From the NCBI RefSeq assembly GCF_018829635.1, contig NZ_JAHKKG010000007.1, forward strand, positions 124,001 through 188,000: a stretch of DNA of 64,000 nucleotides. Reading direction: 5' to 3'. The notes beneath the pieces were generated by a model. That model did not search any database and was not told the DNA's origin. It saw only the letters and a program-made list of their open reading frames with translations. A program made the translations under genes and the position numbers. The number at the start of each line of letters is the position of its first letter. Within the stretch, counting starts at the first letter, position 1. Below, piece by piece: positions 1-64,000 of this stretch. This DNA is from Paractinoplanes bogorensis. GTDB taxonomy: Bacteria > Actinomycetota > Actinomycetes > Mycobacteriales > Micromonosporaceae.

Positions 1-1
1 G

Positions 2-559
2 ATCGTCCGGGTCCGCAGCACCAAGGGCCGGCCCGGCGACGCCGTCGTCAAGCTCCGCCGCCCGGTGCTGCCCAAGACGCCGGGGTGGCTGCGCCGCGAC
101 GACGACTTCGCGGTCGAGATCGACGCGCTGCCCGACAACTACGCCTGCTCGGGCGCGCTCAAGCGAACCCTCGGCCGCAGCGAGGTGGATCGCACGGTGG
201 CGTCCGGCAAATCGTTGACCCGGCTTCTGTCCGCGCAGCAGAGGCGCCTGCTCACGGCGTACGGGAAAACGCCCTTGACCGCTCTGCAGGTGTTCGGCCC
301 GGTCGAGGTGCGGCGGTGCCGGCTGACCCTGGCCGCACTCGACCATCCGCTGGTCGCCGAACGGTGGCGCTTCCCCGACGGCTCGGTGATCGCCGAACTG
401 TCCACCCGCTGCTCGTCGTCCCGGGTCTTCGAGGTGGCCGACGAGACGTCGAGCGCGCTGCGGGCGTACGGGATCATGCCCGACGACGAACCGCAGGTGA
501 CCAAGACCGAGGCCACCCTGCGCTTCTTCGCCCCGCGCCTGGAAGCGGAAGCCGCCTGA
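2..559 (+). CDS. CYTH-like domain protein, 3' part only
   Basis: The reading frame is open from the first base, so this is the C-terminal part (about 185 residues) of a longer protein. The visible start contains a VKLR stretch after a basic strand, followed by a bipartite region rich in Arg and Glu (FAVEID, EVRRCRLTL, RWRFPDG, AELS). Such alternating charged strands are typical of CYTH/triphosphate tunnel folds, which bind polyphosphate or nucleotide triphosphates. The family call is my inference from pattern. It could instead be an unrelated conserved hypothetical. It ends four bases from the convergent kup stop. An in-frame ATG/CTG near base 65 is not a likely start, because coding character extends upstream to the window edge. 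Confidence 0.5.
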   Translation: MVRVRSTKGRPGDAVVKLRRPVLPKTPGWLRRDDDFAVEIDALPDNYACSGALKRTLGRSEVDRTVASGKSLTRLLSAQQRRLLTAYGKTPLTALQVFGPVEVRRCRLTLAALDHPLVAERWRFPDGSVIAELSTRCSSSRVFEVADETSSALRAYGIMPDDEPQVTKTEATLRFFAPRLEAEAA

Positions 560-563
560 TCGC

Positions 564-2504
564 TCAGACGTCGATGCGGGAGCCCATGATCACCGTGCGG
601 TCGCGGGGCAGACTGAAGTATTCGGCCGCGTCGGCGGTGATGTAGGACGTGGCGATGAACAGGCGCTTCCGCCACGGGGCCATGGTGTGCGAGTCGCCGC
701 GGGCCAGTTCGATCTTGGACAGGAAGTAGGACGCCTCTTCGACCGAGATCGCGCCCTCGGTCTGCTCGGCCTTGAGCATGCGTAGCAGGTGGGGGACGTC
801 GGGCGTCTCCATATAGCCGTAGCGGGCGGCCACGTGGGTGATGCCGTCGCCCGCGTAACCCAGGTCGTCGATCATGATGCGCTGGTCGTCGGCCAGGCGG
901 GGGACCGGCAGGGTCTCGATCGACAGGATGATCACGTGGTCGTGGCGGACGTGGTTGTGCTCGACGTTGGCCCGCAGGGCGAGCGGGGCGGTCTGTTTGC
1001 CCCGGTTCAGGAAGATCGCCGTGCCGGGCACCCGGGTCAGAGGGGGCTTCTGGGTCTGCAGCTCGTCGACGAACTCACGCAGTGAACCCTCGGCCTTGTC
1101 GCGCTCGGCGGTGACGATCTGGCGGCCGCGCTGCCACGTGGTCATCACCGTGAAGGCGATGACACCGATCAGCAGCGGCAGCCAGGCGCCGTGCACGAGC
1201 TTGGTCAGGTTGGCGCTGACGAACAACAGGTCGATCGCCAGCAGCAGGCCGCCACCGCCGATGACCAGCCATTTCGGCGAGTGCCAGCGGACCCGGGCGA
1301 AATACAGGAACAGCAGCGTGGTGATGGTGATCGTGCCGACCACGGCCATCCCGTACGCGTAGGCCAGCGCGGCCGAGCTGCGGAACGCGAACACCAGCAC
1401 GAGCACCGCGATCATCAGCAGCCAGTTGATCCACGGGACGTAGATCTGGCCGATCGTCGACTCCGAGGTGTGCGCGATGCGCAGGCGGGGCAGATAGCCG
1501 AGCTGGCCGGCCTGCGACGCCACCGAGTAGGCGCCGGTGATGACCGCCTGGGCCGCGATCACGGTGGCCGCGGTGGCCAGGATGACCAGCGGCAGCCGGG
1601 CCCAGTCGGGCACGAGCAGGAAGAACGGGCTGGACAGCTTGCTGTTGTCGCCGAGCAGGAGGGCGCCCTGGCCCAGATAGTTCAGCGTGGACGCGGGCAG
1701 CACCAGGCCGAGCCAGCCGATCACGATCGCCCGGCGCCCGAAGTGGCCCATGTCCGCATAGATCGCCTCGGCGCCGGTGACCGCCAGCACGATGGCGGCC
1801 AGCGCGAAGAACGCGATGTGGAAGTTGCCGGCCAGGAACCCGATCGCGAACGTCGGGGACAGCGCCTCGAGAATGCGGGGCTCGTGGACGATGCCGCCGA
1901 TGCCGGCCACACCGAGCACCGTGAACCAGGTGACCATGATCGGCCCGAAGAAGCGGCCGACCGTCGCCGTGCCGTGCCGCTGGAACGAGAACAGCACCAC
2001 GATGATCACGGCCGTGATCGGGACGACCCAGCTCTCGAAGCCGGGCCGTACGGTCTCCAGCCCCTCGATCGCCGAGAGCACCGAGATGGCCGGGGTGATC
2101 ATGCTGTCGCCGAAGAACAGCGAGGCGCCGAAGATGCCCAGCGCGGCCAGGATCACCGCCCCGCGCCGCCGGTTGGACGAGCCCCAGCGGCGCAGCAGCG
2201 TGATGAGGGCCATGATGCCGCCCTCGCCGTCGTTGTTCACCCGCATCACCAGCGTGATGTAGGTGAGCGTCACGATGATCATCACGGACCAGAAGATCGT
2301 CGACACCACGCCGAGGATGTTGCCGTCGCTGATCGGCACCGGATGCGGGTCGGCCGGGTTGAAGATCGTCTGCAGGGTGTAGATCGGGCTCGTGCCGATG
2401 TCGCCGTAGACGACACCGAGCGCTCCCAGCACCACGGCCGCCTTCAGCGGGTGGTTGGCGTGGTGGACATGGGGAGTCGCCGTTTCGGGCACCTCTTGGC
2501 TCAC
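564..2504 (-). CDS. kup: KUP-family potassium uptake protein
   Basis: Polytopic inner-membrane K+ uptake protein, about 646 residues, the usual family length. After a short polar N-terminus, the conserved VLGALGVVYGDIGTSPIYTL segment of KUP transporters begins near residue 25. It is followed by about twelve hydrophobic segments (FGASLFFGDSMITPAISVLSAIEG is another family hallmark) and a soluble C-terminal domain of roughly 200 residues ending in PRDRTVIMGSRIDV. A longer reading frame reaches back to 2651 but would overlap the upstream reductase gene. I chose the GTG at 2504 (protein begins SQEVPETA), which leaves a 37-base gap. The family is known for proton-coupled K+ import. The exact start remains uncertain because no strong ribosome site is visible. 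Confidence 0.93.
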   Translation of the reverse strand: MSQEVPETATPHVHHANHPLKAAVVLGALGVVYGDIGTSPIYTLQTIFNPADPHPVPISDGNILGVVSTIFWSVMIIVTLTYITLVMRVNNDGEGGIMALITLLRRWGSSNRRRGAVILAALGIFGASLFFGDSMITPAISVLSAIEGLETVRPGFESWVVPITAVIIVVLFSFQRHGTATVGRFFGPIMVTWFTVLGVAGIGGIVHEPRILEALSPTFAIGFLAGNFHIAFFALAAIVLAVTGAEAIYADMGHFGRRAIVIGWLGLVLPASTLNYLGQGALLLGDNSKLSSPFFLLVPDWARLPLVILATAATVIAAQAVITGAYSVASQAGQLGYLPRLRIAHTSESTIGQIYVPWINWLLMIAVLVLVFAFRSSAALAYAYGMAVVGTITITTLLFLYFARVRWHSPKWLVIGGGGLLLAIDLLFVSANLTKLVHGAWLPLLIGVIAFTVMTTWQRGRQIVTAERDKAEGSLREFVDELQTQKPPLTRVPGTAIFLNRGKQTAPLALRANVEHNHVRHDHVIILSIETLPVPRLADDQRIMIDDLGYAGDGITHVAARYGYMETPDVPHLLRMLKAEQTEGAISVEEASYFLSKIELARGDSHTMAPWRKRLFIATSYITADAAEYFSLPRDRTVIMGSRIDV

Positions 2505-2541
2505 CGGCTCATTCTGCGCGCGTTGTGCCCTCTGGGAGGTC

Positions 2542-3228
2542 CTATCCGGCGTGTCCCCCACCACGAGCTTCCGATACCACACGGCCGCGCTCCGAGGCGG
2601 GGAACCGGTCGAGCATCGCCCCCAGTTCACTCGCCGCCTCATTGGCCCCAAAAGCCTCAGACCCGGGTTCCAGCCGTACGCCCTCAGCCAGCGCCCCGGC
2701 CCGCACCGGATCGAAGCCGAGGTCGTCCACGAGTCTCGCCACCGTGTCCACGGCGTCCGGATCGTCCCCGGCCAGCGCGATCGCCTTGCGCCCGGGCGTG
2801 CCGGCGGGCCGCGCGCCCTCCTCGAGGTCGTGGTAGCCCATGTGGTTGAACGCCTTGACCACCCGTGACCCGGGCAGGAAGGCCTGCACGATCTCGCTCG
2901 ACGAGGTGCGCGGGTCGGTCAGGTCGTCGCGGATGCCGTCGACCTCCCACCAGTAGTTCATGGCGTCGACCACGAGCTTGCCGCTCAGCGCCGCCACCGG
3001 CAGGGTCTGGTGCTTGCCCAGCGGGAGGGCGAGCACCACGATGTCGGCCCGCTCGGCCGCGTCGGCGCTGGTGGTGGGCTCGGCCCCCGGCGCGAGCACG
3101 CTGGTGATCAGGCTGATCTTGGCCGGGTCGCCCGAGCCCGAGATCAACACTCGATAGCCGGCCGCGACCGCCAGCCGGGCCAGCACCGTCCCCACCTTGC
3201 CCGCGCCGAGGATCCCGAGCGTGGTCAT
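2542..3228 (-). CDS. NADPH-dependent F420 reductase-like NAD(P)-binding protein
   Basis: A 228-residue Rossmann protein. The N-terminus [17 protein letters not shown] carries the GxGxxG dinucleotide motif. Further signatures are [17 protein letters not shown] and [14 protein letters not shown]. This layout matches NADP oxidoreductases of the F420-dependent (Fno-like) group, which move hydride between NADPH and F420. The ATG at 3228 has GGAG seven bases upstream and is preferred over an ATG at 3249. The luciferase-like gene upstream ends 18 bases away on the same strand, so the two are probably co-transcribed. That fits a supply of reduced F420 or flavin to the neighbour, which is an inference. 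It could be a reductase acting on another substrate. Confidence 0.8.
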
Positions 3229-3245
3229 GCGTTCTCCGCCTTTCG

Positions 3246-4286
3246 TCACGCCGTCTCTGCCAGCAGCTCACGCGTCATCGGCAGGACCTTGGTGCCGAAC
3301 AGCTCGACCGCACGCATCCGGGCACTGGCCGGCATCGACCCGAAGGTGTAGATCATGTCGAACCGGCCGACGCCCAGCGCCTCGATCGCACGGGCCATCT
3401 TGCGGGCCACCGTCTCGGGCGAGCCGATGTAGAGCGAGCCGTGCTCGACCTCGTGCTCGAACTCCTGTTTGCGCAGCGGCGGCCACCCCCGCAGCGCGCC
3501 GATCCGGTCGCGCATCACCTTGTAGGGCGCGTAGAACAACTCCTTGGCCTCCTCGTCGGTGTCCGCGATGAAGCCCGGCGAGTGCATGCCGACCGGGTGC
3601 GCCACGGTGCCCAGTTGCTCGGCGGCACGGCGATAGAGATCGACGTACGGCGCGAAGCGGTCGGGCGCCCCGCCGATGATCGCGAGCATCAGGGGCAGAC
3701 CGTACCGCGCGGTGCGCACCACCGACTGCGGGGAGCCGCCCACGCCGACCCAGGTGGTGAGGCGGCCGGAGTCGGTCTTGGGGAACACGTCGGCGTTCTC
3801 CAGCGCCGCCCGGGTGGTGCCGCTCCAGGTCACCGGCTTCTCGTCGAGGAGCTTGACGAACAGCTCGATCTTCTCCTCGAAGAGCTTGTCGTAGTCGGCG
3901 AGGTCGTAGCCGAACAGCGGGAACGACTCGGTGAACGAGCCACGGCCCAGGATCACCTCGGCCCGCCCGTTCGACAGCGCGTCGACGGTGGCGAAGCGCT
4001 GGAACACGCGTACGGGATCATCCGAACTCAAGACCGTCACGCCCGAGGCCAGGCGGATGTTCCGGGTCTTACCGGCGATGCCCGCGAGCACGGTCTCGGG
4101 GGAGGAGATCGCGTATTCCGGACGGTGGTGCTCGCCCAGCGCGATCACGTCGACGCCCAGCTCATCGGCGAGCACGGCCTCGTCGACCACCTGGCGGATG
4201 GCCGCGCCGTAGGAGAGAAGGTTGCCCTGGTCGTCCTCCGGCACGTCGCCGAACGTGTCGAGGCCGAAGGTGAGTTCCGTCATCAT
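3246..4286 (-). CDS. LLM-class flavin/F420-dependent oxidoreductase
   Basis: A 346-residue bacterial luciferase-like monooxygenase family protein. Family features are the N-terminal FGLDTFGD strand, the [10 protein letters not shown] segment, [43 protein letters not shown] and the late [18 protein letters not shown]. Enzymes of this family use FMNH2 or F420 to oxidise or reduce small molecules, and the substrate cannot be read from sequence. Two ATGs lie in tandem (4286 and 4283). A GAAGGG ribosome site serves either. It is transcribed divergently from a MarR-type regulator and shares its double operator, so control by that repressor is likely. The downstream reductase starts 18 bases after its stop codon. 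Confidence 0.88.
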
Positions 4287-4301
4287 GAACCCTTCAATCT
4301 G

Positions 4302-4342
4302 ATTGACGTGTCAATTATGCCCGCTACGATTGACACGTCAAT
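4302..4342. promoter_or_regulatory. Symmetrical divergent promoter with two MarR-type operators
   Basis: Two 14-bp palindromes, ATTGACGTGTCAAT (4302-4315) and ATTGACACGTCAAT (4329-4342), lie 27 bp apart centre to centre and are reverse complements of each other. On the plus strand TTGACG (4303-4308) and TACGAT (4325-4330), 16 bp apart, look like the -35 and -10 of the regulator gene. On the minus strand TTGACG (4341-4336) and CATAAT (4319-4314) have the same spacing for the luciferase-like gene. Each operator therefore covers one -35 box and abuts the opposite -10 box. The repressor at 4360 is the obvious ligand. Confidence 0.8.
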
Positions 4343-4359
4343 TACAGGAGGATGTTGCG

Positions 4360-4839
4360 GTGAGCACACGGAGGTTCCCCACTCGGGACGAGCTGCGAAT
4401 CTGGCGCGACTACCTGGAGACCGGCGACCTGGTGCGCGCCTCGCTGGCGGCCCGGTTGCAGCGCTCGTCCGGGCTGTCCCCCGGCGACTACGCCGTGCTG
4501 CTGGCGCTGAGCGAGGCACCCGGCGGCCGCATGCGGTCGTCAACCTTGGCCGAGACGATCGGCTGGGAACGCAGCCGGGTCTCGCATCACCTGGGCCGCA
4601 TGGAGAAACGCGACCTGATCCGGCGCGAGAACTGCACCACCGACAACCGGGGAGCCGAGGTGGTGCTGGCGCCGGCCGGGCAGGCCGCCTTCCAGGAGGC
4701 GACGCGCCCCCACCTGCGAGACATCCGCGAAATCTTCGTCGACGCGCTCACACCGGAGCAGCTCGCCGCCGCGGGCGAGATCGCCGCAGCCCTGAGAGCC
4801 CAACTAGCCCACCCCACCGCACCCAGGGGGCTGGCCTAG
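4360..4839 (+). CDS. MarR-family transcriptional regulator
   Basis: A 159-residue winged-helix regulator. LSPGDYAVLLALSEAPGG, the recognition-helix region LAETIGWERSRVSHHLGRME and the wing LIRRENCTTDNRGAEVVLAP are typical of MarR proteins. A C-terminal helix (AAAGEIAAALRAQL) should form the dimer interface. The start is the GTG at 4360, because a perfect AGGAGG lies at 4346-4351 with eight bases between. The gene is divergent from the luciferase-like gene and sits directly behind two near-identical palindromes, so it probably represses both itself and the oxidoreductase/reductase pair. The inducing ligand is unknown. Only one cysteine is seen (ENCTTDN, in the wing), so a thiol redox switch is possible but not supported. 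Confidence 0.9.
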   Translation: MSTRRFPTRDELRIWRDYLETGDLVRASLAARLQRSSGLSPGDYAVLLALSEAPGGRMRSSTLAETIGWERSRVSHHLGRMEKRDLIRRENCTTDNRGAEVVLAPAGQAAFQEATRPHLRDIREIFVDALTPEQLAAAGEIAAALRAQLAHPTAPRGLA

Positions 4840-4870
4840 AAAGTACGCGGCGCAAAAGGGGCGAACTAAC

Positions 4871-4879
4871 TTATCCACA
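4871..4879 (+). other. Perfect single DnaA-box sequence
   Basis: TTATCCACA in the 80-base gap between the MarR gene and the epimerase gene matches the DnaA-box consensus TTATNCACA exactly. There is only one, so it is not an origin. It may titrate DnaA or be chance. Confidence 0.4.
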
Positions 4880-4928
4880 GGCTGCGGCCCGTGATTCGCC
4901 TGACAATTCGACGGAGTAGAACTTGGTC

Positions 4929-5777
4929 ATGGCTCGTATCGCGGTGACCGGAGGCAGCGGCAAACTCGGCCGCGCCGTTGTCAAAGACCTGCTCGACCAC
5001 GGCAACGACGTCGTCAACCTGGATCAGGCGGGCGGCGCGGACCCCAGGGCGCGGTGGACCAAGACTGATTTGTCGGACTTCGGCCAGGCCGTGGGAGCGC
5101 TGACCGGGGTTGACGACCGCTACGACAAGGTCGACGCGGTTGTGCATCTGGCGGCCATTCCGGCGCCGGGGCTGCTGCCGAACGCGGCTACCTTCCACAA
5201 CAACATCACGGTCACCTACAACGTCTTCGCCGCGGCGCGGACGGCGGGCATCAAGAAGATCGTGTGGGCGTCCAGCGAGACCGTGCTGGGTCTGCCGTTC
5301 GAGGAGACGCCGCCGCCCTACCTGCCGGCCGACGAGGAATATCCGGCCCGGCCCAACTCGTCGTACTCGCTCGCCAAGCACCTCGAGGAGCAGATGGCGG
5401 CCCAGTTCTGCCGGTGGGATCCGACGCTGACGATGATCGGGCTGCGTTTCTCCAACGTGATGGAACCCGACGACTATCGCGCCTTCGCGGGGTACGACGA
5501 GGACCCGCACATGCGCAGCTGGAACGCCTGGGGTTACATCGACGCCCGGGACGGGGCGCAGGCCGTCCGGCGCTCACTCGCGTACGGGGAAACCGGTCTT
5601 GAAGTCTTTGTCATCGCCAACGCCGACACCGTGATGAGCCGGTCGAGTGCCTCCCTGGCCGCCGAGGTGTTCCCGGATCTGCCGCTCAAGAAGGACCTCG
5701 GCGAACACGAGACGCTGCTCTCGATCGACAAGGCCCGGCGCCTGCTCGGCTACGAACCCGAATACACCTGGCGCTGA
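4929..5777 (+). CDS. NAD(P)-dependent epimerase/dehydratase (extended SDR)
   Basis: A protein of about 282 residues of the extended short-chain dehydrogenase type. ARIAVTGGSGKLGRAVVKDL holds the TGxxGxxG NAD-binding motif. HLAAIPAP, the WASSETVLG strand with its catalytic Ser, and the YSLAK motif (YxxxK) follow. The C-terminal part (SIDKARRLLGYEPEYTWR) is typical of sugar-nucleotide epimerases and uronate dehydrogenases. The likely substrate is a sugar or sugar nucleotide. The ATG at 4929 gives the natural N-terminus, but a TTG at 4923 lies better spaced from GGAG (4913-4916). The gene's end overlaps the convergent flavoenzyme by 28 bases. Confidence 0.85.
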   Translation: MARIAVTGGSGKLGRAVVKDLLDHGNDVVNLDQAGGADPRARWTKTDLSDFGQAVGALTGVDDRYDKVDAVVHLAAIPAPGLLPNAATFHNNITVTYNVFAAARTAGIKKIVWASSETVLGLPFEETPPPYLPADEEYPARPNSSYSLAKHLEEQMAAQFCRWDPTLTMIGLRFSNVMEPDDYRAFAGYDEDPHMRSWNAWGYIDARDGAQAVRRSLAYGETGLEVFVIANADTVMSRSSASLAAEVFPDLPLKKDLGEHETLLSIDKARRLLGYEPEYTWR

Positions 5778-6796
5778 GGGATGCGGAACCGCGGCGGACC
5801 GACCAGGTCGGCGGCCAGCTCGCCGATCGCCGGGGTGAACTTGAAGCCGTGGCCCGAGAAACCGGCCAGCACGACCAGCGGCCCCACCCGGTCGACGATG
5901 AAGTCCGAGGTTGGCGTGCTGGTATAGGTGCAGCTGATCCAGGTTGCGTCGTCGGGGTCGGCGCCGGGGATCCACTCCCGGACGTAGTCGCGGAGCTCGG
6001 CCATGCCGGTCGGCTCGGGCTGGAACGAGCGGCTGTCGGGGTCGACCACCGGGCCGGTGCCGTGGAAGCCGACCTTGATGCCCTCGCCGGGCGTGGCCAG
6101 GCCGTAGACGCTCCGGTCGCCCCGGTGGTGGATGAAGCTCGGAAACGACGAGGCCAGCGGGGCGAAGTGGGCCGGCTGCTCCTGGGTGACCCGCAGGTCG
6201 AGGAGGCCGGGCAGCAGCTTCGAGGTCCACGCGCCGGCCGCCACCACCACGCGCCGGGCGTGCAGTGTCTCCGACTCGGTGACCACCTCGACGTGATCGT
6301 CGCCGCGCGGAGTCACCGAGAGCACCCGCGTCTCGTGCCGCACCACCGCGCCCCGCGCCCGGGCGCCCGCCTGAAGGGCCGCTACCGCGTGATCGGCGTG
6401 TATCCGGCCGCTCGACGGGTGGAAGAAGACCGGGCCGTCGAACCGCAGGCCGGGCCACCGCTCGGCCGCCTCGCCGGGCGGCAGCCACTCGCCGGGGACG
6501 CCGGCCGCGGCCAACGCGTCGGGGATGAGCCCGACCGCGCCGTGGTCGACACCGCCGGTCAGCTCGAGCAGTGCGGGGTCGAGTTCCCGCCACAGCTCCA
6601 GCGCGCGGCGGGCCAGGCGGATGTAGTCGGGTTCGGCGTACGCGAGCCGGAAGATGCGGGACGCCCCGTGTGAGGCGCCGCGGGTGTGGCCGGGCTCGAA
6701 ACGTTCCAGCAGCACCACGTCGGCGCCGCGGCCGGCCAGCGCCCACGCGGCGGCCGAACCCATCGCCCCGCCGCCGATCACCAGCGCGTCGAGCAT
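5750..6796 (-). CDS. solA: Sarcosine oxidase / N-methyltryptophan oxidase-like flavoprotein
   Basis: A 348-residue FAD amine oxidase. The N-terminal VIGGGAMGSAAAWALAGRG binds the ADP part of FAD, and RGASHGASRIFRLAY matches the substrate/flavin loop of monomeric sarcosine oxidases. SCTYTSTPTSDFIVD contains the cysteine that in this family carries covalent 8-alpha-S-cysteinyl FAD. FSGHGFKFTPAIGE is the C-terminal FAD signature. It should oxidise a secondary or N-methyl amino acid to release formaldehyde or an imine plus H2O2. It starts one base after the DUF1684 gene on the same strand, so the two are translationally linked. Exact substrate and therefore the symbol are provisional. Confidence 0.87.
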   Translation of the reverse strand: MLDALVIGGGAMGSAAAWALAGRGADVVLLERFEPGHTRGASHGASRIFRLAYAEPDYIRLARRALELWRELDPALLELTGGVDHGAVGLIPDALAAAGVPGEWLPPGEAAERWPGLRFDGPVFFHPSSGRIHADHAVAALQAGARARGAVVRHETRVLSVTPRGDDHVEVVTESETLHARRVVVAAGAWTSKLLPGLLDLRVTQEQPAHFAPLASSFPSFIHHRGDRSVYGLATPGEGIKVGFHGTGPVVDPDSRSFQPEPTGMAELRDYVREWIPGADPDDATWISCTYTSTPTSDFIVDRVGPLVVLAGFSGHGFKFTPAIGELAADLVGPPRFRIPQRQVYSGS

Positions 6797-6797
6797 G

Positions 6798-7586
6798 TCA
6801 GGCCACCCGCTCGTACGGGATCTTCTCGCCGGCCTCGACCGCGACCGGCAAGCGGTTCCCGGCGGGCGGCAGCGGGCACGTGGCGAAGTCGGTGTACGCG
6901 CACGGCAGGTTCGTGGCCCGGTTGAAGTCGAGCGTCACCGTGCCGTTGGCCGCGGGCGGGTCGATGGCCAGCGAGCGGTTGGCCGCGTAGGTCGTCACGC
7001 CCGACGTCTCATCGGTGAAGAGGGCGAAGAACGAGCCGGCCGTACGCCCGTTGAAGACGGTCAGCGACAATGGCGTGCCCAGCGCCTCGAACTCGACCAC
7101 GCCCGGCGACGAGTAGACGTGTTCCAGACCCTCGACGGCCGCTCCTACGGTGACGTCGCGCGGCGTCTCATAAGCCACAAATCGCCCGTTCAGCTGCCAC
7201 TTACCCGAAAATGCGTAGGTCGGCGTGCCGTGAAACTCCACCCGCAGCGGATTCGAAGGGTGACGCGGCCGGACCACGTCGAAGCCCCCACGCCGAGCCA
7301 CCTCGATGACGGCGTCGCCCGAGACGGGAAAGACCCCGCCGCGCTCGGGCAGCACGCCGAACTCGTGCCGGCCGGTGAGCTCGACCCCGTCCAGCGTCAG
7401 GGATTCGCCGCTTTGCAGAACAACGAAGGGGCCGGACGGGCCGGTCGCCCACTCGCCGGGTGCGTCCGGGAAGCGCCGCGGCGTCGCGTCGAGGAAGTTG
7501 AGGCTGGTGACGGCCAGGAAACCGTGGGGGTCGGCCAGGGTGCGCTCGTGTTCGGCGTGCCACTCGGCCCAGTCCGGGGTGCTCAT
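6798..7586 (-). CDS. DUF1684 family protein
   Basis: A 262-residue soluble protein. It starts with WAEWHAEHERTLADPHGFLAVT and ends with the family's most conserved block, DFNRATNLPCAYTDFATCPLPP followed by NRLPVAVEAGEKIPY. DUF1684 proteins have a lipocalin-like barrel of unknown biochemical role. Two cysteines in the C-terminal block (PCAYTDFATC) are conserved in the family and could pair or bind metal. The stop is directly followed by the flavin oxidase start, so both are in one transcript. The promoter must lie in the gap of about 50 bases before the SAM-IV riboswitch, which points the other way. Function unknown. Confidence 0.85.
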   Translation of the reverse strand: MSTPDWAEWHAEHERTLADPHGFLAVTSLNFLDATPRRFPDAPGEWATGPSGPFVVLQSGESLTLDGVELTGRHEFGVLPERGGVFPVSGDAVIEVARRGGFDVVRPRHPSNPLRVEFHGTPTYAFSGKWQLNGRFVAYETPRDVTVGAAVEGLEHVYSSPGVVEFEALGTPLSLTVFNGRTAGSFFALFTDETSGVTTYAANRSLAIDPPAANGTVTLDFNRATNLPCAYTDFATCPLPPAGNRLPVAVEAGEKIPYERVA

Positions 7587-7636
7587 CCCTGAATCCTACT
7601 CCTGCGGTGGGATATCGGCTGATAGAGTGCGAGCCA

Positions 7637-7753
7637 GGTCATGAGTGCCAGCGCACAGCCCCGGCTTGCTGGCCGGCAACCCTTCCGTTCGCGATGGGGT
7701 GCCCCGGGTGAAGACCGGGTCCGCGCCCGTCCGGGTGCGGGCAAGCGCGAGCC
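7637..7753 (+). promoter_or_regulatory. SAM-IV riboswitch
   Basis: The segment reproduces the SAM-IV aptamer in order: GGTCATGAGTGCCAGCG, GCCCCGGCTTGCTGGCCGG, CAACCC, a GGGGTGCCCCGGGTGA block, GACC closing the outer stem, then a second hairpin and the conserved GGCAAGCGCG pseudoknot strand (about 7738-7748). It closely follows the mycobacterial and streptomycete SAM-IV sequences I know. A TAGAGT at 7623-7628 is a possible -10. It lies 15 bases before the aminotransferase start codon, and the ribosome site is part of a GCCTCCGGAGGC palindrome, so control at translation start when SAM is high is plausible. Confidence 0.93.
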
Positions 7754-7768
7754 TCCGGAGGCAGGCCC

Positions 7769-8911
7769 ATGTCCGACCGTCTCGATGTCGTCGGCGCCGA
7801 ACTCGACTTCACCCACCTCGACTACGCCGCTTCGGCCCCGTGTGTGCGGGCGGCGGCCGACGCCGTACGGGACCTGCTGCCCTATTACGGCAGCGTGCAC
7901 CGCGGTGCCGGCCTGCGGTCGCAGCGCTCGACCCTCGCCTACGAGCAGGCCCGCGAGACGGTGGCCGAGTTCGTCGGGGCCCGCGACGGCGACGAGGTCA
8001 TCTTCACGCGCAACACCACCGACGCCCTGAACCTGCTGGCCCGTGCCCTGCCCGAGGACACCACGACGATCGTCTTCGACGGCGAGCACCACGCCAACCT
8101 GCTGCCCTGGCCGTCGCCGGTGCGTCTGCCGGTCACCGCCGATCCGGTCCAGACCCTTCGAGAGACCCTTTCCCGCGTACGCGGGCAGGTGCTGGTCGCC
8201 GTGACCGGGGCGAGCAATGTGACGGGTGAGATCTGGCCGGTCCATGACATTGCCGCGCTGACCCACGCGTACGGGGGAAGGGTCTTGATCGATGCGGCCC
8301 AGCTCGCGCCGCACGCGCCGGTCTCGCTGGCCGATTTCGACTACGTGGCGTTCTCGGGGCACAAGCTCTACGCCCCGTTCGGCGCCGGTGTGCTGGCCGG
8401 GCGCCGCGACTGGCTCGACGCGGCCGAACCCTACCTGCGCGGCGGCGGCGCGAGCCTGTCCGTGGGCGACGCGGCCGGCGACGTCGTGTGGGCCACCGGC
8501 CCGGCCCGGCACGAGGGCGGCACCCCCAACCTGGTCGGCGCGGTCGCGCTGGCCGCCGTGTGCGAGGCGCTGCTGCAGGCCGACCGGGCCGCGCTCGACG
8601 AGCACGAGCAGAGCCTGCTGGCCGCGCTGCCCGAGGGCGTCACGGTCTTCGGCGGCACGCGCCCCCGAGTCGGCATCGTCTCCTACGCCGTACCCGACCC
8701 GGTGACCGTCGCGAATCGGCTCGGCCGCGAGCACGGCATCGGCGTACGGGCGGGAATGTTCTGTGCCCACCCCCTGGTGCGGCGGCTCAGCGGAACCGCT
8801 GCCGAGTGCGGAACCGGCGGCCTGCTGCGCGTCAGCTTCGGCCTCGGCACCACCCACGACGACATCGACCGACTGCTGACCACCTTCGACGCCCTCGGTG
8901 TCACCGTCTGA
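7769..8911 (+). CDS. Class V aminotransferase, cysteine-desulfurase-like, under SAM-IV control
   Basis: A 380-residue PLP fold-type I enzyme. LDYAASAP near the start, IFTRNTTDALN, the FDGEHHANLLPW strand, VLIDAAQLAPH, and the PLP lysine in FSGHKLYAPFGAGVL are all class V hallmarks. The active-site cysteine loop of true cysteine desulfurases is not evident. The best cysteine candidate is in GMFCAHPLVRR, which resembles SufS-like proteins. It reads from the SAM-IV riboswitch, with GGAGG at 7757-7761, so its product should act in sulfur amino acid or SAM metabolism. A role in cysteine/selenocysteine lyase-type sulfur release is an inference. The Nudix gene follows after 18 bases. Confidence 0.85.
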   Translation: MSDRLDVVGAELDFTHLDYAASAPCVRAAADAVRDLLPYYGSVHRGAGLRSQRSTLAYEQARETVAEFVGARDGDEVIFTRNTTDALNLLARALPEDTTTIVFDGEHHANLLPWPSPVRLPVTADPVQTLRETLSRVRGQVLVAVTGASNVTGEIWPVHDIAALTHAYGGRVLIDAAQLAPHAPVSLADFDYVAFSGHKLYAPFGAGVLAGRRDWLDAAEPYLRGGGASLSVGDAAGDVVWATGPARHEGGTPNLVGAVALAAVCEALLQADRAALDEHEQSLLAALPEGVTVFGGTRPRVGIVSYAVPDPVTVANRLGREHGIGVRAGMFCAHPLVRRLSGTAAECGTGGLLRVSFGLGTTHDDIDRLLTTFDALGVTV

Positions 8912-8929
8912 TCGGGCATCCTTGCTCGC

Positions 8930-9406
8930 ATGGCTCGTCAACGTCCCCGTGCCGCCGCGGTTGTCATCGCGGACGGCCGGGTTCTGCTCGTCCAGCGCTA
9001 CCTGCGGCAGCCGCGCCCGTGCGTGATGTGCGCGCCGGGCGCGGTGTCCTGCCCCGGGCATCACTACGCCGTGCTGCCGGGTGGCGGGGTCGAGTCCGGC
9101 GAGTCGGACGAGGATGCCGCCGTACGCGAACTGGCCGAGGAGACGACCCTCCGCGCATCGGTCGACCGTCTGCTGTGGACCGGTCGGCACAACCGGCGGC
9201 GGGCCGTGTACTTCCTGATGGCCGACGTGACCGGCACCGCCGTGCTGTCCGGCGACGAGGCCCGGATCAACGGCCCGTCCAACAGTTTCGAGCTGGTGTG
9301 GGCCGAGCCGTCCGACTTCGAGCGGCTCGGCCTGTTCCCACCCGAACTTCAGCCGTTGCTGACCGACCTGATCGAGGGCCGGAAGTCCGGGCGGGTTGAC
9401 GGGTGA
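8930..9406 (+). CDS. Nudix hydrolase with cysteine-rich insert
   Basis: A 158-residue Nudix protein. The Nudix box GVESGESDEDAAVRELAEET is complete for the catalytic Glu residues (GX5EX7REUXEE), with Thr in place of the usual late Gly. It should hydrolyse a nucleoside diphosphate linked to another group. Between the first strand and the box there is an insert CVMCAPGAVSCPGHHYAVLPGGG whose CxxC, Cys and HisHis could hold zinc. It lies 18 bases after the aminotransferase gene and may share its SAM-responsive transcript. The substrate is not predictable. The end is eight bases from the convergent secreted-protein gene. Confidence 0.86.
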   Translation: MARQRPRAAAVVIADGRVLLVQRYLRQPRPCVMCAPGAVSCPGHHYAVLPGGGVESGESDEDAAVRELAEETTLRASVDRLLWTGRHNRRRAVYFLMADVTGTAVLSGDEARINGPSNSFELVWAEPSDFERLGLFPPELQPLLTDLIEGRKSGRVDG

Positions 9407-9413
9407 CGGGATC

Positions 9414-9833
9414 TCAGTCGTGGATGGTGGCGCAGACCTTAGGTGTGCCGGTGTAGCCGCCGTTGCCGGGGCTGTTGAGCCGCCAGAACCGGGTGCAGAT
9501 CTTGTCGCCGTTGGCGTAGGTCGTGCCGATCGACATCGGGGACCACTCGAAGGTGGCGTGCTTCTGCTGGTCCCAGTTCTTGAACGTCTGGTCCCGGGTG
9601 TCGTAGTGGAAGTCCGGTCCCCAGAGTTCGACGTGGCCGAGATAGGTCACCGAGGCCGGTACGAGGAGCTCGAATTTCACCGTGTCGACGTACAGGCCCT
9701 TGCCCTTGACCGTGAGACACATCGCGCGGTGGCAGTTGTAGAACGCGGACGCCGGCGCCGACGTGGCGAACAGTGTTCCGGCGGCGAGAACAGCGGTGGC
9801 GATGACGCGAGTGGCGAGAGTGCGTAGGTTCAT
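9414..9833 (-). CDS. Small secreted protein of unknown function
   Basis: A 139-residue protein with a clear Sec signal peptide: RTLATRVIATAVLAAGTLFA followed by SAPASA as the cleavage site, leaving a mature protein of about 109 residues. The mature part has four cysteines (YNCHRAMC, DKIC, KVC), enough for two disulfides, and many aromatic residues (ELWGPDFHYDTRD, TRFWRLN). This suggests a compact beta-sandwich exported to the cell surface or medium. I do not recognise a family. It is transcribed towards the Nudix gene and has its own upstream gap of 77 bases before the gamma-glutamyltransferase end. Confidence 0.75.
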   Translation of the reverse strand: MNLRTLATRVIATAVLAAGTLFATSAPASAFYNCHRAMCLTVKGKGLYVDTVKFELLVPASVTYLGHVELWGPDFHYDTRDQTFKNWDQQKHATFEWSPMSIGTTYANGDKICTRFWRLNSPGNGGYTGTPKVCATIHD

Positions 9834-9910
9834 GGTCTGGCCACGGCCGGGGAGATGGCCGGGTTCAACGCATCGCGGTTTTTCCCCGATCGAGTTCGCG
9901 CCGGGGCGCC

Positions 9911-11251
9911 CTACGTCAGGAGAGCGGCCGAGCCGTCGGCTCGAGGGTCGCTACCGGCGTCGAGGGTGCCGGATCGCAAGCGGGACAGCTGCACGTGGCC
10001 CGCGCCGTCGTGGGGGCCGGCGGTGGTCGACACGGTGAGGCCGTCGGTGTCGGAGGGTGTGGGGACGCCGGGCTCGAGCACCAGCTCGTCACCGCGGATG
10101 ATCCAGCGTGGGCGGGCCACCAGCGCGCCGGGGTCGGCTGCGGTCAGGGCGTCGGCGGCGACCTGGGCCAGGATCCACGGCTGGGAACGGCCGCCCTGGC
10201 AGCCCAGCGCGATCACCCCGTCGGGTGTGGTGGCCATGGTCGGGCAGAGCGTGTGCGGCGGCCGCGCGCCGGGAGCGATGTGGCCGGGATGAGCCGGGTC
10301 GAGGCGGAACGAGGCGCCTCGGTTGTGCAGCACGATGCCGGTCGACGGCTCGAGGATTCCCGAGCCGAAGCTCTCGAACACGCTCTGGATGAGGGTGACG
10401 GCGTTCCCGTCGCTGTCGACGGCGGTCACGGCCACCGTGTCGCCGCCCGGGGTGCGGGATCGGGGATCGCCCAGCGACGCGTCCCGCTCGGTCTGGGCGC
10501 GGCGGCTGTCGGCCAGCAGCGTGGGGGAGCCGACCAGCTCCAAAAATGTGGCGCCCTGCGTCGGCGGCGGGGCGGCGTGCCACGTGGCCTCGCCGATCAC
10601 CTTGCGCAGGGGCTCGCCGACCTCGGCCACGTGGGCCGCGAAGTCGCCGGTCGACAACGGGCTGCCCAACGAGCGCAGGCCGAGCACCAGACGGGAACCG
10701 ACGTCGCCGGTGTAGAAGTTTTGCCAATCCTTTCCGATCGCGGTCAGCGTTGCCGCCAGCGAGGGCTGGACCAGTGTGGGGCGCAGCATGACGGCGGCGA
10801 GCCCGGGGTCGGCCTGGATGCGGTTGCGGCCCCGGGCGATCGCCGCTCGCAGGCCGGGCGCGAACTCGACGCCGTCGGCCGCGAGCCGGATCGCGGGCGC
10901 GAGCAACTCGTCGAGCGGAAGCCGCGCCCCGAGCCCGTGCACCGCGGCCCAGCCGGCGACGACTCCGGGCACGGTGACGGTCTGCGGGCCGTTCCACGGC
11001 ATTTCCGCGCCGAGACCGGCCACGTCGACCGCGAGCGCGGCGGCGCCGATCGACAGCACCGCGCGTACGGGAAAATGGTCTGAACGCACCATCGCCACCA
11101 GATCGCCGCCGGCCGAGCACTGGTGCGGATAGACGACCGCGAGCGCTCCCGCGGCGGCCAGCGCCGCGTCGAAGGCATTGCCACCGGCGGCCACGGCCGT
11201 GCGGGCGGCCTCGACGGCGGCCGGGTGGGGAGCGGCGACAGCGACCGGCAT
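9911..11251 (-). CDS. Gamma-glutamyltransferase family protein
   Basis: A 446-residue Ntn-hydrolase proenzyme of the gamma-glutamyltransferase family. Conserved blocks are AAGGNAFDAALAA, PHQCSAGGDLVAM, PGVVAGWAAVHGLGARLPLDELLAPAI and, in the small subunit, DTVAVTAVDSDGNAVTLIQS. In the last block the Thr seven residues before the Asp aligns with the autocatalytic Thr of GGT. GLGILEPSTG is here GSGILEPSTGIVLHNRG. It should self-cleave and transfer or hydrolyse gamma-glutamyl groups. No signal peptide is seen, and it is about 100 residues shorter than exported GGTs, so a cytoplasmic YwrD-like type is likely. The ATG at 11251 was chosen because upstream codons lack homology. It diverges from the pump gene by 23 bases. 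Confidence 0.85.
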   Translation of the reverse strand: MPVAVAAPHPAAVEAARTAVAAGGNAFDAALAAAGALAVVYPHQCSAGGDLVAMVRSDHFPVRAVLSIGAAALAVDVAGLGAEMPWNGPQTVTVPGVVAGWAAVHGLGARLPLDELLAPAIRLAADGVEFAPGLRAAIARGRNRIQADPGLAAVMLRPTLVQPSLAATLTAIGKDWQNFYTGDVGSRLVLGLRSLGSPLSTGDFAAHVAEVGEPLRKVIGEATWHAAPPPTQGATFLELVGSPTLLADSRRAQTERDASLGDPRSRTPGGDTVAVTAVDSDGNAVTLIQSVFESFGSGILEPSTGIVLHNRGASFRLDPAHPGHIAPGARPPHTLCPTMATTPDGVIALGCQGGRSQPWILAQVAADALTAADPGALVARPRWIIRGDELVLEPGVPTPSDTDGLTVSTTAGPHDGAGHVQLSRLRSGTLDAGSDPRADGSAALLT

Positions 11252-11274
11252 ACCCGCGACCCTATCCGGGATGG

Positions 11275-12474
11275 TTGACTCGGGCGGTGACCATCGGGCC
11301 GGGTTTGCTGCTGGCGCTGGCCCTGCTGGTGTCGTTCGGGCCGATCGCGACCGATCTCTATCTGCCGGGGCTGCCAGCCATGGCCGGCGACCTCGGGGCA
11401 AGCGCGTCCGGCGTGCAGCTCACGCTCACCACGTTTCTGGCCGGGCTGGCGTTCGGGCAGCTGTTCATGGGGACGATCTCGGACCGGTTCGGCCGGCGGA
11501 CGCCGCTGATCGTCAGTTCGGCCGTGTGCGTGGTGGCCGGCATCGTGGCGGCGACCGCGCCCACCCTGCCGGTGCTGATCGGTGCCCGGCTCGTGCAGGG
11601 GTTCGCCGGCGCGGGTGGCGTGGTGATCGGGCGGGCCGTCATCGCCGATCTGGCCACCGGGCGGGCCGCCGCCCGCGCGCTGACGCTGATGATGACCGTG
11701 GCCGGGGTCGCGCCGGTGCTGGCCCCGGTGGTCGGTGGCGTGCTGGCCGATCCGATCGGCTGGCGCGGCATGCTGTGGACGGTCACCGGCCTGTGTGCGG
11801 CGATGCTGCTGGCCGTGCTGTTCGTGGTGCCCGAGACACACAGGGAGCGAACAAAACGCAGCAAAGCGCGGACAAACCCCAGCTTCTGGGCCTACACGGT
11901 GGTCTTCGCCAGTTCGTTCGCGATGATGATGGCCTACATCTCGGCCTCGCCCTTCCTCTATCAGCGGGTGGTGGGACTGTCCGAGGTCGCGTACGGGATC
12001 AGCTTCGGCGTCAACGCGTGCGGGCTGGTCGCCGCCGGGGCGATCGCGAGCCGCCTGGTCGGCCGGATGGAACCCCGCCGCGTGGTGCTGGGCGCGCTCG
12101 CCCTCGAGGTCACGGCCACGGTGACGCTGCTGATCCTGGTGCTGACCGGTGCCCCGGCGTGGACGCTGCCGATCCCGATCTTCTTCGCGGTCAGCGCCAA
12201 CGGCGGCGTGGCCGGCCCGTCGGCCGCTCTGGCGATGAGTCACGTCCGTGCGGTCGCCGGTACCGGCAGCGCGTTGCTCGGCTTCAGCCAGTTCGGGCTC
12301 GGCGCGGTCGTCTCGCCGCTGGTCGGTCTGGGCGGCGAGGATTCCGCCCTGGTCCCGGCGATCGTGATGGTGTCGGCCGCGCTGGTGGCAACCGTCGTCG
12401 CGGTGACGGTGAACCGCCGGACGCCTCGAAGCCGTGTGGGTAGCGGAATCACTACCCACACGGACGGTGGTTGA
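11275..12474 (+). CDS. Bcr/CflA-type multidrug efflux MFS transporter
   Basis: A protein of 399 residues with twelve predicted membrane segments. SFGPIATDLYLPGLPAMA in the first segment and the loop GQLFMGTISDRFGRRTPLI (MFS motif A) match the Bcr/CflA drug:proton antiporters. RLVQGFAGAGGVVIGRAVI is the motif C-like region in segment five. The start is either TTG at 11275 or GTG at 11287 (VTIGPG), and no strong ribosome site decides. The last codons form a 12-bp hairpin (12432-12463). The WXG100-like gene starts three bases after the stop, so the two may be read together. Substrates are unknown, and Bcr/CflA members export antibiotics such as bicyclomycin or chloramphenicol. Confidence 0.88.
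   Translation: MTRAVTIGPGLLLALALLVSFGPIATDLYLPGLPAMAGDLGASASGVQLTLTTFLAGLAFGQLFMGTISDRFGRRTPLIVSSAVCVVAGIVAATAPTLPVLIGARLVQGFAGAGGVVIGRAVIADLATGRAAARALTLMMTVAGVAPVLAPVVGGVLADPIGWRGMLWTVTGLCAAMLLAVLFVVPETHRERTKRSKARTNPSFWAYTVVFASSFAMMMAYISASPFLYQRVVGLSEVAYGISFGVNACGLVAAGAIASRLVGRMEPRRVVLGALALEVTATVTLLILVLTGAPAWTLPIPIFFAVSANGGVAGPSAALAMSHVRAVAGTGSALLGFSQFGLGAVVSPLVGLGGEDSALVPAIVMVSAALVATVVAVTVNRRTPRSRVGSGITTHTDGG
12432..12463 (+). other. Strong 12-bp hairpin inside the pump gene 3' end
   Basis: CCGTGTGGGTAG (12432-12443) pairs perfectly with CTACCCACACGG (12452-12463) around an eight-base loop. It lies in the last codons of the efflux gene, just before its stop and the WXG100-like start. No T-tract follows, so it may slow the ribosome, protect mRNA, or partly terminate rather than be a classical terminator. 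Confidence 0.6.
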
Positions 12475-12477
12475 TCG

Positions 12478-12795
12478 ATGGACGACATGACCGGCATCGA
12501 TGTTCCCGCGGTACGCGCCATGGGCGCCGCCGTGGACGGGGTCGCCGATCGGCTGGCCCGGACGGCGGCCGAGATGCGGGGCTGGGAAGACGTGGGGCGT
12601 GGGGCGGTCGACGGCTCGGCCACCACGGAGGGCGGGCTGATCGGCGCCGTCTGGGCCTGGGAGATCACGATCGACGGGCTGGCCGCGATCGTGCGCGACT
12701 ACGGGCACCAGCTGCGGGCGGCGGCCGGGGATTTCAGCGCCGCCGACACGGGTGCGGCCGACCGGATTCAGAGCGCCGGAACCCCGGGGGCGTGA
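12478..12795 (+). CDS. WXG100/EspC-like type VII secretion target
   Basis: A 105-residue helical protein with low sequence complexity. A first helix (VPAVRAMGAAVDGVADRLARTAAEM) is followed by RGWEDVGRGAVDG and a second helix (WAWEITIDGLAAIVRDYGHQLRAAAGDFSAAD). This is the hairpin of ESX-secreted WXG100/EspC-like proteins, with the final DxxxADRI tail seen in EspC-family members (PF10824). The next gene, four bases downstream, is the usual partner, so they form a unit. No ESX machine (EccC, EccD) is in the window. The start may be the ATG at 12478 or 12487. It could be cytosolic. Confidence 0.7.
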   Translation: MDDMTGIDVPAVRAMGAAVDGVADRLARTAAEMRGWEDVGRGAVDGSATTEGGLIGAVWAWEITIDGLAAIVRDYGHQLRAAAGDFSAADTGAADRIQSAGTPGA

Positions 12796-12799
12796 CCAC

Positions 12800-13630
12800 G
12801 TGGCGATAACGCTGCAGGGGCTGCTCGCGGCCGACACCGGGCGGCTTCAGGACGCCGCCCGGCACTGGGATCGGCTGGCGTTCGCGCTGGACACCGCGGT
12901 CGAGGATCTGGGCCGGCACACCCGCGACCTGCCGCACGTGTGGCCGGCCGGGCCCAGCTCGACGGCGGCCCAGCGCCGGCTGGTCGATCTGCGGATGCAG
13001 CTGGGCAACGGGTACGGGCACTGCGTCGCCATCGCCGCGATCATCCGGGAGTTCGCCGGCGCGGTCGAGCACAACCGGCGGCTGCTGCACGGGCTGGTCG
13101 CCGAGGCGCAGCGGGCCGGTTTACGGATCGACCTGTGGTCCGGGCTGATCACCGTGCCGATCCAGGTGGCGGCCACGCAGTCCACGGTCGACTCGTACGC
13201 CCAGCAGATCGGGCAGATCCTGGCCCAGGTCGTCGAGGCCGACCGCCGGGCCACCGAGCAGCTGGACGAGCACAACTACCGGGAGGAGTTCATCCCGGAC
13301 GCGACCCGCCCCGAATACGACCAGACCGGCCTGCTCGCCCTGGCCGGCTGGGAGCCGCGGAGCCAGGCCTCGTGGTGGCGGGCCCAGCATCCGCTCATGC
13401 AGGACCGGGCGATCGTCGAGCACCCCGAGATCGTCGGCGCCGCGGTCGGCCTGCCCGCCAAGGACCGCGACTCGGCCAACCGTCTGCTGCTGCGCCGGAC
13501 CCGGGCCGAGCTGCTGGCCCGGGACGCGCGGGGCGGCCAGGCCCAGCTCGCCGTGGACAAGCGGCTGGCCGCGCTGGACGACCTGGAACGCCGCCACCGG
13601 GGGCGGCGCCTGCTCGAGTTCACCCCGTGA
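12800..13630 (+). CDS. Truncated type VII-associated protein lacking the alpha/beta hydrolase domain
   Basis: A protein of 276 residues that is almost wholly helical. It resembles the N-terminal part of actinobacterial DUF1023 alpha/beta-hydrolase proteins, which carry a WXG-like helical segment, then RRTRAELLARDAR-type coiled helices, then a strand ending LLxFDP that opens the hydrolase. Here the protein ends GRRLLEFTP, exactly at that junction, and no hydrolase follows in any frame. The stop overlaps the convergent anti-sigma-like gene by 11 bases. I read it as a 3'-truncated gene or a stand-alone helical domain. The GTG at 12800 lies four bases after its partner and is chosen on context. 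Confidence 0.65.
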   Translation: MAITLQGLLAADTGRLQDAARHWDRLAFALDTAVEDLGRHTRDLPHVWPAGPSSTAAQRRLVDLRMQLGNGYGHCVAIAAIIREFAGAVEHNRRLLHGLVAEAQRAGLRIDLWSGLITVPIQVAATQSTVDSYAQQIGQILAQVVEADRRATEQLDEHNYREEFIPDATRPEYDQTGLLALAGWEPRSQASWWRAQHPLMQDRAIVEHPEIVGAAVGLPAKDRDSANRLLLRRTRAELLARDARGGQAQLAVDKRLAALDDLERRHRGRRLLEFTP

Positions 13631-14249
13631 AACCGCCGCGTAGCGTCGTCGCGCCGGCCGTGATCCGAAAGGAGTCTCCGGCCAGAGGGTGCGAAGTGGT
13701 GTGATTGAACTGGGCCGCGAACACGTACGAACCGGGCGCCAGCGTCCCGCCCGGATCCAGCGTGAACCGGTAGACCAGCGCCTTCGGCTCGACCGCGACC
13801 GACGTCGTCACCATCTCGGCCGGGATGCTCGTCCATCGGCCGGTGTCGGCCACCCCCTCACCCCGCGCGATCCGGATCGTCACGTCCAGCCGGGTGATCC
13901 GCTCCCGCGTCGCGAGCGTCACCTGCTGCTGCGACCAGGAGGCGAAGGAGTGCGGGTCGAGCTTTCCAACAGCTTCCAACCCCTTTTCCCGTACGGGCGA
14001 AGGGGCTGAATATTCCTGCACCGGCCTCGGCACCCCGGCGGTCGGCGGCACCGGGCCGGTCGTGCCGGGCAGGCGCACCGCGGCCACGATCGCGACCACG
14101 GCCGCCACGGCCAGCGCCGCCGCCACCGGTCGCCCGGACCGGCGCGTACGGCCGCGATGGATCCGTTCGAGCATCGCGTCCCGGTCGGGGTGATGCCGCC
14201 CGGCCTCGTCGTGCAGCACGTCCCGCAGGTCGTGGTCATCAGTCGACAT
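13620..14249 (-). CDS. Membrane anti-sigma-factor-like protein
   Basis: A protein of 209 residues. A 40-residue charged N-terminus (HDLRDVLHDEAGRHHPDRDAMLERIHRG) precedes one membrane helix (PVAAALAVAAVVAIVAAVRL) and an extracytoplasmic domain with a beta-rich pattern (VTIRIARGEGVADTGRW, YRFTLDPGGTLAPGSY). The start codon overlaps the end of the ECF sigma gene by 11 bases, so the pair is translationally coupled. This is the typical sigma/anti-sigma layout of SigE-family systems in Micromonosporaceae. No zinc-binding HxxxCxxC motif is seen. Its role as anti-sigma factor is therefore inferred from position and topology only. Confidence 0.65.
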   Translation of the reverse strand: MSTDDHDLRDVLHDEAGRHHPDRDAMLERIHRGRTRRSGRPVAAALAVAAVVAIVAAVRLPGTTGPVPPTAGVPRPVQEYSAPSPVREKGLEAVGKLDPHSFASWSQQQVTLATRERITRLDVTIRIARGEGVADTGRWTSIPAEMVTTSVAVEPKALVYRFTLDPGGTLAPGSYVFAAQFNHTTSHPLAGDSFRITAGATTLRGGFTG

Positions 14250-14739
14250 GAGCCACCGGCAGATCCCGTAGATAGTTGCTGAGCTGGGCCGCCCCGCGCG
14301 ACGCCTGGCTCTTGACCGCGCCCACCGAGATGCCCAGGATCGCCGCCACCTCCCGTTCCGGCACGTCGAAGGCGTAGCGCAGCACCACGCACTCCCGGCG
14401 CCGCGGCGGCAACCGGCGCAGCGCGGCCCGCACGTCGAGCACCGCGGTCGCATCGGGTTCGGCCCCCGGCCGGCGCATCACCAGACCGAGCAGGCCGGCC
14501 CGTTCCCGGGTACGCCTTCTGATCCACTGACGGGCGAGGTTGGCCACGATCCCCCGGGCGTACGCGAGCGGGCTGTCCGCCGCGGCCACCCGCTCCCAAT
14601 GACGCCAGATCTCCACGAAGGCGTCCGCCGCCAGGTCGTCGGCCGCGTTCGGCTCACCGGTGAGCAGGTACGCGAGGCGGGACAGGTCGGCGTGATGCGC
14701 TTCGAAGAGTCGCTGGAAGGCGTCTTCGGGGTCGGTCAC
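14239..14739 (-). CDS. SigE-family ECF RNA polymerase sigma factor
   Basis: A 166-residue sigma factor with only regions 2 and 4. FQRLFEAHHADLSRLAYLLTG and DAFVEIWRHWERV form region 2. LRRLPPRRRECVVLRYAFDVPEREVAAILGISVGAVKSQASRG forms region 4 with its helix-turn-helix. The short length and the YLLTGEPNAADDLAADAF variant are typical of the SigE-like group common in Streptomyces and Actinoplanes. The overlapping downstream membrane protein probably controls it. The promoter region lies between 14740 and 14876, shared divergently with thrS. Confidence 0.88.
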   Translation of the reverse strand: MTDPEDAFQRLFEAHHADLSRLAYLLTGEPNAADDLAADAFVEIWRHWERVAAADSPLAYARGIVANLARQWIRRRTRERAGLLGLVMRRPGAEPDATAVLDVRAALRRLPPRRRECVVLRYAFDVPEREVAAILGISVGAVKSQASRGAAQLSNYLRDLPVAHVD

Positions 14740-14876
14740 ACGGTCCTTCCGGGGGTGGGGGACGGCTCACCCTTTCAGTGGGGCGCCGGGCCGGAAAGGT
14801 TGCTCGCTCATCGTGGAAATTCCGGGGCGACTAGCATCGTGAAGGTTCCCGACCACATCGTTCGAAGGAGTTCACC

Positions 14877-16877
14877 GTGTCCGCACCCCGTACCTCTGCT
14901 GTGGCCGACCCTCTTGTCGTCCCGGCCGGGACTACGGCCGCCGATGCGGTGGCCGCAGCCGGCCTCCCGACGACGGGCCCCAAGGCGATCGTCGTCGTCC
15001 GTGACGCGGCCGGCCGCCTGCGCGACCTCGACTGGCGTCCCGAGCTCGACACCGAGGCCACCCCGGTCGCGATCGACGAGCCGGACGGGCTGAACGTGCT
15101 GCGCCACTCGGCCGCGCACGTGCTGGCCCAGGCCGTGCAGGACATCTTCCCCGAGGCCAAGCTCGGCATCGGCCCGCCGATCGAGAACGGCTTCTACTAC
15201 GACTTCGACGTGCCCAAGCCGTTCCAGCCGGAAGACCTGACCAAGCTCGAGAAGCGGATGCTCGAGATCGTCAAGGCCGGCCAGACGTTCCGCCGCCGGG
15301 AGTACAAGTCGCTCGACGAGGCCAAGGTCGAGCTGGCCGACGAGCCGTACAAGCTGGAACTGGTCGACATCAAGGGCGACGTCGACGACGCAGAGCTGAG
15401 CGTGGTCGGGGCGGGCGACCTGACCCACTACGACAACCTCGACAAGGACGGCAAGCGCGTCTGGGGCGACCTGTGCCGCGGCCCGCACCTGCCGACCACC
15501 CGGCTCATCCCGGCCGTCAAGCTGATGCGCTCGGCCGCCGCCTACTGGCGCGGATCCGAGAAGAACCCGCAGCTCCAGCGCATCTACGGCACCGCGTGGC
15601 CGTCCCGCGACGAGCTCAAGGCGTACCTGAACCGGCTGGCCGAGGCCGAGCGCCGCGACCACCGCAAGCTGGGCACCGAGCTCGACCTGTTCTCGTTCCC
15701 CGACGAGATCGGCTCGGGCCTGGTCGTGTTCCACCCCAAGGGCGGCATCATCAAGCGCGAGATGGAGGACTACGTCCGCGCCCGCCACATCGAAGAGGGT
15801 TTCCAGTACGTCAGCTCGCCGCACATCACCAAGGAGGGGCTGTTCCACACCTCCGGGCACCTGCCGTACTACAAGGACACGATGTTCCCCCCGATGCAGC
15901 TCGAAGGGGCGGACTACTACCTCAAGGCCATGAACTGCCCGATGCACAACCTGATCTTCCGGTCGCGCGGACGGTCGTACCGGGAACTGCCCTTGCGGTT
16001 CTTCGAGTTCGGCACCGTCTACCGCTATGAGAAGTCGGGCGTGGTGCACGGCCTCACGCGGGTGCGCGGCCTGACTCAGGACGACTCGCACTCGTACGTG
16101 ACCCACGAGCAGGCCGCGGGCGAGATCAAGCACCTGCTGAACTTCGTCCGGTCGCTGCTCGACGACTTCGGCCTCGACGACTACTACCTGGAGCTGTCGA
16201 CCCGGGACCCCAAGAGCGACAAGTTCATCGGTACGGACGAGCAGTGGGCCGTCGCGACCAAGGTGCTCGAAGACGTGGCCGTCGAGTCCGGCCTCGACCT
16301 GGTGCCCGACCCGGGTGGCGCGGCCTTCTACGGCCCGAAGATCTCGGTGCAGGCCCGTGACGCGATCGGCCGCACCTGGCAGATGTCGACCATCCAGTAC
16401 GACTTCAACCAGCCGGCCCGGTTCGGCCTCGAGTACCAGGCGGCCGACGGCACCCGCCAGGAACCGGTGATGATCCACTCGGCCAAGTTCGGGTCGATCG
16501 AGCGGTTCTTCGGCGTGCTCGTCGAGCACTACGCGGGCGCGTTCCCGGCCTGGCTGGCGCCGGTGCAGGTGGTGGGCATCCCGATCCGCGACGACCACGC
16601 TTCGTACCTCGAAGAGTTCGTCGCCAAGCTGCGCGCGGCCGGTGTGCGGGCCGAGGTCGACCACTCGGACGACCGGATGCAGAAGAAGATCCGCACGGCG
16701 CAGCAGCAGAAGATCCCGTTCATGGCGATCGCCGGCGACGACGACGTCAACGGCGGCACGGTCTCGTTCCGCTACCGCGACGGCTCACAGCGCAACGGTG
16801 TGCCCGTGGACGAGGCGGTGGCCCACGTCGCCGAGATCGTGAAGTCCCGGACGAACGTGAATCCGTCGGCGGCTTAG
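14877..16877 (+). CDS. thrS: Threonyl-tRNA synthetase
   Basis: A 666-residue class II synthetase charging tRNA-Thr. The N-terminal TGS and editing domains (residues 1-240, with [25 protein letters not shown] and the zinc-site HxxxH) are present. The catalytic core follows (KAMNCPMHN with the zinc Cys, [37 protein letters not shown]), then the anticodon-binding domain (residues 560-660). The family length is normal. The start is GTG at 14877 with GAAGGAG seven bases upstream. A perfect terminator-like hairpin follows the stop. I saw no T-box leader, which actinobacterial thrS often lacks. Single-copy housekeeping function is expected. Confidence 0.97.
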
Positions 16878-16890
16878 GCCGTACGGGAAA

Positions 16891-16924
16891 AAGGGCCGGC
16901 ACCTCGACAAAGGCGCCGGCCCTT
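16891..16924. terminator. Bidirectional terminator hairpin after thrS
   Basis: AAGGGCCGGC (16891-16900) pairs fully with GCCGGCCCTT (16915-16924) around a 14-base loop. The A-rich flank on one side and T-rich on the other would serve both thrS and the convergent MATE gene. One copy of the CGTACGGGAAAA word directly precedes it. Confidence 0.8.
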
Positions 16925-16939
16925 CCTGCTTCTCGTTGC

Positions 16940-18367
16940 TTACGCGGCGGCCTCTTCGAGCACTGCCTCGGCGCGCTCGGGGGAGCCCTCGGCCAGGCCG
17001 CGGCTGATGGTGTTGCGCGAGGCGAACCAGATGCCCAGGCCGACCAGGAACACCAGGCCCTCGGTGACGGTCAGGGCCCAGATGATGCCGGGCAGGCCGT
17101 ACCAGAGGTTGCCCAGCAGCACGATCGGGATGAACAGCACGCCCTGGGCCATCGACATGATGATCGCCGGCTTGGCCAGCCCGGCCGCCTGGAACAGCGA
17201 CGTGATCAGGCCGGCGAAACCGTTGGCGACCGTCGCGACGAGCTGGGCGACCAGGATGGTGACGCCGATCGTGAGCACCGCGCGGTCGGACGAGAAGGCG
17301 GACAGCACCTGCTCGCGGAAGAGGAACACCGAGCCGCAGAAGACCAGCATGACGGTGCCGACCGTGATGGCCGCGGCGCGGACGGCCGAGTTGAGGCGGG
17401 CGCGGTCGCCCTTGCCGTAGGCGTAGGCGAACAACGGCAGGACACCCAGCGTGACGCCCATGATCAGGAACTCGGGCACCTGGGCGATACGGACCGCGAC
17501 ACCCATGGCGGCGAGCGGGCCGTCCCCGTACGCGGAAGCCAGGTTGTTGAGCACCAGCACGGTGACGATCATGAACGCGGACTGCAGCAGCTCGCCGACG
17601 CCGACCCCGAAGACCGGCTGGACCACGTCGGACCGCAGGGTGAACCAGCGCGGGGCGAGGCTGACGTGCTCGCTGTTGCGGGTCAGCCAGTAGGCGAAGT
17701 ACCCGACCATCACGGCGTTGGCCAGGCCGGTGGCCAGGGCCGCGCCGCCGACGCCCCAGTGCAGCACCAGGATGAACACGACGTCGAACACGATGTTGGC
17801 CACCGTCGACAGGATCAGGCCGATCATCGCCTGCCGGGCCGCGCCCTCGGCCCGCACCAACTGCTCGAGGCAGAATCCGGCGGCCAGCACCGGCACGAAG
17901 GCCAGCATGACGGCGACGTACTCGCGGGTGGCGGGCACGGCGGCCGAGTCCGCGCCGAGCAGCGTGACCAGCGGGCGCAGCAGGAGCAGGCCGGCCGCCC
18001 CGGCGATCACACCGGTGATCACCGCACCCCAGACCGCGAACGACGAGACGTGCTTGATCTCGCCCGCCTTGGCCGCGTCGTGCTCGGAACCGCCCAGCAG
18101 CCGGGAGATGAGCGCCCCGCCGCCGACCCCGAACACGCCGCCGATCGCCATGACCAGGCCGAGCAGTGGGGTGCCGAAGGTGATCGCGGCCAGCAGCGCG
18201 GTGTCGTGCTGCGAGCCGATGAAGCCGGCGTTGATGACGTTGTAGACCGCGCCCACGATCATCGCCGCGGCCATCGGCACACAGAGGTGCACCAGAGCGC
18301 GCAGGATCGGGGCGGTGGACAGGTACCAGCGGTTGGTGCCGACGGCGTCGGTGGTGGTGGCGCTCAT
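16940..18367 (-). CDS. MATE-family efflux transporter
   Basis: A 475-residue multidrug and toxic compound extrusion protein with twelve hydrophobic segments in two halves. PMAAAMIVGAVYNVINAGFIG and the repeated G/A-rich GVFGVGGGALISRLLGG are typical of the MATE core. FEQLVRAEG is here FCLEQLVRAEGAARQAM, which matches the second conserved loop. It should export cationic drugs or metabolites in exchange for Na+ or H+. The ATG at 18367 with GGAGG upstream sets the start. A MarR-type regulator lies directly upstream on the same strand, so both are probably one transcript with autoregulation. Confidence 0.92.
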   Translation of the reverse strand: MSATTTDAVGTNRWYLSTAPILRALVHLCVPMAAAMIVGAVYNVINAGFIGSQHDTALLAAITFGTPLLGLVMAIGGVFGVGGGALISRLLGGSEHDAAKAGEIKHVSSFAVWGAVITGVIAGAAGLLLLRPLVTLLGADSAAVPATREYVAVMLAFVPVLAAGFCLEQLVRAEGAARQAMIGLILSTVANIVFDVVFILVLHWGVGGAALATGLANAVMVGYFAYWLTRNSEHVSLAPRWFTLRSDVVQPVFGVGVGELLQSAFMIVTVLVLNNLASAYGDGPLAAMGVAVRIAQVPEFLIMGVTLGVLPLFAYAYGKGDRARLNSAVRAAAITVGTVMLVFCGSVFLFREQVLSAFSSDRAVLTIGVTILVAQLVATVANGFAGLITSLFQAAGLAKPAIIMSMAQGVLFIPIVLLGNLWYGLPGIIWALTVTEGLVFLVGLGIWFASRNTISRGLAEGSPERAEAVLEEAAA

Positions 18368-18486
18368 GACAGCCTCCTTCGGTCGAATCCGGGCAGGGCT
18401 GAGCCGCACCGCGGCGGGTGCTCGTGCTCGGGCAGGGTGGGGTGCGCGGCGGCCGGGCCGTCGCGTTGTGCGGGTGGTGCGGAGTC

Positions 18487-18924
18487 TTAGCGGGTGGGTT
18501 GCGGCAGCTCGGCGGTGATCTTCTGGAGCAGCTGCTGGAGGGTGGCGCGCTCGGCGTCGTCGAGCGGGGCCAGGATCGTCTCGTCGGCGGCGGCCATGGC
18601 GGCCTCGAAGCCGGCGATCAACTCGATGCCGGCCGGGGTCGCGTAGACGCGCTTGACGCGCTCGTTGCCGGGCTCCGGGCGGCGCTCGACCAGGCCACGT
18701 CGTTCGAGACCCTGCAGGAGGCTCGACACACTGGCCGCACTCGTCCGCGTCATCTGGGCGATGTCGCGCTGGATGGCACCGGGGTTCTGCTCGAGAAAGC
18801 CCAGCGCGAAGCTCTGCTCGAAGCTGAGCTCGCGCTCGCGAACCCAGTCCTCGGCCGCCTTGCGCTGAGCCCAGCCGATCCAGCGGACCAGTTCGAGCGA
18901 GGTGGTGAGCCGTGGTGCATCCAT
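18487..18924 (-). CDS. MarR-family regulator of the MATE pump
   Basis: A 145-residue regulator. RTSAASVSSLLQGLERRGLVERRPE is the recognition helix and wing of MarR proteins, and IQRDIAQMTRTS precedes it. Dimer helices lie at both ends. The start is the ATG at 18924. A good promoter (TTGACA at 18960-18955, TAGCTT at 18937-18932, 17-bp spacing) would begin transcription one or two bases before that ATG, giving a leaderless mRNA. The MATE gene follows 119 bases downstream. Three tandem 14-bp operator copies cover the promoter, so strong autorepression relieved by a drug-like ligand is likely. Confidence 0.88.
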   Translation of the reverse strand: MDAPRLTTSLELVRWIGWAQRKAAEDWVRERELSFEQSFALGFLEQNPGAIQRDIAQMTRTSAASVSSLLQGLERRGLVERRPEPGNERVKRVYATPAGIELIAGFEAAMAAADETILAPLDDAERATLQQLLQKITAELPQPTR

Positions 18925-18925
18925 A

Positions 18926-18969
18926 CTTAGAAAGCTAACCGTTAGAACTCTAACTGTCAACGCTCTAAG
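18926..18969. promoter_or_regulatory. Triple tandem operator of the MarR-MATE unit
   Basis: Read on the minus strand, CTTAGAGCGTTGAC (18969-18956), GTTAGAGTTCTAAC (18954-18941) and GTTAGCTTTCTAAG (18939-18926) are three copies of a GTTAGNNNTCTAAC-like palindrome at a strict 15-bp period. The middle copy is perfect and fills the spacer between the -35 and -10. The other two are imperfect and cover the -35 and the transcription start. Confidence 0.72.
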
Positions 18970-19012
18970 CATGGAAAAGCCGGCCGGGATGTCCGGCCGG
19001 CTTGCTTCTCCG

Positions 19013-20671
19013 TCAGTTCGTGGCCAGGGCCGACTTCAGGTCGTCGGCGGCCGGGGCGGGGGTGAAGACCGGTTCGGCCCGGTGCTCGCCGCAGACCTCG
19101 CACTCCGGATCGCCCTCGGCCTCCATCCAGACGCTCTGGTACGCGTCCTGGTTGGGGATACCGTCGAAGACCCGGGGGAAGAAGTCGAACTCGCGGACGT
19201 TGCTCAGCAGCACGACGTTGTGCCGGGCGATCAGGGCCGGCCACAGGAAGTCGCGGGCCGGGGTGTCCTCGTCCAGGTGCAGCAGGGCCAGCGCCATCTT
19301 GGCCGCCGCGGTGGTGACATGGGCGATGTCGGGGCCGAGCGCCACCTCACCGGCCAGCCGTCCGGTGCCGTAGTCGACGGCCGGCCGGACGGCGTCGCTG
19401 CTGTGCCGGATCCCGGTCGCGCAGCGGTAGCAGGTGGTGATGCCCGGCACCGAGTACACCAGCTCCCCGGCCTTGGCCCCGGCGTAGAGCCCGACATAGA
19501 GCGAGGGCCGGGCCGTGGCCCCCGCGAAGTAGTTCAGCGCGGCCTGCGCGGCCGGGTCGTCGGTGCACCCGATCACCAGGTGGTGCGAGCGGACCAGGTC
19601 GCCCAGCCCGTCACCGAGGCCGGCGATCGTCGACGACACCGTGGTCACGTCGGCCGCGGGCTGGATGCTCCGCAGGTGATCGGCCAGCGCCTCGGTCTTG
19701 GGCCGGCCGAGGTCGGCCACCCGGTAGACCGAGCGGGACAGGTTCTCGGGGCTGACCTCGTCCGGGTCGATCAGGGTGAGCCGCTCGACGCCCGAGCGCA
19801 CCAGCAGGTCGGCCAGCACGCTGCCGACGCTCCCGGCCCCGGCGATGAGCACCCGGCGGCCGGCCAGCTTCTCGCTGACCATGCCCCGGGTGCGGGCCGC
19901 GAGCCCGGCCCGCACCGTGCCGGGCGCCGGGGACCCGCCGAGCGCCCGGGTCAGCGCCGGGGCCAGCTCCTGCCCGGGCCGCCAGTCCAGCGCCACCGCC
20001 TCGGTCCGGCCGTCCGGCGGGGTCCGCAGCACCGTCGGCGGCAGCAGCGGATAGGACTCGTGAGCGAGGACGGTCAGTTCCTCCCCGTCGGGCCGGGTGA
20101 TGGTCGCGGTCAGCACCAGCGCCCCGGCGAACGTCCCGGGGACCGGTTCCGTGGTCACCCGGCCGCCCAGGGCGTCGGCCGCCGCCCGGACGTGCCGGCC
20201 CAGCGGCACGACGGTGGTCGGCGTCAGGAACACCTGGACCCCGCCGTCGACCGACGGCACCGCGCGGTAGACCGACATCTTGGCCCCGGCGAGCGGGATC
20301 TCGTGCGGCTTCTGCGGATCGGCCCGCCGGTGCGTGACGATCGGGGCCAGGAAGGTGCCGCGGGCCGGGTTGAGGCGCAGGCTGTCCGCGTACGCGCGGT
20401 GGTCCTGGCCGGACGGATGATCCATGCCCGCCGGATGGCTGTGCAGGATCCCCTTGAACTCCAGGTTCTCCTCGCGCTCGACCCGCCGCACGTGCTGCTC
20501 GAGCTGGTCGGACGAGTTGTACGAGACGTCGCTGGTGCGGCCCTGGGGGTCGGCCAGGAACCGGGTCACCAGCGACCGGCCGGCCGGGCCGAGCAGGGCG
20601 CCGCCGCGCTCGGCCGGGTGCGCCGCCACCTCGCGCTCGATCTCGTCGAGGGCAGTGTCCAGGATGTGCAT
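19013..20671 (-). CDS. JAB (JAMM) protease fused to E1-like ThiF/HesA adenylating enzyme
   Basis: A 552-residue fusion. Residues 1-130 form a JAB domain: Glu21 in ERGGALLGP and a full JAMM motif HSHPAGMDHPSGQD (His77, His79, Ser87, Asp90) that binds catalytic zinc. Residues 265-460 form an E1-like domain: RRVLIAGAGSVGSVLADLL for ATP, then ERLTLIDPDEVSPENLSRS, the Lys in LGRPKTEAL, and zinc cysteines CYRC (414-417) and CEVC near the end. It should activate the C-terminus of a ubiquitin-like or substrate protein and also process or remove it. Residues 160-250 contain YPLLPPTV, an E2-like pattern without a catalytic Cys. The E2-like gene ends eight bases upstream. No ubiquitin-like gene is nearby. 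Confidence 0.85.
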   Translation of the reverse strand: MHILDTALDEIEREVAAHPAERGGALLGPAGRSLVTRFLADPQGRTSDVSYNSSDQLEQHVRRVEREENLEFKGILHSHPAGMDHPSGQDHRAYADSLRLNPARGTFLAPIVTHRRADPQKPHEIPLAGAKMSVYRAVPSVDGGVQVFLTPTTVVPLGRHVRAAADALGGRVTTEPVPGTFAGALVLTATITRPDGEELTVLAHESYPLLPPTVLRTPPDGRTEAVALDWRPGQELAPALTRALGGSPAPGTVRAGLAARTRGMVSEKLAGRRVLIAGAGSVGSVLADLLVRSGVERLTLIDPDEVSPENLSRSVYRVADLGRPKTEALADHLRSIQPAADVTTVSSTIAGLGDGLGDLVRSHHLVIGCTDDPAAQAALNYFAGATARPSLYVGLYAGAKAGELVYSVPGITTCYRCATGIRHSSDAVRPAVDYGTGRLAGEVALGPDIAHVTTAAAKMALALLHLDEDTPARDFLWPALIARHNVVLLSNVREFDFFPRVFDGIPNQDAYQSVWMEAEGDPECEVCGEHRAEPVFTPAPAADDLKSALATN

Positions 20672-20679
20672 CGCGGGCC

Positions 20680-21219
20680 TCACTGGTCGTAGGTGAAGGG
20701 GAACTGGCCGCCGCGGCGCACCACGCTGACACCGTTGCTCCACAGCACGGCCCGGGCGTACGAGCCGTCCAGGGTCGCCATGCCGATGGTCGGGCTCAGG
20801 CAGACCGTGCCGTCCCGGTAGAGGTGCGCCTGGTGCTCACCGAACAGCCCGCTCAGATCGGGCGCCACCAGCATCGTGCGGTACTGCTGGTGCTGGGTGC
20901 TGTAGTAGCTGAAGAACGAGTACGGGTCGCCGAACTCGTTGAAGAACGTGTACATCCAGCCGGTCGTGCGGCCGACCGTGCGCTGGTGGGTGCCGGGCGG
21001 CAGCTTCATCATCGCGACCCGGGCCTCGACCGCGGGCGACTGGGCCACGGCGAAGGTCTCCTTGCTGAGCCGGGCCGCCATGTCGTCGCGGCCGTCCCGG
21101 GTGATCCGGCCGTCCCGGGTGACGCGCAGGTCGCCCGGGGTGGCGTCGCCGCGCCGCTGGGACTGCTGCAGGTCCTGCCGCAGCGCGTTGAGGTCGATGT
21201 CGTCGGACGGATGGGTCAT
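20680..21219 (-). CDS. E2-like (prokaryotic UBC-fold) conjugation protein
   Basis: A 179-residue protein. The core reads VEARVAMMKLPPGTHQR, then two aromatic strands (WMYTFFNEFGDPYSFFSYY), then HLYRDGTVCLSP with the sole cysteine at residue 140 preceded by His132. This HxxxxGxxCL pattern is how prokaryotic E2-like proteins place the thioester cysteine, and WSNGVSVV follows. The first 60 residues are polar and probably flexible. The stop is eight bases before the JAB-E1 gene, so E2 and E1 are made together. The E2 assignment rests on motif and operon, not on a database match. An alternative is an unrelated protein that merely travels with an E1. Confidence 0.72.
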   Translation of the reverse strand: MTHPSDDIDLNALRQDLQQSQRRGDATPGDLRVTRDGRITRDGRDDMAARLSKETFAVAQSPAVEARVAMMKLPPGTHQRTVGRTTGWMYTFFNEFGDPYSFFSYYSTQHQQYRTMLVAPDLSGLFGEHQAHLYRDGTVCLSPTIGMATLDGSYARAVLWSNGVSVVRRGGQFPFTYDQ

Positions 21220-21370
21220 GGCGGTTGTCCTTCCGGGCGAAGCGAATGTGTCACCAGATTCGGACGCCGGGTGGATCAACGTGGGAAAGCTTGCGCGGTG
21301 CCCGAACGGCGCCCCGGCCGACCCGTTCCGGCGGGGGTTTCCGGCGTCGCCGGCGGGTTAGGTTGCCACG

Positions 21371-22420
21371 GTGAAACAGGGTGTTATGTACGCGCACATC
21401 CACACTCCCTGCGGTCCCGGCGACTCCCCGTTGCCCGCCGACTGCCCGTTCGACGGGCACAAGGAGCCGGACGGTGTGGAGCTCTACGAGCTGAAGTGCC
21501 GGGTGCGGAAGGTGCCCCGCGGCGGCCACCTGTGGTTCGGCGCGGTGCGGCCCGCCGAGATCGCCGCGGACGACTGGCTGCAGGTCGGCGACCACGAGCC
21601 CGGGCCGCAGTCGGCGGTGAGCCGGGTGGCCGGGCGCATCTGGTTCACCTCACCCGAGCAGGGCTCCCGGGTGCTGGTCGAGAACCTCTCCCACAACAAC
21701 ACCCTGGAGCTGCGCTCCGACCGGCTGCCGCAGCCGGTCACGCTGTTCCCGATCGCCGCCGCGATGACCACCGATCCGCACTCCGAGCTGCTCGGCTCGC
21801 CGATGGCCGCGGTCCAGACCCAGAGCACCACCGTGGTGATCGCGAACGGGTCGACCAGATTCGTGGTGTGGATCGAGGTGCCGATCCGGCGCGAGTCACC
21901 GATCACCCCGCCCTGGACCCACGATCCGCGGGCGGCCGGCTCGACCGCCGAGCAGGCCGAACTGGACGACGCGGCACTGCGGATCCAGCTCGCCGCGCCC
22001 GAGAACTACCAGCTGCTGGCCGACTTCACGGACAGCGAGCGGGTGAAGAACCGGCTGCGCAACAGCGCCCGGCTGCGGGCCTTCGTCGAGCGGCGGCCGG
22101 GCGAGATCTGGCAGGACTTCGTCAAGCGCGAGCTCCGCAACGTGCGCGAGGGCCGGCCGACCCACGAGATCCACCGCCTGATCCTGGAGAGCATCGGCAC
22201 CCCGCCCGAGCACGACTCCAAGTGGTACACCAACCTGGTGGCCCACCACCTCGCGCCGGAACGCGAGGTCCGCGGCAGCCGGGGCGGGGCCGGCGGCGGC
22301 ATGAACGATCTGATTCCCAAGGTCAAGGGCTACTGGGCGTTCCGCCGCTTCCAGCTCGAGGACTACCTGTTGCGCGACCGCGGCCTCGACCGGGGCATCG
22401 GGCGCGACCTCGACGACTAG
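21371..22420 (+). CDS. FHA-like protein with C-terminal helical domain, in the E1/E2 locus
   Basis: A 349-residue cytosolic protein I do not recognise from any named family. Residues 8-35 (YAHIHTPCGPGDSPLPADCP, then FDGH) hold two Cys and several His that could bind a metal. Residues 35-190 show the strand pattern of an FHA domain: VSRVAGRIWF (compare the SRxHa of FHA), then VLVENLSHNNTLEL. Residues 200-310 are helical (RVKNRLRNSARLRAFVE, FVKRELRNVREGRPT), perhaps a winged helix. FHA domains bind phosphothreonine, so the nearby kinase could be its partner. The GTG at 21371 is preferred over ATG 21386. It is divergent from the E2 gene and shares a CTAG stop overlap with the next gene. Confidence 0.6.
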   Translation: MKQGVMYAHIHTPCGPGDSPLPADCPFDGHKEPDGVELYELKCRVRKVPRGGHLWFGAVRPAEIAADDWLQVGDHEPGPQSAVSRVAGRIWFTSPEQGSRVLVENLSHNNTLELRSDRLPQPVTLFPIAAAMTTDPHSELLGSPMAAVQTQSTTVVIANGSTRFVVWIEVPIRRESPITPPWTHDPRAAGSTAEQAELDDAALRIQLAAPENYQLLADFTDSERVKNRLRNSARLRAFVERRPGEIWQDFVKRELRNVREGRPTHEIHRLILESIGTPPEHDSKWYTNLVAHHLAPEREVRGSRGGAGGGMNDLIPKVKGYWAFRRFQLEDYLLRDRGLDRGIGRDLDD

Positions 22421-23601
22421 GGCGTATCCCGTAATCGCAGCGGCTCGCAGCGACCGGCCGTGCACACCAGATGGCCGGTCGCCGCGAGTGTCTCGGGCAG
22501 CCCCGGGCCGGCGTACCGGCCGAGGAACTCACGCCCGTCCGGATCGCTGCCCGCGCCCAGGAACAGCACCGAGCCACTGTTGTTGACCACGGTCGACCGT
22601 TCCGGCCCGTATCGGGCCTGCAACTGGGCCAGGTCGTGCCAGAACGTCACCACCTGCACGTCCAGGCCGCGTCCGGTGGTCACCCACTCCAGCAGATGCT
22701 CGGTGACCCCGGGCACCTGCGCGGCCTCGTCGACGAGCAGCAGCAGCGGCCGGATCGGCGGGCCGCTCGCCGCCCGGGCCTGCACCCGCGACCAGAGCCG
22801 GGTCAGCACCGCGGCGAACAGCGGCGCGACCTGCCGCATCCGGAAGGCGGGCAACGTCATGGCCAGCGTGGCGTCCTCGTCGAGGATCCGGTCGAGGGTG
22901 AAGTCGGAGCCGGTGGTCGCGCGCACCACGCCGGGCCGGTTGAACACCCGCAGCGCCTGGCCCACCGTGGCCATCACGCTGGTGCGGGCCCGCGCCTCGA
23001 GTTCGAGCACGCTGCGCAGCATGCGGATCGCGATCGGGTCGCCCGACTGCACGACCAGCCGTTCCGCCTGCGGGGAACGGTCGCGCACGGCCAGGTCGAC
23101 GATCTGCCCGATGTCGAGGCCGGCCCGGGCTCCGGCGTAGAGGATCGGTGCGGTCCAGTTCTGCGCCAGCTCGAGCCAGAACGGCCCCTCCCGCAGCCCG
23201 CCCGAGGCGCCCCCGCCCAGCAGGACAGCCGCCACGTCCTGCGCGTCGGCCAGCGTGACGATCCACGAGGCCAGGTCGAAGCGGGCCGCCTCGACCCCGG
23301 TGGGCAGCGCCTCCTCGGGGTCGAGGAGCCAGACCGGGCCACGCTCCTGCCGGGCCGGATAGGCCGCGCCGATCAGATCCGTCTTGACGCTGAGCACCAC
23401 GGCCGGCCCGGGCCAGTCGGCCAGGATCGGCGCCGCGACCCGGGTGGTCTTGCCCGAACCGGTCGGGCCGATCACCGTCACCGGCAGCAGCGGCGGGGCG
23501 TGGATGGCGCCGCCCTGCGGAGACCGGCCGAGCTCGAGGCCGGGTGACTGATTGGGCGGGCGGCGCCGCACCGGGAACGGCGACGGGCTGGCGGGTGACA
23601 T
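22417..23601 (-). CDS. VirD4/TraG-like type IV coupling-type ATPase, no membrane anchor
   Basis: A 394-residue P-loop ATPase. GPTGSGKTTRVAAPIL is the Walker A of VirD4/TraG/TrwB-type conjugation coupling proteins, LLLLVDEAAQVPG is the Walker B, and TTGRGLDVQVVTFWHDLAQL is the conserved sensor block that follows it in this family. LSVKTDLIG (compare the VTDxKxE/D block) and the RILDEDATLAM strand also fit. True coupling proteins carry N-terminal membrane helices, and none is present. No relaxase or other type IV secretion gene lies in the window. This suggests a cytoplasmic motor used by the surrounding conflict locus, perhaps moving DNA. Its TAG stop shares CTAG with the FHA-like gene's TAG. 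Confidence 0.8.
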   Translation of the reverse strand: MSPASPSPFPVRRRPPNQSPGLELGRSPQGGAIHAPPLLPVTVIGPTGSGKTTRVAAPILADWPGPAVVLSVKTDLIGAAYPARQERGPVWLLDPEEALPTGVEAARFDLASWIVTLADAQDVAAVLLGGGASGGLREGPFWLELAQNWTAPILYAGARAGLDIGQIVDLAVRDRSPQAERLVVQSGDPIAIRMLRSVLELEARARTSVMATVGQALRVFNRPGVVRATTGSDFTLDRILDEDATLAMTLPAFRMRQVAPLFAAVLTRLWSRVQARAASGPPIRPLLLLVDEAAQVPGVTEHLLEWVTTGRGLDVQVVTFWHDLAQLQARYGPERSTVVNNSGSVLFLGAGSDPDGREFLGRYAGPGLPETLAATGHLVCTAGRCEPLRLRDTP

Positions 23602-23790
23602 GGGCCCGAGTGTCGGCGCCGGCCGGAACGGGCGGCGCGCAAGCTTGCGCGCGTCCCGGCGCCCGCCCCGGAACCCTTCCGGTCATGGAGTCCCACTTAC
23701 TCATGCCCACCGCGGAACGCAATCCTCCGGGAACCGGATGACGAGGTCACGGCCCGCCCGGCAAGCTCGAGCGGCGGGGAAAGGGGACGG

Positions 23791-26700
23791 ATGCTCGAGG
23801 ATCCGGAGCCCATCGGCGAGCCGGACGAACCGGCCGACGACTGGGTGTGGCCGCGGGCCGCCGACGGCCGGTCGCGGCTCCGGCGGCTGGGCCCGAACGG
23901 CCGGTACACGCTGCGCGGCTTCTTCGGCGACGGCGGGCAGGCCTACATCTGGTACGCGCCGGACGCGGTCGACGGCTTCCCCAAGGCGATCAAGACGTCG
24001 CGCCCGGACGGCACCCTCGGCAGCGGTCAGGTCGCGGCGCGGCGGCTGGTCCGCGAGGCCCGGATCATGCAGTCGATCCCGCCCCACCCGAACGTGATGC
24101 CGCTGCTCGACTGCGGCCCCGACCACCTCGTGCGCCCCGAGTCGGAAGGGCTGCGGCCCCGGCCCGACGACCCGTACGAGGCCCGCGACCCCTGGCTCGT
24201 CCTGCCGCTGACCCCGCACCACCGGCTGGGCGACCTGATCGCGGCCGGCCCGCTCACCGCGGAGGCGTGGCTGAAGCTGGCCCGGGGGTACGCCGCCGGG
24301 CTGGCCCACCTGCACCGCTCCGAGGTCGTGCACCGCGACCTGTCGCCGGGCAACGTGCTGCTGACCGCGGACGGCCCGGTCATCACCGACTTCGGCGTCT
24401 CGTGGGCGCCCCGCTGGTTCGACCGCGAGGTCGAGCAGACGATGAGCACCGGGCTGACCCGGCAGGCCGCGGGCCGCACCGAGGACTGGCACGCGCCCGA
24501 GGTGATCGACGCCCCGCTGAGCCGCCGCCCCGACCGGCAGCCCGCGTACGACGTGTTCAGCTGGGGCCTGTTCGTCGCCACCGCCGCGGCCGGGCGGCAC
24601 CCGTGGTCCAAGACGCCGGGCCACCTCGTGCTGGAGCGGTTCGAGCGCGACCGGATGAGCCGGGCCGAGACGCCGTACGACCTCGACCGGCACCTGGCCC
24701 ACGCCGGCTGGGCCGACCTCGTGCTGGCCGCGCTGGAGCCGGACCCGGCCGACCGCCCGACCGCGGCCGACCTGGTCGAGGCACTCGACCGCGAACCGGC
24801 CCGCCGCCGCCGCGCGACGTCGCGGACCGAGACCCCGCAGGACCGGCCGGTGGTCGTGCTGCGCGAGGCGCTCCTCGAGCGGTGGCGCTCGGATCCGGTG
24901 TGGCTGCGGGTGGGCGGCGAAAGCCGCCTGCCGATCGGCTGGGCCGACGGCGACCCGGACGAGCCGGACGCGGTGGCGCGGCTGCTCCGTGTCTGGGCGC
25001 CGGACGGCCCCACGGCCCGGATGCTCGTGCTCGGTGCCGCCGGGTCGGGAAAGTCCGAGCTGCTCGTCGGCGTCTTCCGGCGGCTGCTGACCGACTGGCG
25101 GGAGGGGCAGCCGCTGCCACTGCTGGTGCCGCTGGCGTCGTGGGATCCCGCGCTGAGCGATCTGCGAACCTGGCTCATCGACTGGCTGCACGTCAACCAC
25201 CAGTTCCTCGATCGGCCGGCCGGCGGTCCGGTGCCGCGGACGCAGGCCGAGCGGCTGCTCGACGGCCGCCAGCTCGCCCTCATCCTCGACGGCCTGGACG
25301 AGGTGCTCGACAAGGACCGGCCGGACCGGGTCGTGGCCCAGCTCAACAACCTCGACGGCCCGGCCCAGGTCCTGGTCAGCTGCCGTGCCGGGCGGCCGGC
25401 CACCGGCGAGCTGTTCCGGGGCGGCGTCACGCTCACGCTCGACGCCCAGGACCCGGCCGAGGCCGTCGGCCACCTGCGCCGGAACGGGCCGGCCGACGGG
25501 CGGTGGGATCCGGTCGTCGCGAGCCTGCCCGGGCGACTCGACCTGGCCGAGGTGCTGCGGACCCCGCTGATGGTGATGCTGGCCGACGCCCTCTACAACG
25601 ACGAGAACCGCCCACCGCCGAGCGAACTGCTCGACCGGCACGGCCCGGAGGCTCTCACCCAGCACCTGCTGCGGGGCTTCGTCCCGGCCCGCTATGCGGA
25701 GGAAACGGCTGAGTACTCCGCCCCGGACGCGCGCCGCTGGCTCGGCTACCTGGCCCGGATGACCGCCGGCCCGGGCGAGCTGCGCTGGTGGGACCTGCGG
25801 GTCACCTCGGCCCCGGCCTCGCCGGTCTGGCTGCACGTGGGCACGTTGGCCGCCGTGATCGGGTGGACCGCGCTGTCGGCCGGTGTCATGAACACGGGAG
25901 TGTTCGGCAGCGCCGAGACCGGGCTGACCGACGCGATCCGGATCACGCTGGCCGCGCTGCTCGGCTACGCCGCGATCTTCCGGGTGACCGGGAGCTATCC
26001 GGCCGCGGTGCTGGCCGTGCTGGGCGCCTACATCACCGGGGTGCTGAGTGGCTCGTACGACCTGGCCGTCGCGACCGGGCTGGTGGCCGGGTTCTCCTGG
26101 CGGCCGCTGCAGCCACGCGCCCCGGCCCGCGGCGGCGACCTGCTGACCGCTGTCGGGGTCGGCGTCGCGGCGGTGGCGGGCGTGATCGCCGTACGGGTGC
26201 TGTCCCTGTTCGTGCCGCTCGACGACGCCCTGGTCATGGGGTTCGCCGCCGGTACGTTCGACGGGTTCACGGTGCGCTGGGACGAGGACGTGAACGGCTG
26301 GCTCGCCACCGGCCTGGTCGCCGGGCTGCTGACGTGGGCCGGGATCCGGGTGACCCGGGGTGGCGGACCGGCCCGGCCGCTGCTGTGCGGGCTCGTCGCC
26401 GGTGTCGTCGTATGCGCGATCGACGTGTGGGCCGACGGCGCCCGCCCGGGCATCGACCGGCCCTGGCTGCTGGCCCCGGGCGACGGTCTCGCGGCCGGGC
26501 TCGCCGTGTGGTGGATCGTCTGGGTGACCCGGGGCCGACGGCCGGTCCACCCTCGGATGGTCCGGCTCGGCGCGCCCCTGCTGTTCGGCGGCTTGACCGC
26601 CGCGCTCAACCTCCTCGGCTACCTCGACCGGGCCGACGTGACCGCCGGTCCGGTGCGGGCGCTCGGCGAGGGCGCGGCGGTCGCCGTGCTGCTCGGGCTG

Positions 26701-27651
26701 GCCCTGCGCCCGTCGCCCGGTGCCGGGCACCGGCGGCGCAAGGTCGTCCCGGTGGTGGTCGCGGTGCTGGTGGGTGCGGCCGTCGGCGCGCTGCACGCGG
26801 TGTCGGCCGGTCCCGCCAAAGGTGCCGCGGCCGGCTTGTCCATGGCGCTGACCGTGCTCTTCTTCCTGCTGCGGGACGAGGTCCGCTCCGGCCCGGCCCG
26901 GATCGATCCGGTCGAGGCCGGGGTTCTCGGGCTGACCGTGGCCGGGCTGCTGACCGGTTTCGCCTACGCGCTGCTGTTCGCGCTGGTGGCCGGCCTGGGT
27001 TCGCGGGTGTCGGCCGACGTCTCGCAGCGCCGCCTGCCGTCGCTGCGGATCAGCGCGCCCGCCGCCCAGATCGTCGGCGGTGCGCTGCTGGGCACGATGG
27101 CCGCCTTCGCCGCCGGGGCCAACGGGTTCCCGATGGTCTGGCTCGTCGTCATCGGTGTCACCGGCGGGGTCGCCGGGGCGTACGCGTTCGGCATCCGCGG
27201 CGACGATCCGCGCAACCGGCTCGCGGCCTCGCCGACCCGGCTCTTCCGGCAGGACCGCCGGGTGTTCGTCCGGATGACCGCGGTCATCGCCGTGGCGCTC
27301 GGCACCGCCGTCGGTGCCCGCACGGCCGCGGGCGGGCAACCGGCCGGCACCGCCCTGGCCGTGGCGGCCGGCACGCTCGCCACCTACGGCCTGACCGCCG
27401 GGTTGACGGTCGCGGCGTCGGCGACCCGCTACGGCGTGTTCGCGGTGCGCAGCGCCTATCTGGCCGCCTCGGACCAGTTGCCCTGGCGGCTGATGCGGTT
27501 CCTCGACGACGCCCACGGCCGGCGGCAGGTGCTGCGGGCGGCCGGCTCGGCCTACCAGTTCCGCCACGAACTGCTGCGCGAGCAGATCGCCGACGCCGGC
27601 CCGCACGACACCGGCGCCCGGACGCCCGTCGCCGGCGCCCCGCCGCGCTGA
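23791..27651 (+). CDS. Ser/Thr kinase-NACHT-polytopic membrane protein
   Basis: A 1,286-residue three-part protein. Residues 35-260 are a protein kinase: Lys68 (KAIK), Glu89, VVHRDLSPGNVLL (Asp183), ITDFG (Asp200) and HAPEV. Residues 405-640 are a NACHT-type STAND ATPase: LVLGAAGSGKSELL (Walker A, Lys421) and LALILDGLDEVLDKD (Walker B). From about residue 680 to 1240 the chain is a run of at least twelve hydrophobic segments. A cytoplasmic tail follows. STAND proteins sense a trigger, oligomerise and act through an attached domain. Here a kinase input and membrane output would suit an abortive or signalling system. The ATG at 23791 has GGGGA upstream. The long antisense ORF is a shadow. Confidence 0.85.
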   Translation: MLEDPEPIGEPDEPADDWVWPRAADGRSRLRRLGPNGRYTLRGFFGDGGQAYIWYAPDAVDGFPKAIKTSRPDGTLGSGQVAARRLVREARIMQSIPPHPNVMPLLDCGPDHLVRPESEGLRPRPDDPYEARDPWLVLPLTPHHRLGDLIAAGPLTAEAWLKLARGYAAGLAHLHRSEVVHRDLSPGNVLLTADGPVITDFGVSWAPRWFDREVEQTMSTGLTRQAAGRTEDWHAPEVIDAPLSRRPDRQPAYDVFSWGLFVATAAAGRHPWSKTPGHLVLERFERDRMSRAETPYDLDRHLAHAGWADLVLAALEPDPADRPTAADLVEALDREPARRRRATSRTETPQDRPVVVLREALLERWRSDPVWLRVGGESRLPIGWADGDPDEPDAVARLLRVWAPDGPTARMLVLGAAGSGKSELLVGVFRRLLTDWREGQPLPLLVPLASWDPALSDLRTWLIDWLHVNHQFLDRPAGGPVPRTQAERLLDGRQLALILDGLDEVLDKDRPDRVVAQLNNLDGPAQVLVSCRAGRPATGELFRGGVTLTLDAQDPAEAVGHLRRNGPADGRWDPVVASLPGRLDLAEVLRTPLMVMLADALYNDENRPPPSELLDRHGPEALTQHLLRGFVPARYAEETAEYSAPDARRWLGYLARMTAGPGELRWWDLRVTSAPASPVWLHVGTLAAVIGWTALSAGVMNTGVFGSAETGLTDAIRITLAALLGYAAIFRVTGSYPAAVLAVLGAYITGVLSGSYDLAVATGLVAGFSWRPLQPRAPARGGDLLTAVGVGVAAVAGVIAVRVLSLFVPLDDALVMGFAAGTFDGFTVRWDEDVNGWLATGLVAGLLTWAGIRVTRGGGPARPLLCGLVAGVVVCAIDVWADGARPGIDRPWLLAPGDGLAAGLAVWWIVWVTRGRRPVHPRMVRLGAPLLFGGLTAALNLLGYLDRADVTAGPVRALGEGAAVAVLLGLALRPSPGAGHRRRKVVPVVVAVLVGAAVGALHAVSAGPAKGAAAGLSMALTVLFFLLRDEVRSGPARIDPVEAGVLGLTVAGLLTGFAYALLFALVAGLGSRVSADVSQRRLPSLRISAPAAQIVGGALLGTMAAFAAGANGFPMVWLVVIGVTGGVAGAYAFGIRGDDPRNRLAASPTRLFRQDRRVFVRMTAVIAVALGTAVGARTAAGGQPAGTALAVAAGTLATYGLTAGLTVAASATRYGVFAVRSAYLAASDQLPWRLMRFLDDAHGRRQVLRAAGSAYQFRHELLREQIADAGPHDTGARTPVAGAPPR

Positions 27652-27677
27652 GCCTCAGCACATCGGCGGTCTGATTC

Positions 27678-28379
27678 CTACGCGGGCAGGGCCGCCTGTT
27701 CGAGGGCGGGCGGCCCGGACGGCGTACGGGAAATGCGCAGCCAGACCACGAAACCCCAGAGCACGAACCCGGCGTAGACCGCGTAGAGGATCGCCGACGG
27801 GTAGTAGCCGAAGTGCAGCAGCTCGGGGACGCCGACCAGGTCGACGGCGATCCAGCAGAGCCAGAACTCGACCCAGCCGCGGGCCATGGCGTAGGTGGCC
27901 AGCATCGAGCCGACGAAGATCCACGAGTCGGCCAGGTAATACCACCAGGGGACCGGGAAACCGGCGCCGACCTGGCGGAACACGAAGAAGCAGACGGCCA
28001 CGGCGGCCAGCGCGACCAGGCCGTAGCCGAGGCGCTGCCGCGAGGTCGCCCAGCGCGGGGAGACCGCGGTTCCCTTCGTACGCCTCCGGTTGCTCTGCCA
28101 GATCCACCAGCCGTAGACGCTGGCGATCAGGAAGAACACCTGGCGCGCGGCCTGCCCGTAGAGCGGGGTGCCCTGGTCGTTGCCGACCGCCTGGCCCATG
28201 AACACGGTGAACAGCAGCACGTTGCCGACGATGCCGACCGGCCAGGCCCAGGCGCTGCGGCGCAGGCCGAACAGTGCCGACCCGAGCCCGAAGGCGTTGC
28301 CGATGATCTCGCGCCAGTAGATCGCCTGGTCGGCGGTCACCTGCCACTTGGCCGTGTAGAAAGAGTCGAGCCAGCTCAC
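27678..28379 (-). CDS. pnuC: PnuC-type nicotinamide riboside transporter
   Basis: A 233-residue membrane protein with seven hydrophobic segments. WREIIGNAFGLGSALFGLRR, WAWPVGIVGNVLLFTVF and the YGWWIWQSN segment are PnuC hallmarks, and WYYLADSWIFVGSMLATY and WFLWIAVD-like WFWLCWIAVDLVGVPEL follow. PnuC moves nicotinamide riboside by facilitated diffusion into NAD synthesis. The gene ends 26 bases after the kinase-NACHT stop, on the opposite strand, and diverges from corA through a 49-base gap that must hold both promoters. No nadR-like gene is adjacent, so the kinase that traps the substrate lies elsewhere. Confidence 0.9.
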   Translation of the reverse strand: MSWLDSFYTAKWQVTADQAIYWREIIGNAFGLGSALFGLRRSAWAWPVGIVGNVLLFTVFMGQAVGNDQGTPLYGQAARQVFFLIASVYGWWIWQSNRRRTKGTAVSPRWATSRQRLGYGLVALAAVAVCFFVFRQVGAGFPVPWWYYLADSWIFVGSMLATYAMARGWVEFWLCWIAVDLVGVPELLHFGYYPSAILYAVYAGFVLWGFVVWLRISRTPSGPPALEQAALPA

Positions 28380-28428
28380 GGCTCATCGTAGGCCGCACCG
28401 GGTTTCCGCGGCGTAACGGCGAGGCATA

Positions 28429-29436
28429 GTGGTGTGCGTGACAGCGCCCTCGTGTCCGACCGCGACCCGGCTCTATGAGAACGGGAAGGTCATCGCGACC
28501 GACTTCGGCTACGACGAGATCGCCGGGCAGCTCGACGAGCACCCCGGCGCGGTGCTCTGGCTCGACCTGTTCGACCCCGACGGGGACGACCTGGCCTCGG
28601 TGGCCAAGCAGTTCGACCTGCACCCGCTCGCGGTCGAGGACGCGATGACCGACCACGAACGGCCCAAGCTCGACCGCTACCCGCACCACGTCTTCCTCAA
28701 CGTCTACGCCGTCGACCTCGCCACGAAGGACTCGGAGACCCGATTCGGCAAGACCGAGATCAGTGTCTTCGTGACCAACCGGGCGCTGATCACCGTACGC
28801 AAGTCACCCAGTGACACCCAGCGGCTCATCGACCGCTGGGACTCCGACGCCGACCTGTGCTCGGCCGGCGGCGTCGGCTTCCTGCTCTGGGGCCTGCTCG
28901 ACGTGGTGGTCGACGGCCAATATGCGGTCACCCAGCGCCTCGACGCGGGGATGGACATGGTCGAGGACGCTCTGCTCGAGGAGGGTGGCGCGCCCAGGGT
29001 GGTCCGGATGAAGGCGGTCAAGGAACGTAAGCTGCTGGCCGCGCTGCGGCGGGCCGTGTCGCCGATGCCCGAGCTGGTCGCCCAGTCCATGCGCTCCGAC
29101 CTCGCGCTGGTCGACGACAAGCTGCGCCCCTACTTCCGCGACGTCGAGGACCACGCCCAGCACACCGTGGACGAGATCGAGCACCTGCGCGACCGGATCG
29201 ACTCGCTGCTCGAGGCCGACAACTCCGAGCAGAGCAACGTTCTCAACAACACCACCCGCAAACTGGCCGCGTGGGCCGCCATCGTGGCCGTGCCGACCGC
29301 GGTCACCGGCTACTTCGGCCAGAACGTGCCCTATCCCGGCTACGACCAGTGGTGGGGTTTCCTGGTCAGCTCGGCCACCATTGTCGTCGTGTCGCTGCTG
29401 CTCTACCTCTATCTGAAGCGCCGCGGCTGGCTCTGA
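28429..29436 (+). CDS. corA: CorA-family magnesium/cobalt transport protein
   Basis: A protein of 335 residues. The N-terminal soluble domain (VLWLDLFDPDGDDLASVAKQF, DLHPLAVEDAMTDHERPKLDRY) is typical of CorA. The long coiled helix and two C-terminal membrane segments end at about residue 330 (YLYLKRRGWL). The pore signature between the segments reads GYFGQNVP, that is GQN where classic CorA has GMN. This Met-to-Gln change occurs in divergent members and may alter ion choice. Three GTG starts are in frame (28429, 28432, 28438), and no ribosome site decides. It should pass Mg2+ passively through a pentameric pore. Confidence 0.9.
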   Translation: MVCVTAPSCPTATRLYENGKVIATDFGYDEIAGQLDEHPGAVLWLDLFDPDGDDLASVAKQFDLHPLAVEDAMTDHERPKLDRYPHHVFLNVYAVDLATKDSETRFGKTEISVFVTNRALITVRKSPSDTQRLIDRWDSDADLCSAGGVGFLLWGLLDVVVDGQYAVTQRLDAGMDMVEDALLEEGGAPRVVRMKAVKERKLLAALRRAVSPMPELVAQSMRSDLALVDDKLRPYFRDVEDHAQHTVDEIEHLRDRIDSLLEADNSEQSNVLNNTTRKLAAWAAIVAVPTAVTGYFGQNVPYPGYDQWWGFLVSSATIVVVSLLLYLYLKRRGWL

Positions 29437-29500
29437 GAAGCCGTCCCCCGCGCGGCCTCCGGGTGGCGTAACCTCCGGGTGATCTGTCGGGGGAGGGTGG

Positions 29501-32500
29501 ATGTTCGCGCTCATCTGGGGTGCGGTGCGAACACGTACCGCCCAGGTGCTGACCGTGCTCGTGCTGACCACCCTGGCGTCGGCCGTCGCGGCGGCGAGTC
29601 CCTGGTTCGCGTACGCGAGCATCAACCGCGCGGCCGCCGCCGACGTGGCCGCCGCCCCGGCCGAGCAACGCACTGTCTCGGTCCGCCGGATAGCCGACAC
29701 CCAGGGCGATCCGCAGTCCTCGGTCGACGAGTTCGTGTCGATGGTGGGCGGTCTGCTCCCGCTGCCGCAGGCCGACCCGGTCACCGGGCTGGCGCTGCCG
29801 CTCACGGTCACCACGGCCGGCGCGACCCCGCCGATGAGCATCGCGTTCCGCGACGGTTTCTGTTCCCACGTACGCCTCGACGGAAAGTGCCCGGCCGCGG
29901 CCGGTGAGGCGGCGGTCAGCGTGTCCGCGGCGCAGCAGTTGGGCCTCGGCCTCGGCGACAAGCTGACACTTCGCGCCTCGCCCAACGCCGCGCCGGTCAG
30001 CCTCACCGTGGTCGCGCGGTACGCGTACGCCGATCCGGCCGGGCCGTACTGGAGCAACCCGCTCTTCGAGGCCGAGCGCGGCTTCGACCCGGTGTTCACC
30101 CCGATCGATACGTTCCGCGAGCGGCAGCTGTGGGAGCCGACCGTCACCTTCGACGTGACCGTGCCGGACGCCCTGCTCCGCGGCGACGGCGGCTACCGGC
30201 TGGGCCGGGTGCTGCGCGACGCCGAGGGCGAGCTCGGCTCCTCGGGCCTGCGGCTGGTCTATGCCAGCGGGCCGCTGCTGACCGCGATCGACAACGACCG
30301 GGCCGAGATCCGGCTCGGCGCGGTGATCGCCACCGTGCAGACGCTGATCCTCACCTGGTTCGCCATCGGCCTGGCCGGTCGCTACACCGGGCGCGACCGG
30401 CGGGGCGACGCCGCCCTGCTCAAGCTGCGCGGCAGCACCCGCTGGGCGATGCTGCGCCTGGCCTGGGGCCAGCATCTGCTGCCGTTGACCGCGGGCGCGG
30501 TGCTCGGTCTGCCACTGGGCTATCTGCTGGCGTGGTGGCTGGCCGGCCCGGTCACGGTCGGCGTTCAGCGTGTGGAGGCCGGGCTGTTCTCGCTGGCCGC
30601 GGCGGGTGCCGTGCTGCTCGGCGGCCTGCTCGTGCTGGCCGTGGTCGAGGGCGTGGTGCTGCGCCGGTCAGTGGCCGAGCTGCTGCGCCAGGTGACCTCG
30701 GGTCGCAACGACTGGCGGGCCGGTCTGGTCGACCTGCTGCTGCTGGCGATCGCGGTGGCGGCCGTCTATCAGGCCCGGTCGAGTGCGCCCGACAGCGGAC
30801 TCGCGCTGGCCGCCCCGGCCCTGGTCGCGCTGGCGGTGGCGTTGCTGCTGGCCCGGCTGCTGGGCCGCATCGCCGACCGCGGCGGCAGTGCCGCGCTGCG
30901 CACCGGGCACCTGCGGTTCGGCCTGACCTCGGTGCAGGTGTCCCGGCAGACCGGCAGCGACCGGCTGTTCGCGCTGGTGGTCGTGGCGGTGGCGCTGTTC
31001 GCGACCACGCTCGGCCTGTGGCTGGGCGACCGGGCGATCCGGGTCGAGCGGGCCGGCTCCGAGCTCGGCGCCGACCGGGTGCTGCACGTGCAGGCGGCCA
31101 ACCGCGCCGTGCTGCTCGACGCCGTGCGCACCGCCGACCCGGCCGGCGACAAGGCGATGGCGGTGGTGCTCGACCGCACCAGCACCACGTTGCCGCCGGT
31201 GCTCGCGGTGGACAGCCCACGGCTGGCCGCGGTGGCCGACTGGCGGCCCGAGTACGGCCCGGTCGGGCGGCTCGCGGCCGAGACCGCCGCCCGCCCCGGC
31301 CCCGAGCGGCTGACCGCGGTGACCGGCAACCGGATCGAGGTGCGGGTGCGCGCCACCGTGCGCCAACCGGCCGCGCTCGGCCTCGACCTGCAAAATCAGC
31401 GCACCGGTGCGCCGGTGACGGTGCGCCTGGGCACGCTGCGTGCGGGCGAGCAGACCCTCAGCGCGCCGGTCACCGGCTGCACCGAGGCACCCGGCTGCCG
31501 CATTCTGCGCTGGGTGCTGAGCAGCCCGCCCGAGCCCAACGGCAACGTCCCGCCCGGGCCCCGGGGCAGCGCGGTCACCATCAGCGGCGTCACCCAGCAG
31601 GGCCCGGCGGCCGAACTGCTCGGCGCCGCCCAGCTCGGCGACATCGCCTACTGGCGGTCGGGCACGGTCGGCGCTGCCCTCGACATCGCGGCCGGTAACG
31701 CCGGGCTGCGCATCGCGGTCGACCCCAACATCCAGGGCATCCCCGACATCGGCACCCAGGTGTGGGCGGTGCAGAGCGCCTTGCCGCCGCCGATCGTGCT
31801 GGCCGGGCCGGCCCCCGAGACGTGGCGGTTCGGCGAGCCGTCGCTCGACACGTTCGGGCCGCAGCCGGTGCCGGTCCGTGTCGACGGCACGGCCTCGGTG
31901 CTGCCCGTGGTCGGCCACAGTGGACTGCTGCTCGACCTCGAGACGGCGCTGCTGATCGGCGGCGACGCCAGTGCGCCGGGCGAGTTCCAGGTCTGGCTCG
32001 CGCCGGGCGCCGGCGACGACGTCGTGGACGCGTTGCGGGCGGCCGGGCTGACCATCGGGGGCGAGGAGTCGATCGCCCACCGGTCCGGTCAGTTCGCCGA
32101 CCAGGCACCGGCCGCGATCGCCCGGTTCGCCGTGGTCGCGGGCGCGGTCGGACTGCTGCTGGCGGCGGCGGCCGTCGCGGTGGCGGGCACGGTCGACCGG
32201 CGCACCCGGCTCGACCAGCTGCGGGCGCTGCGCCTGCAGGGCCTGACCTTGCGGGTGGCGCTCGGCACGGCGTACGCGGGAACTCTGGCTCTGATCCTGA
32301 TCGGACTGGTCGCCGGGCTGGTGGCCGCGGCGATCGCGAATCCGCTGGCCCGGGTCGGCGTGCGCGGCTTCACCGACGGCTGGAACGTGCTGCCGCCACC
32401 GGGTGCGCTCGGCTGGACGGCGCTCGCCCTGGCCGGGGCGGCCGCGCTCGTGGTGCTCGGGCTGGTCGGCTGGCTGGCCACGCTGCCGCTGGTCCGCGGG

Positions 32501-32524
32501 CTGCGCGGGGAGGCCGGCCGATGA
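29501..32524 (+). CDS. ABC transporter permease, FtsX/MacB-like, large
   Basis: A 1,007-residue permease. One membrane helix starts the chain (AQVLTVLVLTTLASAVAAASPWFAY). A large extracytoplasmic domain of about 230 residues follows, then a three-helix bundle (residues 260-390), a second bundle and a second outer domain. A final FtsX-like cluster occurs at residues 880-1000 (TRLDQLRALRLQGLT, the coupling segment). Two such halves resemble the ABC-type lipoprotein or antibiotic-resistance permeases of actinobacteria. A RBS (GGGGGAGGG) precedes the ATG. The next permease starts with ATGA overlap at 32521, so the two are translated as a pair, probably as a heterodimer with the ATPase at 35540. 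Confidence 0.85.
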   Translation: MFALIWGAVRTRTAQVLTVLVLTTLASAVAAASPWFAYASINRAAAADVAAAPAEQRTVSVRRIADTQGDPQSSVDEFVSMVGGLLPLPQADPVTGLALPLTVTTAGATPPMSIAFRDGFCSHVRLDGKCPAAAGEAAVSVSAAQQLGLGLGDKLTLRASPNAAPVSLTVVARYAYADPAGPYWSNPLFEAERGFDPVFTPIDTFRERQLWEPTVTFDVTVPDALLRGDGGYRLGRVLRDAEGELGSSGLRLVYASGPLLTAIDNDRAEIRLGAVIATVQTLILTWFAIGLAGRYTGRDRRGDAALLKLRGSTRWAMLRLAWGQHLLPLTAGAVLGLPLGYLLAWWLAGPVTVGVQRVEAGLFSLAAAGAVLLGGLLVLAVVEGVVLRRSVAELLRQVTSGRNDWRAGLVDLLLLAIAVAAVYQARSSAPDSGLALAAPALVALAVALLLARLLGRIADRGGSAALRTGHLRFGLTSVQVSRQTGSDRLFALVVVAVALFATTLGLWLGDRAIRVERAGSELGADRVLHVQAANRAVLLDAVRTADPAGDKAMAVVLDRTSTTLPPVLAVDSPRLAAVADWRPEYGPVGRLAAETAARPGPERLTAVTGNRIEVRVRATVRQPAALGLDLQNQRTGAPVTVRLGTLRAGEQTLSAPVTGCTEAPGCRILRWVLSSPPEPNGNVPPGPRGSAVTISGVTQQGPAAELLGAAQLGDIAYWRSGTVGAALDIAAGNAGLRIAVDPNIQGIPDIGTQVWAVQSALPPPIVLAGPAPETWRFGEPSLDTFGPQPVPVRVDGTASVLPVVGHSGLLLDLETALLIGGDASAPGEFQVWLAPGAGDDVVDALRAAGLTIGGEESIAHRSGQFADQAPAAIARFAVVAGAVGLLLAAAAVAVAGTVDRRTRLDQLRALRLQGLTLRVALGTAYAGTLALILIGLVAGLVAAAIANPLARVGVRGFTDGWNVLPPPGALGWTALALAGAAALVVLGLVGWLATLPLVRGLRGEAGR

Positions 32525-35520
32525 TCCGGCTCGTGCTCGCGATGGTCTGGACCCGGCGCGGCCAGTCGGTCACGCTGGCGCTGCTGGCCCTGGTGGCGGT
32601 GGCCTCCGCGGTCGCCGCCCCGGCCTATCTGACCGCGATCGACCGGGCCATCGCGGCCGGCCAGATCGAGACGTCGACCCCGGCCGAGCGGGGCCTGGTG
32701 ATCGCGGGCACCCAGGACAACCGCGTCGACAGCGGCGCCCCCGACTTCGCCAACATCGGGGCCGCCCTGATCGAGCTGCCCGGCTTCGACTACGTCTACG
32801 GTTCGTCGTTCCCGACCGTCGGGCTCACCAAGGACCGCACGTACGCCGATCGGATGGTCTACCGGCAGGACCTGTGCGCCCACGTCCGGATCGTCGACGG
32901 GCGCTGCCTGGTCGGCGAGGACGACGTGATCGTGGGCGCGGCGGCGGCGAAACGGGCCGGGGTGACCGCGGGCGACGCCGTGACGCTGACCTTCGCCCAG
33001 TTCGTCGACGACCCGCACGACCCGTACTGGGACCCCAACGGCATTCCCAAGCGCCTGGTCATCGCGGGCGTGTACGAGGTGAACGACCCGAACGAGCCCT
33101 ACTGGGGCACGCACGGCTACTTCACGTCGATCCCCGGCCGCGGACCGACTCAGCCGATCTTCACCGGCCCGGTCACCTTCGCCACCATCGACCACGGCAT
33201 GACCGACCTGTCGATCGACGGCGCCGCCCGGCCCGAGGCGCTCGACGTCGACAAGCTCGAGGCGCTGCGCTCGGGTCTGCTCTCGCTCACCCGCAAGGCC
33301 ACCGAGATCGGCCCCAACCTGCAGGTCGACACCGAGATCCCCTACCTTCTGACCCGCATCGACTCCGGTCGCGCGGCGGCGCACCTGCTGGTGCCCGCGC
33401 TGGCCGTCCCGCTGGTGCTGCTCGCCTGCTTCAGCATCTTCCTGGCGGTCAGCTACGGCACCTCGGGCCGCCGGCCCGAACTCGCCCTGGTCGCGCTGCG
33501 CGGCTCCCGCTGGTGGATCCGCTGGTGGCTGGCCATCGGCGAAAACCTGGTGGCGATCCTGGCCGGAGCGGTGGCCGGCTGTCTGGCCGGGCAACTGCTG
33601 GTCAACGCCGTCGCCGCGGCCCGGTTCCCCGGCGTCGGGGTCGACCCCGGCTGGGCCTCGCTGCGCTACGCCCCGCACGCCGCGGTGGCCGCCCTGGCCG
33701 CAGCCGTGCTGGCCCAGCGCCGCCAGCTGCTCAGCCCGGTCGCCGCCCTGCTGCGGCGCAACCCGGTGGCGGTCAACGGCCCCCGCGCGCTCGTCACCGA
33801 GGCCCTGGTCCTGCTGCTGGCCGTGATCTGCGCGGTGCAGCTGGCCGTGTCCGACGGCTCGCTCACCGGCGTCGGCCTGTTCGCGCCCGCCTTCGTCATC
33901 CTGGCCCTGGCCCTGCTCGCCGCGCGGGCCCTGCTGCCGCTGGTCACCCGCTATGCCACCCGGGCCCTCGAGGCCGGTCGGCTCGGCACCGCGCTGGCCG
34001 GCTTCCAGCTCTCCCGGCGCCCCGGCGCCCAGCGGCTGTTCGCGCTGCTGGTGGCGACCGTCGCGGTGGCCGGGTACGCGACCTGCGCGGTCGACGCGGC
34101 CGCCCGTGGACGAACGGTCCAGGCCGGGCTGGGCGTCGGCGCCGACCGGGTGCTCGAGGTCGAGCCGGTGTTCCGGGGCCAGCTGCTGCACGCGGTCCGC
34201 AGCGTCGACCCGGACGGGCGGTTCGCCATGGCGACGGCGCGGCTGCGCAACAGCACCGGCCTCGAACCGCTCGGCCTGGCCGTCGACTCCACCCGTCTGG
34301 CCGCGGTGGCGACCTGGCCCGGCCGCGGTCCGTCCGCCGACGAGGTGGCCCGCGACCTGCGCCCGTCATCGGCCGGCCCGATGGTGATCGGCGGTCAGGA
34401 TCTCACCCTCAAGGCGACCGCCACCGGCGTCACCAAGGGCCGGGAACTGCGGCTCAACGTCGCCGTCTCGTCGCTGACCGACCTCGGTGACACCGTCATC
34501 GGGCTGGGCGACCTGCGCGAGGGCGAACACAGCTATCTGCAGCGGGCCGCGGTGTGCGCCCAGGGCTGCCGCGTCAACGGCATCCAGTTGCAGGTCAACA
34601 GCGGCGTGGTCGGGGTGACCGGCGACGTGACGATCGAGAGCATGAGCAGCGGGACGCCGGGCGACAACGTGGTTCTCTCCGACGCCGCGCGCTGGCGGAT
34701 GGTCCGCAACGGCACGGTCAGCGCCGCCCCCGGCGGGCTGCGGATCCAGGTGAGCGCCCCGGGCGGAATGCCCGACGGCGCCTGGGTGCAGCCGGTCGAC
34801 ACCCCCTACCCGCTGCCGATCGCCTCGGCCGGAAGCGCGCCGAGCGGATACATCACCGGCCTCGACGGCAAGGCCGTGCCGGTCACCACGGTGGCGGAAC
34901 TGCCCGCCGTGCCGCGCGTGGGCAGCCACGCGACCCTGCTCGACCTCGACCTGGCCGACCGCGTCGCGACCGACGCCGCCCCGGCGTTGCAGCCCGAGGT
35001 GTGGCTCAACGACCAGGCGCCGGCCGACATCGCCGAACAGCTCACCGCCCGGGGCCTGACCGTCGTGACCGACACCCGGGCGTCCCAGGTGCACCGCCGC
35101 CTCGACCAGGAAGGGCCGGCCCTGGCGCTCTGGTTCCACCTGACGGCGGCGGTGCTGGCCCTGCTGCTGGGCGCGTTCGCGCTGGTGCTGGCGGCGGCGG
35201 TCGACCGGGCCCGCCGGGTCGAAGACCTGTCGGCGCTGCGCACCCAGGGCCTGGGCGGTCCGGTGACCACGCGGGCGACCCTGTGGACCTATCCGGCGCT
35301 GGTCGGCATCGCGGCCGTGGTCGGCATGCTCACCGCGGCCGGCGCCTGGGCGGCGACCGGGTGGGCGCTGCCGCTGGCCGGTCTCGACCCGGTCGCCCTG
35401 CCCCTGCCGGGCTGGCCGCGGGTGCTCGTCCTGATCGGAGTGACCGCCGCGGTGCTGGTGGTGCTGGCCGCGGTGGCGCTGGCAACGGGCCGCGATCTGC
35501 GGGGCCGGATCAAACCATGA
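32521..35520 (+). CDS. ABC transporter permease, second large subunit
   Basis: A 999-residue FtsX-like permease paralogous to its neighbour. The opening helix (SVTLALLALVAVASAVAAPAYLTAIDRAIAAG), outer domain with CAHVRIVDGRCLVGEDDVIVGAAAAKRAGV, helical bundles near residues 290-470 and a final cluster (ALALWFHLTAAVLALLLGAFALVLAAAVDRARRVEDLSALRTQG) match the layout of the first subunit. The DYVYGSSFPTVG segment is well kept. The start overlaps the previous stop (ATGA), and the stop is 20 bases before the ATPase gene. The substrate is unknown. Relatives in Streptomyces are linked to envelope stress or antimicrobial-peptide efflux. Confidence 0.85.
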   Translation: MIRLVLAMVWTRRGQSVTLALLALVAVASAVAAPAYLTAIDRAIAAGQIETSTPAERGLVIAGTQDNRVDSGAPDFANIGAALIELPGFDYVYGSSFPTVGLTKDRTYADRMVYRQDLCAHVRIVDGRCLVGEDDVIVGAAAAKRAGVTAGDAVTLTFAQFVDDPHDPYWDPNGIPKRLVIAGVYEVNDPNEPYWGTHGYFTSIPGRGPTQPIFTGPVTFATIDHGMTDLSIDGAARPEALDVDKLEALRSGLLSLTRKATEIGPNLQVDTEIPYLLTRIDSGRAAAHLLVPALAVPLVLLACFSIFLAVSYGTSGRRPELALVALRGSRWWIRWWLAIGENLVAILAGAVAGCLAGQLLVNAVAAARFPGVGVDPGWASLRYAPHAAVAALAAAVLAQRRQLLSPVAALLRRNPVAVNGPRALVTEALVLLLAVICAVQLAVSDGSLTGVGLFAPAFVILALALLAARALLPLVTRYATRALEAGRLGTALAGFQLSRRPGAQRLFALLVATVAVAGYATCAVDAAARGRTVQAGLGVGADRVLEVEPVFRGQLLHAVRSVDPDGRFAMATARLRNSTGLEPLGLAVDSTRLAAVATWPGRGPSADEVARDLRPSSAGPMVIGGQDLTLKATATGVTKGRELRLNVAVSSLTDLGDTVIGLGDLREGEHSYLQRAAVCAQGCRVNGIQLQVNSGVVGVTGDVTIESMSSGTPGDNVVLSDAARWRMVRNGTVSAAPGGLRIQVSAPGGMPDGAWVQPVDTPYPLPIASAGSAPSGYITGLDGKAVPVTTVAELPAVPRVGSHATLLDLDLADRVATDAAPALQPEVWLNDQAPADIAEQLTARGLTVVTDTRASQVHRRLDQEGPALALWFHLTAAVLALLLGAFALVLAAAVDRARRVEDLSALRTQGLGGPVTTRATLWTYPALVGIAAVVGMLTAAGAWAATGWALPLAGLDPVALPLPGWPRVLVLIGVTAAVLVVLAAVALATGRDLRGRIKP

Positions 35521-35539
35521 CCCTTTCCAAGGAGGTTCG

Positions 35540-36193
35540 ATGAGAAGTCTCAGCGTCATCGATGCGGATCTTGCCTGGGACCGTGACTTCACGGTGCTGC
35601 GTGGGGTGACGGTGGAGGCGCGGCCGGGGGAGATCCTGGCGGTGACCGGCACGTCCGGCGCAGGCAAGACGACGCTGCTCAGCGCCATGGCCGGGCTGCT
35701 GACGCCGGCCCGCGGGGAGGTGACGGTGGACGGCGAGCGGCTCACCGACCGTGATCAGGCGGTCAAGCTCGGCGTGGTGCTGATCCCGCAGGACAACGGG
35801 CTGGCGGCGATCCTGACCGCGGCCGAGAACATCTCGGTGGCCGTGATCGCGACCGGTGGCACGGCGGCCGAGGCGCGGCGACGGACCGCGGAGTCGCTCG
35901 AACCGCTCGGACTGTCGGGGCAGGCGAACCAGCTCATCGAGGAACTCTCGGGCGGCCAGCAGCAGCGCACGGCGATCGCGCGCGGGCTGGCGTTGCAGGG
36001 CGACGTGCTGCTGGCCGACGAGATCACCAGCGAGCTCGACGCCGCGAACCGCCAGCGAGTCATGGAGCTGTTGCGGGCCGAGGCGACGCGCGGAGCGGCG
36101 GTCGTGTTCGCCACCCATGACCCCGAGGCCGCGGCCGCCTGCGACCGCGAGCTGCATCTGGGCGACGGCGAGGCGGTCTGGGTCCGATCGTGA
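35540..36193 (+). CDS. ABC transporter ATP-binding subunit
   Basis: A 217-residue nucleotide-binding domain. Walker A GTSGAGKTTLLSAM, signature LSGGQQQRTAIARGLAL, Walker B DVLLADEITSELD with the catalytic Glu and the switch His in FATHDPEAA are all intact, so it should hydrolyse ATP. IPQDNGLAAILTAAENI is the Q-loop region. AAGGAGG precedes the ATG by five bases, and the gene follows the second permease by 20 bases, so it completes an operon of three. The last codons run close to the end of the oppositely oriented ATPase gene, so the two ATPases are convergent. Confidence 0.92.
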   Translation: MRSLSVIDADLAWDRDFTVLRGVTVEARPGEILAVTGTSGAGKTTLLSAMAGLLTPARGEVTVDGERLTDRDQAVKLGVVLIPQDNGLAAILTAAENISVAVIATGGTAAEARRRTAESLEPLGLSGQANQLIEELSGGQQQRTAIARGLALQGDVLLADEITSELDAANRQRVMELLRAEATRGAAVVFATHDPEAAAACDRELHLGDGEAVWVRS

Positions 36194-36200
36194 GGTCGCC

Positions 36201-37043
36201 TCAGGGGAGCTGCTCGGTGCCGCCGGGGACGAGGGTGACCTCGCCGTCGATGTGCTGGACCGTGAACAGCGTGCCCGGCGGATAGCTGCCGAGCACCTCG
36301 GGCGGGAGCTGGACCGTGCCGTCGCCCGCGACCACGGCGAAATCCTGCCCGTCGCGGCCCTCGGCACCGACCCGGCCGTCGCGGATCGTCACCGCACGGC
36401 CCAGCCGGGCGCCCACCTCGTTGTCGTGGGTGACGACCACGATCGTGGTCTGGCGTTCGGCGTTCACCGTCTCCATCGCGGCCAGCACCTCGTCGCGGCC
36501 CGCGGTGTCGAGCCGGCTGGTCGGCTCGTCGACCAGCAGCAGGCCGGGGCCGGTGGCGATGCCGACGGCCAGGGCGGCGCGCTGCCGGCCGCCCGGCGTC
36601 AGGTCGGACAGGCGCTGGCGGCCCTGGCCGGGCAACCCGACCAGGTCGAGGATGCGGTCGGGGTCGTCGAGCTGTATGCCGCGCGTGTGAGCCGCACGGC
36701 GCTGCGCCAGCCAGATGTTGCGGTGCAGTGACGCGTAGGGGAGAAGGTTTCGGGCCGCCCCCTGCAGCACCACGCCGATCTCGGTGCCGCGCAGGCGGGA
36801 GATCTCGCCGTCGGAGAGCTTGCCCATGTCGTAGGTGCCGATGTTGATCCGCCCGGCCGAGGGCCGCATCAGCCCGGCGAGCAGCGCGATCAGCGTCGAC
36901 TTGCCCGACCCGGACGGCCCGACGAGCGCGAGCGTCTCACCCGGCGCGATCGAGAGGTCGACGCCCGCGAGAGCGACGACGTCGCCCGCCTCGGCGCGGT
37001 AGATGTGCACCACGCGGCGGCACGCCACAGCCAGTCCGTTCAT
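36201..37043 (-). CDS. Second ABC ATP-binding protein with altered signature
   Basis: A 280-residue nucleotide-binding protein on the opposite strand. Walker A GPSGSGKSTLIALLAG, Q-loop VLQGAARNLLPY, Walker B LLLVDEPTSRLD and switch His in VVVTHDNE are intact. The signature motif is LTPGGRQR in place of LSGGQ, a rare form that may weaken or specialise its hydrolysis half-site. Residues 235-280 (DGTVQLPPEVLGSYPPGTLFTVQHIDGEVTLVP) form a strand-rich tail not seen in ordinary subunits and could be a regulatory barrel. The ATG at 37043 was chosen over far-upstream ATGs because the motif order starts there. It may pair with the permeases or be a lone regulator. Confidence 0.85.
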   Translation of the reverse strand: MNGLAVACRRVVHIYRAEAGDVVALAGVDLSIAPGETLALVGPSGSGKSTLIALLAGLMRPSAGRINIGTYDMGKLSDGEISRLRGTEIGVVLQGAARNLLPYASLHRNIWLAQRRAAHTRGIQLDDPDRILDLVGLPGQGRQRLSDLTPGGRQRAALAVGIATGPGLLLVDEPTSRLDTAGRDEVLAAMETVNAERQTTIVVVTHDNEVGARLGRAVTIRDGRVGAEGRDGQDFAVVAGDGTVQLPPEVLGSYPPGTLFTVQHIDGEVTLVPGGTEQLP

Positions 37044-37113
37044 GGCGATCACGCTAGCGTTTTTGGCAGCCCCGTGAAGCCCCGCCCGGGCATGGCATTT
37101 TAGGGTGAGGTAC

Positions 37114-38052
37114 GTGCGCGACATCGCCGTTTTCTCCGGATCCGCCCATCCTGACCTCGCCGCCGAGATCTGTGAACACCTCGGGGTGCCCCTGCTGCCG
37201 ACCCGTACGTCCCGGTTCGCCAACGACTGCATCGAGGTGCAGCTGCAGGCCAACTGCCGGGAGCGGGACGTCTTCCTGATTCAGCCGCTGGTTCCGCCCG
37301 TACAGGAAAATCTGGTCGAACTGCTCTTCATGCTCGACGCCGCCCGGGGTGCTTCGGCCGGGCGCATCACGGTCGTGCTGCCGCACTACGCGTACGCCCG
37401 CAGCGACAAGAAGGACGCCCCGCGCATCTCGATCGGGGGCCGTCTGGTGGCCGACCTGCTGACCACCGCCGGCGCCGACCGGGTGCTGGCCATGACCCTG
37501 CACTCGCCGCAGGTGCACGGCTTCTTCAACATCCCGGTCGACCATCTGCACGCGCTGCAGGAGCTGGCCCGCCACTTCCGGGGCTACGACCTCAGCAACA
37601 CCGTGGTCGTGTCACCCGATCTGGGGAATGCCAAGGAAGCGGCCGCGTTCGCCCGGCTGCTCGGGGTGGACGTGGCGGCCGGCGCCAAGCAGCGCTACGC
37701 CGACGACAAGGTGGTGATCAGCACGATCATCGGTGAGGTGGCCGACCGCGACGTGATCGTGCTGGACGACGAGATCGCCAAGGGCAGCACGGTCTTCGAG
37801 CTGCTCGACCGGCTGCGTGAGCGCAACGTGCGCAGTGTGCGGGTGGCCTGCACGCACGGGCTGTTCGCGTCGAACGCCGTGCAGCGGCTTTCCGACGAGA
37901 AGGAGATAGAGGAGATCGTCTGCACCAACACGGTGCCGATCCCGGTGCCGAACCGTTCCGACAAGCTGACCATTCTGTCCGTGGCGCCCGCGCTGGCCGA
38001 GGCCATGCGGCGCATCCACAACGGAGAGTCGGTCAGCGCGCTGTTCGCTTGA
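37114..38052 (+). CDS. prs: Ribose-phosphate pyrophosphokinase (divergent paralogue)
   Basis: A 312-residue PRPP synthetase making PRPP from ribose 5-phosphate and ATP. The N-terminal FSGSAHPDLAAEICEHLG, the ATP segment VLPHYAYARSDKKDAPRISIGGRLVADLL and the PRPP loop VLDDEIAKGSTVFELL fit the family. The PRPP loop usually reads VDDMIDTGGT, so this is a divergent second type known in actinobacteria. The final strands (LTILSVAPALAEAMRRIHNGESVSALF) are complete, and the length is normal. Starts at GTG 37105 or 37114 are possible. I prefer 37114, which fits the family N-terminus. It is convergent with the LPMO gene, with a palindrome in between. Confidence 0.88.
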   Translation: MRDIAVFSGSAHPDLAAEICEHLGVPLLPTRTSRFANDCIEVQLQANCRERDVFLIQPLVPPVQENLVELLFMLDAARGASAGRITVVLPHYAYARSDKKDAPRISIGGRLVADLLTTAGADRVLAMTLHSPQVHGFFNIPVDHLHALQELARHFRGYDLSNTVVVSPDLGNAKEAAAFARLLGVDVAAGAKQRYADDKVVISTIIGEVADRDVIVLDDEIAKGSTVFELLDRLRERNVRSVRVACTHGLFASNAVQRLSDEKEIEEIVCTNTVPIPVPNRSDKLTILSVAPALAEAMRRIHNGESVSALFA

Positions 38053-38143
38053 TTTAAATGTGGGGGACGGGGAGGGCAGGACACCGTCCCCCACAGCCCT
38101 GTGTTTCTTGCCGCCGGTTCGAACCGTGCTCCTTTCGCCGGGC

Positions 38144-38175
38144 GTCGGGTGATGGGAGCGCTCCCATCACCCGAC
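38144..38175. promoter_or_regulatory. 32-bp perfect palindrome with embedded CebR/CelR-type operator
   Basis: Every base pairs with its mirror from 38144 to 38175. The centre (38153-38166) is TGGGAGCGCTCCCA, the exact 14-bp operator of the LacI-family cellulose regulators CebR (Streptomyces) and CelR (Thermobifida). It lies between the stops of prs and the convergent LPMO gene, about 60 bases beyond the LPMO end, so it is not a normal promoter site. It could equally be a terminator hairpin, as TTTAA follows on the plus strand. Confidence 0.6.
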
Positions 38176-38226
38176 TTTAACGGCTTCGCGCGGGCTGCGC
38201 CAGAGGAGCGTTTTCCCCGTACGGGA

Positions 38227-39312
38227 TCAGGTGGTCGCCGTACAGGTGACCGTCGGAGCCGACGCCGTGCCGGAACCGATGAACCCGAATGTCGTCGTCC
38301 CGCCCGCGGACAGCGCACCGTTGTACGTGGCGTTCGTGGCCACCAGCGAGTTGCCGCTCGCGGTCACCGTCGAGTTCCACGACTGCTGCACCGTCTGGGC
38401 GCCGCCGTAGGCCAGCGTCACCCGCCAGCTCTTGATCGCCGCCGAGCCGGCCGTCACCTTGACGTCGGCCTGGTAGCCGCCCGACCACTGGCCGGTCAGC
38501 GCGTAGGTCGCCGAGCAGGCACCGGACGCGGGCGGGGTGGTGGTCGGCGGAGTCGTCGGCGGCGTGGTCGGGGGAGTCGTGGGCGGCGTGGTCGGGGGAG
38601 TGGTCGGCGGCGTCGTGGGCGGGGTGGTCGGAGTCGTGCCGCCGAAGTTCACGTCGCTGCAGAAGTAGTAGGACTGGTCGAGGTGGCTGGCCTGCCAGAT
38701 CGTGTAGACCATGGCCCGCCCGCTACGACCGGACACCGACACCGGGATGTCGATCTCGACTCCGTCGCTGCGCTGGGTCCACTGCGCAGCCGGGGTGTTG
38801 CCGATCTGCGAGACCCGGTCGAGGTCCGACCACTTCAGGGCCGTGGTCGTCGGGTTGAAGCCCGGCTTGGTCACGTAGACCCAGATGTAGTCGGCACCGT
38901 GCCGCGCCCCGTCGAACAGCTTGACGTTGAAGCTGTTCCCGACGTTGGTGGCCGTCCAGTTCCCGACCGTGTCCATGGCGTTGTAGCGCCCGCCCTCGGT
39001 GTGGCCGGCGCTGCACAGCTGGCCGTCGGGGATGGCGCCCTGGTGGTTACCGGCCACGCCCTCACGGAAGAGGCCGTTCCAGTTCCACATCGCGTTCGGG
39101 TTGGCCTGCCACGCCTGCCAGCACATCGGGTCCTGGGTGGCCATCGTCGGGTCCTGGAACTTGCTGCCCCAGCGCTCGTAGCAACCGTAGTTGCGCGAGG
39201 CCGGGCCGGTGACGTTGCCGTGGGCGCTCGCGGGGGAGGCGGGCGCGACAAGGACGCTGAGGCCGGCCAGGAGGAGGCCGGCGACAGCGCTGAACAGAAC
39301 TCTGCGTTTCAT
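38227..39312 (-). CDS. Secreted AA10 lytic polysaccharide monooxygenase with CBM2
   Basis: A 361-residue enzyme. A 30-residue signal peptide ends ASPASA, so the mature chain begins with His (HGNVTGPASRNYGCYERWG), the copper-binding N-terminal His of the AA10 His brace. The catalytic domain runs to about residue 225. A second His is in GNHQGAIPDGQLCSAG, and Tyr/Phe ligand-region residues follow in SYYFCSDVNFGG. A linker of repeated PTTP units (residues 227-255) leads to a C-terminal CBM2 (CSATYALTGQWSGGYQADVKV), which binds cellulose. It oxidatively cleaves cellulose or chitin and acts outside the cell. A downstream palindrome is a CebR/CelR-type box. Confidence 0.93.
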   Translation of the reverse strand: MKRRVLFSAVAGLLLAGLSVLVAPASPASAHGNVTGPASRNYGCYERWGSKFQDPTMATQDPMCWQAWQANPNAMWNWNGLFREGVAGNHQGAIPDGQLCSAGHTEGGRYNAMDTVGNWTATNVGNSFNVKLFDGARHGADYIWVYVTKPGFNPTTTALKWSDLDRVSQIGNTPAAQWTQRSDGVEIDIPVSVSGRSGRAMVYTIWQASHLDQSYYFCSDVNFGGTTPTTPPTTPPTTPPTTPPTTPPTTPPTTPPTTTPPASGACSATYALTGQWSGGYQADVKVTAGSAAIKSWRVTLAYGGAQTVQQSWNSTVTASGNSLVATNATYNGALSAGGTTTFGFIGSGTASAPTVTCTATT

Positions 39313-39409
39313 GGGGGATTAGCTCCGCATGGTTGGTGGTCCGGGGGGAGCTGCCCTCGACTCCCGAATCACTTACACCGGCGGGGTGTCGTAACACAAT
39401 CGCCACAGA

Positions 39410-39425
39410 ATTGACGATTGTCAAT
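39410..39425. promoter_or_regulatory. Inverted repeat between LPMO and membrane-protein genes
   Basis: ATTGAC and GTCAAT arms flank a four-base spacer (39410-39425), and a further ATTGAC half-site begins at 39433, overlapping a TTGACA. The arms match those of the MarR operator at 4302, though the spacer is longer. It lies about 100 bases upstream of the LPMO start and near the start of the small membrane gene. A shared operator is a guess. Confidence 0.4.
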
Positions 39426-39453
39426 ACTAGAGATTGACAGAGTACTTTACGGT

Positions 39454-39804
39454 GTGGTCGTGCAGCCGCATCCTCCCCCGGAACCCGAGTCGTTCCTCGA
39501 GAAGGAATACCTCGGCATCCCGCTCTTCATCCACATCGCGGCGACCGCTGTCACCTGCGGGCTGTGGCTCATCGTGCTTCTGGTCGTCGCTCCCGTCGAG
39601 TCGGCCAAGCGGCAGATCATGAATCCGGTCGACCGAGTGGTCGACTCTCTCTTCGAGAAGGCCCTCATGGCGGCCCTGACGATCCTGGCCGTGCCGGCCT
39701 ACCTCCTCTACACGGGTGGTCAGTGGCTCTACAAACGCTGGAAGGCGCGGAGACCGAAGCCTGAGGCACACTCGTCCGATGGACCCCCTGGACCACGCGG
39801 CTGA
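39454..39804 (+). CDS. Small two-helix membrane protein
   Basis: A 116-residue protein with two hydrophobic segments (IPLFIHIAATAVTCGLWLIVLLVVAPV and ALMAALTILAVPAYLLYTGG) separated by a polar stretch (SAKRQIMNPVDRVVDSLFEK) and followed by a basic tail. I do not recognise a family. The start is uncertain: GTG codons lie at 39454 and 39460, and a TTG at 39418 would add twelve residues. Its last 26 bases overlap the start of the sirtuin gene, so they are probably co-transcribed. It may be a membrane anchor or regulator of unknown kind. Confidence 0.6.
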   Translation: MVVQPHPPPEPESFLEKEYLGIPLFIHIAATAVTCGLWLIVLLVVAPVESAKRQIMNPVDRVVDSLFEKALMAALTILAVPAYLLYTGGQWLYKRWKARRPKPEAHSSDGPPGPRG

Positions 39805-40480
39805 GTTGATCGCCGGTGCACAGCGACTCGTCGTCTTCACCGGCGCCGGCATGTCGGCCGAGAGCGGCGTACCCACCTTCCGCGACGCCCTGACCGGGCT
39901 GTGGGAGCAGTACGACGCTCAGGAGCTGGCCACCCCGGAGGCCTTCGAGCGCGACCCGGCCCTGGTCTGGGGCTGGTACGAGTGGCGCCGCGAACTGGTC
40001 GAGCGGGTGTCGCCCAACGCCGGCCACGACGCGGTGGCCCGCCTCGACTGCACGCTGATCACCCAGAACGTCGACGACCTGCACGAGCGGGCCGGCTCCA
40101 AGAATGTTGTGCACCTGCACGGCAGCCTGTTCGCCCCGCGCTGTTCGGCATGCGGGCGCCCGGCCGACGGCGCTCTGCCGGGCAACCCGCCTGCGTGTGC
40201 GCACTGCGAGTTCCCCGTACGGCCGGGGGTGGTCTGGTTCGGTGAAGCGCTCCCGATGTCCGCGCTCAAGACGGCGGTGGAGTCCGCGGCCGACGCCGAC
40301 GTGCTGGTCACCGTCGGGACGTCGGGACTGGTCTACCCCGCGGCCGAGATCCCGCACGTGACGGCCAAGATGGGCGGCACCGTCATCCAGGTCAATCCGC
40401 AGGCCACCCCGCTCGACGAGGCCTGCGCGATCAACCTGCGCGGCACCGCCGGGGAAGTGCTCCCAAAGATCATCCGGTAA
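39779..40480 (+). CDS. NAD-dependent protein deacylase (sirtuin, SIR2 family)
   Basis: A 233-residue sirtuin. VVFTGAGMSAESGVPTFRDA binds NAD, ITQNVDDLHERAG is the second conserved block, and VHLHGSL holds the catalytic His. Four cysteines (CSAC and CAHC) form the structural zinc site. VVWFGEALP and GTSGLVYPAAEIP complete the fold. It removes acyl groups from lysines, releasing nicotinamide. The length is the usual one for single-domain bacterial sirtuins. The ATG at 39779 overlaps the membrane-protein gene by 26 bases. No acetyl-CoA synthetase lies next to it, so the targets are not predicted. Confidence 0.93.
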   Translation: MDPLDHAAELIAGAQRLVVFTGAGMSAESGVPTFRDALTGLWEQYDAQELATPEAFERDPALVWGWYEWRRELVERVSPNAGHDAVARLDCTLITQNVDDLHERAGSKNVVHLHGSLFAPRCSACGRPADGALPGNPPACAHCEFPVRPGVVWFGEALPMSALKTAVESAADADVLVTVGTSGLVYPAAEIPHVTAKMGGTVIQVNPQATPLDEACAINLRGTAGEVLPKIIR

Positions 40481-40539
40481 ATGGTTGCAAACCTGGCGAA
40501 CCGGCACCACGCGACCCGTCCGACGCGGATCATGTCGTC

Positions 40540-42579
40540 ATGGGTGTCATGGCTTACCCCCTCCGGTACGCACTTGCCGATCTCGCCCTGGCGCTCAGCC
40601 GGGTCTCGCACGATCCCGCCGCCGTGCAGTCCACGGCCGCCCGCGCCGCCGCCGACATGATCGGTGACGGCGCCGGTGTCCAGTTGCTGCGCGACGACGG
40701 CCGGTACGACTCGATCACGTACCACCACATCGACGACGAGCGCTCGGGTTCGATGGCCCGGGTGCTCGACCACGTCGACCAGCTCCCCGACGACGACTTC
40801 TCGACGGCGCTCGCGGCCAGCCGCCGGCCCATCGTGCTGGCCGGCGACGGCGTCGAGCCCCTGGCCGGGGAGGAACACGAGATCCACTCGGCCGTTCTGT
40901 GCCCGGTGATCGTCGACAACACGTACGCGGGCTATCTGGTGCTGACCCGCGAGGCGCCCGGATCCTTCTATTCCACGGCCGAGGTCGAGCTGGCCCGCGA
41001 CATCGCCGGTGAGCTGGCCCTGGCCTGCTCGAGCGCCCGCGCCCTGGAACGGCTGCGCGCCAGCGAGGAGCGTTACCGCCGGGTCCTCGAGACGATTCCC
41101 GAGGGCGTTCTGCAGCTGGATCCGGACGCCGTGGTCACGTACGCGAACGAACCCATCGGTGTCGTCCTCGGCATGCCCCGGTCCCAGCTGGTCGGGGTCT
41201 CGCTGCGCGGCTTCCTCAACGACCAGGGCCAGAAGGAGCTGAACCGCCGCATCAACGAGTGCCGCGAGGGCCGCTCCACGGTCGGCGGCACGCGGCTCAT
41301 GCGGGCCGACGGTTCGCAGCGCAGCGTCCGGATCAGCATGATGCCGCTGATGGGCGACCACGGCGAGTTCACCGGCGTGGTCTGCATGGTCACCGACACC
41401 ACCGACCACATCGACGCCCGCGGGCTCAAGCGCCAGCTCGACCACCTGCGCCGGCTCGACAGCCTGGGCCAGCTGATCGGCGGCATCTCGCACGACTTCA
41501 ACAACCTGCTGACCGTGGTCGGCGGCTCGGCCGAGATGATCTCCTCGTCGAGCGACGCGGACAGCCAGCACCACCGGCTGGCCGAGGACATCCTCGAGGC
41601 GGTCGGCACCGGGCGCTCGCTGACCCACCAGCTCCTCGCGTTCGGCCGCAGCGACGGCAACCGCCCCGAGATCATCCCGATCCCCGACCTCCTGACCGAC
41701 GTACAGAGCCTGTTTTCCCGTACGCTCGGCGAGCACATCGGTCTTGACCTGGCCTTCGGTCCCGATGTGTGGGCCGTGAAGGCCGAACGCGGCCCGCTCG
41801 AGCAGGCGCTCGTCAACCTGGCCGCCAACGCCCGCGACGCGATGCTGCACGGCGGCATGCTGCGGGTGGCCGCGATGAACGAGGTCGTCGAGGCGGGCAA
41901 GGGCCCGGAGGGGGTCCCGCCCGGCCGGCTCGTGCACATCGTCATCACCGACACGGGTGTCGGCATGACCGACGAGGTACGCCAGCGCGCGCTCGAGCCG
42001 TTCTTCACCACCCGCCCGACCGCCGCTGGTCTGGGCCTGGCCACCACGGCCGGCATCGTGCAGGGGATCGGTGGTCACATCGAGCTCGAGTCCGAGCCGC
42101 GGATGGGCACCACGGTCCACCTCTACCTGCCCGCCGCCGAGGAGAAGACCGCCTCGGTGGCCGGCCGTCAGGGCGCGCCCGCGGTGATCGGCCGGGTCAT
42201 GATCGTCGAGGACCAGCCCGAGGTGGCCCAGCTCGTACAGCGACTGATCGAGCCGGCCGGCTACGCCATCACGGTCGCCACCGACGTGCTGCAGGCGGTC
42301 AGCCTGGTCGCGGCCGGAGCGCATCCCGACCTGCTGATCACCGACGTCGTGATGCCGACGATGACCGGTCCCGAGCTGGCTGCGGCGCTGCGCACGCACC
42401 GGCCCGACCTGCCGGTGCTCTACATGTCGGGTTACACGGCGGCGTCGCTCGGCCCGCAGCTGCACCTCGACGACAACAGCATGCTGATCGAGAAGCCGTT
42501 CACCCGATCGACCCTGCTGGGGGCGATCCGAACGCTGGCCGGTACTCAACCCTCGAACGAGGGCGCCACCGCCAAGTAA
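40540..42579 (+). CDS. Hybrid sensor histidine kinase (GAF-PAS-HK-receiver)
   Basis: A 679-residue cytoplasmic sensor. Residues 10-165 form a GAF-like domain. Residues 175-300 are PAS (EERYRRVLETIPEGVLQLDPD). The phospho-His box is QLIGGISHDFNNLLTVV, near residue 318. The ATPase follows (NLAANARDAML, DTGVGM, TTAGIVQGIGG). A receiver domain ends the chain, with the phospho-Asp in DLLITDVVMPTMTGPE. No membrane segment is present, so it senses an internal signal. HDFNNLL is typical of kinases that autophosphorylate and then pass to their own receiver. A dedicated response regulator is not adjacent, so a phosphotransfer partner must lie elsewhere. Confidence 0.9.
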   Translation: MGVMAYPLRYALADLALALSRVSHDPAAVQSTAARAAADMIGDGAGVQLLRDDGRYDSITYHHIDDERSGSMARVLDHVDQLPDDDFSTALAASRRPIVLAGDGVEPLAGEEHEIHSAVLCPVIVDNTYAGYLVLTREAPGSFYSTAEVELARDIAGELALACSSARALERLRASEERYRRVLETIPEGVLQLDPDAVVTYANEPIGVVLGMPRSQLVGVSLRGFLNDQGQKELNRRINECREGRSTVGGTRLMRADGSQRSVRISMMPLMGDHGEFTGVVCMVTDTTDHIDARGLKRQLDHLRRLDSLGQLIGGISHDFNNLLTVVGGSAEMISSSSDADSQHHRLAEDILEAVGTGRSLTHQLLAFGRSDGNRPEIIPIPDLLTDVQSLFSRTLGEHIGLDLAFGPDVWAVKAERGPLEQALVNLAANARDAMLHGGMLRVAAMNEVVEAGKGPEGVPPGRLVHIVITDTGVGMTDEVRQRALEPFFTTRPTAAGLGLATTAGIVQGIGGHIELESEPRMGTTVHLYLPAAEEKTASVAGRQGAPAVIGRVMIVEDQPEVAQLVQRLIEPAGYAITVATDVLQAVSLVAAGAHPDLLITDVVMPTMTGPELAAALRTHRPDLPVLYMSGYTAASLGPQLHLDDNSMLIEKPFTRSTLLGAIRTLAGTQPSNEGATAK

Positions 42580-42690
42580 CGGGGATTCCGCGACTCCGAC
42601 CGAAGGTGCGAAACCGGGCGCTGAGGCTTGCCTTTCGATCCGGACAAAAGCCAATATTCCGGGGCACTGTCCGCTTCGGAAGGACTTCGA

Positions 42691-44499
42691 GTGACTCAGG
42701 ATCGCACGGCTGATCGTTCCAGTGTCGGAGCACGCGCCGACACGTACGGCACGTCGACCATGGACCTGAGCGGACGGTGCGTCGGCAGCTCGTACGTGCT
42801 CCAGCGCCCGATCGGCCAGGGCGCGACCGGCACCGTGTGGGAGGCGCTCGACCAGTCCACCGGCCGGTCGGTGGCGGTCAAGCTGTTGCACGAGAGCCTG
42901 CTGCGCCAGCCCAAGCTGGTCACCCGGTTCGTGCAGGAGCGCACGATCCTGCGGATGCTGCGCCACCGCAACGTCGTCCGGGTGCGCGACCTGTTCAGCG
43001 TGGGCGAGACCATCGGCCTGGTGATGGACCTGGTCAGCGGGGGCAGCCTGCGCGACCTGCTGCGCACCGAGCACACCGTCGGCCCCGGCGAGGCGGCCCG
43101 GCTGACCGCCCAGGTCGCCGCCGCGCTGGCCGAGGCGCACGACCTCGGCGTCGTGCACCGCGACCTCAAGCCCGACAACATCCTGCTGGCGATGGCCGAC
43201 GGCCGCCCCGACACCCGCCTGACCGACTTCGGCGTGGCCCGCATCCTCAACACCCCGAGCATGACCACGCCCAGCGCGGTCGTCGGCACCCCGCACTACA
43301 TGTCGCCCGAGGCCTTCCACGGCGCCACGGCCAGCCCCGCGACGGACGTCTACGCGCTCGGCGTGCTCCTGTACGAACTGGTCAGCGGACACCCGCCGTA
43401 CATGAGCGACTCGATCCCCGACCTGATGCGCCGCCACCTGGAGGGCAACCCGATCCGCCGCCCCGGCATCCCCGGCCCGGTCTGGGACGTGATCACGGCC
43501 TGCATGGAGCAGAAGCCCCGCCTGCGCCCCACCGCCGCCGAACTGGTGGCCGACCTCTCCGACGCCGCCCGCCGCTTCGCCGACGTCCCGGCTCTGCCGC
43601 CACCGTCCACGGAGTCCCTGCTCGAACAGGCGCGTCCGGCGCCGATCCTGCAGCCCGCGATCGAGCCCGTACGGTCGGAACCGCTCCTGCCCCCGCCCCC
43701 CGAATCACTTGTCCCCGCACCGCGCCGCCCCGAGCGCCGCAACGCCGTCCCGAGCTGGCGCTGGGCCCGCCCCGGCGCCACCATGGCCCTGATCGCCGGC
43801 GCGATGGTCGCCTCGGCCGTCGCCACCACGGCCTGGAACATCGGCCGCTCCGACAGCACCCCGCAGGACCTGGCCGCTCCCCAGGTGGTCACCGCCCCTG
43901 CATCGACCACCTTGACCCGCCCCAGCTCGGCAGCGGCCGCACCGGGCCGAGCCGCAGCTACGGCCGCCGCCACCACCCCGGCCGGTGCTCCCGGCCGCCG
44001 CGCTCTCGCCGCCGACTCCCGGCCGATCTCCCCCTCGGCCACGCCCGCGCCCCCGGCGCCGCCGCGTTCCGCCGCCCCCGCGGCCACGCACACCCGGCCG
44101 TCACCGACGCGTTCCCCCAAGCCCGAGGCCAAGCCGTACGGCCCGTGGGAGTGCAGCTCCGGCATCGCGGTCGACTGGCAGACCAAGATGGGCGTGGTGG
44201 CCAAGCCGTGCCGGATGAGCGGCCGTGACATCCGCTACCAGGGTTCCCTGACCGGCCCCGGCGGTGGCCGCGGCCGCATCACGGTGGAACTGCAGGACAC
44301 CAGCACCGGCCGTACCGTCGACGGCCCCCGAACCTGCGACAACCTGTCCTTCGAGGGCCGCCTGGGCACCCAGAACTGCGGCCCCGAATCCGCCAAGCCG
44401 GCCCGCGGCCACTCGTACGCCGTGGTCGTCTCGTTCAGTTACGAGCGCGAGGGCCAGACCCTGACCAGCAAGGCCAAGGGCCCCACCTTCACCTGGTAG
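42691..44499 (+). CDS. Membrane Ser/Thr protein kinase with secreted C-terminal domain
   Basis: A 602-residue PknB-type receptor kinase. The kinase domain (residues 25-290) has IGQGATGTVWEAL, the Lys in SVAVKLLHES, HRDLKPDNILL, LTDFGVARI and a GTPHYMSPEAF activation segment. One membrane helix (MALIAGAMVASAVATTAW) lies near residue 380. A Ser/Pro/Ala-rich extracellular linker leads to a final domain of about 110 residues (WECSSGIAVDW, CRMSGRDIRY, CGPESAK) with four cysteines. It is not a PASTA domain. The start is GTG 42691, with AGGA six bases upstream, rather than the earlier ATG at 42628. It should report an envelope signal by phosphorylation. Confidence 0.9.
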   Translation: MTQDRTADRSSVGARADTYGTSTMDLSGRCVGSSYVLQRPIGQGATGTVWEALDQSTGRSVAVKLLHESLLRQPKLVTRFVQERTILRMLRHRNVVRVRDLFSVGETIGLVMDLVSGGSLRDLLRTEHTVGPGEAARLTAQVAAALAEAHDLGVVHRDLKPDNILLAMADGRPDTRLTDFGVARILNTPSMTTPSAVVGTPHYMSPEAFHGATASPATDVYALGVLLYELVSGHPPYMSDSIPDLMRRHLEGNPIRRPGIPGPVWDVITACMEQKPRLRPTAAELVADLSDAARRFADVPALPPPSTESLLEQARPAPILQPAIEPVRSEPLLPPPPESLVPAPRRPERRNAVPSWRWARPGATMALIAGAMVASAVATTAWNIGRSDSTPQDLAAPQVVTAPASTTLTRPSSAAAAPGRAAATAAATTPAGAPGRRALAADSRPISPSATPAPPAPPRSAAPAATHTRPSPTRSPKPEAKPYGPWECSSGIAVDWQTKMGVVAKPCRMSGRDIRYQGSLTGPGGGRGRITVELQDTSTGRTVDGPRTCDNLSFEGRLGTQNCGPESAKPARGHSYAVVVSFSYEREGQTLTSKAKGPTFTW

Positions 44500-44565
44500 C
44501 CACCCCTGTTCGCCGGCGCGGAAATACGGTGGAGGGGTTCGGCGTTCTGGCCTACCGTGATCAGC

Positions 44566-44685
44566 ATGTACGCACCCGGTCTGCAGCAGCCCCTCGGGGC
44601 GGCTCCCGCGTGCGTGCCTTCGCTCAGCGGCGCCGATACCCGAATCTGACCCTTCCCCACCAGCAGCAGAACCCCGGGGAAGGGT
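44566..44685 (+). promoter_or_regulatory. Leader ORF and hairpin ahead of the second EF-Tu gene
   Basis: In the 277-base gap before tuf, an ATG at 44566 opens a 27-codon frame that ends with TGA at 44647-44649. A TACCGT (44553-44558) seven bases upstream is a plausible -10, so the mRNA could start at this ATG and be leaderless. Immediately after the stop, ACCCTTCCCC (44649-44658) pairs with GGGGAAGGGT (44676-44685). This order (short ORF, hairpin, gene) is that of an attenuator, but there is no T-tract and no ribosome site before the leader, so it is only a candidate. Confidence 0.3.
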
Positions 44686-44776
44686 GGTCGCTCCATGCGC
44701 GGTTCTGGCGCTCCCGGCTTGGCAGGCAGGTGGCGCAACCCCGAATTGCCTTACATCCAGTGAGGACTGAGAAATC

Positions 44777-45967
44777 ATGGCGAAGAGCCAGTTCATCCGT
44801 ACGAAGCCGCACCTCAACATCGGCACGATGGGGCACGTCGACCACGGGAAGACGACCCTGACCGCCGCCATCACGAAGGTTCTCGCCGACCGCGACCCGG
44901 CCTCCAACCGGTACGTCGCGTTCGAGGGCATCGACAAGGCGCCGGAGGAGGCCGCCCGCGGCATCACCATCACCATCGCGCACGTCGAGTACGAGACGCC
45001 GAACCGGCACTACGCGCACGTCGACATGCCGGGCCACGCCGACTACGTGAAGAACATGATCACGGGCGCGGCTCAGGTCGACGGGGCGATCCTCGTGGTC
45101 AGCGCGCAGGACGGCAGCATGCCGCAGACCCGCGAGCACGTGCTGCTCGCCCAGCGGGTCGGCGTGCCGCACCTGGTGGTGGCGCTCAACAAGAGCGACG
45201 CCGTGGACGACCCGGAGCTGCTCGACCTGGTCGAGCTCGAGGTGCGGGAGCTGCTGAGCGAGTACGGGTTCCCCGGTGACGAGGTTCCCGTCGTACGGGT
45301 CAGCGCGCTGAAGGCGCTCGAGGGCGACCCGAAGTGGGTGCAGTCGGTGGTCGACCTGCTCGACGCGGTCGACGAGTACGTACCGATCCCGCCGCGCGAG
45401 CTCGGTGAGCCGTTCCTGATGCCGATCGAGAACGTGCTCACGATCAGCGGGCGCGGCACCGTGGTCACCGGCAAGATCGACCGCGGCACGCTGCGGGTCG
45501 GTGACGCGGTCGAGGTGGTCGGGCTCGGGCCCACCGTCGCCACCGTGGCGACCGGGCTCGAGACGTTCGGCAAGTCGCTCGAGACGGCCGAGGCCGGCGA
45601 CAACGCGGCGATCCTGCTGCGCGGCATCAAGCGCGACCAGGTGCAGCGCGGCCAGGTGGTGGCGTTGCCGGGCAGCGTGACCCCGCACCAGAAGTTCGAG
45701 GCCCGCATGTACGCGCTCACGAAGGAGGAGGGTGGCCGGCACACGCCGTTCGAGTCGAACTACCGGCCGCAGTTCTACTTCCACACCACGGACGTGTCCG
45801 GCGGCCTCGACCTGGGTGACCTCGACCTGGTCATGCCGGGCGACACGCTCGACAAGGTCACGGTGACGCTGGGCAAGCCGGTCGCGCTCGAGGCCGGCAC
45901 CGGTTTCGCGGTCCGTGAGGGCAACCGCACGGTCGCCGCGGGCACCGTGACGGCGCTGCTCGACTAG
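44777..45967 (+). CDS. tuf: Divergent second elongation factor Tu
   Basis: A 396-residue EF-Tu. GHVDHGKTT (P-loop), [15 protein letters not shown] (switch I), [12 protein letters not shown] (switch II) and NKSD carry the GTPase motifs, and domains 2 and 3 are complete. It is not the ordinary copy, which sits in the str operon: the canonical DCPGH reads DMPGH (E. coli Cys81), and the helix LLGRQVGVP reads LLAQRVGVP, placing Arg at E. coli position Gln124, a site whose replacement gives kirromycin resistance. It resembles the Streptomyces tuf3 type. GTP-dependent tRNA delivery should be kept. Its TAG stop shares CTAG with the convergent MFS gene. Confidence 0.9.
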
Positions 45968-47130
45968 ATCGGAGAGGCGGTCGGTGAAAGCCGGCCGCCT
46001 CGTTCCGTCCGGGGGCGGGGAACCAGCGCCACGAGCAGCATCAACGGGATCACCGCGATCATCGTGGTGGCCAGGCCGGCGTGGTCGGCGACCCAGCCGA
46101 TCAGGGCCGGACCGAGCAGGATCCCGCTGTAGGTGAAGGTGGTCAGCCGCGAGGTCAGCGTCGCCGTGGAGGCGCCCGGCAGCCGGCCGACGGCGCTGAA
46201 GGTCAGCGGCACCAGCACCGAGGAGCCGAGCCCGGCCAGCGCGAACCCGGCCACGGCCACACCCGGGTGCGGGATCAGGACGGCCACCGTGAAACCGGCG
46301 GCCGCGGTCAGCGCGCCGGCTCGGAACAGTCCGGGGCGGTGGCTGAGCCGATCACCGGCCAGCCGGCCCAGGGTCTGACCACCGGTGTACGCCGTGATCG
46401 CCACCGCGGCCAGGCTCAGCGAGGCGCTCCTGGCCTCGTACAGGAAAATTCCGCCCCAGCCGAGCGCCGCCCCCTCGCAGATCATCAGCGCGGTGGCGGT
46501 CAGGCCGAGGACGAGCAGTGGGCGGCTCCACCCCGAGCGGATCGAAACCGCGGCGCCCGGTTCCTGCGCGAAGCGTCCAGTGTCCGGCAGCTGTCGTCCG
46601 ATCAGCACGCCTGCCACCAGGAGGACAGCTCCCGCCACGGTGAGGTGCGTGGCGAGGGTGACCCCGAAATGCGCCAGGGCGGCCGTGGACAGCGACGCGA
46701 TCACCGCGCTGACGCTCCAGGCCGCGTGGCACCCGTTGAGGATCGGCCGTCCGAGTTCCCGTTCGACGGCGACCGCGCTCGCGTTCATCGCCGCATCGGT
46801 GGCACCGTGGACACCGCCGAGCACTGCAGCCCCACCGATGTACCACCACGGTCCGGGGGCGAACGCCAGCCCGACCAGCAGGATCGGCATCACGGTCAGC
46901 GCGGTGCGCAGGACGGCTCGCGTGCCGACCCGTGCCGCCAGTGGCCCGACGGCCTGCATGCAACCCAGCGCGGCCAGGGCGAACAGCAGCCCGGAGAGCC
47001 CGAACCGGGCGTCGCTGAGGTCGTGGGCCGACTTGAACGACGGCGCCCGCACGATGTAGGTGGACAGCGTCAGACCGTTGAGCAGGAACACCATGGTGAC
47101 CGCCCGGCGGGCGAGTTGGCTGTCGATCAT
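45964..47130 (-). CDS. MFS transporter, unknown substrate
   Basis: A 388-residue major-facilitator protein with about twelve segments. [33 protein letters not shown] starts the chain. [15 protein letters not shown] is a weak motif [32 protein letters not shown] is a family block typical of the YbjJ-like inner-membrane transporters, and [42 protein letters not shown] is in the second half. It may export sugars or small metabolites. The ATG at 47130 is chosen because the coding frame upstream has no MFS character. It faces tuf, and their TAG stops share the same four bases. Confidence 0.85.
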
Positions 47131-47211
47131 GCGGGGCCTCCCGGCGTCGTGTGCGGATACACACTTCCGACGAACGGCGCCCCCCGAATTCGGACCACTA
47201 GTCTGGTGATC

Positions 47212-47820
47212 ATGAAAATGCCGTTGCCCGAAGGCGAGTTCGACGCGTACCTGTTCGACTGCGACGGCACGATCGCCGACTCGATGCCGGTGCACCACCG
47301 GGCCTGGCTGCGCGCGCTCGAACCGTGGGGCGCGACGTTCGACGAAGAGCTGTTCTACGCCTGGGGCGGGCGCCCGCCGGCCACGGTGATCGCCGAGCTG
47401 AACGCGCGGCAGGGGCTGGCCATGCCGGTCGACGAGGTGAACGAGCAGCGGGAGAAGTACTTCCAGGAGCTGTTGCCCGAGGTGACCGCGGTGCCCGAGG
47501 TGCTCGAGCACATTCAGGACGCGTACGGGAAAGTGCCTTTTGCTGTGGTCTCGGGCAGCGCGCGGGATTCGGTGACCGCGTCGCTGACCGCGCTCGGGCT
47601 GCTCGACCGTTTCGACGTGCTGGTGTGTGCGGGCGACTACGTGAACGGCAAGCCCGATCCGGAGTGCTTCCTGGCCGCGGCCGAGCTGCTCGACGTGGCG
47701 CCCGAGCGTTGTGTCGTCTTCGAGGACACCGATTTCGGCGTACGGGCGGCGACCGCGGCCGGGATGGCAGTAGTCCGGGTGCCGCCACCGTGGCAGCGGC
47801 ACCCGTCCGACGTCAGCTGA
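47212..47820 (+). CDS. HAD-superfamily phosphatase, YqaB/beta-phosphoglucomutase-like
   Basis: A 202-residue HAD hydrolase. LFDCDGTIADSMPVHHRAWL holds the nucleophile Asp, the acid/base Asp and the typical cap segment. FAVVSGSARDSV is motif II, NGKPDPECFLAAAELL has the Lys of motif III, and VVFEDTDFGVRAATAAGM motif IV. This order and the small helical cap match sugar-phosphate phosphatases such as YqaB (fructose 1-phosphate) and related mutases. No kinase or mutase lies next to it. The ATG at 47212 is the preferred start, and an ATG at 47218 is possible. A duplicated 45-bp segment follows its stop. Confidence 0.9.
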   Translation: MKMPLPEGEFDAYLFDCDGTIADSMPVHHRAWLRALEPWGATFDEELFYAWGGRPPATVIAELNARQGLAMPVDEVNEQREKYFQELLPEVTAVPEVLEHIQDAYGKVPFAVVSGSARDSVTASLTALGLLDRFDVLVCAGDYVNGKPDPECFLAAAELLDVAPERCVVFEDTDFGVRAATAAGMAVVRVPPPWQRHPSDVS

Positions 47821-47827
47821 GCTGCAG

Positions 47828-47918
47828 CCGTCCGACCGCCCCGCCCGCCACCCTGAAATCAGACTAAAGACATCCGTCCGACCGCCCCGCCCGCCACCCT
47901 GAAATCAGACTAAAGACA
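47828..47918. repeat. 45-bp tandem duplication at the GH30 gene end
   Basis: Two identical 45-bp copies (47828-47872 and 47874-47918, period 46) begin CCGTCCGACCGCCCCGCCCG and end CAGACTAAAGACA. The right copy contains the stop codon and last residues (SLV) of the GH30 gene, so the left copy is a duplicated gene end. Copies are identical, so the event is recent. Confidence 0.95.
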
Positions 47919-50049
47919 AGTAGTCGAGGTTGAAGCCGCCCGTCTCGCAGTAGACCGTGACCAGCTGGTCGCCGGCGGGCAGCGTCACCGGCACGTGCAC
48001 CGACTGATAAGCGGCCCACCCGCCGGTGTCCGGCACCGAGACGGTGGCCAGCGTCGCGCCCGCCGCGTCGCGGAACGTGATGGCGTCGGTGGCCACCGCG
48101 CCGGTGCCGTTGGCGACGCGCAGCTCGAGGTCGTAGGTCCCGGGCTGCGCGATGTCGACGCGGTAGCTGAGCCAGTTCCCGGCCGCGGTCCAGCCGATGT
48201 TCCGGCCGCCGCTGGCGCCGGCATTGCTCTCGACGAAGTTGGCGCCACCCTCGGTCCAGCCGTGCTGCGCGGCGTACGACTCCGCTTCCACACGTACGCC
48301 CGGGGGTGCGCCGTGCGGCACGACGTTCACGTCGACCGTGACCGTGTCGCGGGCCCGGCCGTCGGTCACGTGGAAGGTCAGCCGCTGGGGGCCCGCGGTC
48401 GTCGGGCTGAGCGTCACCACTCCGGTTGTCGCGTCGACCGAGACGCCGGCGGGCAGGTCGGTGGCGTAGTAGGCGAGCCGGTCGCGGTCCCGGTCGGTGG
48501 CCGACAGACGGAACGTGGTGGTCGCGTACTGGTCGGCGGTCACCGCGGGTACGTCGCGCAGCACCGGGGCGTGGTTGTGGCGGTTGTTCAGGTCGGCCGT
48601 CCACCGGTACGTGGCGTACGAGTTGGCGGGCACGGTCACCGTCCCGCCCCCGATGAACTGGACATTTCGGGGGCTCGCGGCCGAGTTGCCGAGCACGGCG
48701 GTGAACCGGTCGCCGTCGCGGTAGACGACGTTCGCGACTCCGCGCGACGCCGCGCTGGATTCGACGCGTACATCGGACGGGGTCAGATAGCGAGCGAATT
48801 GGCCCAGCGCATAGAGCTCACCGCGTACGGAAAAGGTCTGGGTCTCGGTGTTGACCTTGACCATCCGGTCGGGCCATTTGGTGGTACGGCCGACCTCTTC
48901 CCAGTCCACATTGTTGTCGCGTTTATCGGTCCAGTGCAGAGTGCCGCCGGTCTGGTCGGTCGTCTGCGCCCACAGCACATAACTGCTGGCGTCGAGCCGG
49001 AAATAGTCGAGCACGGTGGCCGGGTTGAGATCGCTGGTCTCGGTCATGTGGACCGGTTTCCCGTACGCCTCGTAAGCATCGCGCATCACCGCCGGATCGC
49101 CCCAATAGGGGTGGAACGCGATTCCGTCGGCGGCTTTCCGGGTGGCCGGATCGTTCATGATCCGGTAGTAGTTCTTGGTCGTCGTGCTGTTCGGGTCGCG
49201 CCAATCCCAGAAGTTGAAGTCGTGCACGTAGAGCTGCGTCCGCAGTCCCGCTCTCCGGACTTCGCGCTTGATCGCCACGGCCAGTTTCTGCTGCTGCTCC
49301 ACACTGATGTCCATCGCCGGATAGACGACGTCCATCCCCGGCTCGTTGAGCAGAGTCAGGGCATCGATGCGAATTCCCTTTTTCCCGTACGCCTGCAGGT
49401 ACTTCACGTAGTACCGGGCGAACACGTCGATCGCATCGTCCCGCAGCTTGCCGACCTGATAATGCTCGGTCGTGCTGCCCGGCTTGAGGGCGACCTCGCC
49501 GGTGAACCGGTTGTTCGTCTTCATCCAGGACGGTGCACTCCAGGCCGAGGCGAAGAACGTCGCGTCCGGGTTGTACTTCTGAATCAGCTTGACCGCCTCG
49601 ACCATGTGCAGGTCGATGTCGCGCTGGATGGAGAAATACTTCAGGTCGAAGTCCTCGGTGACACCGGCCGGCAATTCGTCATAGGACCAGAACGGCAGGT
49701 GCTCGATCAGGTCGGGGCTGCCGATGGTGAGCCGGAATCGATCGAACCCGGCACCGTTCTTCGGGTCGACGAGAAGCTTGACGGCCTTCTCCCGCTCGGC
49801 CGGGGTGAGTTTCCACAGATTCGAGACGCTGGTCTCGTCGATCGAGAAGCCGATGCCGCTGTAGCGCTGCCGTTCCTGCGACGGGTCGACCACAACGGTG
49901 GCTGTCTCATCGGCCGTGCCGGCCCTCGGCAGGGGTGCCCAGTGCGCGGTGCCGCCCGAGTAGGTGCCGGACGGCCCGGCGGCGGTCGCGGGCTGGGCCG
50001 CCGGAACCGTCAGGGCCATCGCCAGCAGCGCGATCGCGGATCGCTTCAT
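47905..50049 (-). CDS. Secreted GH30-family glycosidase with Ig-like and CBM6/35-like domains
   Basis: A 714-residue exported enzyme. A signal peptide (SAIALLAMALTVPAAQPATA) precedes a GH30 barrel (residues 50-500): RYSGIGFSIDETS, DLIEHLPFWSYDEL, FFASAWSAPSWMKT, the acid/base Glu in ALTLLNEPG and the nucleophile Glu in VHMTETSD. A beta-rich cadherin-like domain follows (residues 500-590, VLRDVPAVTADQY to GRARDTVTVDV). The last 125 residues (VEAESYAAQHGWTEGG, GRNIGWTAAGNWLSYRVDI) form a CBM6/35-like module that binds sugar polymers. It may cut beta-1,6-glucan, xylan or glucosylceramide-like bonds. The stop sits in the right copy of a 45-bp duplication. Confidence 0.9.
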   Translation of the reverse strand: MKRSAIALLAMALTVPAAQPATAAGPSGTYSGGTAHWAPLPRAGTADETATVVVDPSQERQRYSGIGFSIDETSVSNLWKLTPAEREKAVKLLVDPKNGAGFDRFRLTIGSPDLIEHLPFWSYDELPAGVTEDFDLKYFSIQRDIDLHMVEAVKLIQKYNPDATFFASAWSAPSWMKTNNRFTGEVALKPGSTTEHYQVGKLRDDAIDVFARYYVKYLQAYGKKGIRIDALTLLNEPGMDVVYPAMDISVEQQQKLAVAIKREVRRAGLRTQLYVHDFNFWDWRDPNSTTTKNYYRIMNDPATRKAADGIAFHPYWGDPAVMRDAYEAYGKPVHMTETSDLNPATVLDYFRLDASSYVLWAQTTDQTGGTLHWTDKRDNNVDWEEVGRTTKWPDRMVKVNTETQTFSVRGELYALGQFARYLTPSDVRVESSAASRGVANVVYRDGDRFTAVLGNSAASPRNVQFIGGGTVTVPANSYATYRWTADLNNRHNHAPVLRDVPAVTADQYATTTFRLSATDRDRDRLAYYATDLPAGVSVDATTGVVTLSPTTAGPQRLTFHVTDGRARDTVTVDVNVVPHGAPPGVRVEAESYAAQHGWTEGGANFVESNAGASGGRNIGWTAAGNWLSYRVDIAQPGTYDLELRVANGTGAVATDAITFRDAAGATLATVSVPDTGGWAAYQSVHVPVTLPAGDQLVTVYCETGGFNLDYLSLV

Positions 50050-50205
50050 GCGTCCCCCAGGGATAGATCGGTGGCTATCTGGAAGGGGAGTTTATTGATT
50101 GCTTCAACTAAGCCGCAACAGGTCTCCTGATCGGTCCCAGGACTGACCGTGATGTCAATCCCTGGGTCGATGACCGCGGGCGCCGCGATACCTACGATCG
50201 TGGGC

Positions 50206-51318
50206 ATGCGCACCGGCCTCCACTTGCGACGCCGCGCCGACCTCATCGGCGCGGTCATGCTGTGGCTGCTGCTCACGTCGCTGCTGGTGATCACACCGGG
50301 TGGGCCGCAGTCGGGGCCGGCCTGGGTCGCCGCGTTCGGGCTGGCCACCATCCAGGCGGGCGCGGTGGCGTGGGTCCGGCACCGCCCCGAGACGGCGATG
50401 GCCGTCGCGATCGTGGCCGGGGTGGGGATCGAAGCGCTGTCGCCCGACGTCGGCTGGCTGGGTCAGGTCGCCGCGGTGCTCGCCTCATATGCGCTGGTCC
50501 GTCCGCCCCGGCGGTCGTTGTGGATCCTGGGGCTGCTGGTCGCGGCCACGCCGTGGAAACTGGCGACCGGCGACTGGCGCAACCTGATGCTGGCCGTCGC
50601 CGGTCCGGCGCTCGGCTGGGCGCTGGGCGAGCTGGGCCGGGTCCGCCGCCTGCGCCGCCAGGACGCGGAGCGCCGCATCCTGGCCCAGGAACGGGCCCGC
50701 ATCGCCCGCGAACTGCACGACGTGCTGACCCACACGGTCTCGGTGATCGTGGTGCAGGCGGGCGCGGCCGCCGACATTTTCGACGCCCGCCCCGATCTGG
50801 CCCGCAAGGCGCTCGGGGCGATCGACACGGCGGCCCGGTCGACGCTGGCCGAGCTGCGGGTGCTGCTGCAGACGATGAGCGCCGGCGAGGCGTCCGGCGT
50901 CGACGTGCCGCAGCCCGGCCTCGACCAGCTCGGCTCGCTCACCGCGGGCCTGCGCGAGACCGGTCTGCGGGTCGAGCTCGACCATCGGCCGGGCGGCGAG
51001 CCGCTGCCCGCCGCGGTCGACCTGTCGGCCTACCGGATCGTGCAGGAGTCGCTGACCAACACGTTGCGACACAGCCGCTCGACCCACGCCCGGGTCAGCG
51101 TCACCCGGGCGCCGGCCTCGATCCTGGTCGAGATCAGCGACGACGGCCCGGCCCGGGCGACCGGCCGCGCCGACGCTTCCGGCCACCGCGGCATCGTCGG
51201 CATGCGCGAGCGCGCCCGCTTGCTGGGCGGCACGCTGGACGCGGGCCCACAGCCCGGCGGCGGCTTCCGCGTGCTGGCCGACCTGCCCATACCCGCCGAC
51301 GGCCGGGCATCGCGATGA
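50206..51318 (+). CDS. Membrane sensor histidine kinase (NarL/DesK type)
   Basis: A 370-residue kinase. Four to five hydrophobic segments in the first 130 residues (IGAVMLWLLLTSLLVITPG, AFGLATIQAGAVAW, GWLGQVAAVLASYALV, SLWILGLLVAATPW) anchor it. ERARIARELHDVLTHTVSVIVVQAG is the HisKA_3 block with the phospho-His, and the ATPase is short (GHRGIVGMRERARLLGGTLDAG). The ATG at 50206 is chosen because the membrane protein begins there. Its TGA overlaps the ATG of the repeat-rich ORF (51315), and the cognate NarL-type regulator follows at 51902. The signal sensed is unknown. Confidence 0.9.
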   Translation: MRTGLHLRRRADLIGAVMLWLLLTSLLVITPGGPQSGPAWVAAFGLATIQAGAVAWVRHRPETAMAVAIVAGVGIEALSPDVGWLGQVAAVLASYALVRPPRRSLWILGLLVAATPWKLATGDWRNLMLAVAGPALGWALGELGRVRRLRRQDAERRILAQERARIARELHDVLTHTVSVIVVQAGAAADIFDARPDLARKALGAIDTAARSTLAELRVLLQTMSAGEASGVDVPQPGLDQLGSLTAGLRETGLRVELDHRPGGEPLPAAVDLSAYRIVQESLTNTLRHSRSTHARVSVTRAPASILVEISDDGPARATGRADASGHRGIVGMRERARLLGGTLDAGPQPGGGFRVLADLPIPADGRASR

Positions 51319-51905
51319 CGGGGCCCGTCGCCCTTCGGAAGTCCGCCGGCCGCTTCCGCGCGCTCACCGAACTGCCCGCTGCGGGCCGGCGTTCGGGTGT
51401 CGCGGTTCGTGGTGTGTTGGCGGTGCGGCGGCGGCTTCCGGGTGGTCGCGGATCTGCCCGTGCGGGCTGGCGTTCGGGTGTCTCGATGGCCGGCACCATG
51501 ACCTGTTGGTGGTTGGGTGTGGTGGTGACTGGGACCGTGTTCCGTTGGTGGTTGGTTGTGATGGCGGCTTGGTCCGTGGCCCGTCGGTGGTCGGCTTTGG
51601 CGATGACCGAGGCTGTGAACCGCTCGGGTGTTGCGGTGGTTGGGGCCGTGACCCGTGGGCGCTTGGGTGTTGCGGTGGCTGGGTCCGTGGCCCTTCGGTG
51701 GTCGGCTTTGGCGATGACCGAGGCCGTGAACCGCTCGGGTGTTGCGGTGGTCGGAGCCCTGACCCGTCGGCGCTTGGGTGTTGCGGTGGCTGGGGCCGTG
51801 GCCTGTCGGTGGCCGGGGGCAGCGGTGGTCGGAGCCGTGTCCGGTTGGGGGTCGGGCGCCGTGGTGTTCGGTGTTTTCCACGACGGTGATCGGGTGTTGC
51901 GGTGA
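51315..51905 (+). CDS. Repeat-rich ORF between the kinase and regulator genes
   Basis: A 196-codon frame starts with ATGA on the kinase stop and ends with TGA at 51903-51905, overlapping the regulator's GTG. It would encode a basic, Gly/Ala/Val-rich chain with an internal 37-residue repeat (RWSALAMTEAVNRSGVAVVG and so on). The first 40 codons look like two degenerate copies of the kinase's own C-terminal segment (GRFRALTELP and GGFRVVADLP, compare GGFRVLADLP). The plus strand is unusually G/T-rich, and all frames stay open, including an antisense frame rich in His/Pro/Thr. I think it is expanded non-functional sequence kept in frame for coupling, but a small membrane protein is possible. Confidence 0.35.
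   Translation: MTGPVALRKSAGRFRALTELPAAGRRSGVAVRGVLAVRRRLPGGRGSARAGWRSGVSMAGTMTCWWLGVVVTGTVFRWWLVVMAAWSVARRWSALAMTEAVNRSGVAVVGAVTRGRLGVAVAGSVALRWSALAMTEAVNRSGVAVVGALTRRRLGVAVAGAVACRWPGAAVVGAVSGWGSGAVVFGVFHDGDRVLR
51567..51820. repeat. 111-bp tandem repeat, about 2.3 copies
   Basis: Segments beginning CGATGACCGAGG at 51601 and 51712 are 111 bp apart and differ at only a few bases. A third partial copy runs to about 51820. The period is three times 37, so it keeps reading frame. Smaller, diverged units precede it from about 51500. Confidence 0.85.
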
Positions 51906-52570
51906 TCCGGGTTCTGATCGCCGATGACCAGGAGCTGGTGCGGGCCGGGTTCGCGATGATCGTCGACAGCCGGGAGGATCTCGAAGTCGTGGGCGAGGCG
52001 GGTGACGGGGTCGAGGCGGTGGCGTTGGCCGAGTCGCTGCGTCCCGACGTCGTGCTGATGGATGTGCGGATGCCCCGGATGGACGGCATCGAGGCGACCC
52101 GGCAGCTGGCCGCGACCGGGAACCCGGCCCGGGTGGTCATCGTGACCACCTTCGACCTCGACGAGCCGGTGTTTGCCGCGCTGCGGGCCGGGGCCAGCGG
52201 TTTCCTGCTCAAGGACACCCGCCCCGACGACCTGGCCGCGGCGATCCGGGTGGTGGCCCGCGGCGAGGCGCTGCTGGCGCCCACGGTGACCCGGCGGCTG
52301 CTCGACCGCTTCGCCGGCGAGTTGCCCGGCGGGGCGCCGCCGCCCGCGCTCGACGCGCTCAGCGACCGCGAGATCGAGGTGTTCGTGCTGGTCGCGCGGG
52401 CCCTGTCGAACGACGAGATCGCCGAGCGGCTCACGCTCAGCCGCGCCACCGTGAAGACCCACCTGTCAGCGATCCTGTTCAAGCTGGGCCTGCGCGACCG
52501 CGTCCAGGCGGCGGTGCTGGCCTACGAGTGCGGCCTGGTCCGCCCCGGCACAGCCCCGCCCGCGGGGTGA
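51902..52570 (+). CDS. NarL/FixJ-type two-component response regulator
   Basis: A 222-residue regulator. The receiver (residues 1-120) has IADDQELVRAGFAMI, the phospho-Asp in DVVLMDVRMPRMDGIE, VIVTTFDLDEPVF and the Lys in LLKDTRPDDL. The C-terminal LuxR helix-turn-helix reads LSDREIEVFVLVARALSNDEIAERLTLSRATVKTHLSAIL. It is the partner of the kinase at 50206. The GTG start at 51902 overlaps the stop of the intervening ORF (GTGA). Its targets may be the neighbouring secreted enzymes, which is only a guess. Confidence 0.92.
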   Translation: MIRVLIADDQELVRAGFAMIVDSREDLEVVGEAGDGVEAVALAESLRPDVVLMDVRMPRMDGIEATRQLAATGNPARVVIVTTFDLDEPVFAALRAGASGFLLKDTRPDDLAAAIRVVARGEALLAPTVTRRLLDRFAGELPGGAPPPALDALSDREIEVFVLVARALSNDEIAERLTLSRATVKTHLSAILFKLGLRDRVQAAVLAYECGLVRPGTAPPAG

Positions 52571-53037
52571 CAACAGTCCGCGCCTGCGCCCAGCAGGCGG
52601 TCCGCTCGAGCTCGAGCAGCGCCGCCGCGGCCCGCGTGGACACGTCACCGGACCACAGCTGTGCCGTCACGGCCCCCCGGGAACCACCACCGCCACCCTC
52701 GACCGCGATCAGCGACGCCGCCGGTCCGCCGGCCAGCTGGACCGCCCGCCCGCTGGCCCTCCTGGCGTGCCAGCCCGCCCCCGGCCGGCCTGACTGGCCC
52801 GCCCGGCTGACGTGCTTGCCGGGCTGACGTGCTTGCCGGGCTGACCTGCTTGCCGGGCTGACCTGCTTGCTCGGCTGATCCGACTGGCCTGCCCGCCTTC
52901 GCATGGACCCACCCGGTTCTTCGTAGCCCGCCCGGCCCTGCCTCGGCTCCGTCTGGGGGATGACGACAAGACCCGTCCGCGGCCCGATTCGCCGCCGCCG
53001 TCGGCTTCCTAGCGTCTCTCCTATGAGGAGACACACG
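52571..53037. other. 467-base intergenic region
   Basis: Between the response regulator and the tannase-like gene no convincing gene is seen. The minus strand is open in one frame across its left part, with an A/G-rich helix-like stretch, but there is no start with ribosome site or family match. The right half holds the 17-bp tandem repeat. GAGGAG at 53025-53030 is the ribosome site of the tannase-like gene. Confidence 0.7.
52787..52871. repeat. 17-bp iteron-like tandem repeat
   Basis: Four direct copies of a 17-bp unit, GGGCTGACSTGCTTGCC (S is C or G), run from 52804 to 52871, and a degenerate fifth copy starts at 52787. The period is not a multiple of three, so it is not a coding repeat. 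It lies in the intergenic region, about 170 bases before the tannase-like start. Confidence 0.9.
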
Positions 53038-54630
53038 ATGATGGTGTTCGTCATGGCCATTCCGGTGATACTCGGTCTGGCTGCTCCCGCCCAGGCGGCT
53101 CAACCCCTGGCTGCTCCTGCAAGGGCGGCTCAGCCCCTGGCTGCTCCTGCAAGGGCGGCTCAAACCCTGGCCACTCCCGCCCGGGCCGCCGATCCCGCGG
53201 TGAGCTGTGGGTCGCTGGCGTCGGCCCGGCTTCCGGAGGCGTCGGTGACGTCGGCGGCGGTGATTACCGTCCAACTGCGGCAGCCGACCTCGATGTGTGA
53301 GGTCAAAGGGGTGATCCGGCCGGCCACGCATTTCACCGTGCGGCTGCCGGTCAGCGGGTGGACCGGCCAGTACGTGCAGGTCGGCTGTGGTGGGCTGTGC
53401 GGCGCGGTGCCGGGGCTCGACCTGCCCCCGGTGGGCTTCAGTTGCGCCGCGGCGCTCGACGGCCACCTGGTGGTCGCCGCCGATGACACCGGCCACACCG
53501 CGAGCGGGCCGGCCACGTGGGGCGGTGACAACCGGGCGCGGCTCGAGTTCGGTCTGCTGTCCGAGCATCGCCTGCGCTACGTCGCCGACGCGGTGATGAA
53601 AGCCTATTTCGGGCGGGGCCCGGCGCACCGCTACTTCGACGGCTGCTCGACCGGTGGGCGACAGGCGCTGAACCTGGCTCAGCGCTTCCCGGGCGACTTC
53701 GACGGACTGCTGGCCGGAGCCCCGGCCAACAATCTGGCGCCGCTGGCTCTGCTCAACGCGTGGAACGTCACCCGCAACATTGACGCCGCGGGCCGGCAGA
53801 TTCTCGGCTCGGGCAAGCTGCCCGCCCTGCACGCGGCCGTCGTCAAGGCGTGCGGCGAGGTCATCCAGGATCCCCGGCGCTGCGGCTTCCAGCCGTCGTC
53901 GATGCTCTGCCGGGCCGGCCGCGACACCCCGGCCTGTCTGACGCCGGCCCAGGTCGCGACCGTGACCGACTTCTATCGCGGTCCGCGCGGGCTCTACAAC
54001 GGCGGAATGCCGTACGGGTCCGAGCTCGGGTGGCGGGGCGCCTTCGTGGTCGACTCGGGCTCACCGCTGGACGGGCCGACCGCCGCGATCGCGCTCGACT
54101 GGTTCCGCTACCTGGGGTTCGCCCGCGTCCAGCCGGACTTCCAGTTGAGCGACGTACGGTTCGACACGGCGACCTTCGACCGACTGAACCGGCTGGGCGA
54201 CGCGATCTACAACGCCAACAACCCGGACCTGTCGGCGTTCCGGGCCCGCGGTGGCAAGATCATTCTCTATCACGGCTGGGCCGATCCCTCGATCCCGCCG
54301 TTCTCGACTGTGGACTACTACGCCGCCGTGCAGAAACGGGGCGGCAGTCAGTCGTACGCACGCCTCTACATGATCCCGGCGGGCTACCACTGCCTGTTCG
54401 GCCCGGAGGCGTCCACGACACCGTCGGAGATCGGTGTCCCGGAGTTCCTGCAACCGCTCATGGACTGGGTGGAACGGGGCACCGCGCCGGGCGTGGTCAA
54501 CGTGCCCACGGTCGACGCGAAGTTCCAGGTGATCCGCGACCTGGACGTCGAACCGTTCGACGCGCTCGCCCCGGTCCGGCCGGCGCCGGGCAGTCTGAAC
54601 GCCGGCTACCACTACGTCGGCGGCTACTGA
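53038..54630 (+). CDS. Secreted tannase/feruloyl-esterase family hydrolase
   Basis: A 530-residue exported serine esterase of the tannase family (PF07519). A short hydrophobic signal sequence (VFVMAIPVILGLA) leads into four repeats of LAAPARAAQP-like decamers. The catalytic domain carries the family's CS-D-HC triad: GCSTGGRQALNLAQRFPGDFDG (nucleophile Ser with adjacent Cys), HGWADPSIPP (Asp) and YHCLFGPE (His with adjacent Cys). It should free ferulic or gallic acid from plant polymers, in line with the nearby LPMO and GH30. The ATG at 53038 has GAGGAG seven bases upstream. An ATG at 53023 lacks one. Confidence 0.9.
   Translation: MMVFVMAIPVILGLAAPAQAAQPLAAPARAAQPLAAPARAAQTLATPARAADPAVSCGSLASARLPEASVTSAAVITVQLRQPTSMCEVKGVIRPATHFTVRLPVSGWTGQYVQVGCGGLCGAVPGLDLPPVGFSCAAALDGHLVVAADDTGHTASGPATWGGDNRARLEFGLLSEHRLRYVADAVMKAYFGRGPAHRYFDGCSTGGRQALNLAQRFPGDFDGLLAGAPANNLAPLALLNAWNVTRNIDAAGRQILGSGKLPALHAAVVKACGEVIQDPRRCGFQPSSMLCRAGRDTPACLTPAQVATVTDFYRGPRGLYNGGMPYGSELGWRGAFVVDSGSPLDGPTAAIALDWFRYLGFARVQPDFQLSDVRFDTATFDRLNRLGDAIYNANNPDLSAFRARGGKIILYHGWADPSIPPFSTVDYYAAVQKRGGSQSYARLYMIPAGYHCLFGPEASTTPSEIGVPEFLQPLMDWVERGTAPGVVNVPTVDAKFQVIRDLDVEPFDALAPVRPAPGSLNAGYHYVGGY
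53071..53190. repeat. Four 30-bp repeats in the tannase signal region
   Basis: Four tandem 30-bp units (53071, 53101, 53131 and 53161) encode ten-residue blocks of the type LAAPARAAQP. The middle two are identical over most of their length. Every block carries an AxA-type motif, so several signal peptidase cleavage sites are offered. Confidence 0.9.
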
Positions 54631-54706
54631 CCGAGCTGGCCGGCCGGCGAAGTCAGGTCGTTACTGACCCAGGTGGTCGGCCGGCGAAGTCAGGTCGTTA
54701 CTGACC
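54625..54706. repeat. 37-bp repeat across tannase and PLDc_N gene ends
   Basis: CCGGCGAAGTCAGGTCGTTA followed by CTGACC occurs at 54644-54669 and 54681-54706, 37 bp apart and identical. A partial copy (TACTGACCGAG) lies at the tannase stop (54625). The right copy contains the stop codon and last residues of the minus-strand PLDc_N gene. Confidence 0.9.
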
Positions 54707-54973
54707 GAGGCGGTCGGCCAGCGACTTCAGGAACTCGGGGTTGTCGTCGGGGGCGACGAACACCGGGCGCGGCCGCAGCGGGACGGCCGGCACCGGGCGG
54801 CCCTTGACGAACCAGGCAATCGCGCCGATCGGCGACAGCAGCAGGATGGCGAACATCCAGGCGGCCCAGGGCGCGGTGCGGATGGCGCTCTCGTCGGCGC
54901 GGAGACAGTCGACCAGCGCGATCATCACCAGCGCGACGTCGAGCAGCAGCAGAGTAGCGAAAACCTGGGCCAT
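54698..54973 (-). CDS. Small PLDc_N-type membrane protein
   Basis: A 91-residue protein with two hydrophobic segments (ATLLLLDVALVMIALVDCL and APWAAWMFAILLLSPIGAIAWFVKG). The second ends in the GAIAWFVKGRP signature typical of the Phospholipase_D-nuclease N-terminal (PLDc_N) domain, which is a membrane module rather than an enzyme. A 25-residue polar tail follows. The function is unknown, and such proteins often accompany secreted or envelope genes. The stop codon lies inside the right copy of a 37-bp repeat. The upstream gap of 60 bases separates it from the SGNH gene end. Confidence 0.8.
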   Translation of the reverse strand: MAQVFATLLLLDVALVMIALVDCLRADESAIRTAPWAAWMFAILLLSPIGAIAWFVKGRPVPAVPLRPRPVFVAPDDNPEFLKSLADRLGQ

Positions 54974-55033
54974 GGCAGAGACGATCCCGGTCGCGAGTGC
55001 GACCGGGAGGTCTCGTACGGGTGCCGTTCAGGG

Positions 55034-55834
55034 TCAGAGCGCGCTGTTCAAAGCGGGCAGGTAACCCCTGGTGTAGCCGGTGGCGTTGGGGTGGAACGAG
55101 TTCTGCGGTGGGATGACGGTCAGCCCGTTCAGGTAGGGGCTCGACGCGCAGATGCCGTGGCCGGCGAACTCGTCCTCGACATCCGAGTAGGTGAAGCCGG
55201 CCGCTCCGGCCCGGCCCTCGATCACGTCGTTGAGCAGCCGCGCGCCCTCGTTGAGCACGCGCCGCTTGGCCAGGCTCATGCCGGCGATCCCGCACGAGGC
55301 CGACGACGTGTCGAACAGTTGCGGATAGCCGAGCACGACGACCTCGGCGTTCGGGGCCTTGCGTTTGATTGCCGCGTACGTGGCGTCGAGCTTGCCGGGA
55401 ATCGAGTTCTCGATGTCCGTACGGGCGGAAGCGACTTTTGCCGCACACGCCGCGTCGGTGCCCACCTGGCAGCCGATCACGGTCGAGGCGAATCCGGCGT
55501 CGTTGCCGCCGATCGTGATCGTGATCAGCTCGGCCGAGCTGCTGAGGAACGGGATCTGCAGGTTGCGTACGTCGCCGGTCTCGGCACCGCTGCAGGCCAG
55601 GTTGGTGAACGACTTGGGCTTGTTGGCCGCCGCCCACCGGCCCGGGTAGCCCTGCGAGCTGCGCAGGCAGAGGCCGCTCTGGCCGGGCGCGCCGACCCCC
55701 GAGGAGTAGGAGTCGCCGAGCGCGACATAGTCGGTGGAGTCGTAGCCGGCCGCGGCGGCGGGGGCGGCGATGGTGAGGGTCAGCAGCGACACAAAAGTGG
55801 CGAGACAGCCGAGTCGGGATAGGCGTCGGCCCAT
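55034..55834 (-). CDS. Secreted SGNH/GDSL esterase-lipase
   Basis: A 266-residue exported hydrolase of the SGNH fold. A signal peptide (LATFVSLLTLTIAAPAAAA) precedes YVALGDSYSSGVGAPGQ, with the nucleophile Ser in GDSYSSG. LACSGAETGDV (oxyanion Gly block), TITIGGNDAGF (Asn block) and FHPNATGY (catalytic Asp/His region) follow. Six cysteines suggest three disulfides, as in Streptomyces lipases. It should cleave acyl or acetyl esters of lipids or plant sugars. The ATG at 55834 was chosen because the signal peptide begins there. A perfect palindrome (55867-55880) lies 32 bases upstream. Confidence 0.9.
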   Translation of the reverse strand: MGRRLSRLGCLATFVSLLTLTIAAPAAAAGYDSTDYVALGDSYSSGVGAPGQSGLCLRSSQGYPGRWAAANKPKSFTNLACSGAETGDVRNLQIPFLSSSAELITITIGGNDAGFASTVIGCQVGTDAACAAKVASARTDIENSIPGKLDATYAAIKRKAPNAEVVVLGYPQLFDTSSASCGIAGMSLAKRRVLNEGARLLNDVIEGRAGAAGFTYSDVEDEFAGHGICASSPYLNGLTVIPPQNSFHPNATGYTRGYLPALNSAL

Positions 55835-55866
55835 GGGGTGGCCTCCGGTCCGTGGGGGAGAGGAAG

Positions 55867-55880
55867 CCGGAGCGCTCCGG
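55867..55880. promoter_or_regulatory. Palindromic operator before the SGNH esterase
   Basis: CCGGAGCGCTCCGG is a perfect palindrome 32 bases upstream of the esterase start. Its core GGAGCGCTCC is shared with the CebR/CelR-type box at 38153, which suggests a LacI-family repressor acting on both. Confidence 0.55.
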
Positions 55881-56053
55881 TTACTGAACGGTAATTCAGG
55901 ACCTTGATAAAAGACAGACGGTGACTTTCCCATTACGCACGTGTAACGTTCGTCGATGTGACCAGCGTCGATCTCGCTGCGTGACAGGGCATTCACACGA
56001 GCACCACAGCCGATCTTCAGGCTCTGCTCAGGGCGCCGGACTACGTTCCTCAC

Positions 56054-56437
56054 ATGGAAGAAGAACGGGCTGTTCGGATCGTCGAAACGCTGCGAGCGCG
56101 CAACGTCTTCGCCCACGTGAAGCTGCCGCAGGCCGGCATCACGCAATACGGCATCCGCGTCACGCTGTCCGACGGTCGCGAGGCGATCTGGGACAACGAC
56201 GGCACGGCCGGTCTCGAGGCCCAGATCATGCGCAACGGGATCCTGGTTGGGTTCGTCCCATCGATCCCCGAGTCGGAAAACTTCGGTGACGGCCAGATCA
56301 TCGAGGCGATCGCCACCGCCGACTACGACCGCCCGGTCGGCCGTTCCCGCCCGACCGCCGCGCGGCCCACCGTGCCCAACCGGCCACCCGCGCCGGTGTC
56401 ACTGGCCCAGCGGCTGCGCAGCGGCTTCCGAAACTAA
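56054..56437 (+). CDS. Conserved hypothetical protein
   Basis: A 127-residue soluble protein I do not recognise. The first 85 residues form an alternating strand-helix pattern (RIVETLRARNVFAHVKLP, YGIRVTLSDGREAIWDNDG, GLEAQIMRNGILVGFVPSIP) ending in an acidic loop. The last 35 are Pro/Arg-rich (RPTVPNRPPAPVSL) and probably flexible. The ATG at 56054 has no strong ribosome site. The upstream 219-base gap also serves the SGNH esterase and holds TTACGCACGTGTAA (55933-55946), a near-palindrome that might be an operator. Function unknown. Confidence 0.7.
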   Translation: MEEERAVRIVETLRARNVFAHVKLPQAGITQYGIRVTLSDGREAIWDNDGTAGLEAQIMRNGILVGFVPSIPESENFGDGQIIEAIATADYDRPVGRSRPTAARPTVPNRPPAPVSLAQRLRSGFRN

Positions 56438-56482
56438 AGACTCAAGCTGCGGAGGGGCTCAGATCCCGCCTGGCGGCGTCCC

Positions 56483-58429
56483 TCAGGAGTCCGGACTTAT
56501 CAGCTCGATCAGGCGGTCGAGCGCGATCGGCCACAGTTCCGGGGTCAGGTTCGAGAGCAGGGTCTCGGCCAGAGCCTGAGCGACCAGGTCGATGCGCTCC
56601 TGCACCTCCGGGTCGAGCGTTACCGGTGGCGCCGGCGGCAGTGGGGAAGGGGGTTCCCCCACCGCCGGCGCCACGATGTCCGTCGGCGCCACGATATCCA
56701 CGGGCGCCACGATGTCCGCCGATACCGCGATATCCGCCGGCGTCGCGAGCGGCGTCACGTCGTCCGGTTCAAAGGCCGGCCCCGACGGTACGAACGGCAG
56801 ATCCTCCGGCGCCCCGACCAGGTGCAGAAACCCGGTCGCCCGGGTCAGCGCGATGTACAGCAGCCGATGCCCGCGCGGGTCGTCGTCCACGATGAAACCC
56901 GGCTCGACCACGATCGCCGCGTCGAACTCCAGGCCCTTCGCCTCGTGCGGCCCGAGCAGCGTGATCGCCGGGCTGCGCTCGTCGCCCGGCGCCGACCGCC
57001 ACGGCAACTCCTCGGCCCGCAGCAGCGTCTCGATCTCGTCCCGGCAGCGTGGTGGGCAGACGATGGCCACCGAGCGCCCGTCCGCGGCGTGGTCCGCAGC
57101 CGCCGCGACCACCACGGCCGCCCGCTCGGCCGGCTCGACCGGTGCGACCATCGGGTCGGCCGGCCCGTCCCGCACGGTTGTCGGCGGCTGCACGCTCGGC
57201 GCCGCGCTCGGCAGCAACTCGGCCGCCAGTTCGAAGATCTGCCGGGGCACGCGATAGCCGAACCGCAACTCCCGGTGCACGTGCGGCATCGCCGACGGCA
57301 GGTGCGCGAGCACGTCGTGCCAGTCGTCGCGCGCCCACGGCCCGGTCGACTGGGCCATGTCGCCGACCACGGTGAGCGAACCGTTCGACGAACGTCGGGA
57401 GATCGCCCGCAACTGCATGGGGGAGAGGTCCGGTGCCTCGTCGACCACCACATGGGCGTACGTACGCGGCTCTTGGCCCGACAGGTGCTCGGCCTCGTCG
57501 AGCAGCGGCAGGTCGGCGTCGCTGAACGGCGGATCCTCGGCGTCGCCGCGGTACAGCGCGTTGGTCTCGCGGTCGGTGAACTCGCCGCCCGCCGCCTCGG
57601 CCAGCAGCGCCCGCGATCCGAACAGCTCGGCCAGGAACGTCGCCGCATCGAACTCCGGCCACAACCGGTCGGCCAGCTGGTCGGCCGCCTCGAGGATGAG
57701 CCGCGGATCCTCGGTGCCGGCCACGAGCGCGGCCCGCAGCAGACGCCGCCGGTCGCCGGGGGTCGCTTCGCTCGCCTTGGCGGTGGTGATCACCCGCTGG
57801 ATCATCGCCGGGTCGAGGGTCACCACCTTTCCCCGTACGACGATCAGGGCCGGCACCCGGCCCTGCCGCTCCCGGCGCTTCTCGATCGCCCGGCCGAGCA
57901 GCGCGGCCATCCGGGCCTCGCCCTTGAGCCGGGTGACGTGCGGTGACTCGGGGCGGCCGGTAGCCGCCTTGGGCAGCAGCCCGTCGACCGAGCTGTGCTC
58001 GACCCCGGCGCAGCCCCATGCGTCGAGCAGGGCCCGGGTGCGCTGCGCGAAGGCGGCCGACGGCCCGACCACCAGCACCTCGGCGTCCACGCCGAGGGCG
58101 GTTTCGGTCAGCAGCCAGGCCACCCGGCGCAGCGCGGTGTCGGTCTTGCCGGTGCCCGGGCCGCCCTGGATGATCAGCACGCTCTCCGGTGTCGTCCGGA
58201 TCAGTTCGTCCTGTTCGGCGCGGATGGTCGCGGCGACGTCCGGGCCCTCGCCGGCGCCGGCCCGGGTCATCTCGGCCAGCAGCGGGTCCTCCGGCGGACC
58301 GGCCGGCCGTTCCCCGCCGTCCGCCCCGGCCCCGTCGAGCGCGGCACCGTCCGGCCCAGCCGCGGTCAGTCCGGCGAAGAGCTCGGGGTCCGGCGCTGGG
58401 CTGAGCACCGGCTCGCCGGCGGGGAGCAC
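56483..58429 (-). CDS. HelD-like UvrD-type helicase, shortened at the N-terminus
   Basis: A 648-residue superfamily 1 motor. IIQGGPGTGKTDTALRRVAWLL (Walker A), VVVDEAPDLSPMQLRAI (Walker B), VVGDMAQST, LLGPHEAKGLEFDAAIVVEP and LYIALTRATGFLHLVG are SF1 motifs. ATIRAEQDELIRTTPE just before the Walker A and the VDGLLPKAA insert match actinobacterial HelD, which releases stalled RNA polymerase. Classical HelD has about 150 more residues with an RNAP-channel coiled coil and a DNA-like clamp. Here the start (GTG 58429) is followed by 45 Ala/Pro/Gly-rich residues instead, so this paralogue has lost that arm. A Pro/Val repeat (DIVAPVDIVAPTDIVAP) lies near residue 590. Confidence 0.8.
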   Translation of the reverse strand: MLPAGEPVLSPAPDPELFAGLTAAGPDGAALDGAGADGGERPAGPPEDPLLAEMTRAGAGEGPDVAATIRAEQDELIRTTPESVLIIQGGPGTGKTDTALRRVAWLLTETALGVDAEVLVVGPSAAFAQRTRALLDAWGCAGVEHSSVDGLLPKAATGRPESPHVTRLKGEARMAALLGRAIEKRRERQGRVPALIVVRGKVVTLDPAMIQRVITTAKASEATPGDRRRLLRAALVAGTEDPRLILEAADQLADRLWPEFDAATFLAELFGSRALLAEAAGGEFTDRETNALYRGDAEDPPFSDADLPLLDEAEHLSGQEPRTYAHVVVDEAPDLSPMQLRAISRRSSNGSLTVVGDMAQSTGPWARDDWHDVLAHLPSAMPHVHRELRFGYRVPRQIFELAAELLPSAAPSVQPPTTVRDGPADPMVAPVEPAERAAVVVAAAADHAADGRSVAIVCPPRCRDEIETLLRAEELPWRSAPGDERSPAITLLGPHEAKGLEFDAAIVVEPGFIVDDDPRGHRLLYIALTRATGFLHLVGAPEDLPFVPSGPAFEPDDVTPLATPADIAVSADIVAPVDIVAPTDIVAPAVGEPPSPLPPAPPVTLDPEVQERIDLVAQALAETLLSNLTPELWPIALDRLIELISPDS

Positions 58430-58430
58430 G

Positions 58431-58736
58431 TCAGCCGCCCTCGAGCGGAACCTCGAGCCGTACGCTCCCGCGCAGGTCGAGGAAGACGCGGCCGGGCGCC
58501 CGCACCACCCGGATCACTACGTCGGAGCAGTGCGGGCAGCGCGCCACCAGACCCGGCGAGTGCGGCCAGACCATCAGCGTGCCGACCGCGTCGGTGTGGG
58601 TGCACCCCGCGCACACGTATCGGGCCGCGGTCACGTCCACCGCGAAGATCTCGCGCAGGTCGCCCGCCATCGCGTTCCCGTCGAGCGGCAGGCCACCGCC
58701 CGCGGTGGAGCTGCCGTCGAGCGGTGTGCTCGTCAC
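58431..58736 (-). CDS. DUF6510 family zinc-ribbon-like protein
   Basis: A protein of 101 residues. LDGNAMAGDLREIFAVDVTAARYVCAGC and PGLVARCPHCSDVVIRVVRAPGRVFLDLRG are family blocks of DUF6510. CAGC and CPHC form a four-cysteine zinc ribbon. The start is GTG 58736, which overlaps the reductase stop by GTGA, so it is translationally coupled to it. It is usually found with a molybdopterin oxidoreductase and a flavin reductase, as here, so it may be an electron-transfer or assembly partner. Molecular function is not known. Confidence 0.85.
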   Translation of the reverse strand: MTSTPLDGSSTAGGGLPLDGNAMAGDLREIFAVDVTAARYVCAGCTHTDAVGTLMVWPHSPGLVARCPHCSDVVIRVVRAPGRVFLDLRGSVRLEVPLEGG

Positions 58737-59485
58737 GACGTACCCCCGAATCTCTCGGTGCGGATCCGGCGTGGGTCGTGACCGAGCGCGACCAGGATGT
58801 CGGCGGCGGTCTCGACGAACGTGGTCGGACCGCAGACGTAGCAGTCCGGCCCGAAGTCCGGCGGCCAACCGTACGTGTTCAGGGCGGCCACGTCGATCCT
58901 CTTCGCAGGTGAGGGCCATCCGTCAGGTGTCTTGCGCGTGTACACGTGATGCACGTCCAGACCCTGATCTTCCCGTACGCGTCGACGCAGCTCATCGCCG
59001 TACAGCAGGTCTTCGGGCGTACGCACCGAGTAGATCAGCCGGAACGGTTGCCGGGTGCCCGCGACGGCCCGGGCCCGCACCATCGCCATCAGCGGAACCA
59101 GCCCCGAGCCGCCCGCCACCAGCAGCACCGGCGCCGTCTGCTGCGGACGCCACACGAACCACCCGCCGACCGGCCCGCGCAGTTCGAGCTGCTCGCCGAC
59201 CTCGATCACGTCGGTCAGATAGGGCGACACCTCGCCGTCGTCCAGCCGCTGGATGGTCAGCTCGACCTTGCCCCCGGGCTGCCACGCGGACGCGATCGAG
59301 TAGCTGCGCTGTGCGCGGTAGCCGTCCTCGGCCGTCAGCCGCACGTCGATGTGCTGCCCGGGCAGGTGGCCCGGCCAGTCCGGCACGTCGAGCACGAGCG
59401 TGCGCGCCGTCGGCGACTCCCAGCGGGCCTCGGCGAGCGTCGCCGCCCGCCAGGTCAGTCGCCCTGATACCGCTGTTCGCGCCAT
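58733..59485 (-). CDS. FAD/NAD-binding ferredoxin-reductase-type electron carrier
   Basis: A 250-residue reductase with two domains. RSYSIASAW binds FAD, and VGGWFVWRP and LVAGGSGLVPLMAM bind the flavin/pyridine nucleotide, followed by DCYVCGPTTFVE near the C-terminus. No 2Fe-2S domain is fused, unlike phthalate-type reductases. It probably passes electrons to or from the molybdenum enzyme encoded just upstream, whose end overlaps its start by 31 bases. The ATG at 59485 was chosen because the family core begins there. The last four bases overlap the DUF6510 start. Confidence 0.88.
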   Translation of the reverse strand: MARTAVSGRLTWRAATLAEARWESPTARTLVLDVPDWPGHLPGQHIDVRLTAEDGYRAQRSYSIASAWQPGGKVELTIQRLDDGEVSPYLTDVIEVGEQLELRGPVGGWFVWRPQQTAPVLLVAGGSGLVPLMAMVRARAVAGTRQPFRLIYSVRTPEDLLYGDELRRRVREDQGLDVHHVYTRKTPDGWPSPAKRIDVAALNTYGWPPDFGPDCYVCGPTTFVETAADILVALGHDPRRIRTERFGGTS

Positions 59486-60054
59486 GGGTCTCCGTACATG
59501 TGGTAGCCCGCCGCCTCCCAGAAGCCGGGCTCGTCCTCGGGCATCAGCTGCAGGCCGTTGACCCACTTGGCCGATTTCCAGAAATAGAGGTGCGGGATGA
59601 GCAGCCGGGCCGGCCCGCCGTGCTCGGGATGCAGATCTTCGCCGTCGAACTGGTAGGCGATCCAGGCCTTGCCGTCGAGCAGATCTTCCAGCGGTACGTT
59701 CGTGGTGTACCCGCCGAAGCTGTGGACCATCGAGTATTCGGCGACGGTGTCGACGTTCTCGAGCAGAGTCTCGATCGAGACCCCGCGCCAGGTGGTGCCG
59801 AGCTTCGACCACTTGGTCACGCAGTGGATGTCGACCGTGACGTCCTCGGCCGGCAGGGCCTGGAACTCTTTCCAGTCCCAGCTCGTCTTCTCGCCGGTCT
59901 CGGTGGTGACGGTGAAGCGCCAGCGGTCGAGCGGGATGCGCGGGGTCGGCCCGGCCGAGAGCACCGGGAAGTCATGGGTGAGGTACTGGCCGGGCGGGAG
60001 TCCGGGCACCGACTCGCGCCGCCGGCCACCGAATCCCCGGGAGATGATGCCCAT
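59455..60054 (-). CDS. Sulfite-oxidase-like molybdopterin oxidoreductase
   Basis: A 199-residue enzyme of the oxidoreductase molybdopterin-binding family. VDIHCVTKWSKLGTTWRGVSI holds the conserved Cys that binds molybdenum. PLEDLLDGKAWIAYQFDG, PARLLIPHLYFWKSAKWVNGLQLMPEDEPGFWE and GYHMYGDPWREQRY are further blocks. No Tat signal or membrane helix is seen, so it acts in the cytoplasm, unlike MsrP/YedY. It is the first gene of a three-gene operon with the flavin reductase and DUF6510 protein. The substrate is unknown and may be an oxidised sulfur compound. Confidence 0.9.
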   Translation of the reverse strand: MGIISRGFGGRRRESVPGLPPGQYLTHDFPVLSAGPTPRIPLDRWRFTVTTETGEKTSWDWKEFQALPAEDVTVDIHCVTKWSKLGTTWRGVSIETLLENVDTVAEYSMVHSFGGYTTNVPLEDLLDGKAWIAYQFDGEDLHPEHGGPARLLIPHLYFWKSAKWVNGLQLMPEDEPGFWEAAGYHMYGDPWREQRYQGD

Positions 60055-60213
60055 GGTTGAGAAGTAAACCGCATGATCATTTCATTCGACAGCGCTCTGA
60101 TCGGATGGGATCAGGTGCTCGGCATCGCGTATCGGCGGTTTTGGTGAGGTTTGTCCGTCTGGGTGGCAGCATGAAACCCGGACCTGCCGGACGACCACGG
60201 GAAACTGCGCGCG

Positions 60214-60903
60214 ATGACAGTGCACGACGAGAACGGCGTCTATCGCTCGGGAACGCGGGAGCGGCGCATCCAGCGGCGTAAACAGCTCGGGGTCGGGCTG
60301 GCCGGGATGGCTGTGTTCGGTGCCGCCGGAGTGTTCGGCATGCAGGCCTACACCGTCGCCGAGAACACGGCCGCCAGCATCCAGGACCACCCGGTCCTGC
60401 GGCCGCGGGTCCCGCCGACCTCGCCGTCGCCGTCACCGTCGGTGTCCCGGTCGCGCGCGCGGGATGCGGCGTCGACCGGGCCGGGCAAGGTGACCCGGGA
60501 CGGCGCCCGGCAGCGGACCAGCCCGACCCCGACGCCGTCACCCTCGTTGTCGGTGTCCGCGTCGCCCGGCATGACGGCCGCCGAGGCGGTGAACCGGCAC
60601 GACGAGTCCGCGCCGGGGGCGACCATCCGGGTCACGTCGGCCGCGTTCGACCTGACCGGTCAGCCCGAGCTCGCGATCGTGGGCGACGACGGCTGGACGG
60701 TGGGGCGGGCGCGGTGCACCAAGACCGTACGGAATGATCCCGGCGCCCGGCCCCGGGTGGTGCCGACGACGCTGGTCTGCTGGCGCGTGTCCCCGGATCG
60801 CAGCGTGGTCACCGTCGCCACCGCCGCGCGCGGCCGCCCGTCGTCGGGCCAGACGGTCGCCGCTCTCGAACGGGAGTGGGCACGACTGAGCCCCCGAGGC
60901 TGA
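60214..60903 (+). CDS. Single-pass membrane protein with Ser/Pro-rich linker
   Basis: A 229-residue protein. A basic cytoplasmic N-terminus (RSGTRERRIQRRKQ) precedes one membrane helix (LGVGLAGMAVFGAAGVFGM). A long Pro/Ser/Thr-rich linker (residues 65-120) leads to a small C-terminal domain of about 100 residues (AAFDLTGQPELAIVGDDGWTVGRARCTKTV) with two cysteines. I do not recognise a family. Such proteins often sense or bind at the cell wall. Its stop lies in the loop of a terminator hairpin that also ends the convergent subtilase gene. Confidence 0.65.
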   Translation: MTVHDENGVYRSGTRERRIQRRKQLGVGLAGMAVFGAAGVFGMQAYTVAENTAASIQDHPVLRPRVPPTSPSPSPSVSRSRARDAASTGPGKVTRDGARQRTSPTPTPSPSLSVSASPGMTAAEAVNRHDESAPGATIRVTSAAFDLTGQPELAIVGDDGWTVGRARCTKTVRNDPGARPRVVPTTLVCWRVSPDRSVVTVATAARGRPSSGQTVAALEREWARLSPRG

Positions 60904-60914
60904 CCCCGGGGGCT
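60889..60914. terminator. Bidirectional terminator at a convergent pair
   Basis: AGCCCCCG (60889-60896) pairs with CGGGGGCT (60907-60914) around ten bases holding the membrane-protein stop codon. TTCTCC follows on the plus strand. It lies between convergent genes. Confidence 0.65.
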
Positions 60915-60932
60915 TCTCCGTCGGTTTGCCGG

Positions 60933-62843
<1,911 letters not shown>

Positions 62844-63100
62844 ACGTCGTCCTCCCCCAAGGTGTCGGTCGAGGGAACAGTCGGCGCGGGCGTCAGATCC
62901 AGCAGACTTTTGCCCGGAGCAGCTCAGGTGCGGTGGGTCACCAATCGGGATCAGGGCAATGCCGAACCAAATTCGCAACTCGCAGTAACTACGCGAATAC
63001 GGCAAGTTACGCTCCCCGAGACGGCCCGACCTCCTTCGGACAGCGCGGGCCTACCTAAACCAAACCGACGCGGTTCGTAAGACCGTAGGAGGACACACGC
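62844..63100. promoter_or_regulatory. 257-base divergent promoter region, no gene
   Basis: The gap holds the promoters of the subtilase (minus) and the exported protein (plus). AGGAGG (63087-63092) serves the plus gene. I looked for a c-di-AMP or other riboswitch and did not recognise one. GTAACTACGCGAATACGG is AT-richer than its flanks, so promoters may lie near 62985. Confidence 0.5.
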
Positions 63101-64000
63101 ATGCGCAAGTCCGTCAGCTCGGAGGCCGATATGGCTCCCTCGTTCTTCCAGTCCCGGGCCGCCCGCGGCCGTGCCGTCGCCCTCGTCGGTGCCGCCGCCC
63201 TCGCGACCGGTCTGATGGCGGCTCCCGCTTACGCCGCCGTATCCGGCACGATCACCGTTACGTCGCCGTCGAACGGCAAGGTCGCGGCCCTCACCGCGAA
63301 GCAGGTCGTTCTGCTCACGGTCTCCGGCGCCAACGCCACGCCGCTGTCCGAGGACAACGTCGTCAGCGTCGACCTCGGCTCCTGCACCAGCATCATGACC
63401 TACGTCGTGACCAGCCCGACGACCCTCAGCGTCAAGACGCCCGGCACCTGTGCCGCCAGCACGAACGGCGTCGCCGAGGCCGTCAACATCAACTTCACTG
63501 GCAGCGACGTGCTGACCAAGGCGTCCGCCATCACGTTCGTGCCGCCGGCCAGCCTGGTCGCGGTCGCGAGCAAGCCGGTCATCGCCGAGAACAGCTCCGG
63601 CCAGGCCACCGCTCAGCAGACCCAGCGGTTCTTCTCGCAGGGTGGCCAGTACATCCGCGTGAAGGCCGGCTCCGGGTACGCCTTCGACCCGCGGGCCGCC
63701 GCGGCCCTCAAGGTGACCCTGGGCGGTAAGGACGCCACCGAGGTCAAGGTCTACGCGGGTACGACCACCGGCGGCCTGAACCAGGGTGACCAGCTCACGG
63801 CCAGCAACACCACCGACGCCGTTCTGACGGCCCAGGTCGGCAACTACCTGACCTTCAAGAGCACGGCCGGCATGGACGAGTCGAACGACACGATCACCAT
63901 CGCGCAGAACGGCGTGAGCAAGAGCTTCCTCACGGCCGACACGGGTGCCGACGTCAAGACCGGCCCGGTGATCACTGCGACGAGCGTCAGCACCGGCAAG
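63101..64000 (+). CDS. Secreted Thr/Ala/Ser-rich protein, 3' end beyond window
   Basis: The first 300 residues of a longer secreted protein. ARGRAVALVGAAALATGLMAA is the signal core, with cleavage after PAYAA, then VSGTITVTSPSNGKVAALTAKQ, a repetitive beta-rich chain with few charged residues. Two cysteines (GSCTS and GTCAA) are near each other and probably paired, as in IPT/TIG-like adhesin domains. The ATG at 63101 has AGGAGG eight bases upstream. The family is not recognised. It may be a surface or S-layer-like protein, and the window ends inside the chain. It diverges from the subtilase gene. Confidence 0.8.
   Translation, partial: MRKSVSSEADMAPSFFQSRAARGRAVALVGAAALATGLMAAPAYAAVSGTITVTSPSNGKVAALTAKQVVLLTVSGANATPLSEDNVVSVDLGSCTSIMTYVVTSPTTLSVKTPGTCAASTNGVAEAVNINFTGSDVLTKASAITFVPPASLVAVASKPVIAENSSGQATAQQTQRFFSQGGQYIRVKAGSGYAFDPRAAAALKVTLGGKDATEVKVYAGTTTGGLNQGDQLTASNTTDAVLTAQVGNYLTFKSTAGMDESNDTITIAQNGVSKSFLTADTGADVKTGPVITATSVSTGK

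Follow-up and report, generated by a model that had tools for sequence, protein, structure and literature searches.

A kinase-NACHT cassette with accessory E2 and JAB-E1 genes in Paractinoplanes bogorensis that looks like a signalling system of a kind not found described

Introduction

Type II CBASS comprises an E2-E1 protein (Cap2), a JAB protein (Cap3) and a CD-NTase. The Bil system (BilABCD) is described as having a two-domain ubiquitin-like protein, BilA, and an E1, BilD, with the catalytic Cys417 (PMC11354881). Operon type 6e of Iyer et al. 2006 is presented among the polyUbl operons and has an inactive E2/RWD-like domain (PMC1779556), and the conflict systems set out by Kaur et al. 2020 contain a Ubl-E2 fusion, separate JAB and E1 proteins, a RING E3, FtsH and a caspase-like effector (PMC7159879).

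Here we analysed a stretch of 64,000 nucleotides from Paractinoplanes bogorensis (the window), in which a preliminary description had proposed a conflict or signalling locus of five genes. The host is a soil-type bacterium. The locus is a discrete cassette that looks like a modular signalling system of a kind that we did not find described; type II CBASS, Bil and polyUbl operon type 6e of Iyer et al. each have hallmarks that it does not show.

Results

All five ORFs proposed earlier are present with intact catalytic motifs, and the residue numbers given for JAMM His77, E2 Cys140 and kinase Asp183 are right. On the reverse strand, the first gene (19013–20671; 552 aa, ATG start) encodes a fusion of JAB (JAMM peptidase), a middle domain and E1 (ThiF/MoeB-type adenylating enzyme), as seen by Pfam, a 21-row alignment and a tree, and is adjoined by the gene of a stand-alone, divergent, ubiquitin-conjugating-like E2 (20680–21219, reverse strand; 179 aa). 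The E2 gene and the FHA-like gene (21371–22420, forward strand) diverge from a common start region (150 bp, 21220–21370), and the FHA-like gene converges, with a 4-base overlap, on that of a soluble VirD4/TraG-type ATPase (22417–23601, reverse strand; Pfam). Beyond a further gap (189 bp, 23602–23790), and in the window outside the E2 operon, a forward-strand gene (23791–27651) encodes a 1286-aa protein composed of a Ser/Thr kinase, a NACHT-type STAND NTPase and a multi-TM part. The cassette is bordered by genes for a MarR regulator (18487–18972, reverse strand) and a PnuC-type NMN transporter (27678–28379, reverse strand), both syntenic in relatives whose corresponding site lacks the cassette; three relatives have a regulator gene between these two flanks in its place.

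The earlier statement that the set holds neither a CD-NTase nor a ubiquitin-like gene was borne out, as the Pfam matches of the five genes include no nucleotidyltransferase family and no intergenic gap is big enough for a ubiquitin-like gene. The cassette resembles type II CBASS in having E1, E2 and JAMM chemistry where no ubiquitin-like gene lies close by, but differs from it in the missing CD-NTase and nucleotide-activated effector, in an E2 that is a separate gene of another family instead of part of an E2-E1 fusion, and in a JAB that is fused in front of E1 instead of being encoded separately. Like Bil as described, it brings together E1, E2 and JAMM enzymes at a single locus; unlike Bil, it has no BilA gene, its JAB and E1 are fused, and its E1 shows no invariant cysteine beyond CxxC pairs where BilD has Cys417 (PMC11354881). 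The fusion of JAB to the E1 N-terminus is a feature of Iyer type 6e; in contrast to that type as described, the polyUbl gene is missing from the cassette and the E2 stands alone with a Cys140 invariant in 27/27 homologues, the E2-like domain of 6e being inactive (PMC1779556). A Multi_ubiq search of the bacterium's own genome gave no match, but its control likewise matched nowhere. The systems presented by Kaur et al. 2020 are alike in joining Ubl-type conjugation with a conflict system of the signalling or STAND/vWA kind, and unlike in having a Ubl-E2 fusion where the present locus has a separate E2 and a fused JAB-E1 (PMC7159879). Comparison with Pfam, PADLOC and NCBIfam models likewise upheld the view that no catalogued gene set is matched: in PADLOC, the E1-E2 models cover no more of JAB-E1 (P0001) than its E1 part (residues 281–552), and the NCBIfam 6A-MBL cap2_3 model scores 91.6 of 320 bits, short of its cut-off.

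The JAB-E1 fusion is as proposed: in Pfam, Prok-JAB scores 42.6 bits and ThiF scores 114.1 bits, each above its cut-off. The JAMM motif HSHP-x6-S-x2-D spans residues 77–90 of the JAB domain (20402–20443, reverse strand), and E21, H77, H79, S87 and D90 are all present and invariant in 21/21 aligned JAB-E1 proteins. The middle domain (19922–20236, reverse strand) appeared UBC/RWD-like by eye (YP..PP), an assignment set aside after its profile gave nine PDB matches up to E=10, none of them an E2. In the PDB, the E1 half is matched best by MoeB (1jw9, 1.3e-23) and UBA5 (2.4e-23), E1s of the MoeB/UBA5/ThiF kind from which it differs by being fused to JAB and paired with an E2. It has no invariant cysteine besides two CxxC pairs, a statement that rests on the 21-row JAB-E1 alignment; the comparison with ThiF references comprised 2 usable reference rows and left out 5/21 JAB-E1 rows. 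No relatives of JAB-E1 were confirmed in viral contigs, and its plasmid matches, of which 40 of 337 records were listed, are confined in those 40 to the E1 part, none reaching 80% coverage.

No convincing Pfam family was found for the E2 in any of its 27 homologues. Against the PDB, the E2 profile gave a single match at E<=1, a weak one to the ubiquitin-conjugating enzyme 3we5 (E=0.0076, HMMER i-E 0.013), which runs across the active-site motif with the catalytic Cys aligned. This residue, Cys140 (20800–20802, reverse strand), is the sole cysteine of the protein. The AlphaFold model (pLDDT 80.9) consists of a helix, a four-strand meander and a helix, and none of its Foldseek matches reaches E<=0.001, but the top seven are all E2s (TM <= 0.40; the best with E 0.054 and prob 0.90). 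From the profile and model searches, the E2 represents a divergent family that Pfam does not model and that resembles eukaryotic E2s weakly but consistently. No relatives were found in plasmids.

The kinase-NACHT-membrane architecture is supported by Pkinase (78.5 bits, Pfam), by the Gly loop, AIK, HRD (residues 181–183, 24331–24339, forward strand), DFG and APE motifs, and by 9 hydrophobic segments in a simple hydropathy scan; its NACHT part stands less firmly, scoring 21.4 bits against a Pfam cut-off of 26.7, although the Walker A (residues 415–422, 25033–25056, forward strand) and Walker B motifs are intact. Among PADLOC defence kinases, PD-T4-6 and mad6 (2.1e-28) match this protein (P0005), and mad8 matches the VirD4-like protein (P0004; 3.5e-7), as could be expected of an anti-phage abortive infection system in which kinase-NACHT is both sensor and membrane-killing effector, the conjugation pair primes it and the VirD4-like protein handles invading DNA. 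Defence systems repeatedly contain STAND NTPases, kinases and E1-E2 proteins, the distribution of the cassette is patchy, and Ubl-conjugation inside conflict systems has been described (PMC7159879). However, the PADLOC kinase matches span only the kinase domain of a common kind of kinase, the NCBIfam MADS6 model reaches 81 of the 460 bits required, and no neighbouring defence genes were seen; we consider such a system unlikely. With MADS (mad6 kinase, mad8 ATPase) the cassette shares these two model matches, but the kinase match is generic and its Pfam matches include no methyltransferase gene.

The preliminary FHA identification was not supported by Pfam, by a PDB profile or by a profile built here from FHA domains, and stands as a matter of motif only. 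None of the four orthologues has a Pfam match at E<=10, and the profile of the protein had no relevant match in the PDB. The profile of nine FHA domains from the same genome ranked the protein 7th among window proteins, not significantly, and placed AVSKVVGRI...ENLSxNNTLEL on the FHA motif, again not significantly; at the possible FHA 'GR' the window copy reads VGD (Asp for Arg), as against VGR in the 3 orthologues. The C-terminal half is helical. The AlphaFold model built from 4 rows was poor (pLDDT 42) and was not taken into a fold search. From the ortholog alignment, the gene may start at ATG 21386 rather than at GTG 21371. No relatives were confirmed in viral contigs or found in plasmids.

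The VirD4/TraG-type ATPase was correctly recognised, with T4SS-DNA_transf at 70.5 bits (Pfam cut-off 20.1) and Walker A and B present. A simple hydropathy scan found no N-terminal TM segment, and no T4SS or relaxase was matched among the 18 genes scanned of about 58 predicted in the window, so the protein differs from the conjugative coupling protein VirD4 in lacking both the membrane anchor and, in the scanned window genes, a relaxase/T4SS context. Its matches on plasmids number 116 records, 58 with >80% coverage, and the best identity is about 30% among the 12 records listed of these 116.

That the genes belong together was substantiated by their co-occurrence over 67 genomes of the genus and their physical adjacency each time. 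Four of the 67 genomes carry the FHA-like gene, exactly these four also carry the close kinase-NACHT orthologue, and the two are never found apart, so we take these two genes as the core. E2, adjoining JAB-E1 in both cases, is found in 2 of the 4, as is VirD4. The expected conserved neighbourhood therefore holds for FHA-like and kinase-NACHT (4/4) but not for E2/JAB-E1 and VirD4 (2/4 each), and a single fixed five-gene system is contradicted by cassettes of five, four (no VirD4), three and two genes, whose shared genes are physically adjacent in each. E2/JAB-E1 is accessory because two of the four cassettes are cleanly without the pair, and VirD4 is a further optional module. Outside the genus the FHA-like gene was not found (4/250 family genomes from 44 genera, all four in the genus). 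The orthologues of each gene, paired with the window copy, have dN/dS of 0.26–0.69, indicating purifying selection, and the genes common to the window and one other cassette (L054) have similar dS (0.37–0.53), as for one inherited unit.

The three-gene cassette (L056) has no E2/JAB-E1 and adds a vWA, PP2C phosphatase and kinase triad, a further sign of phospho-signalling. The T6SS kinase-phosphatase-Fha trio is a phospho-relay, and the kinase, FHA-like, PP2C and vWA genes of this cassette resemble phospho-relays. With a genus-limited core, they could make up a developmental or envelope-stress relay of actinomycetes that plays no part in conflict; the patchy presence (4/67) and the clean absence at the same sites argue against it, and we hold it very improbable.

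Elsewhere, E2 adjoins JAB-E1 in 25/26 independent loci from five phyla, none of which (0/26) contains FHA-like, VirD4 or NACHT-kinase genes; the pair is portable outside the genus, with other partners. The pair lies in a Ser/Thr-kinase operon in 8 Streptomyces loci on a second, separate tree branch, and beside a HerA/DUF87-type ATPase in another 5 loci. In these HerA-type operons E2 is immediately preceded by the gene of a low-complexity protein that appears disordered and has the tail -GG-[QNHY]-R(-P/G) in 5/5 loci, the only conserved GG tail among the neighbours compared. A C-terminal Gly as conjugation target was rejected for the Streptomyces operon kinases (tails SEG, SEE, LRA, TRA and DHG, Gly not conserved) and for the FHA-like and kinase-NACHT proteins, whose tails in the genus have no conserved Gly. 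The cluster-4 protein of the HerA operons was tried as SPFH/slipin-like, and Pfam, NCBIfam and a PDB profile gave nothing.

Given loci of this kind without the partners seen here, and two cassettes without the pair, the mobile cassette might combine two unrelated systems, FHA-like/kinase-NACHT and an independent E2/JAB-E1 with its own targets, which stay together only because the region is a swap site. The window JAB-E1 groups with Chloroflexota and Myxococcota sequences, apart from 16 other actinobacterial rows, as if acquired separately, and if the cassette can do without E2/JAB-E1 and VirD4, their proximity may reflect shared mobility and not shared function. Yet both E2 copies in the 67 genus genomes adjoin the FHA-like gene (6/2211 by chance, by hand arithmetic ignoring kinship), the cassettes with E2 sit at different chromosomal sites, E2 and the FHA-like gene share their divergent start region, and kinase neighbours recur on the other E2/JAB-E1 branch. 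Weighing these, we regard two unrelated systems as somewhat unlikely.

Discussion

We tentatively favour an exchangeable membrane cassette of the phospho-signalling/STAND kind that an accessory conjugation-deconjugation module tunes, for which the kinase neighbours of the Streptomyces branch and the HerA/DUF87 ATPase neighbours also count; against it stand the small number of known cassettes (four, from one genus), the unsupported FHA identity, the NACHT score below the Pfam cut-off and the position of the window kinase gene outside the E2 operon. As to the order of events and what is tagged, we infer that the NACHT part would sense a disturbance, bind ATP and cluster the protein at the membrane, which would turn on its kinase and membrane part, with the FHA-like protein as the probable partner of kinase-NACHT. 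The E1 half would adenylate a modifier or partner protein at its C-terminus, E2 would take the adenylated protein on Cys140 and pass it on to a target, and trimming or removal of what was attached would fall to the fused JAMM peptidase. By analogy with E2-E1/JAB and the cyclase in type II CBASS, the conjugation pair probably sets the threshold of the core, here without a cyclase or a local ubiquitin-like gene. The VirD4-like ATPase would be a second accessory module, acting as a cytosolic motor or effector. The cassette perhaps has a role in conflict or defence.

A broader proposal, which strikes us as distinctly unlikely, is a portable two-gene E2 and JAB-E1 module, spread over five phyla, that was plugged into kinase operons and ATPase motors at least twice each and works without a beta-grasp ubiquitin. 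On that proposal the apparently disordered protein of the HerA-type operons would act as a Pup-like modifier run by ubiquitin-type enzymes, its GG end as if exposed by a JAMM peptidase; in the kinase cassettes a partner protein would itself be attached. The E1 adenylate would be handed straight to E2, because the E1 has no invariant cysteine outside the CxxC pairs. If the GG-tailed disordered proteins are modifiers, this would show that enzymes of the ubiquitin type can use a modifier without the ubiquitin fold.

The cassette favoured above would give bacterial ubiquitin-like conjugation a new operon class whose E2 family Pfam does not model, and would be the first case known to us in which such conjugation is linked with protein kinases and a STAND switch. 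As some cassettes have the pair and others lack it, they would form a natural series for the effect of conjugation on a kinase-STAND system.

Gene content of the cassette

All five genes of the preliminary description are present at the positions it had claimed: those encoding a JAB-E1 fusion (19013-20671, minus strand), an E2 (20680-21219, minus), an FHA-like protein (21371-22420, plus), a VirD4/TraG-type ATPase (22417-23601, minus) and a kinase-NACHT-membrane protein (23791-27651, plus). Pfam analysis supported JAB and ThiF/E1, T4SS-DNA_transf and Pkinase, all over cut-off, but the NACHT domain stayed below it (21.4 bits vs 26.7) with Walker A and B intact, and the E2 and FHA-like proteins matched no Pfam family. 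The kinase motifs (Gly loop, AIK, HRD, DFG and APE) are complete and the JAMM peptidase motif of JAB-E1 is intact. As the GC content of the block (0.745) is close to that of its flanks (0.709 and 0.731), composition gives no sign of foreign origin; the source genome comprises 10.19 Mb in 40 contigs and belongs to the same class as the Streptomyces matches described below. The absence of a ubiquitin-like gene from the cassette also held, since intergenic gaps of only 150 and 189 bp leave no room for one between its genes; a polyUbl search of the whole genome returned no match but is uninformative, its control having returned none either.

Elsewhere in the window, an EF-Tu-like gene (44777-45967, recognized by reading the sequence) adjoins the gene for a large Ser/Thr kinase (42628-44499; Pkinase, 183.6 bits), and at 39418-40480 a 128-aa ORF with no Pfam match lies 5′ of, and slightly overlaps, a Sir2-family gene (PF02146, 163 bits).

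Conservation in the genus and family

The FHA-like gene occurs in 4 of 67 genus genomes, its own included, and a kinase-NACHT orthologue (68-71% identity) in exactly the same four; among 250 sampled family genomes from 44 genera, the FHA-like protein was again confined to these. Of the 67 genomes, 43 encode NACHT-membrane proteins that resemble the C-terminal portion of the kinase-NACHT protein (E≤1e-10), the nearest after the cassette orthologues being 45, 44, 39 and 41% identical, and the closest of them had no cassette partners in the four loci inspected. The co-conservation proposed for the set is complete for the FHA-like/kinase-NACHT pair, and VirD4 and E2 are each present in two of the four FHA-like-bearing genomes; the chance for a gene found in 2 of 67 genomes to fall within a given four is 6/2211 by hand arithmetic, uncorrected for kinship.

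The three other cassette loci differ in content. L054 encodes E2 (79% over 175 aa), JAB-E1 (79%), FHA-like (61%) and kinase-NACHT (70%) proteins and no VirD4, while L055 holds FHA-like and kinase-NACHT genes only, in a stretch having flanking genes in common with L054; in both, these two genes are 27-84 bp apart, depending on the start chosen. L056 (genome G882) has FHA-like, VirD4 (79%), vWA, PP2C phosphatase, weak kinase and kinase-NACHT genes and no E2/JAB-E1. Its vWA-PP2C-kinase-like triad (L056:5460-8426, minus), between VirD4 and kinase-NACHT, is one that we take to be reminiscent of TerY-type triads. As no two of these cassettes are closer than L054 and L055, the most parsimonious history would be a fuller ancestral cassette from which VirD4 and E2/JAB-E1 were subsequently lost.

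Borders, movement and selection

The NMN transporter to the right of the block occurs in 51 of the 67 genomes, and five relatives were fetched around it. In three (G885, G880 and G869), both flanks (MarR-MATE and NMN transporter-CorA-FtsX) are retained with none of the five cassette genes between them; the interval encodes a roughly 900-aa regulator whose C-terminus reads as LuxR-type, the G880 interval containing a shorter ORF adjoining a transposase-like ORF. The two remaining stretches showed no left flank. Conservation of both flanks around another gene bears out the block borders first drawn. The MarR-NMN transporter interval (window 18973-27677; relatives' stretches L099, L100 and L101) is a variable spot, occupied by the cassette or the LuxR-type regulator. 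The FHA-like/kinase-NACHT cassette of G869 and G880 lies about 390-405 kb from this site, indicating that it has moved.

Synonymous distances for the genes common to the window and L054 are similar (0.37, 0.45, 0.53 and 0.48). The dN/dS values of window pairs (VirD4 0.26, JAB-E1 0.30, E2 0.36, kinase-NACHT 0.42-0.48 and FHA-like 0.63-0.69) indicate that all cassette genes are under selection to be kept, the FHA-like protein changing fastest.

The E2/JAB-E1 pair in other bacteria

A JAB-E1 alignment of three rows, used to scan 84,980 species genomes, yielded 26 loci outside the genus, a lower bound because one of two short peptide patterns is demanded. Their record titles name Actinomycetota, Myxococcota, Chloroflexota, Acidobacteria and Bacillota. 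The E2 gene lies immediately 5′ of JAB-E1, or of E1 where JAB is separate (L034 and L035), in 25 of the 26, the exception, L049, having a JAB match only. In L034:8347-11323 and L035:8270-11203, E2 sits between separate JAB and E1 genes, the reverse of the fusion seen elsewhere. The E2 is rare, found in 2 of 295 Streptomyces-type genomes and 1 of 200 in the window's family sample. FHA-like and VirD4 queries matched nothing in the 26 loci, and the kinase-NACHT query matched kinase domains alone (27-29%).

Two operon types recur. Eight Streptomyces loci read Ser/Thr kinase with TPR-like C-terminus-E2-JAB-E1-small membrane protein, the last being present in seven and the contig ending in the eighth. 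Five Nonomuraea/Streptomyces loci read unnamed protein-low-complexity protein-E2-JAB-E1-HerA/DUF87 ATPase-membrane protein. The low-complexity proteins, encoded directly 5′ of E2 (L027:8446-9378, L029:8473-9408, L031:8266-9408, L036:8489-9319 and L038:1198-2142), have 276-380 aa and are poorly conserved overall (32-65% identity; 25 invariant columns in an alignment of 419), yet each of the five terminates in GG-[QNHY]-R(-P/G), with at most one residue after R; they are possible modifiers. No partner is common to the Catenulispora, Anaeromyxobacter, Acrocarpospora, Thermoflexus, Acidobacteria and Niallia loci; L024 and L034 share SH3-type membrane proteins.

In a midpoint-rooted JAB-E1 tree of 21 rows (omitting L034, L035, L043 and the truncated L046-L048), the window and L054 sequences fall together with those of Chloroflexota and Myxococcota (100/100), apart from the 16 other actinobacterial rows, the program warning of long branches meeting. 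If this grouping is right, kinases joined the E2/JAB-E1 module at least twice.

A divergent E2 and its JAB-E1 partner

None of the 27 aligned E2 rows (window, 25 loci and L054) has a convincing Pfam match, and the single PDB sequence matched by the E2 profile at E≤1 is a ubiquitin-conjugating enzyme (3we5, E=0.0076). His129, His132 and Cys140, the only cysteine of the window E2, are invariant (27/27). The AlphaFold model (pLDDT 80.9) comprises a helix, a four-strand meander, an active-site loop and a helix, and its top seven Foldseek matches are all E2s led by 3we5, weak matches (best E 0.054, probability 0.90) with none at E≤0.001. We take the window E2 and its homologues to be genuine E2s that form a divergent family.

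Among 21 full-length fusions, the JAMM and E1 nucleotide-binding residues are invariant. The only invariant cysteines form two CxxC pairs (C414/C417 and C524/C527) whose pattern looks like a zinc site, and no cysteine that could serve in E1 catalysis is conserved outside them; we infer that the E1 adenylate would be passed straight to E2. The nearest solved structures to the E1 half are MoeB and UBA5. A UBC/RWD-like middle domain, apparent by eye, was not supported by profile search. A second JAB protein is encoded elsewhere in the genome (G000:C6:275785-276129, 109 bits).

Relation to known systems and proposed working

The cassette lacks defining features of type II CBASS, 6A-MBL, MADS and Bil (the last as described in PMC11354881), in agreement with the view that its gene set is uncatalogued. 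Iyer et al. 2006 (PMC1779556) distinguish five operon types, of which 6e shares the JAB-E1 fusion but features polyUbl and an inactive E2-like domain. The conflict systems in Kaur et al. 2020 (PMC7159879) combine Ubl-conjugation with parts other than those of the cassette. No paper on this gene set appeared among the entries listed from open-licence literature, and an earlier description is possible. E2/JAB-E1 appears to represent a bacterial E1-E2-JAMM module of a new class.

The preliminary description is thus confirmed as an observation and supported in part as an interpretation, our observations on the cassette concerning its anatomy, linkage and selection only. In the likeliest reading, the kinase-NACHT protein at the membrane would serve as sensor and switch with the FHA-like protein as its partner, the E2/JAB-E1 module would add and strip a tag on a component and so set the threshold, and the VirD4-like ATPase would be a motor or effector. 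The kinase-STAND cassette of this genus may or may not include E2/JAB-E1, and its component types (PADLOC matches) make a role in defence plausible.
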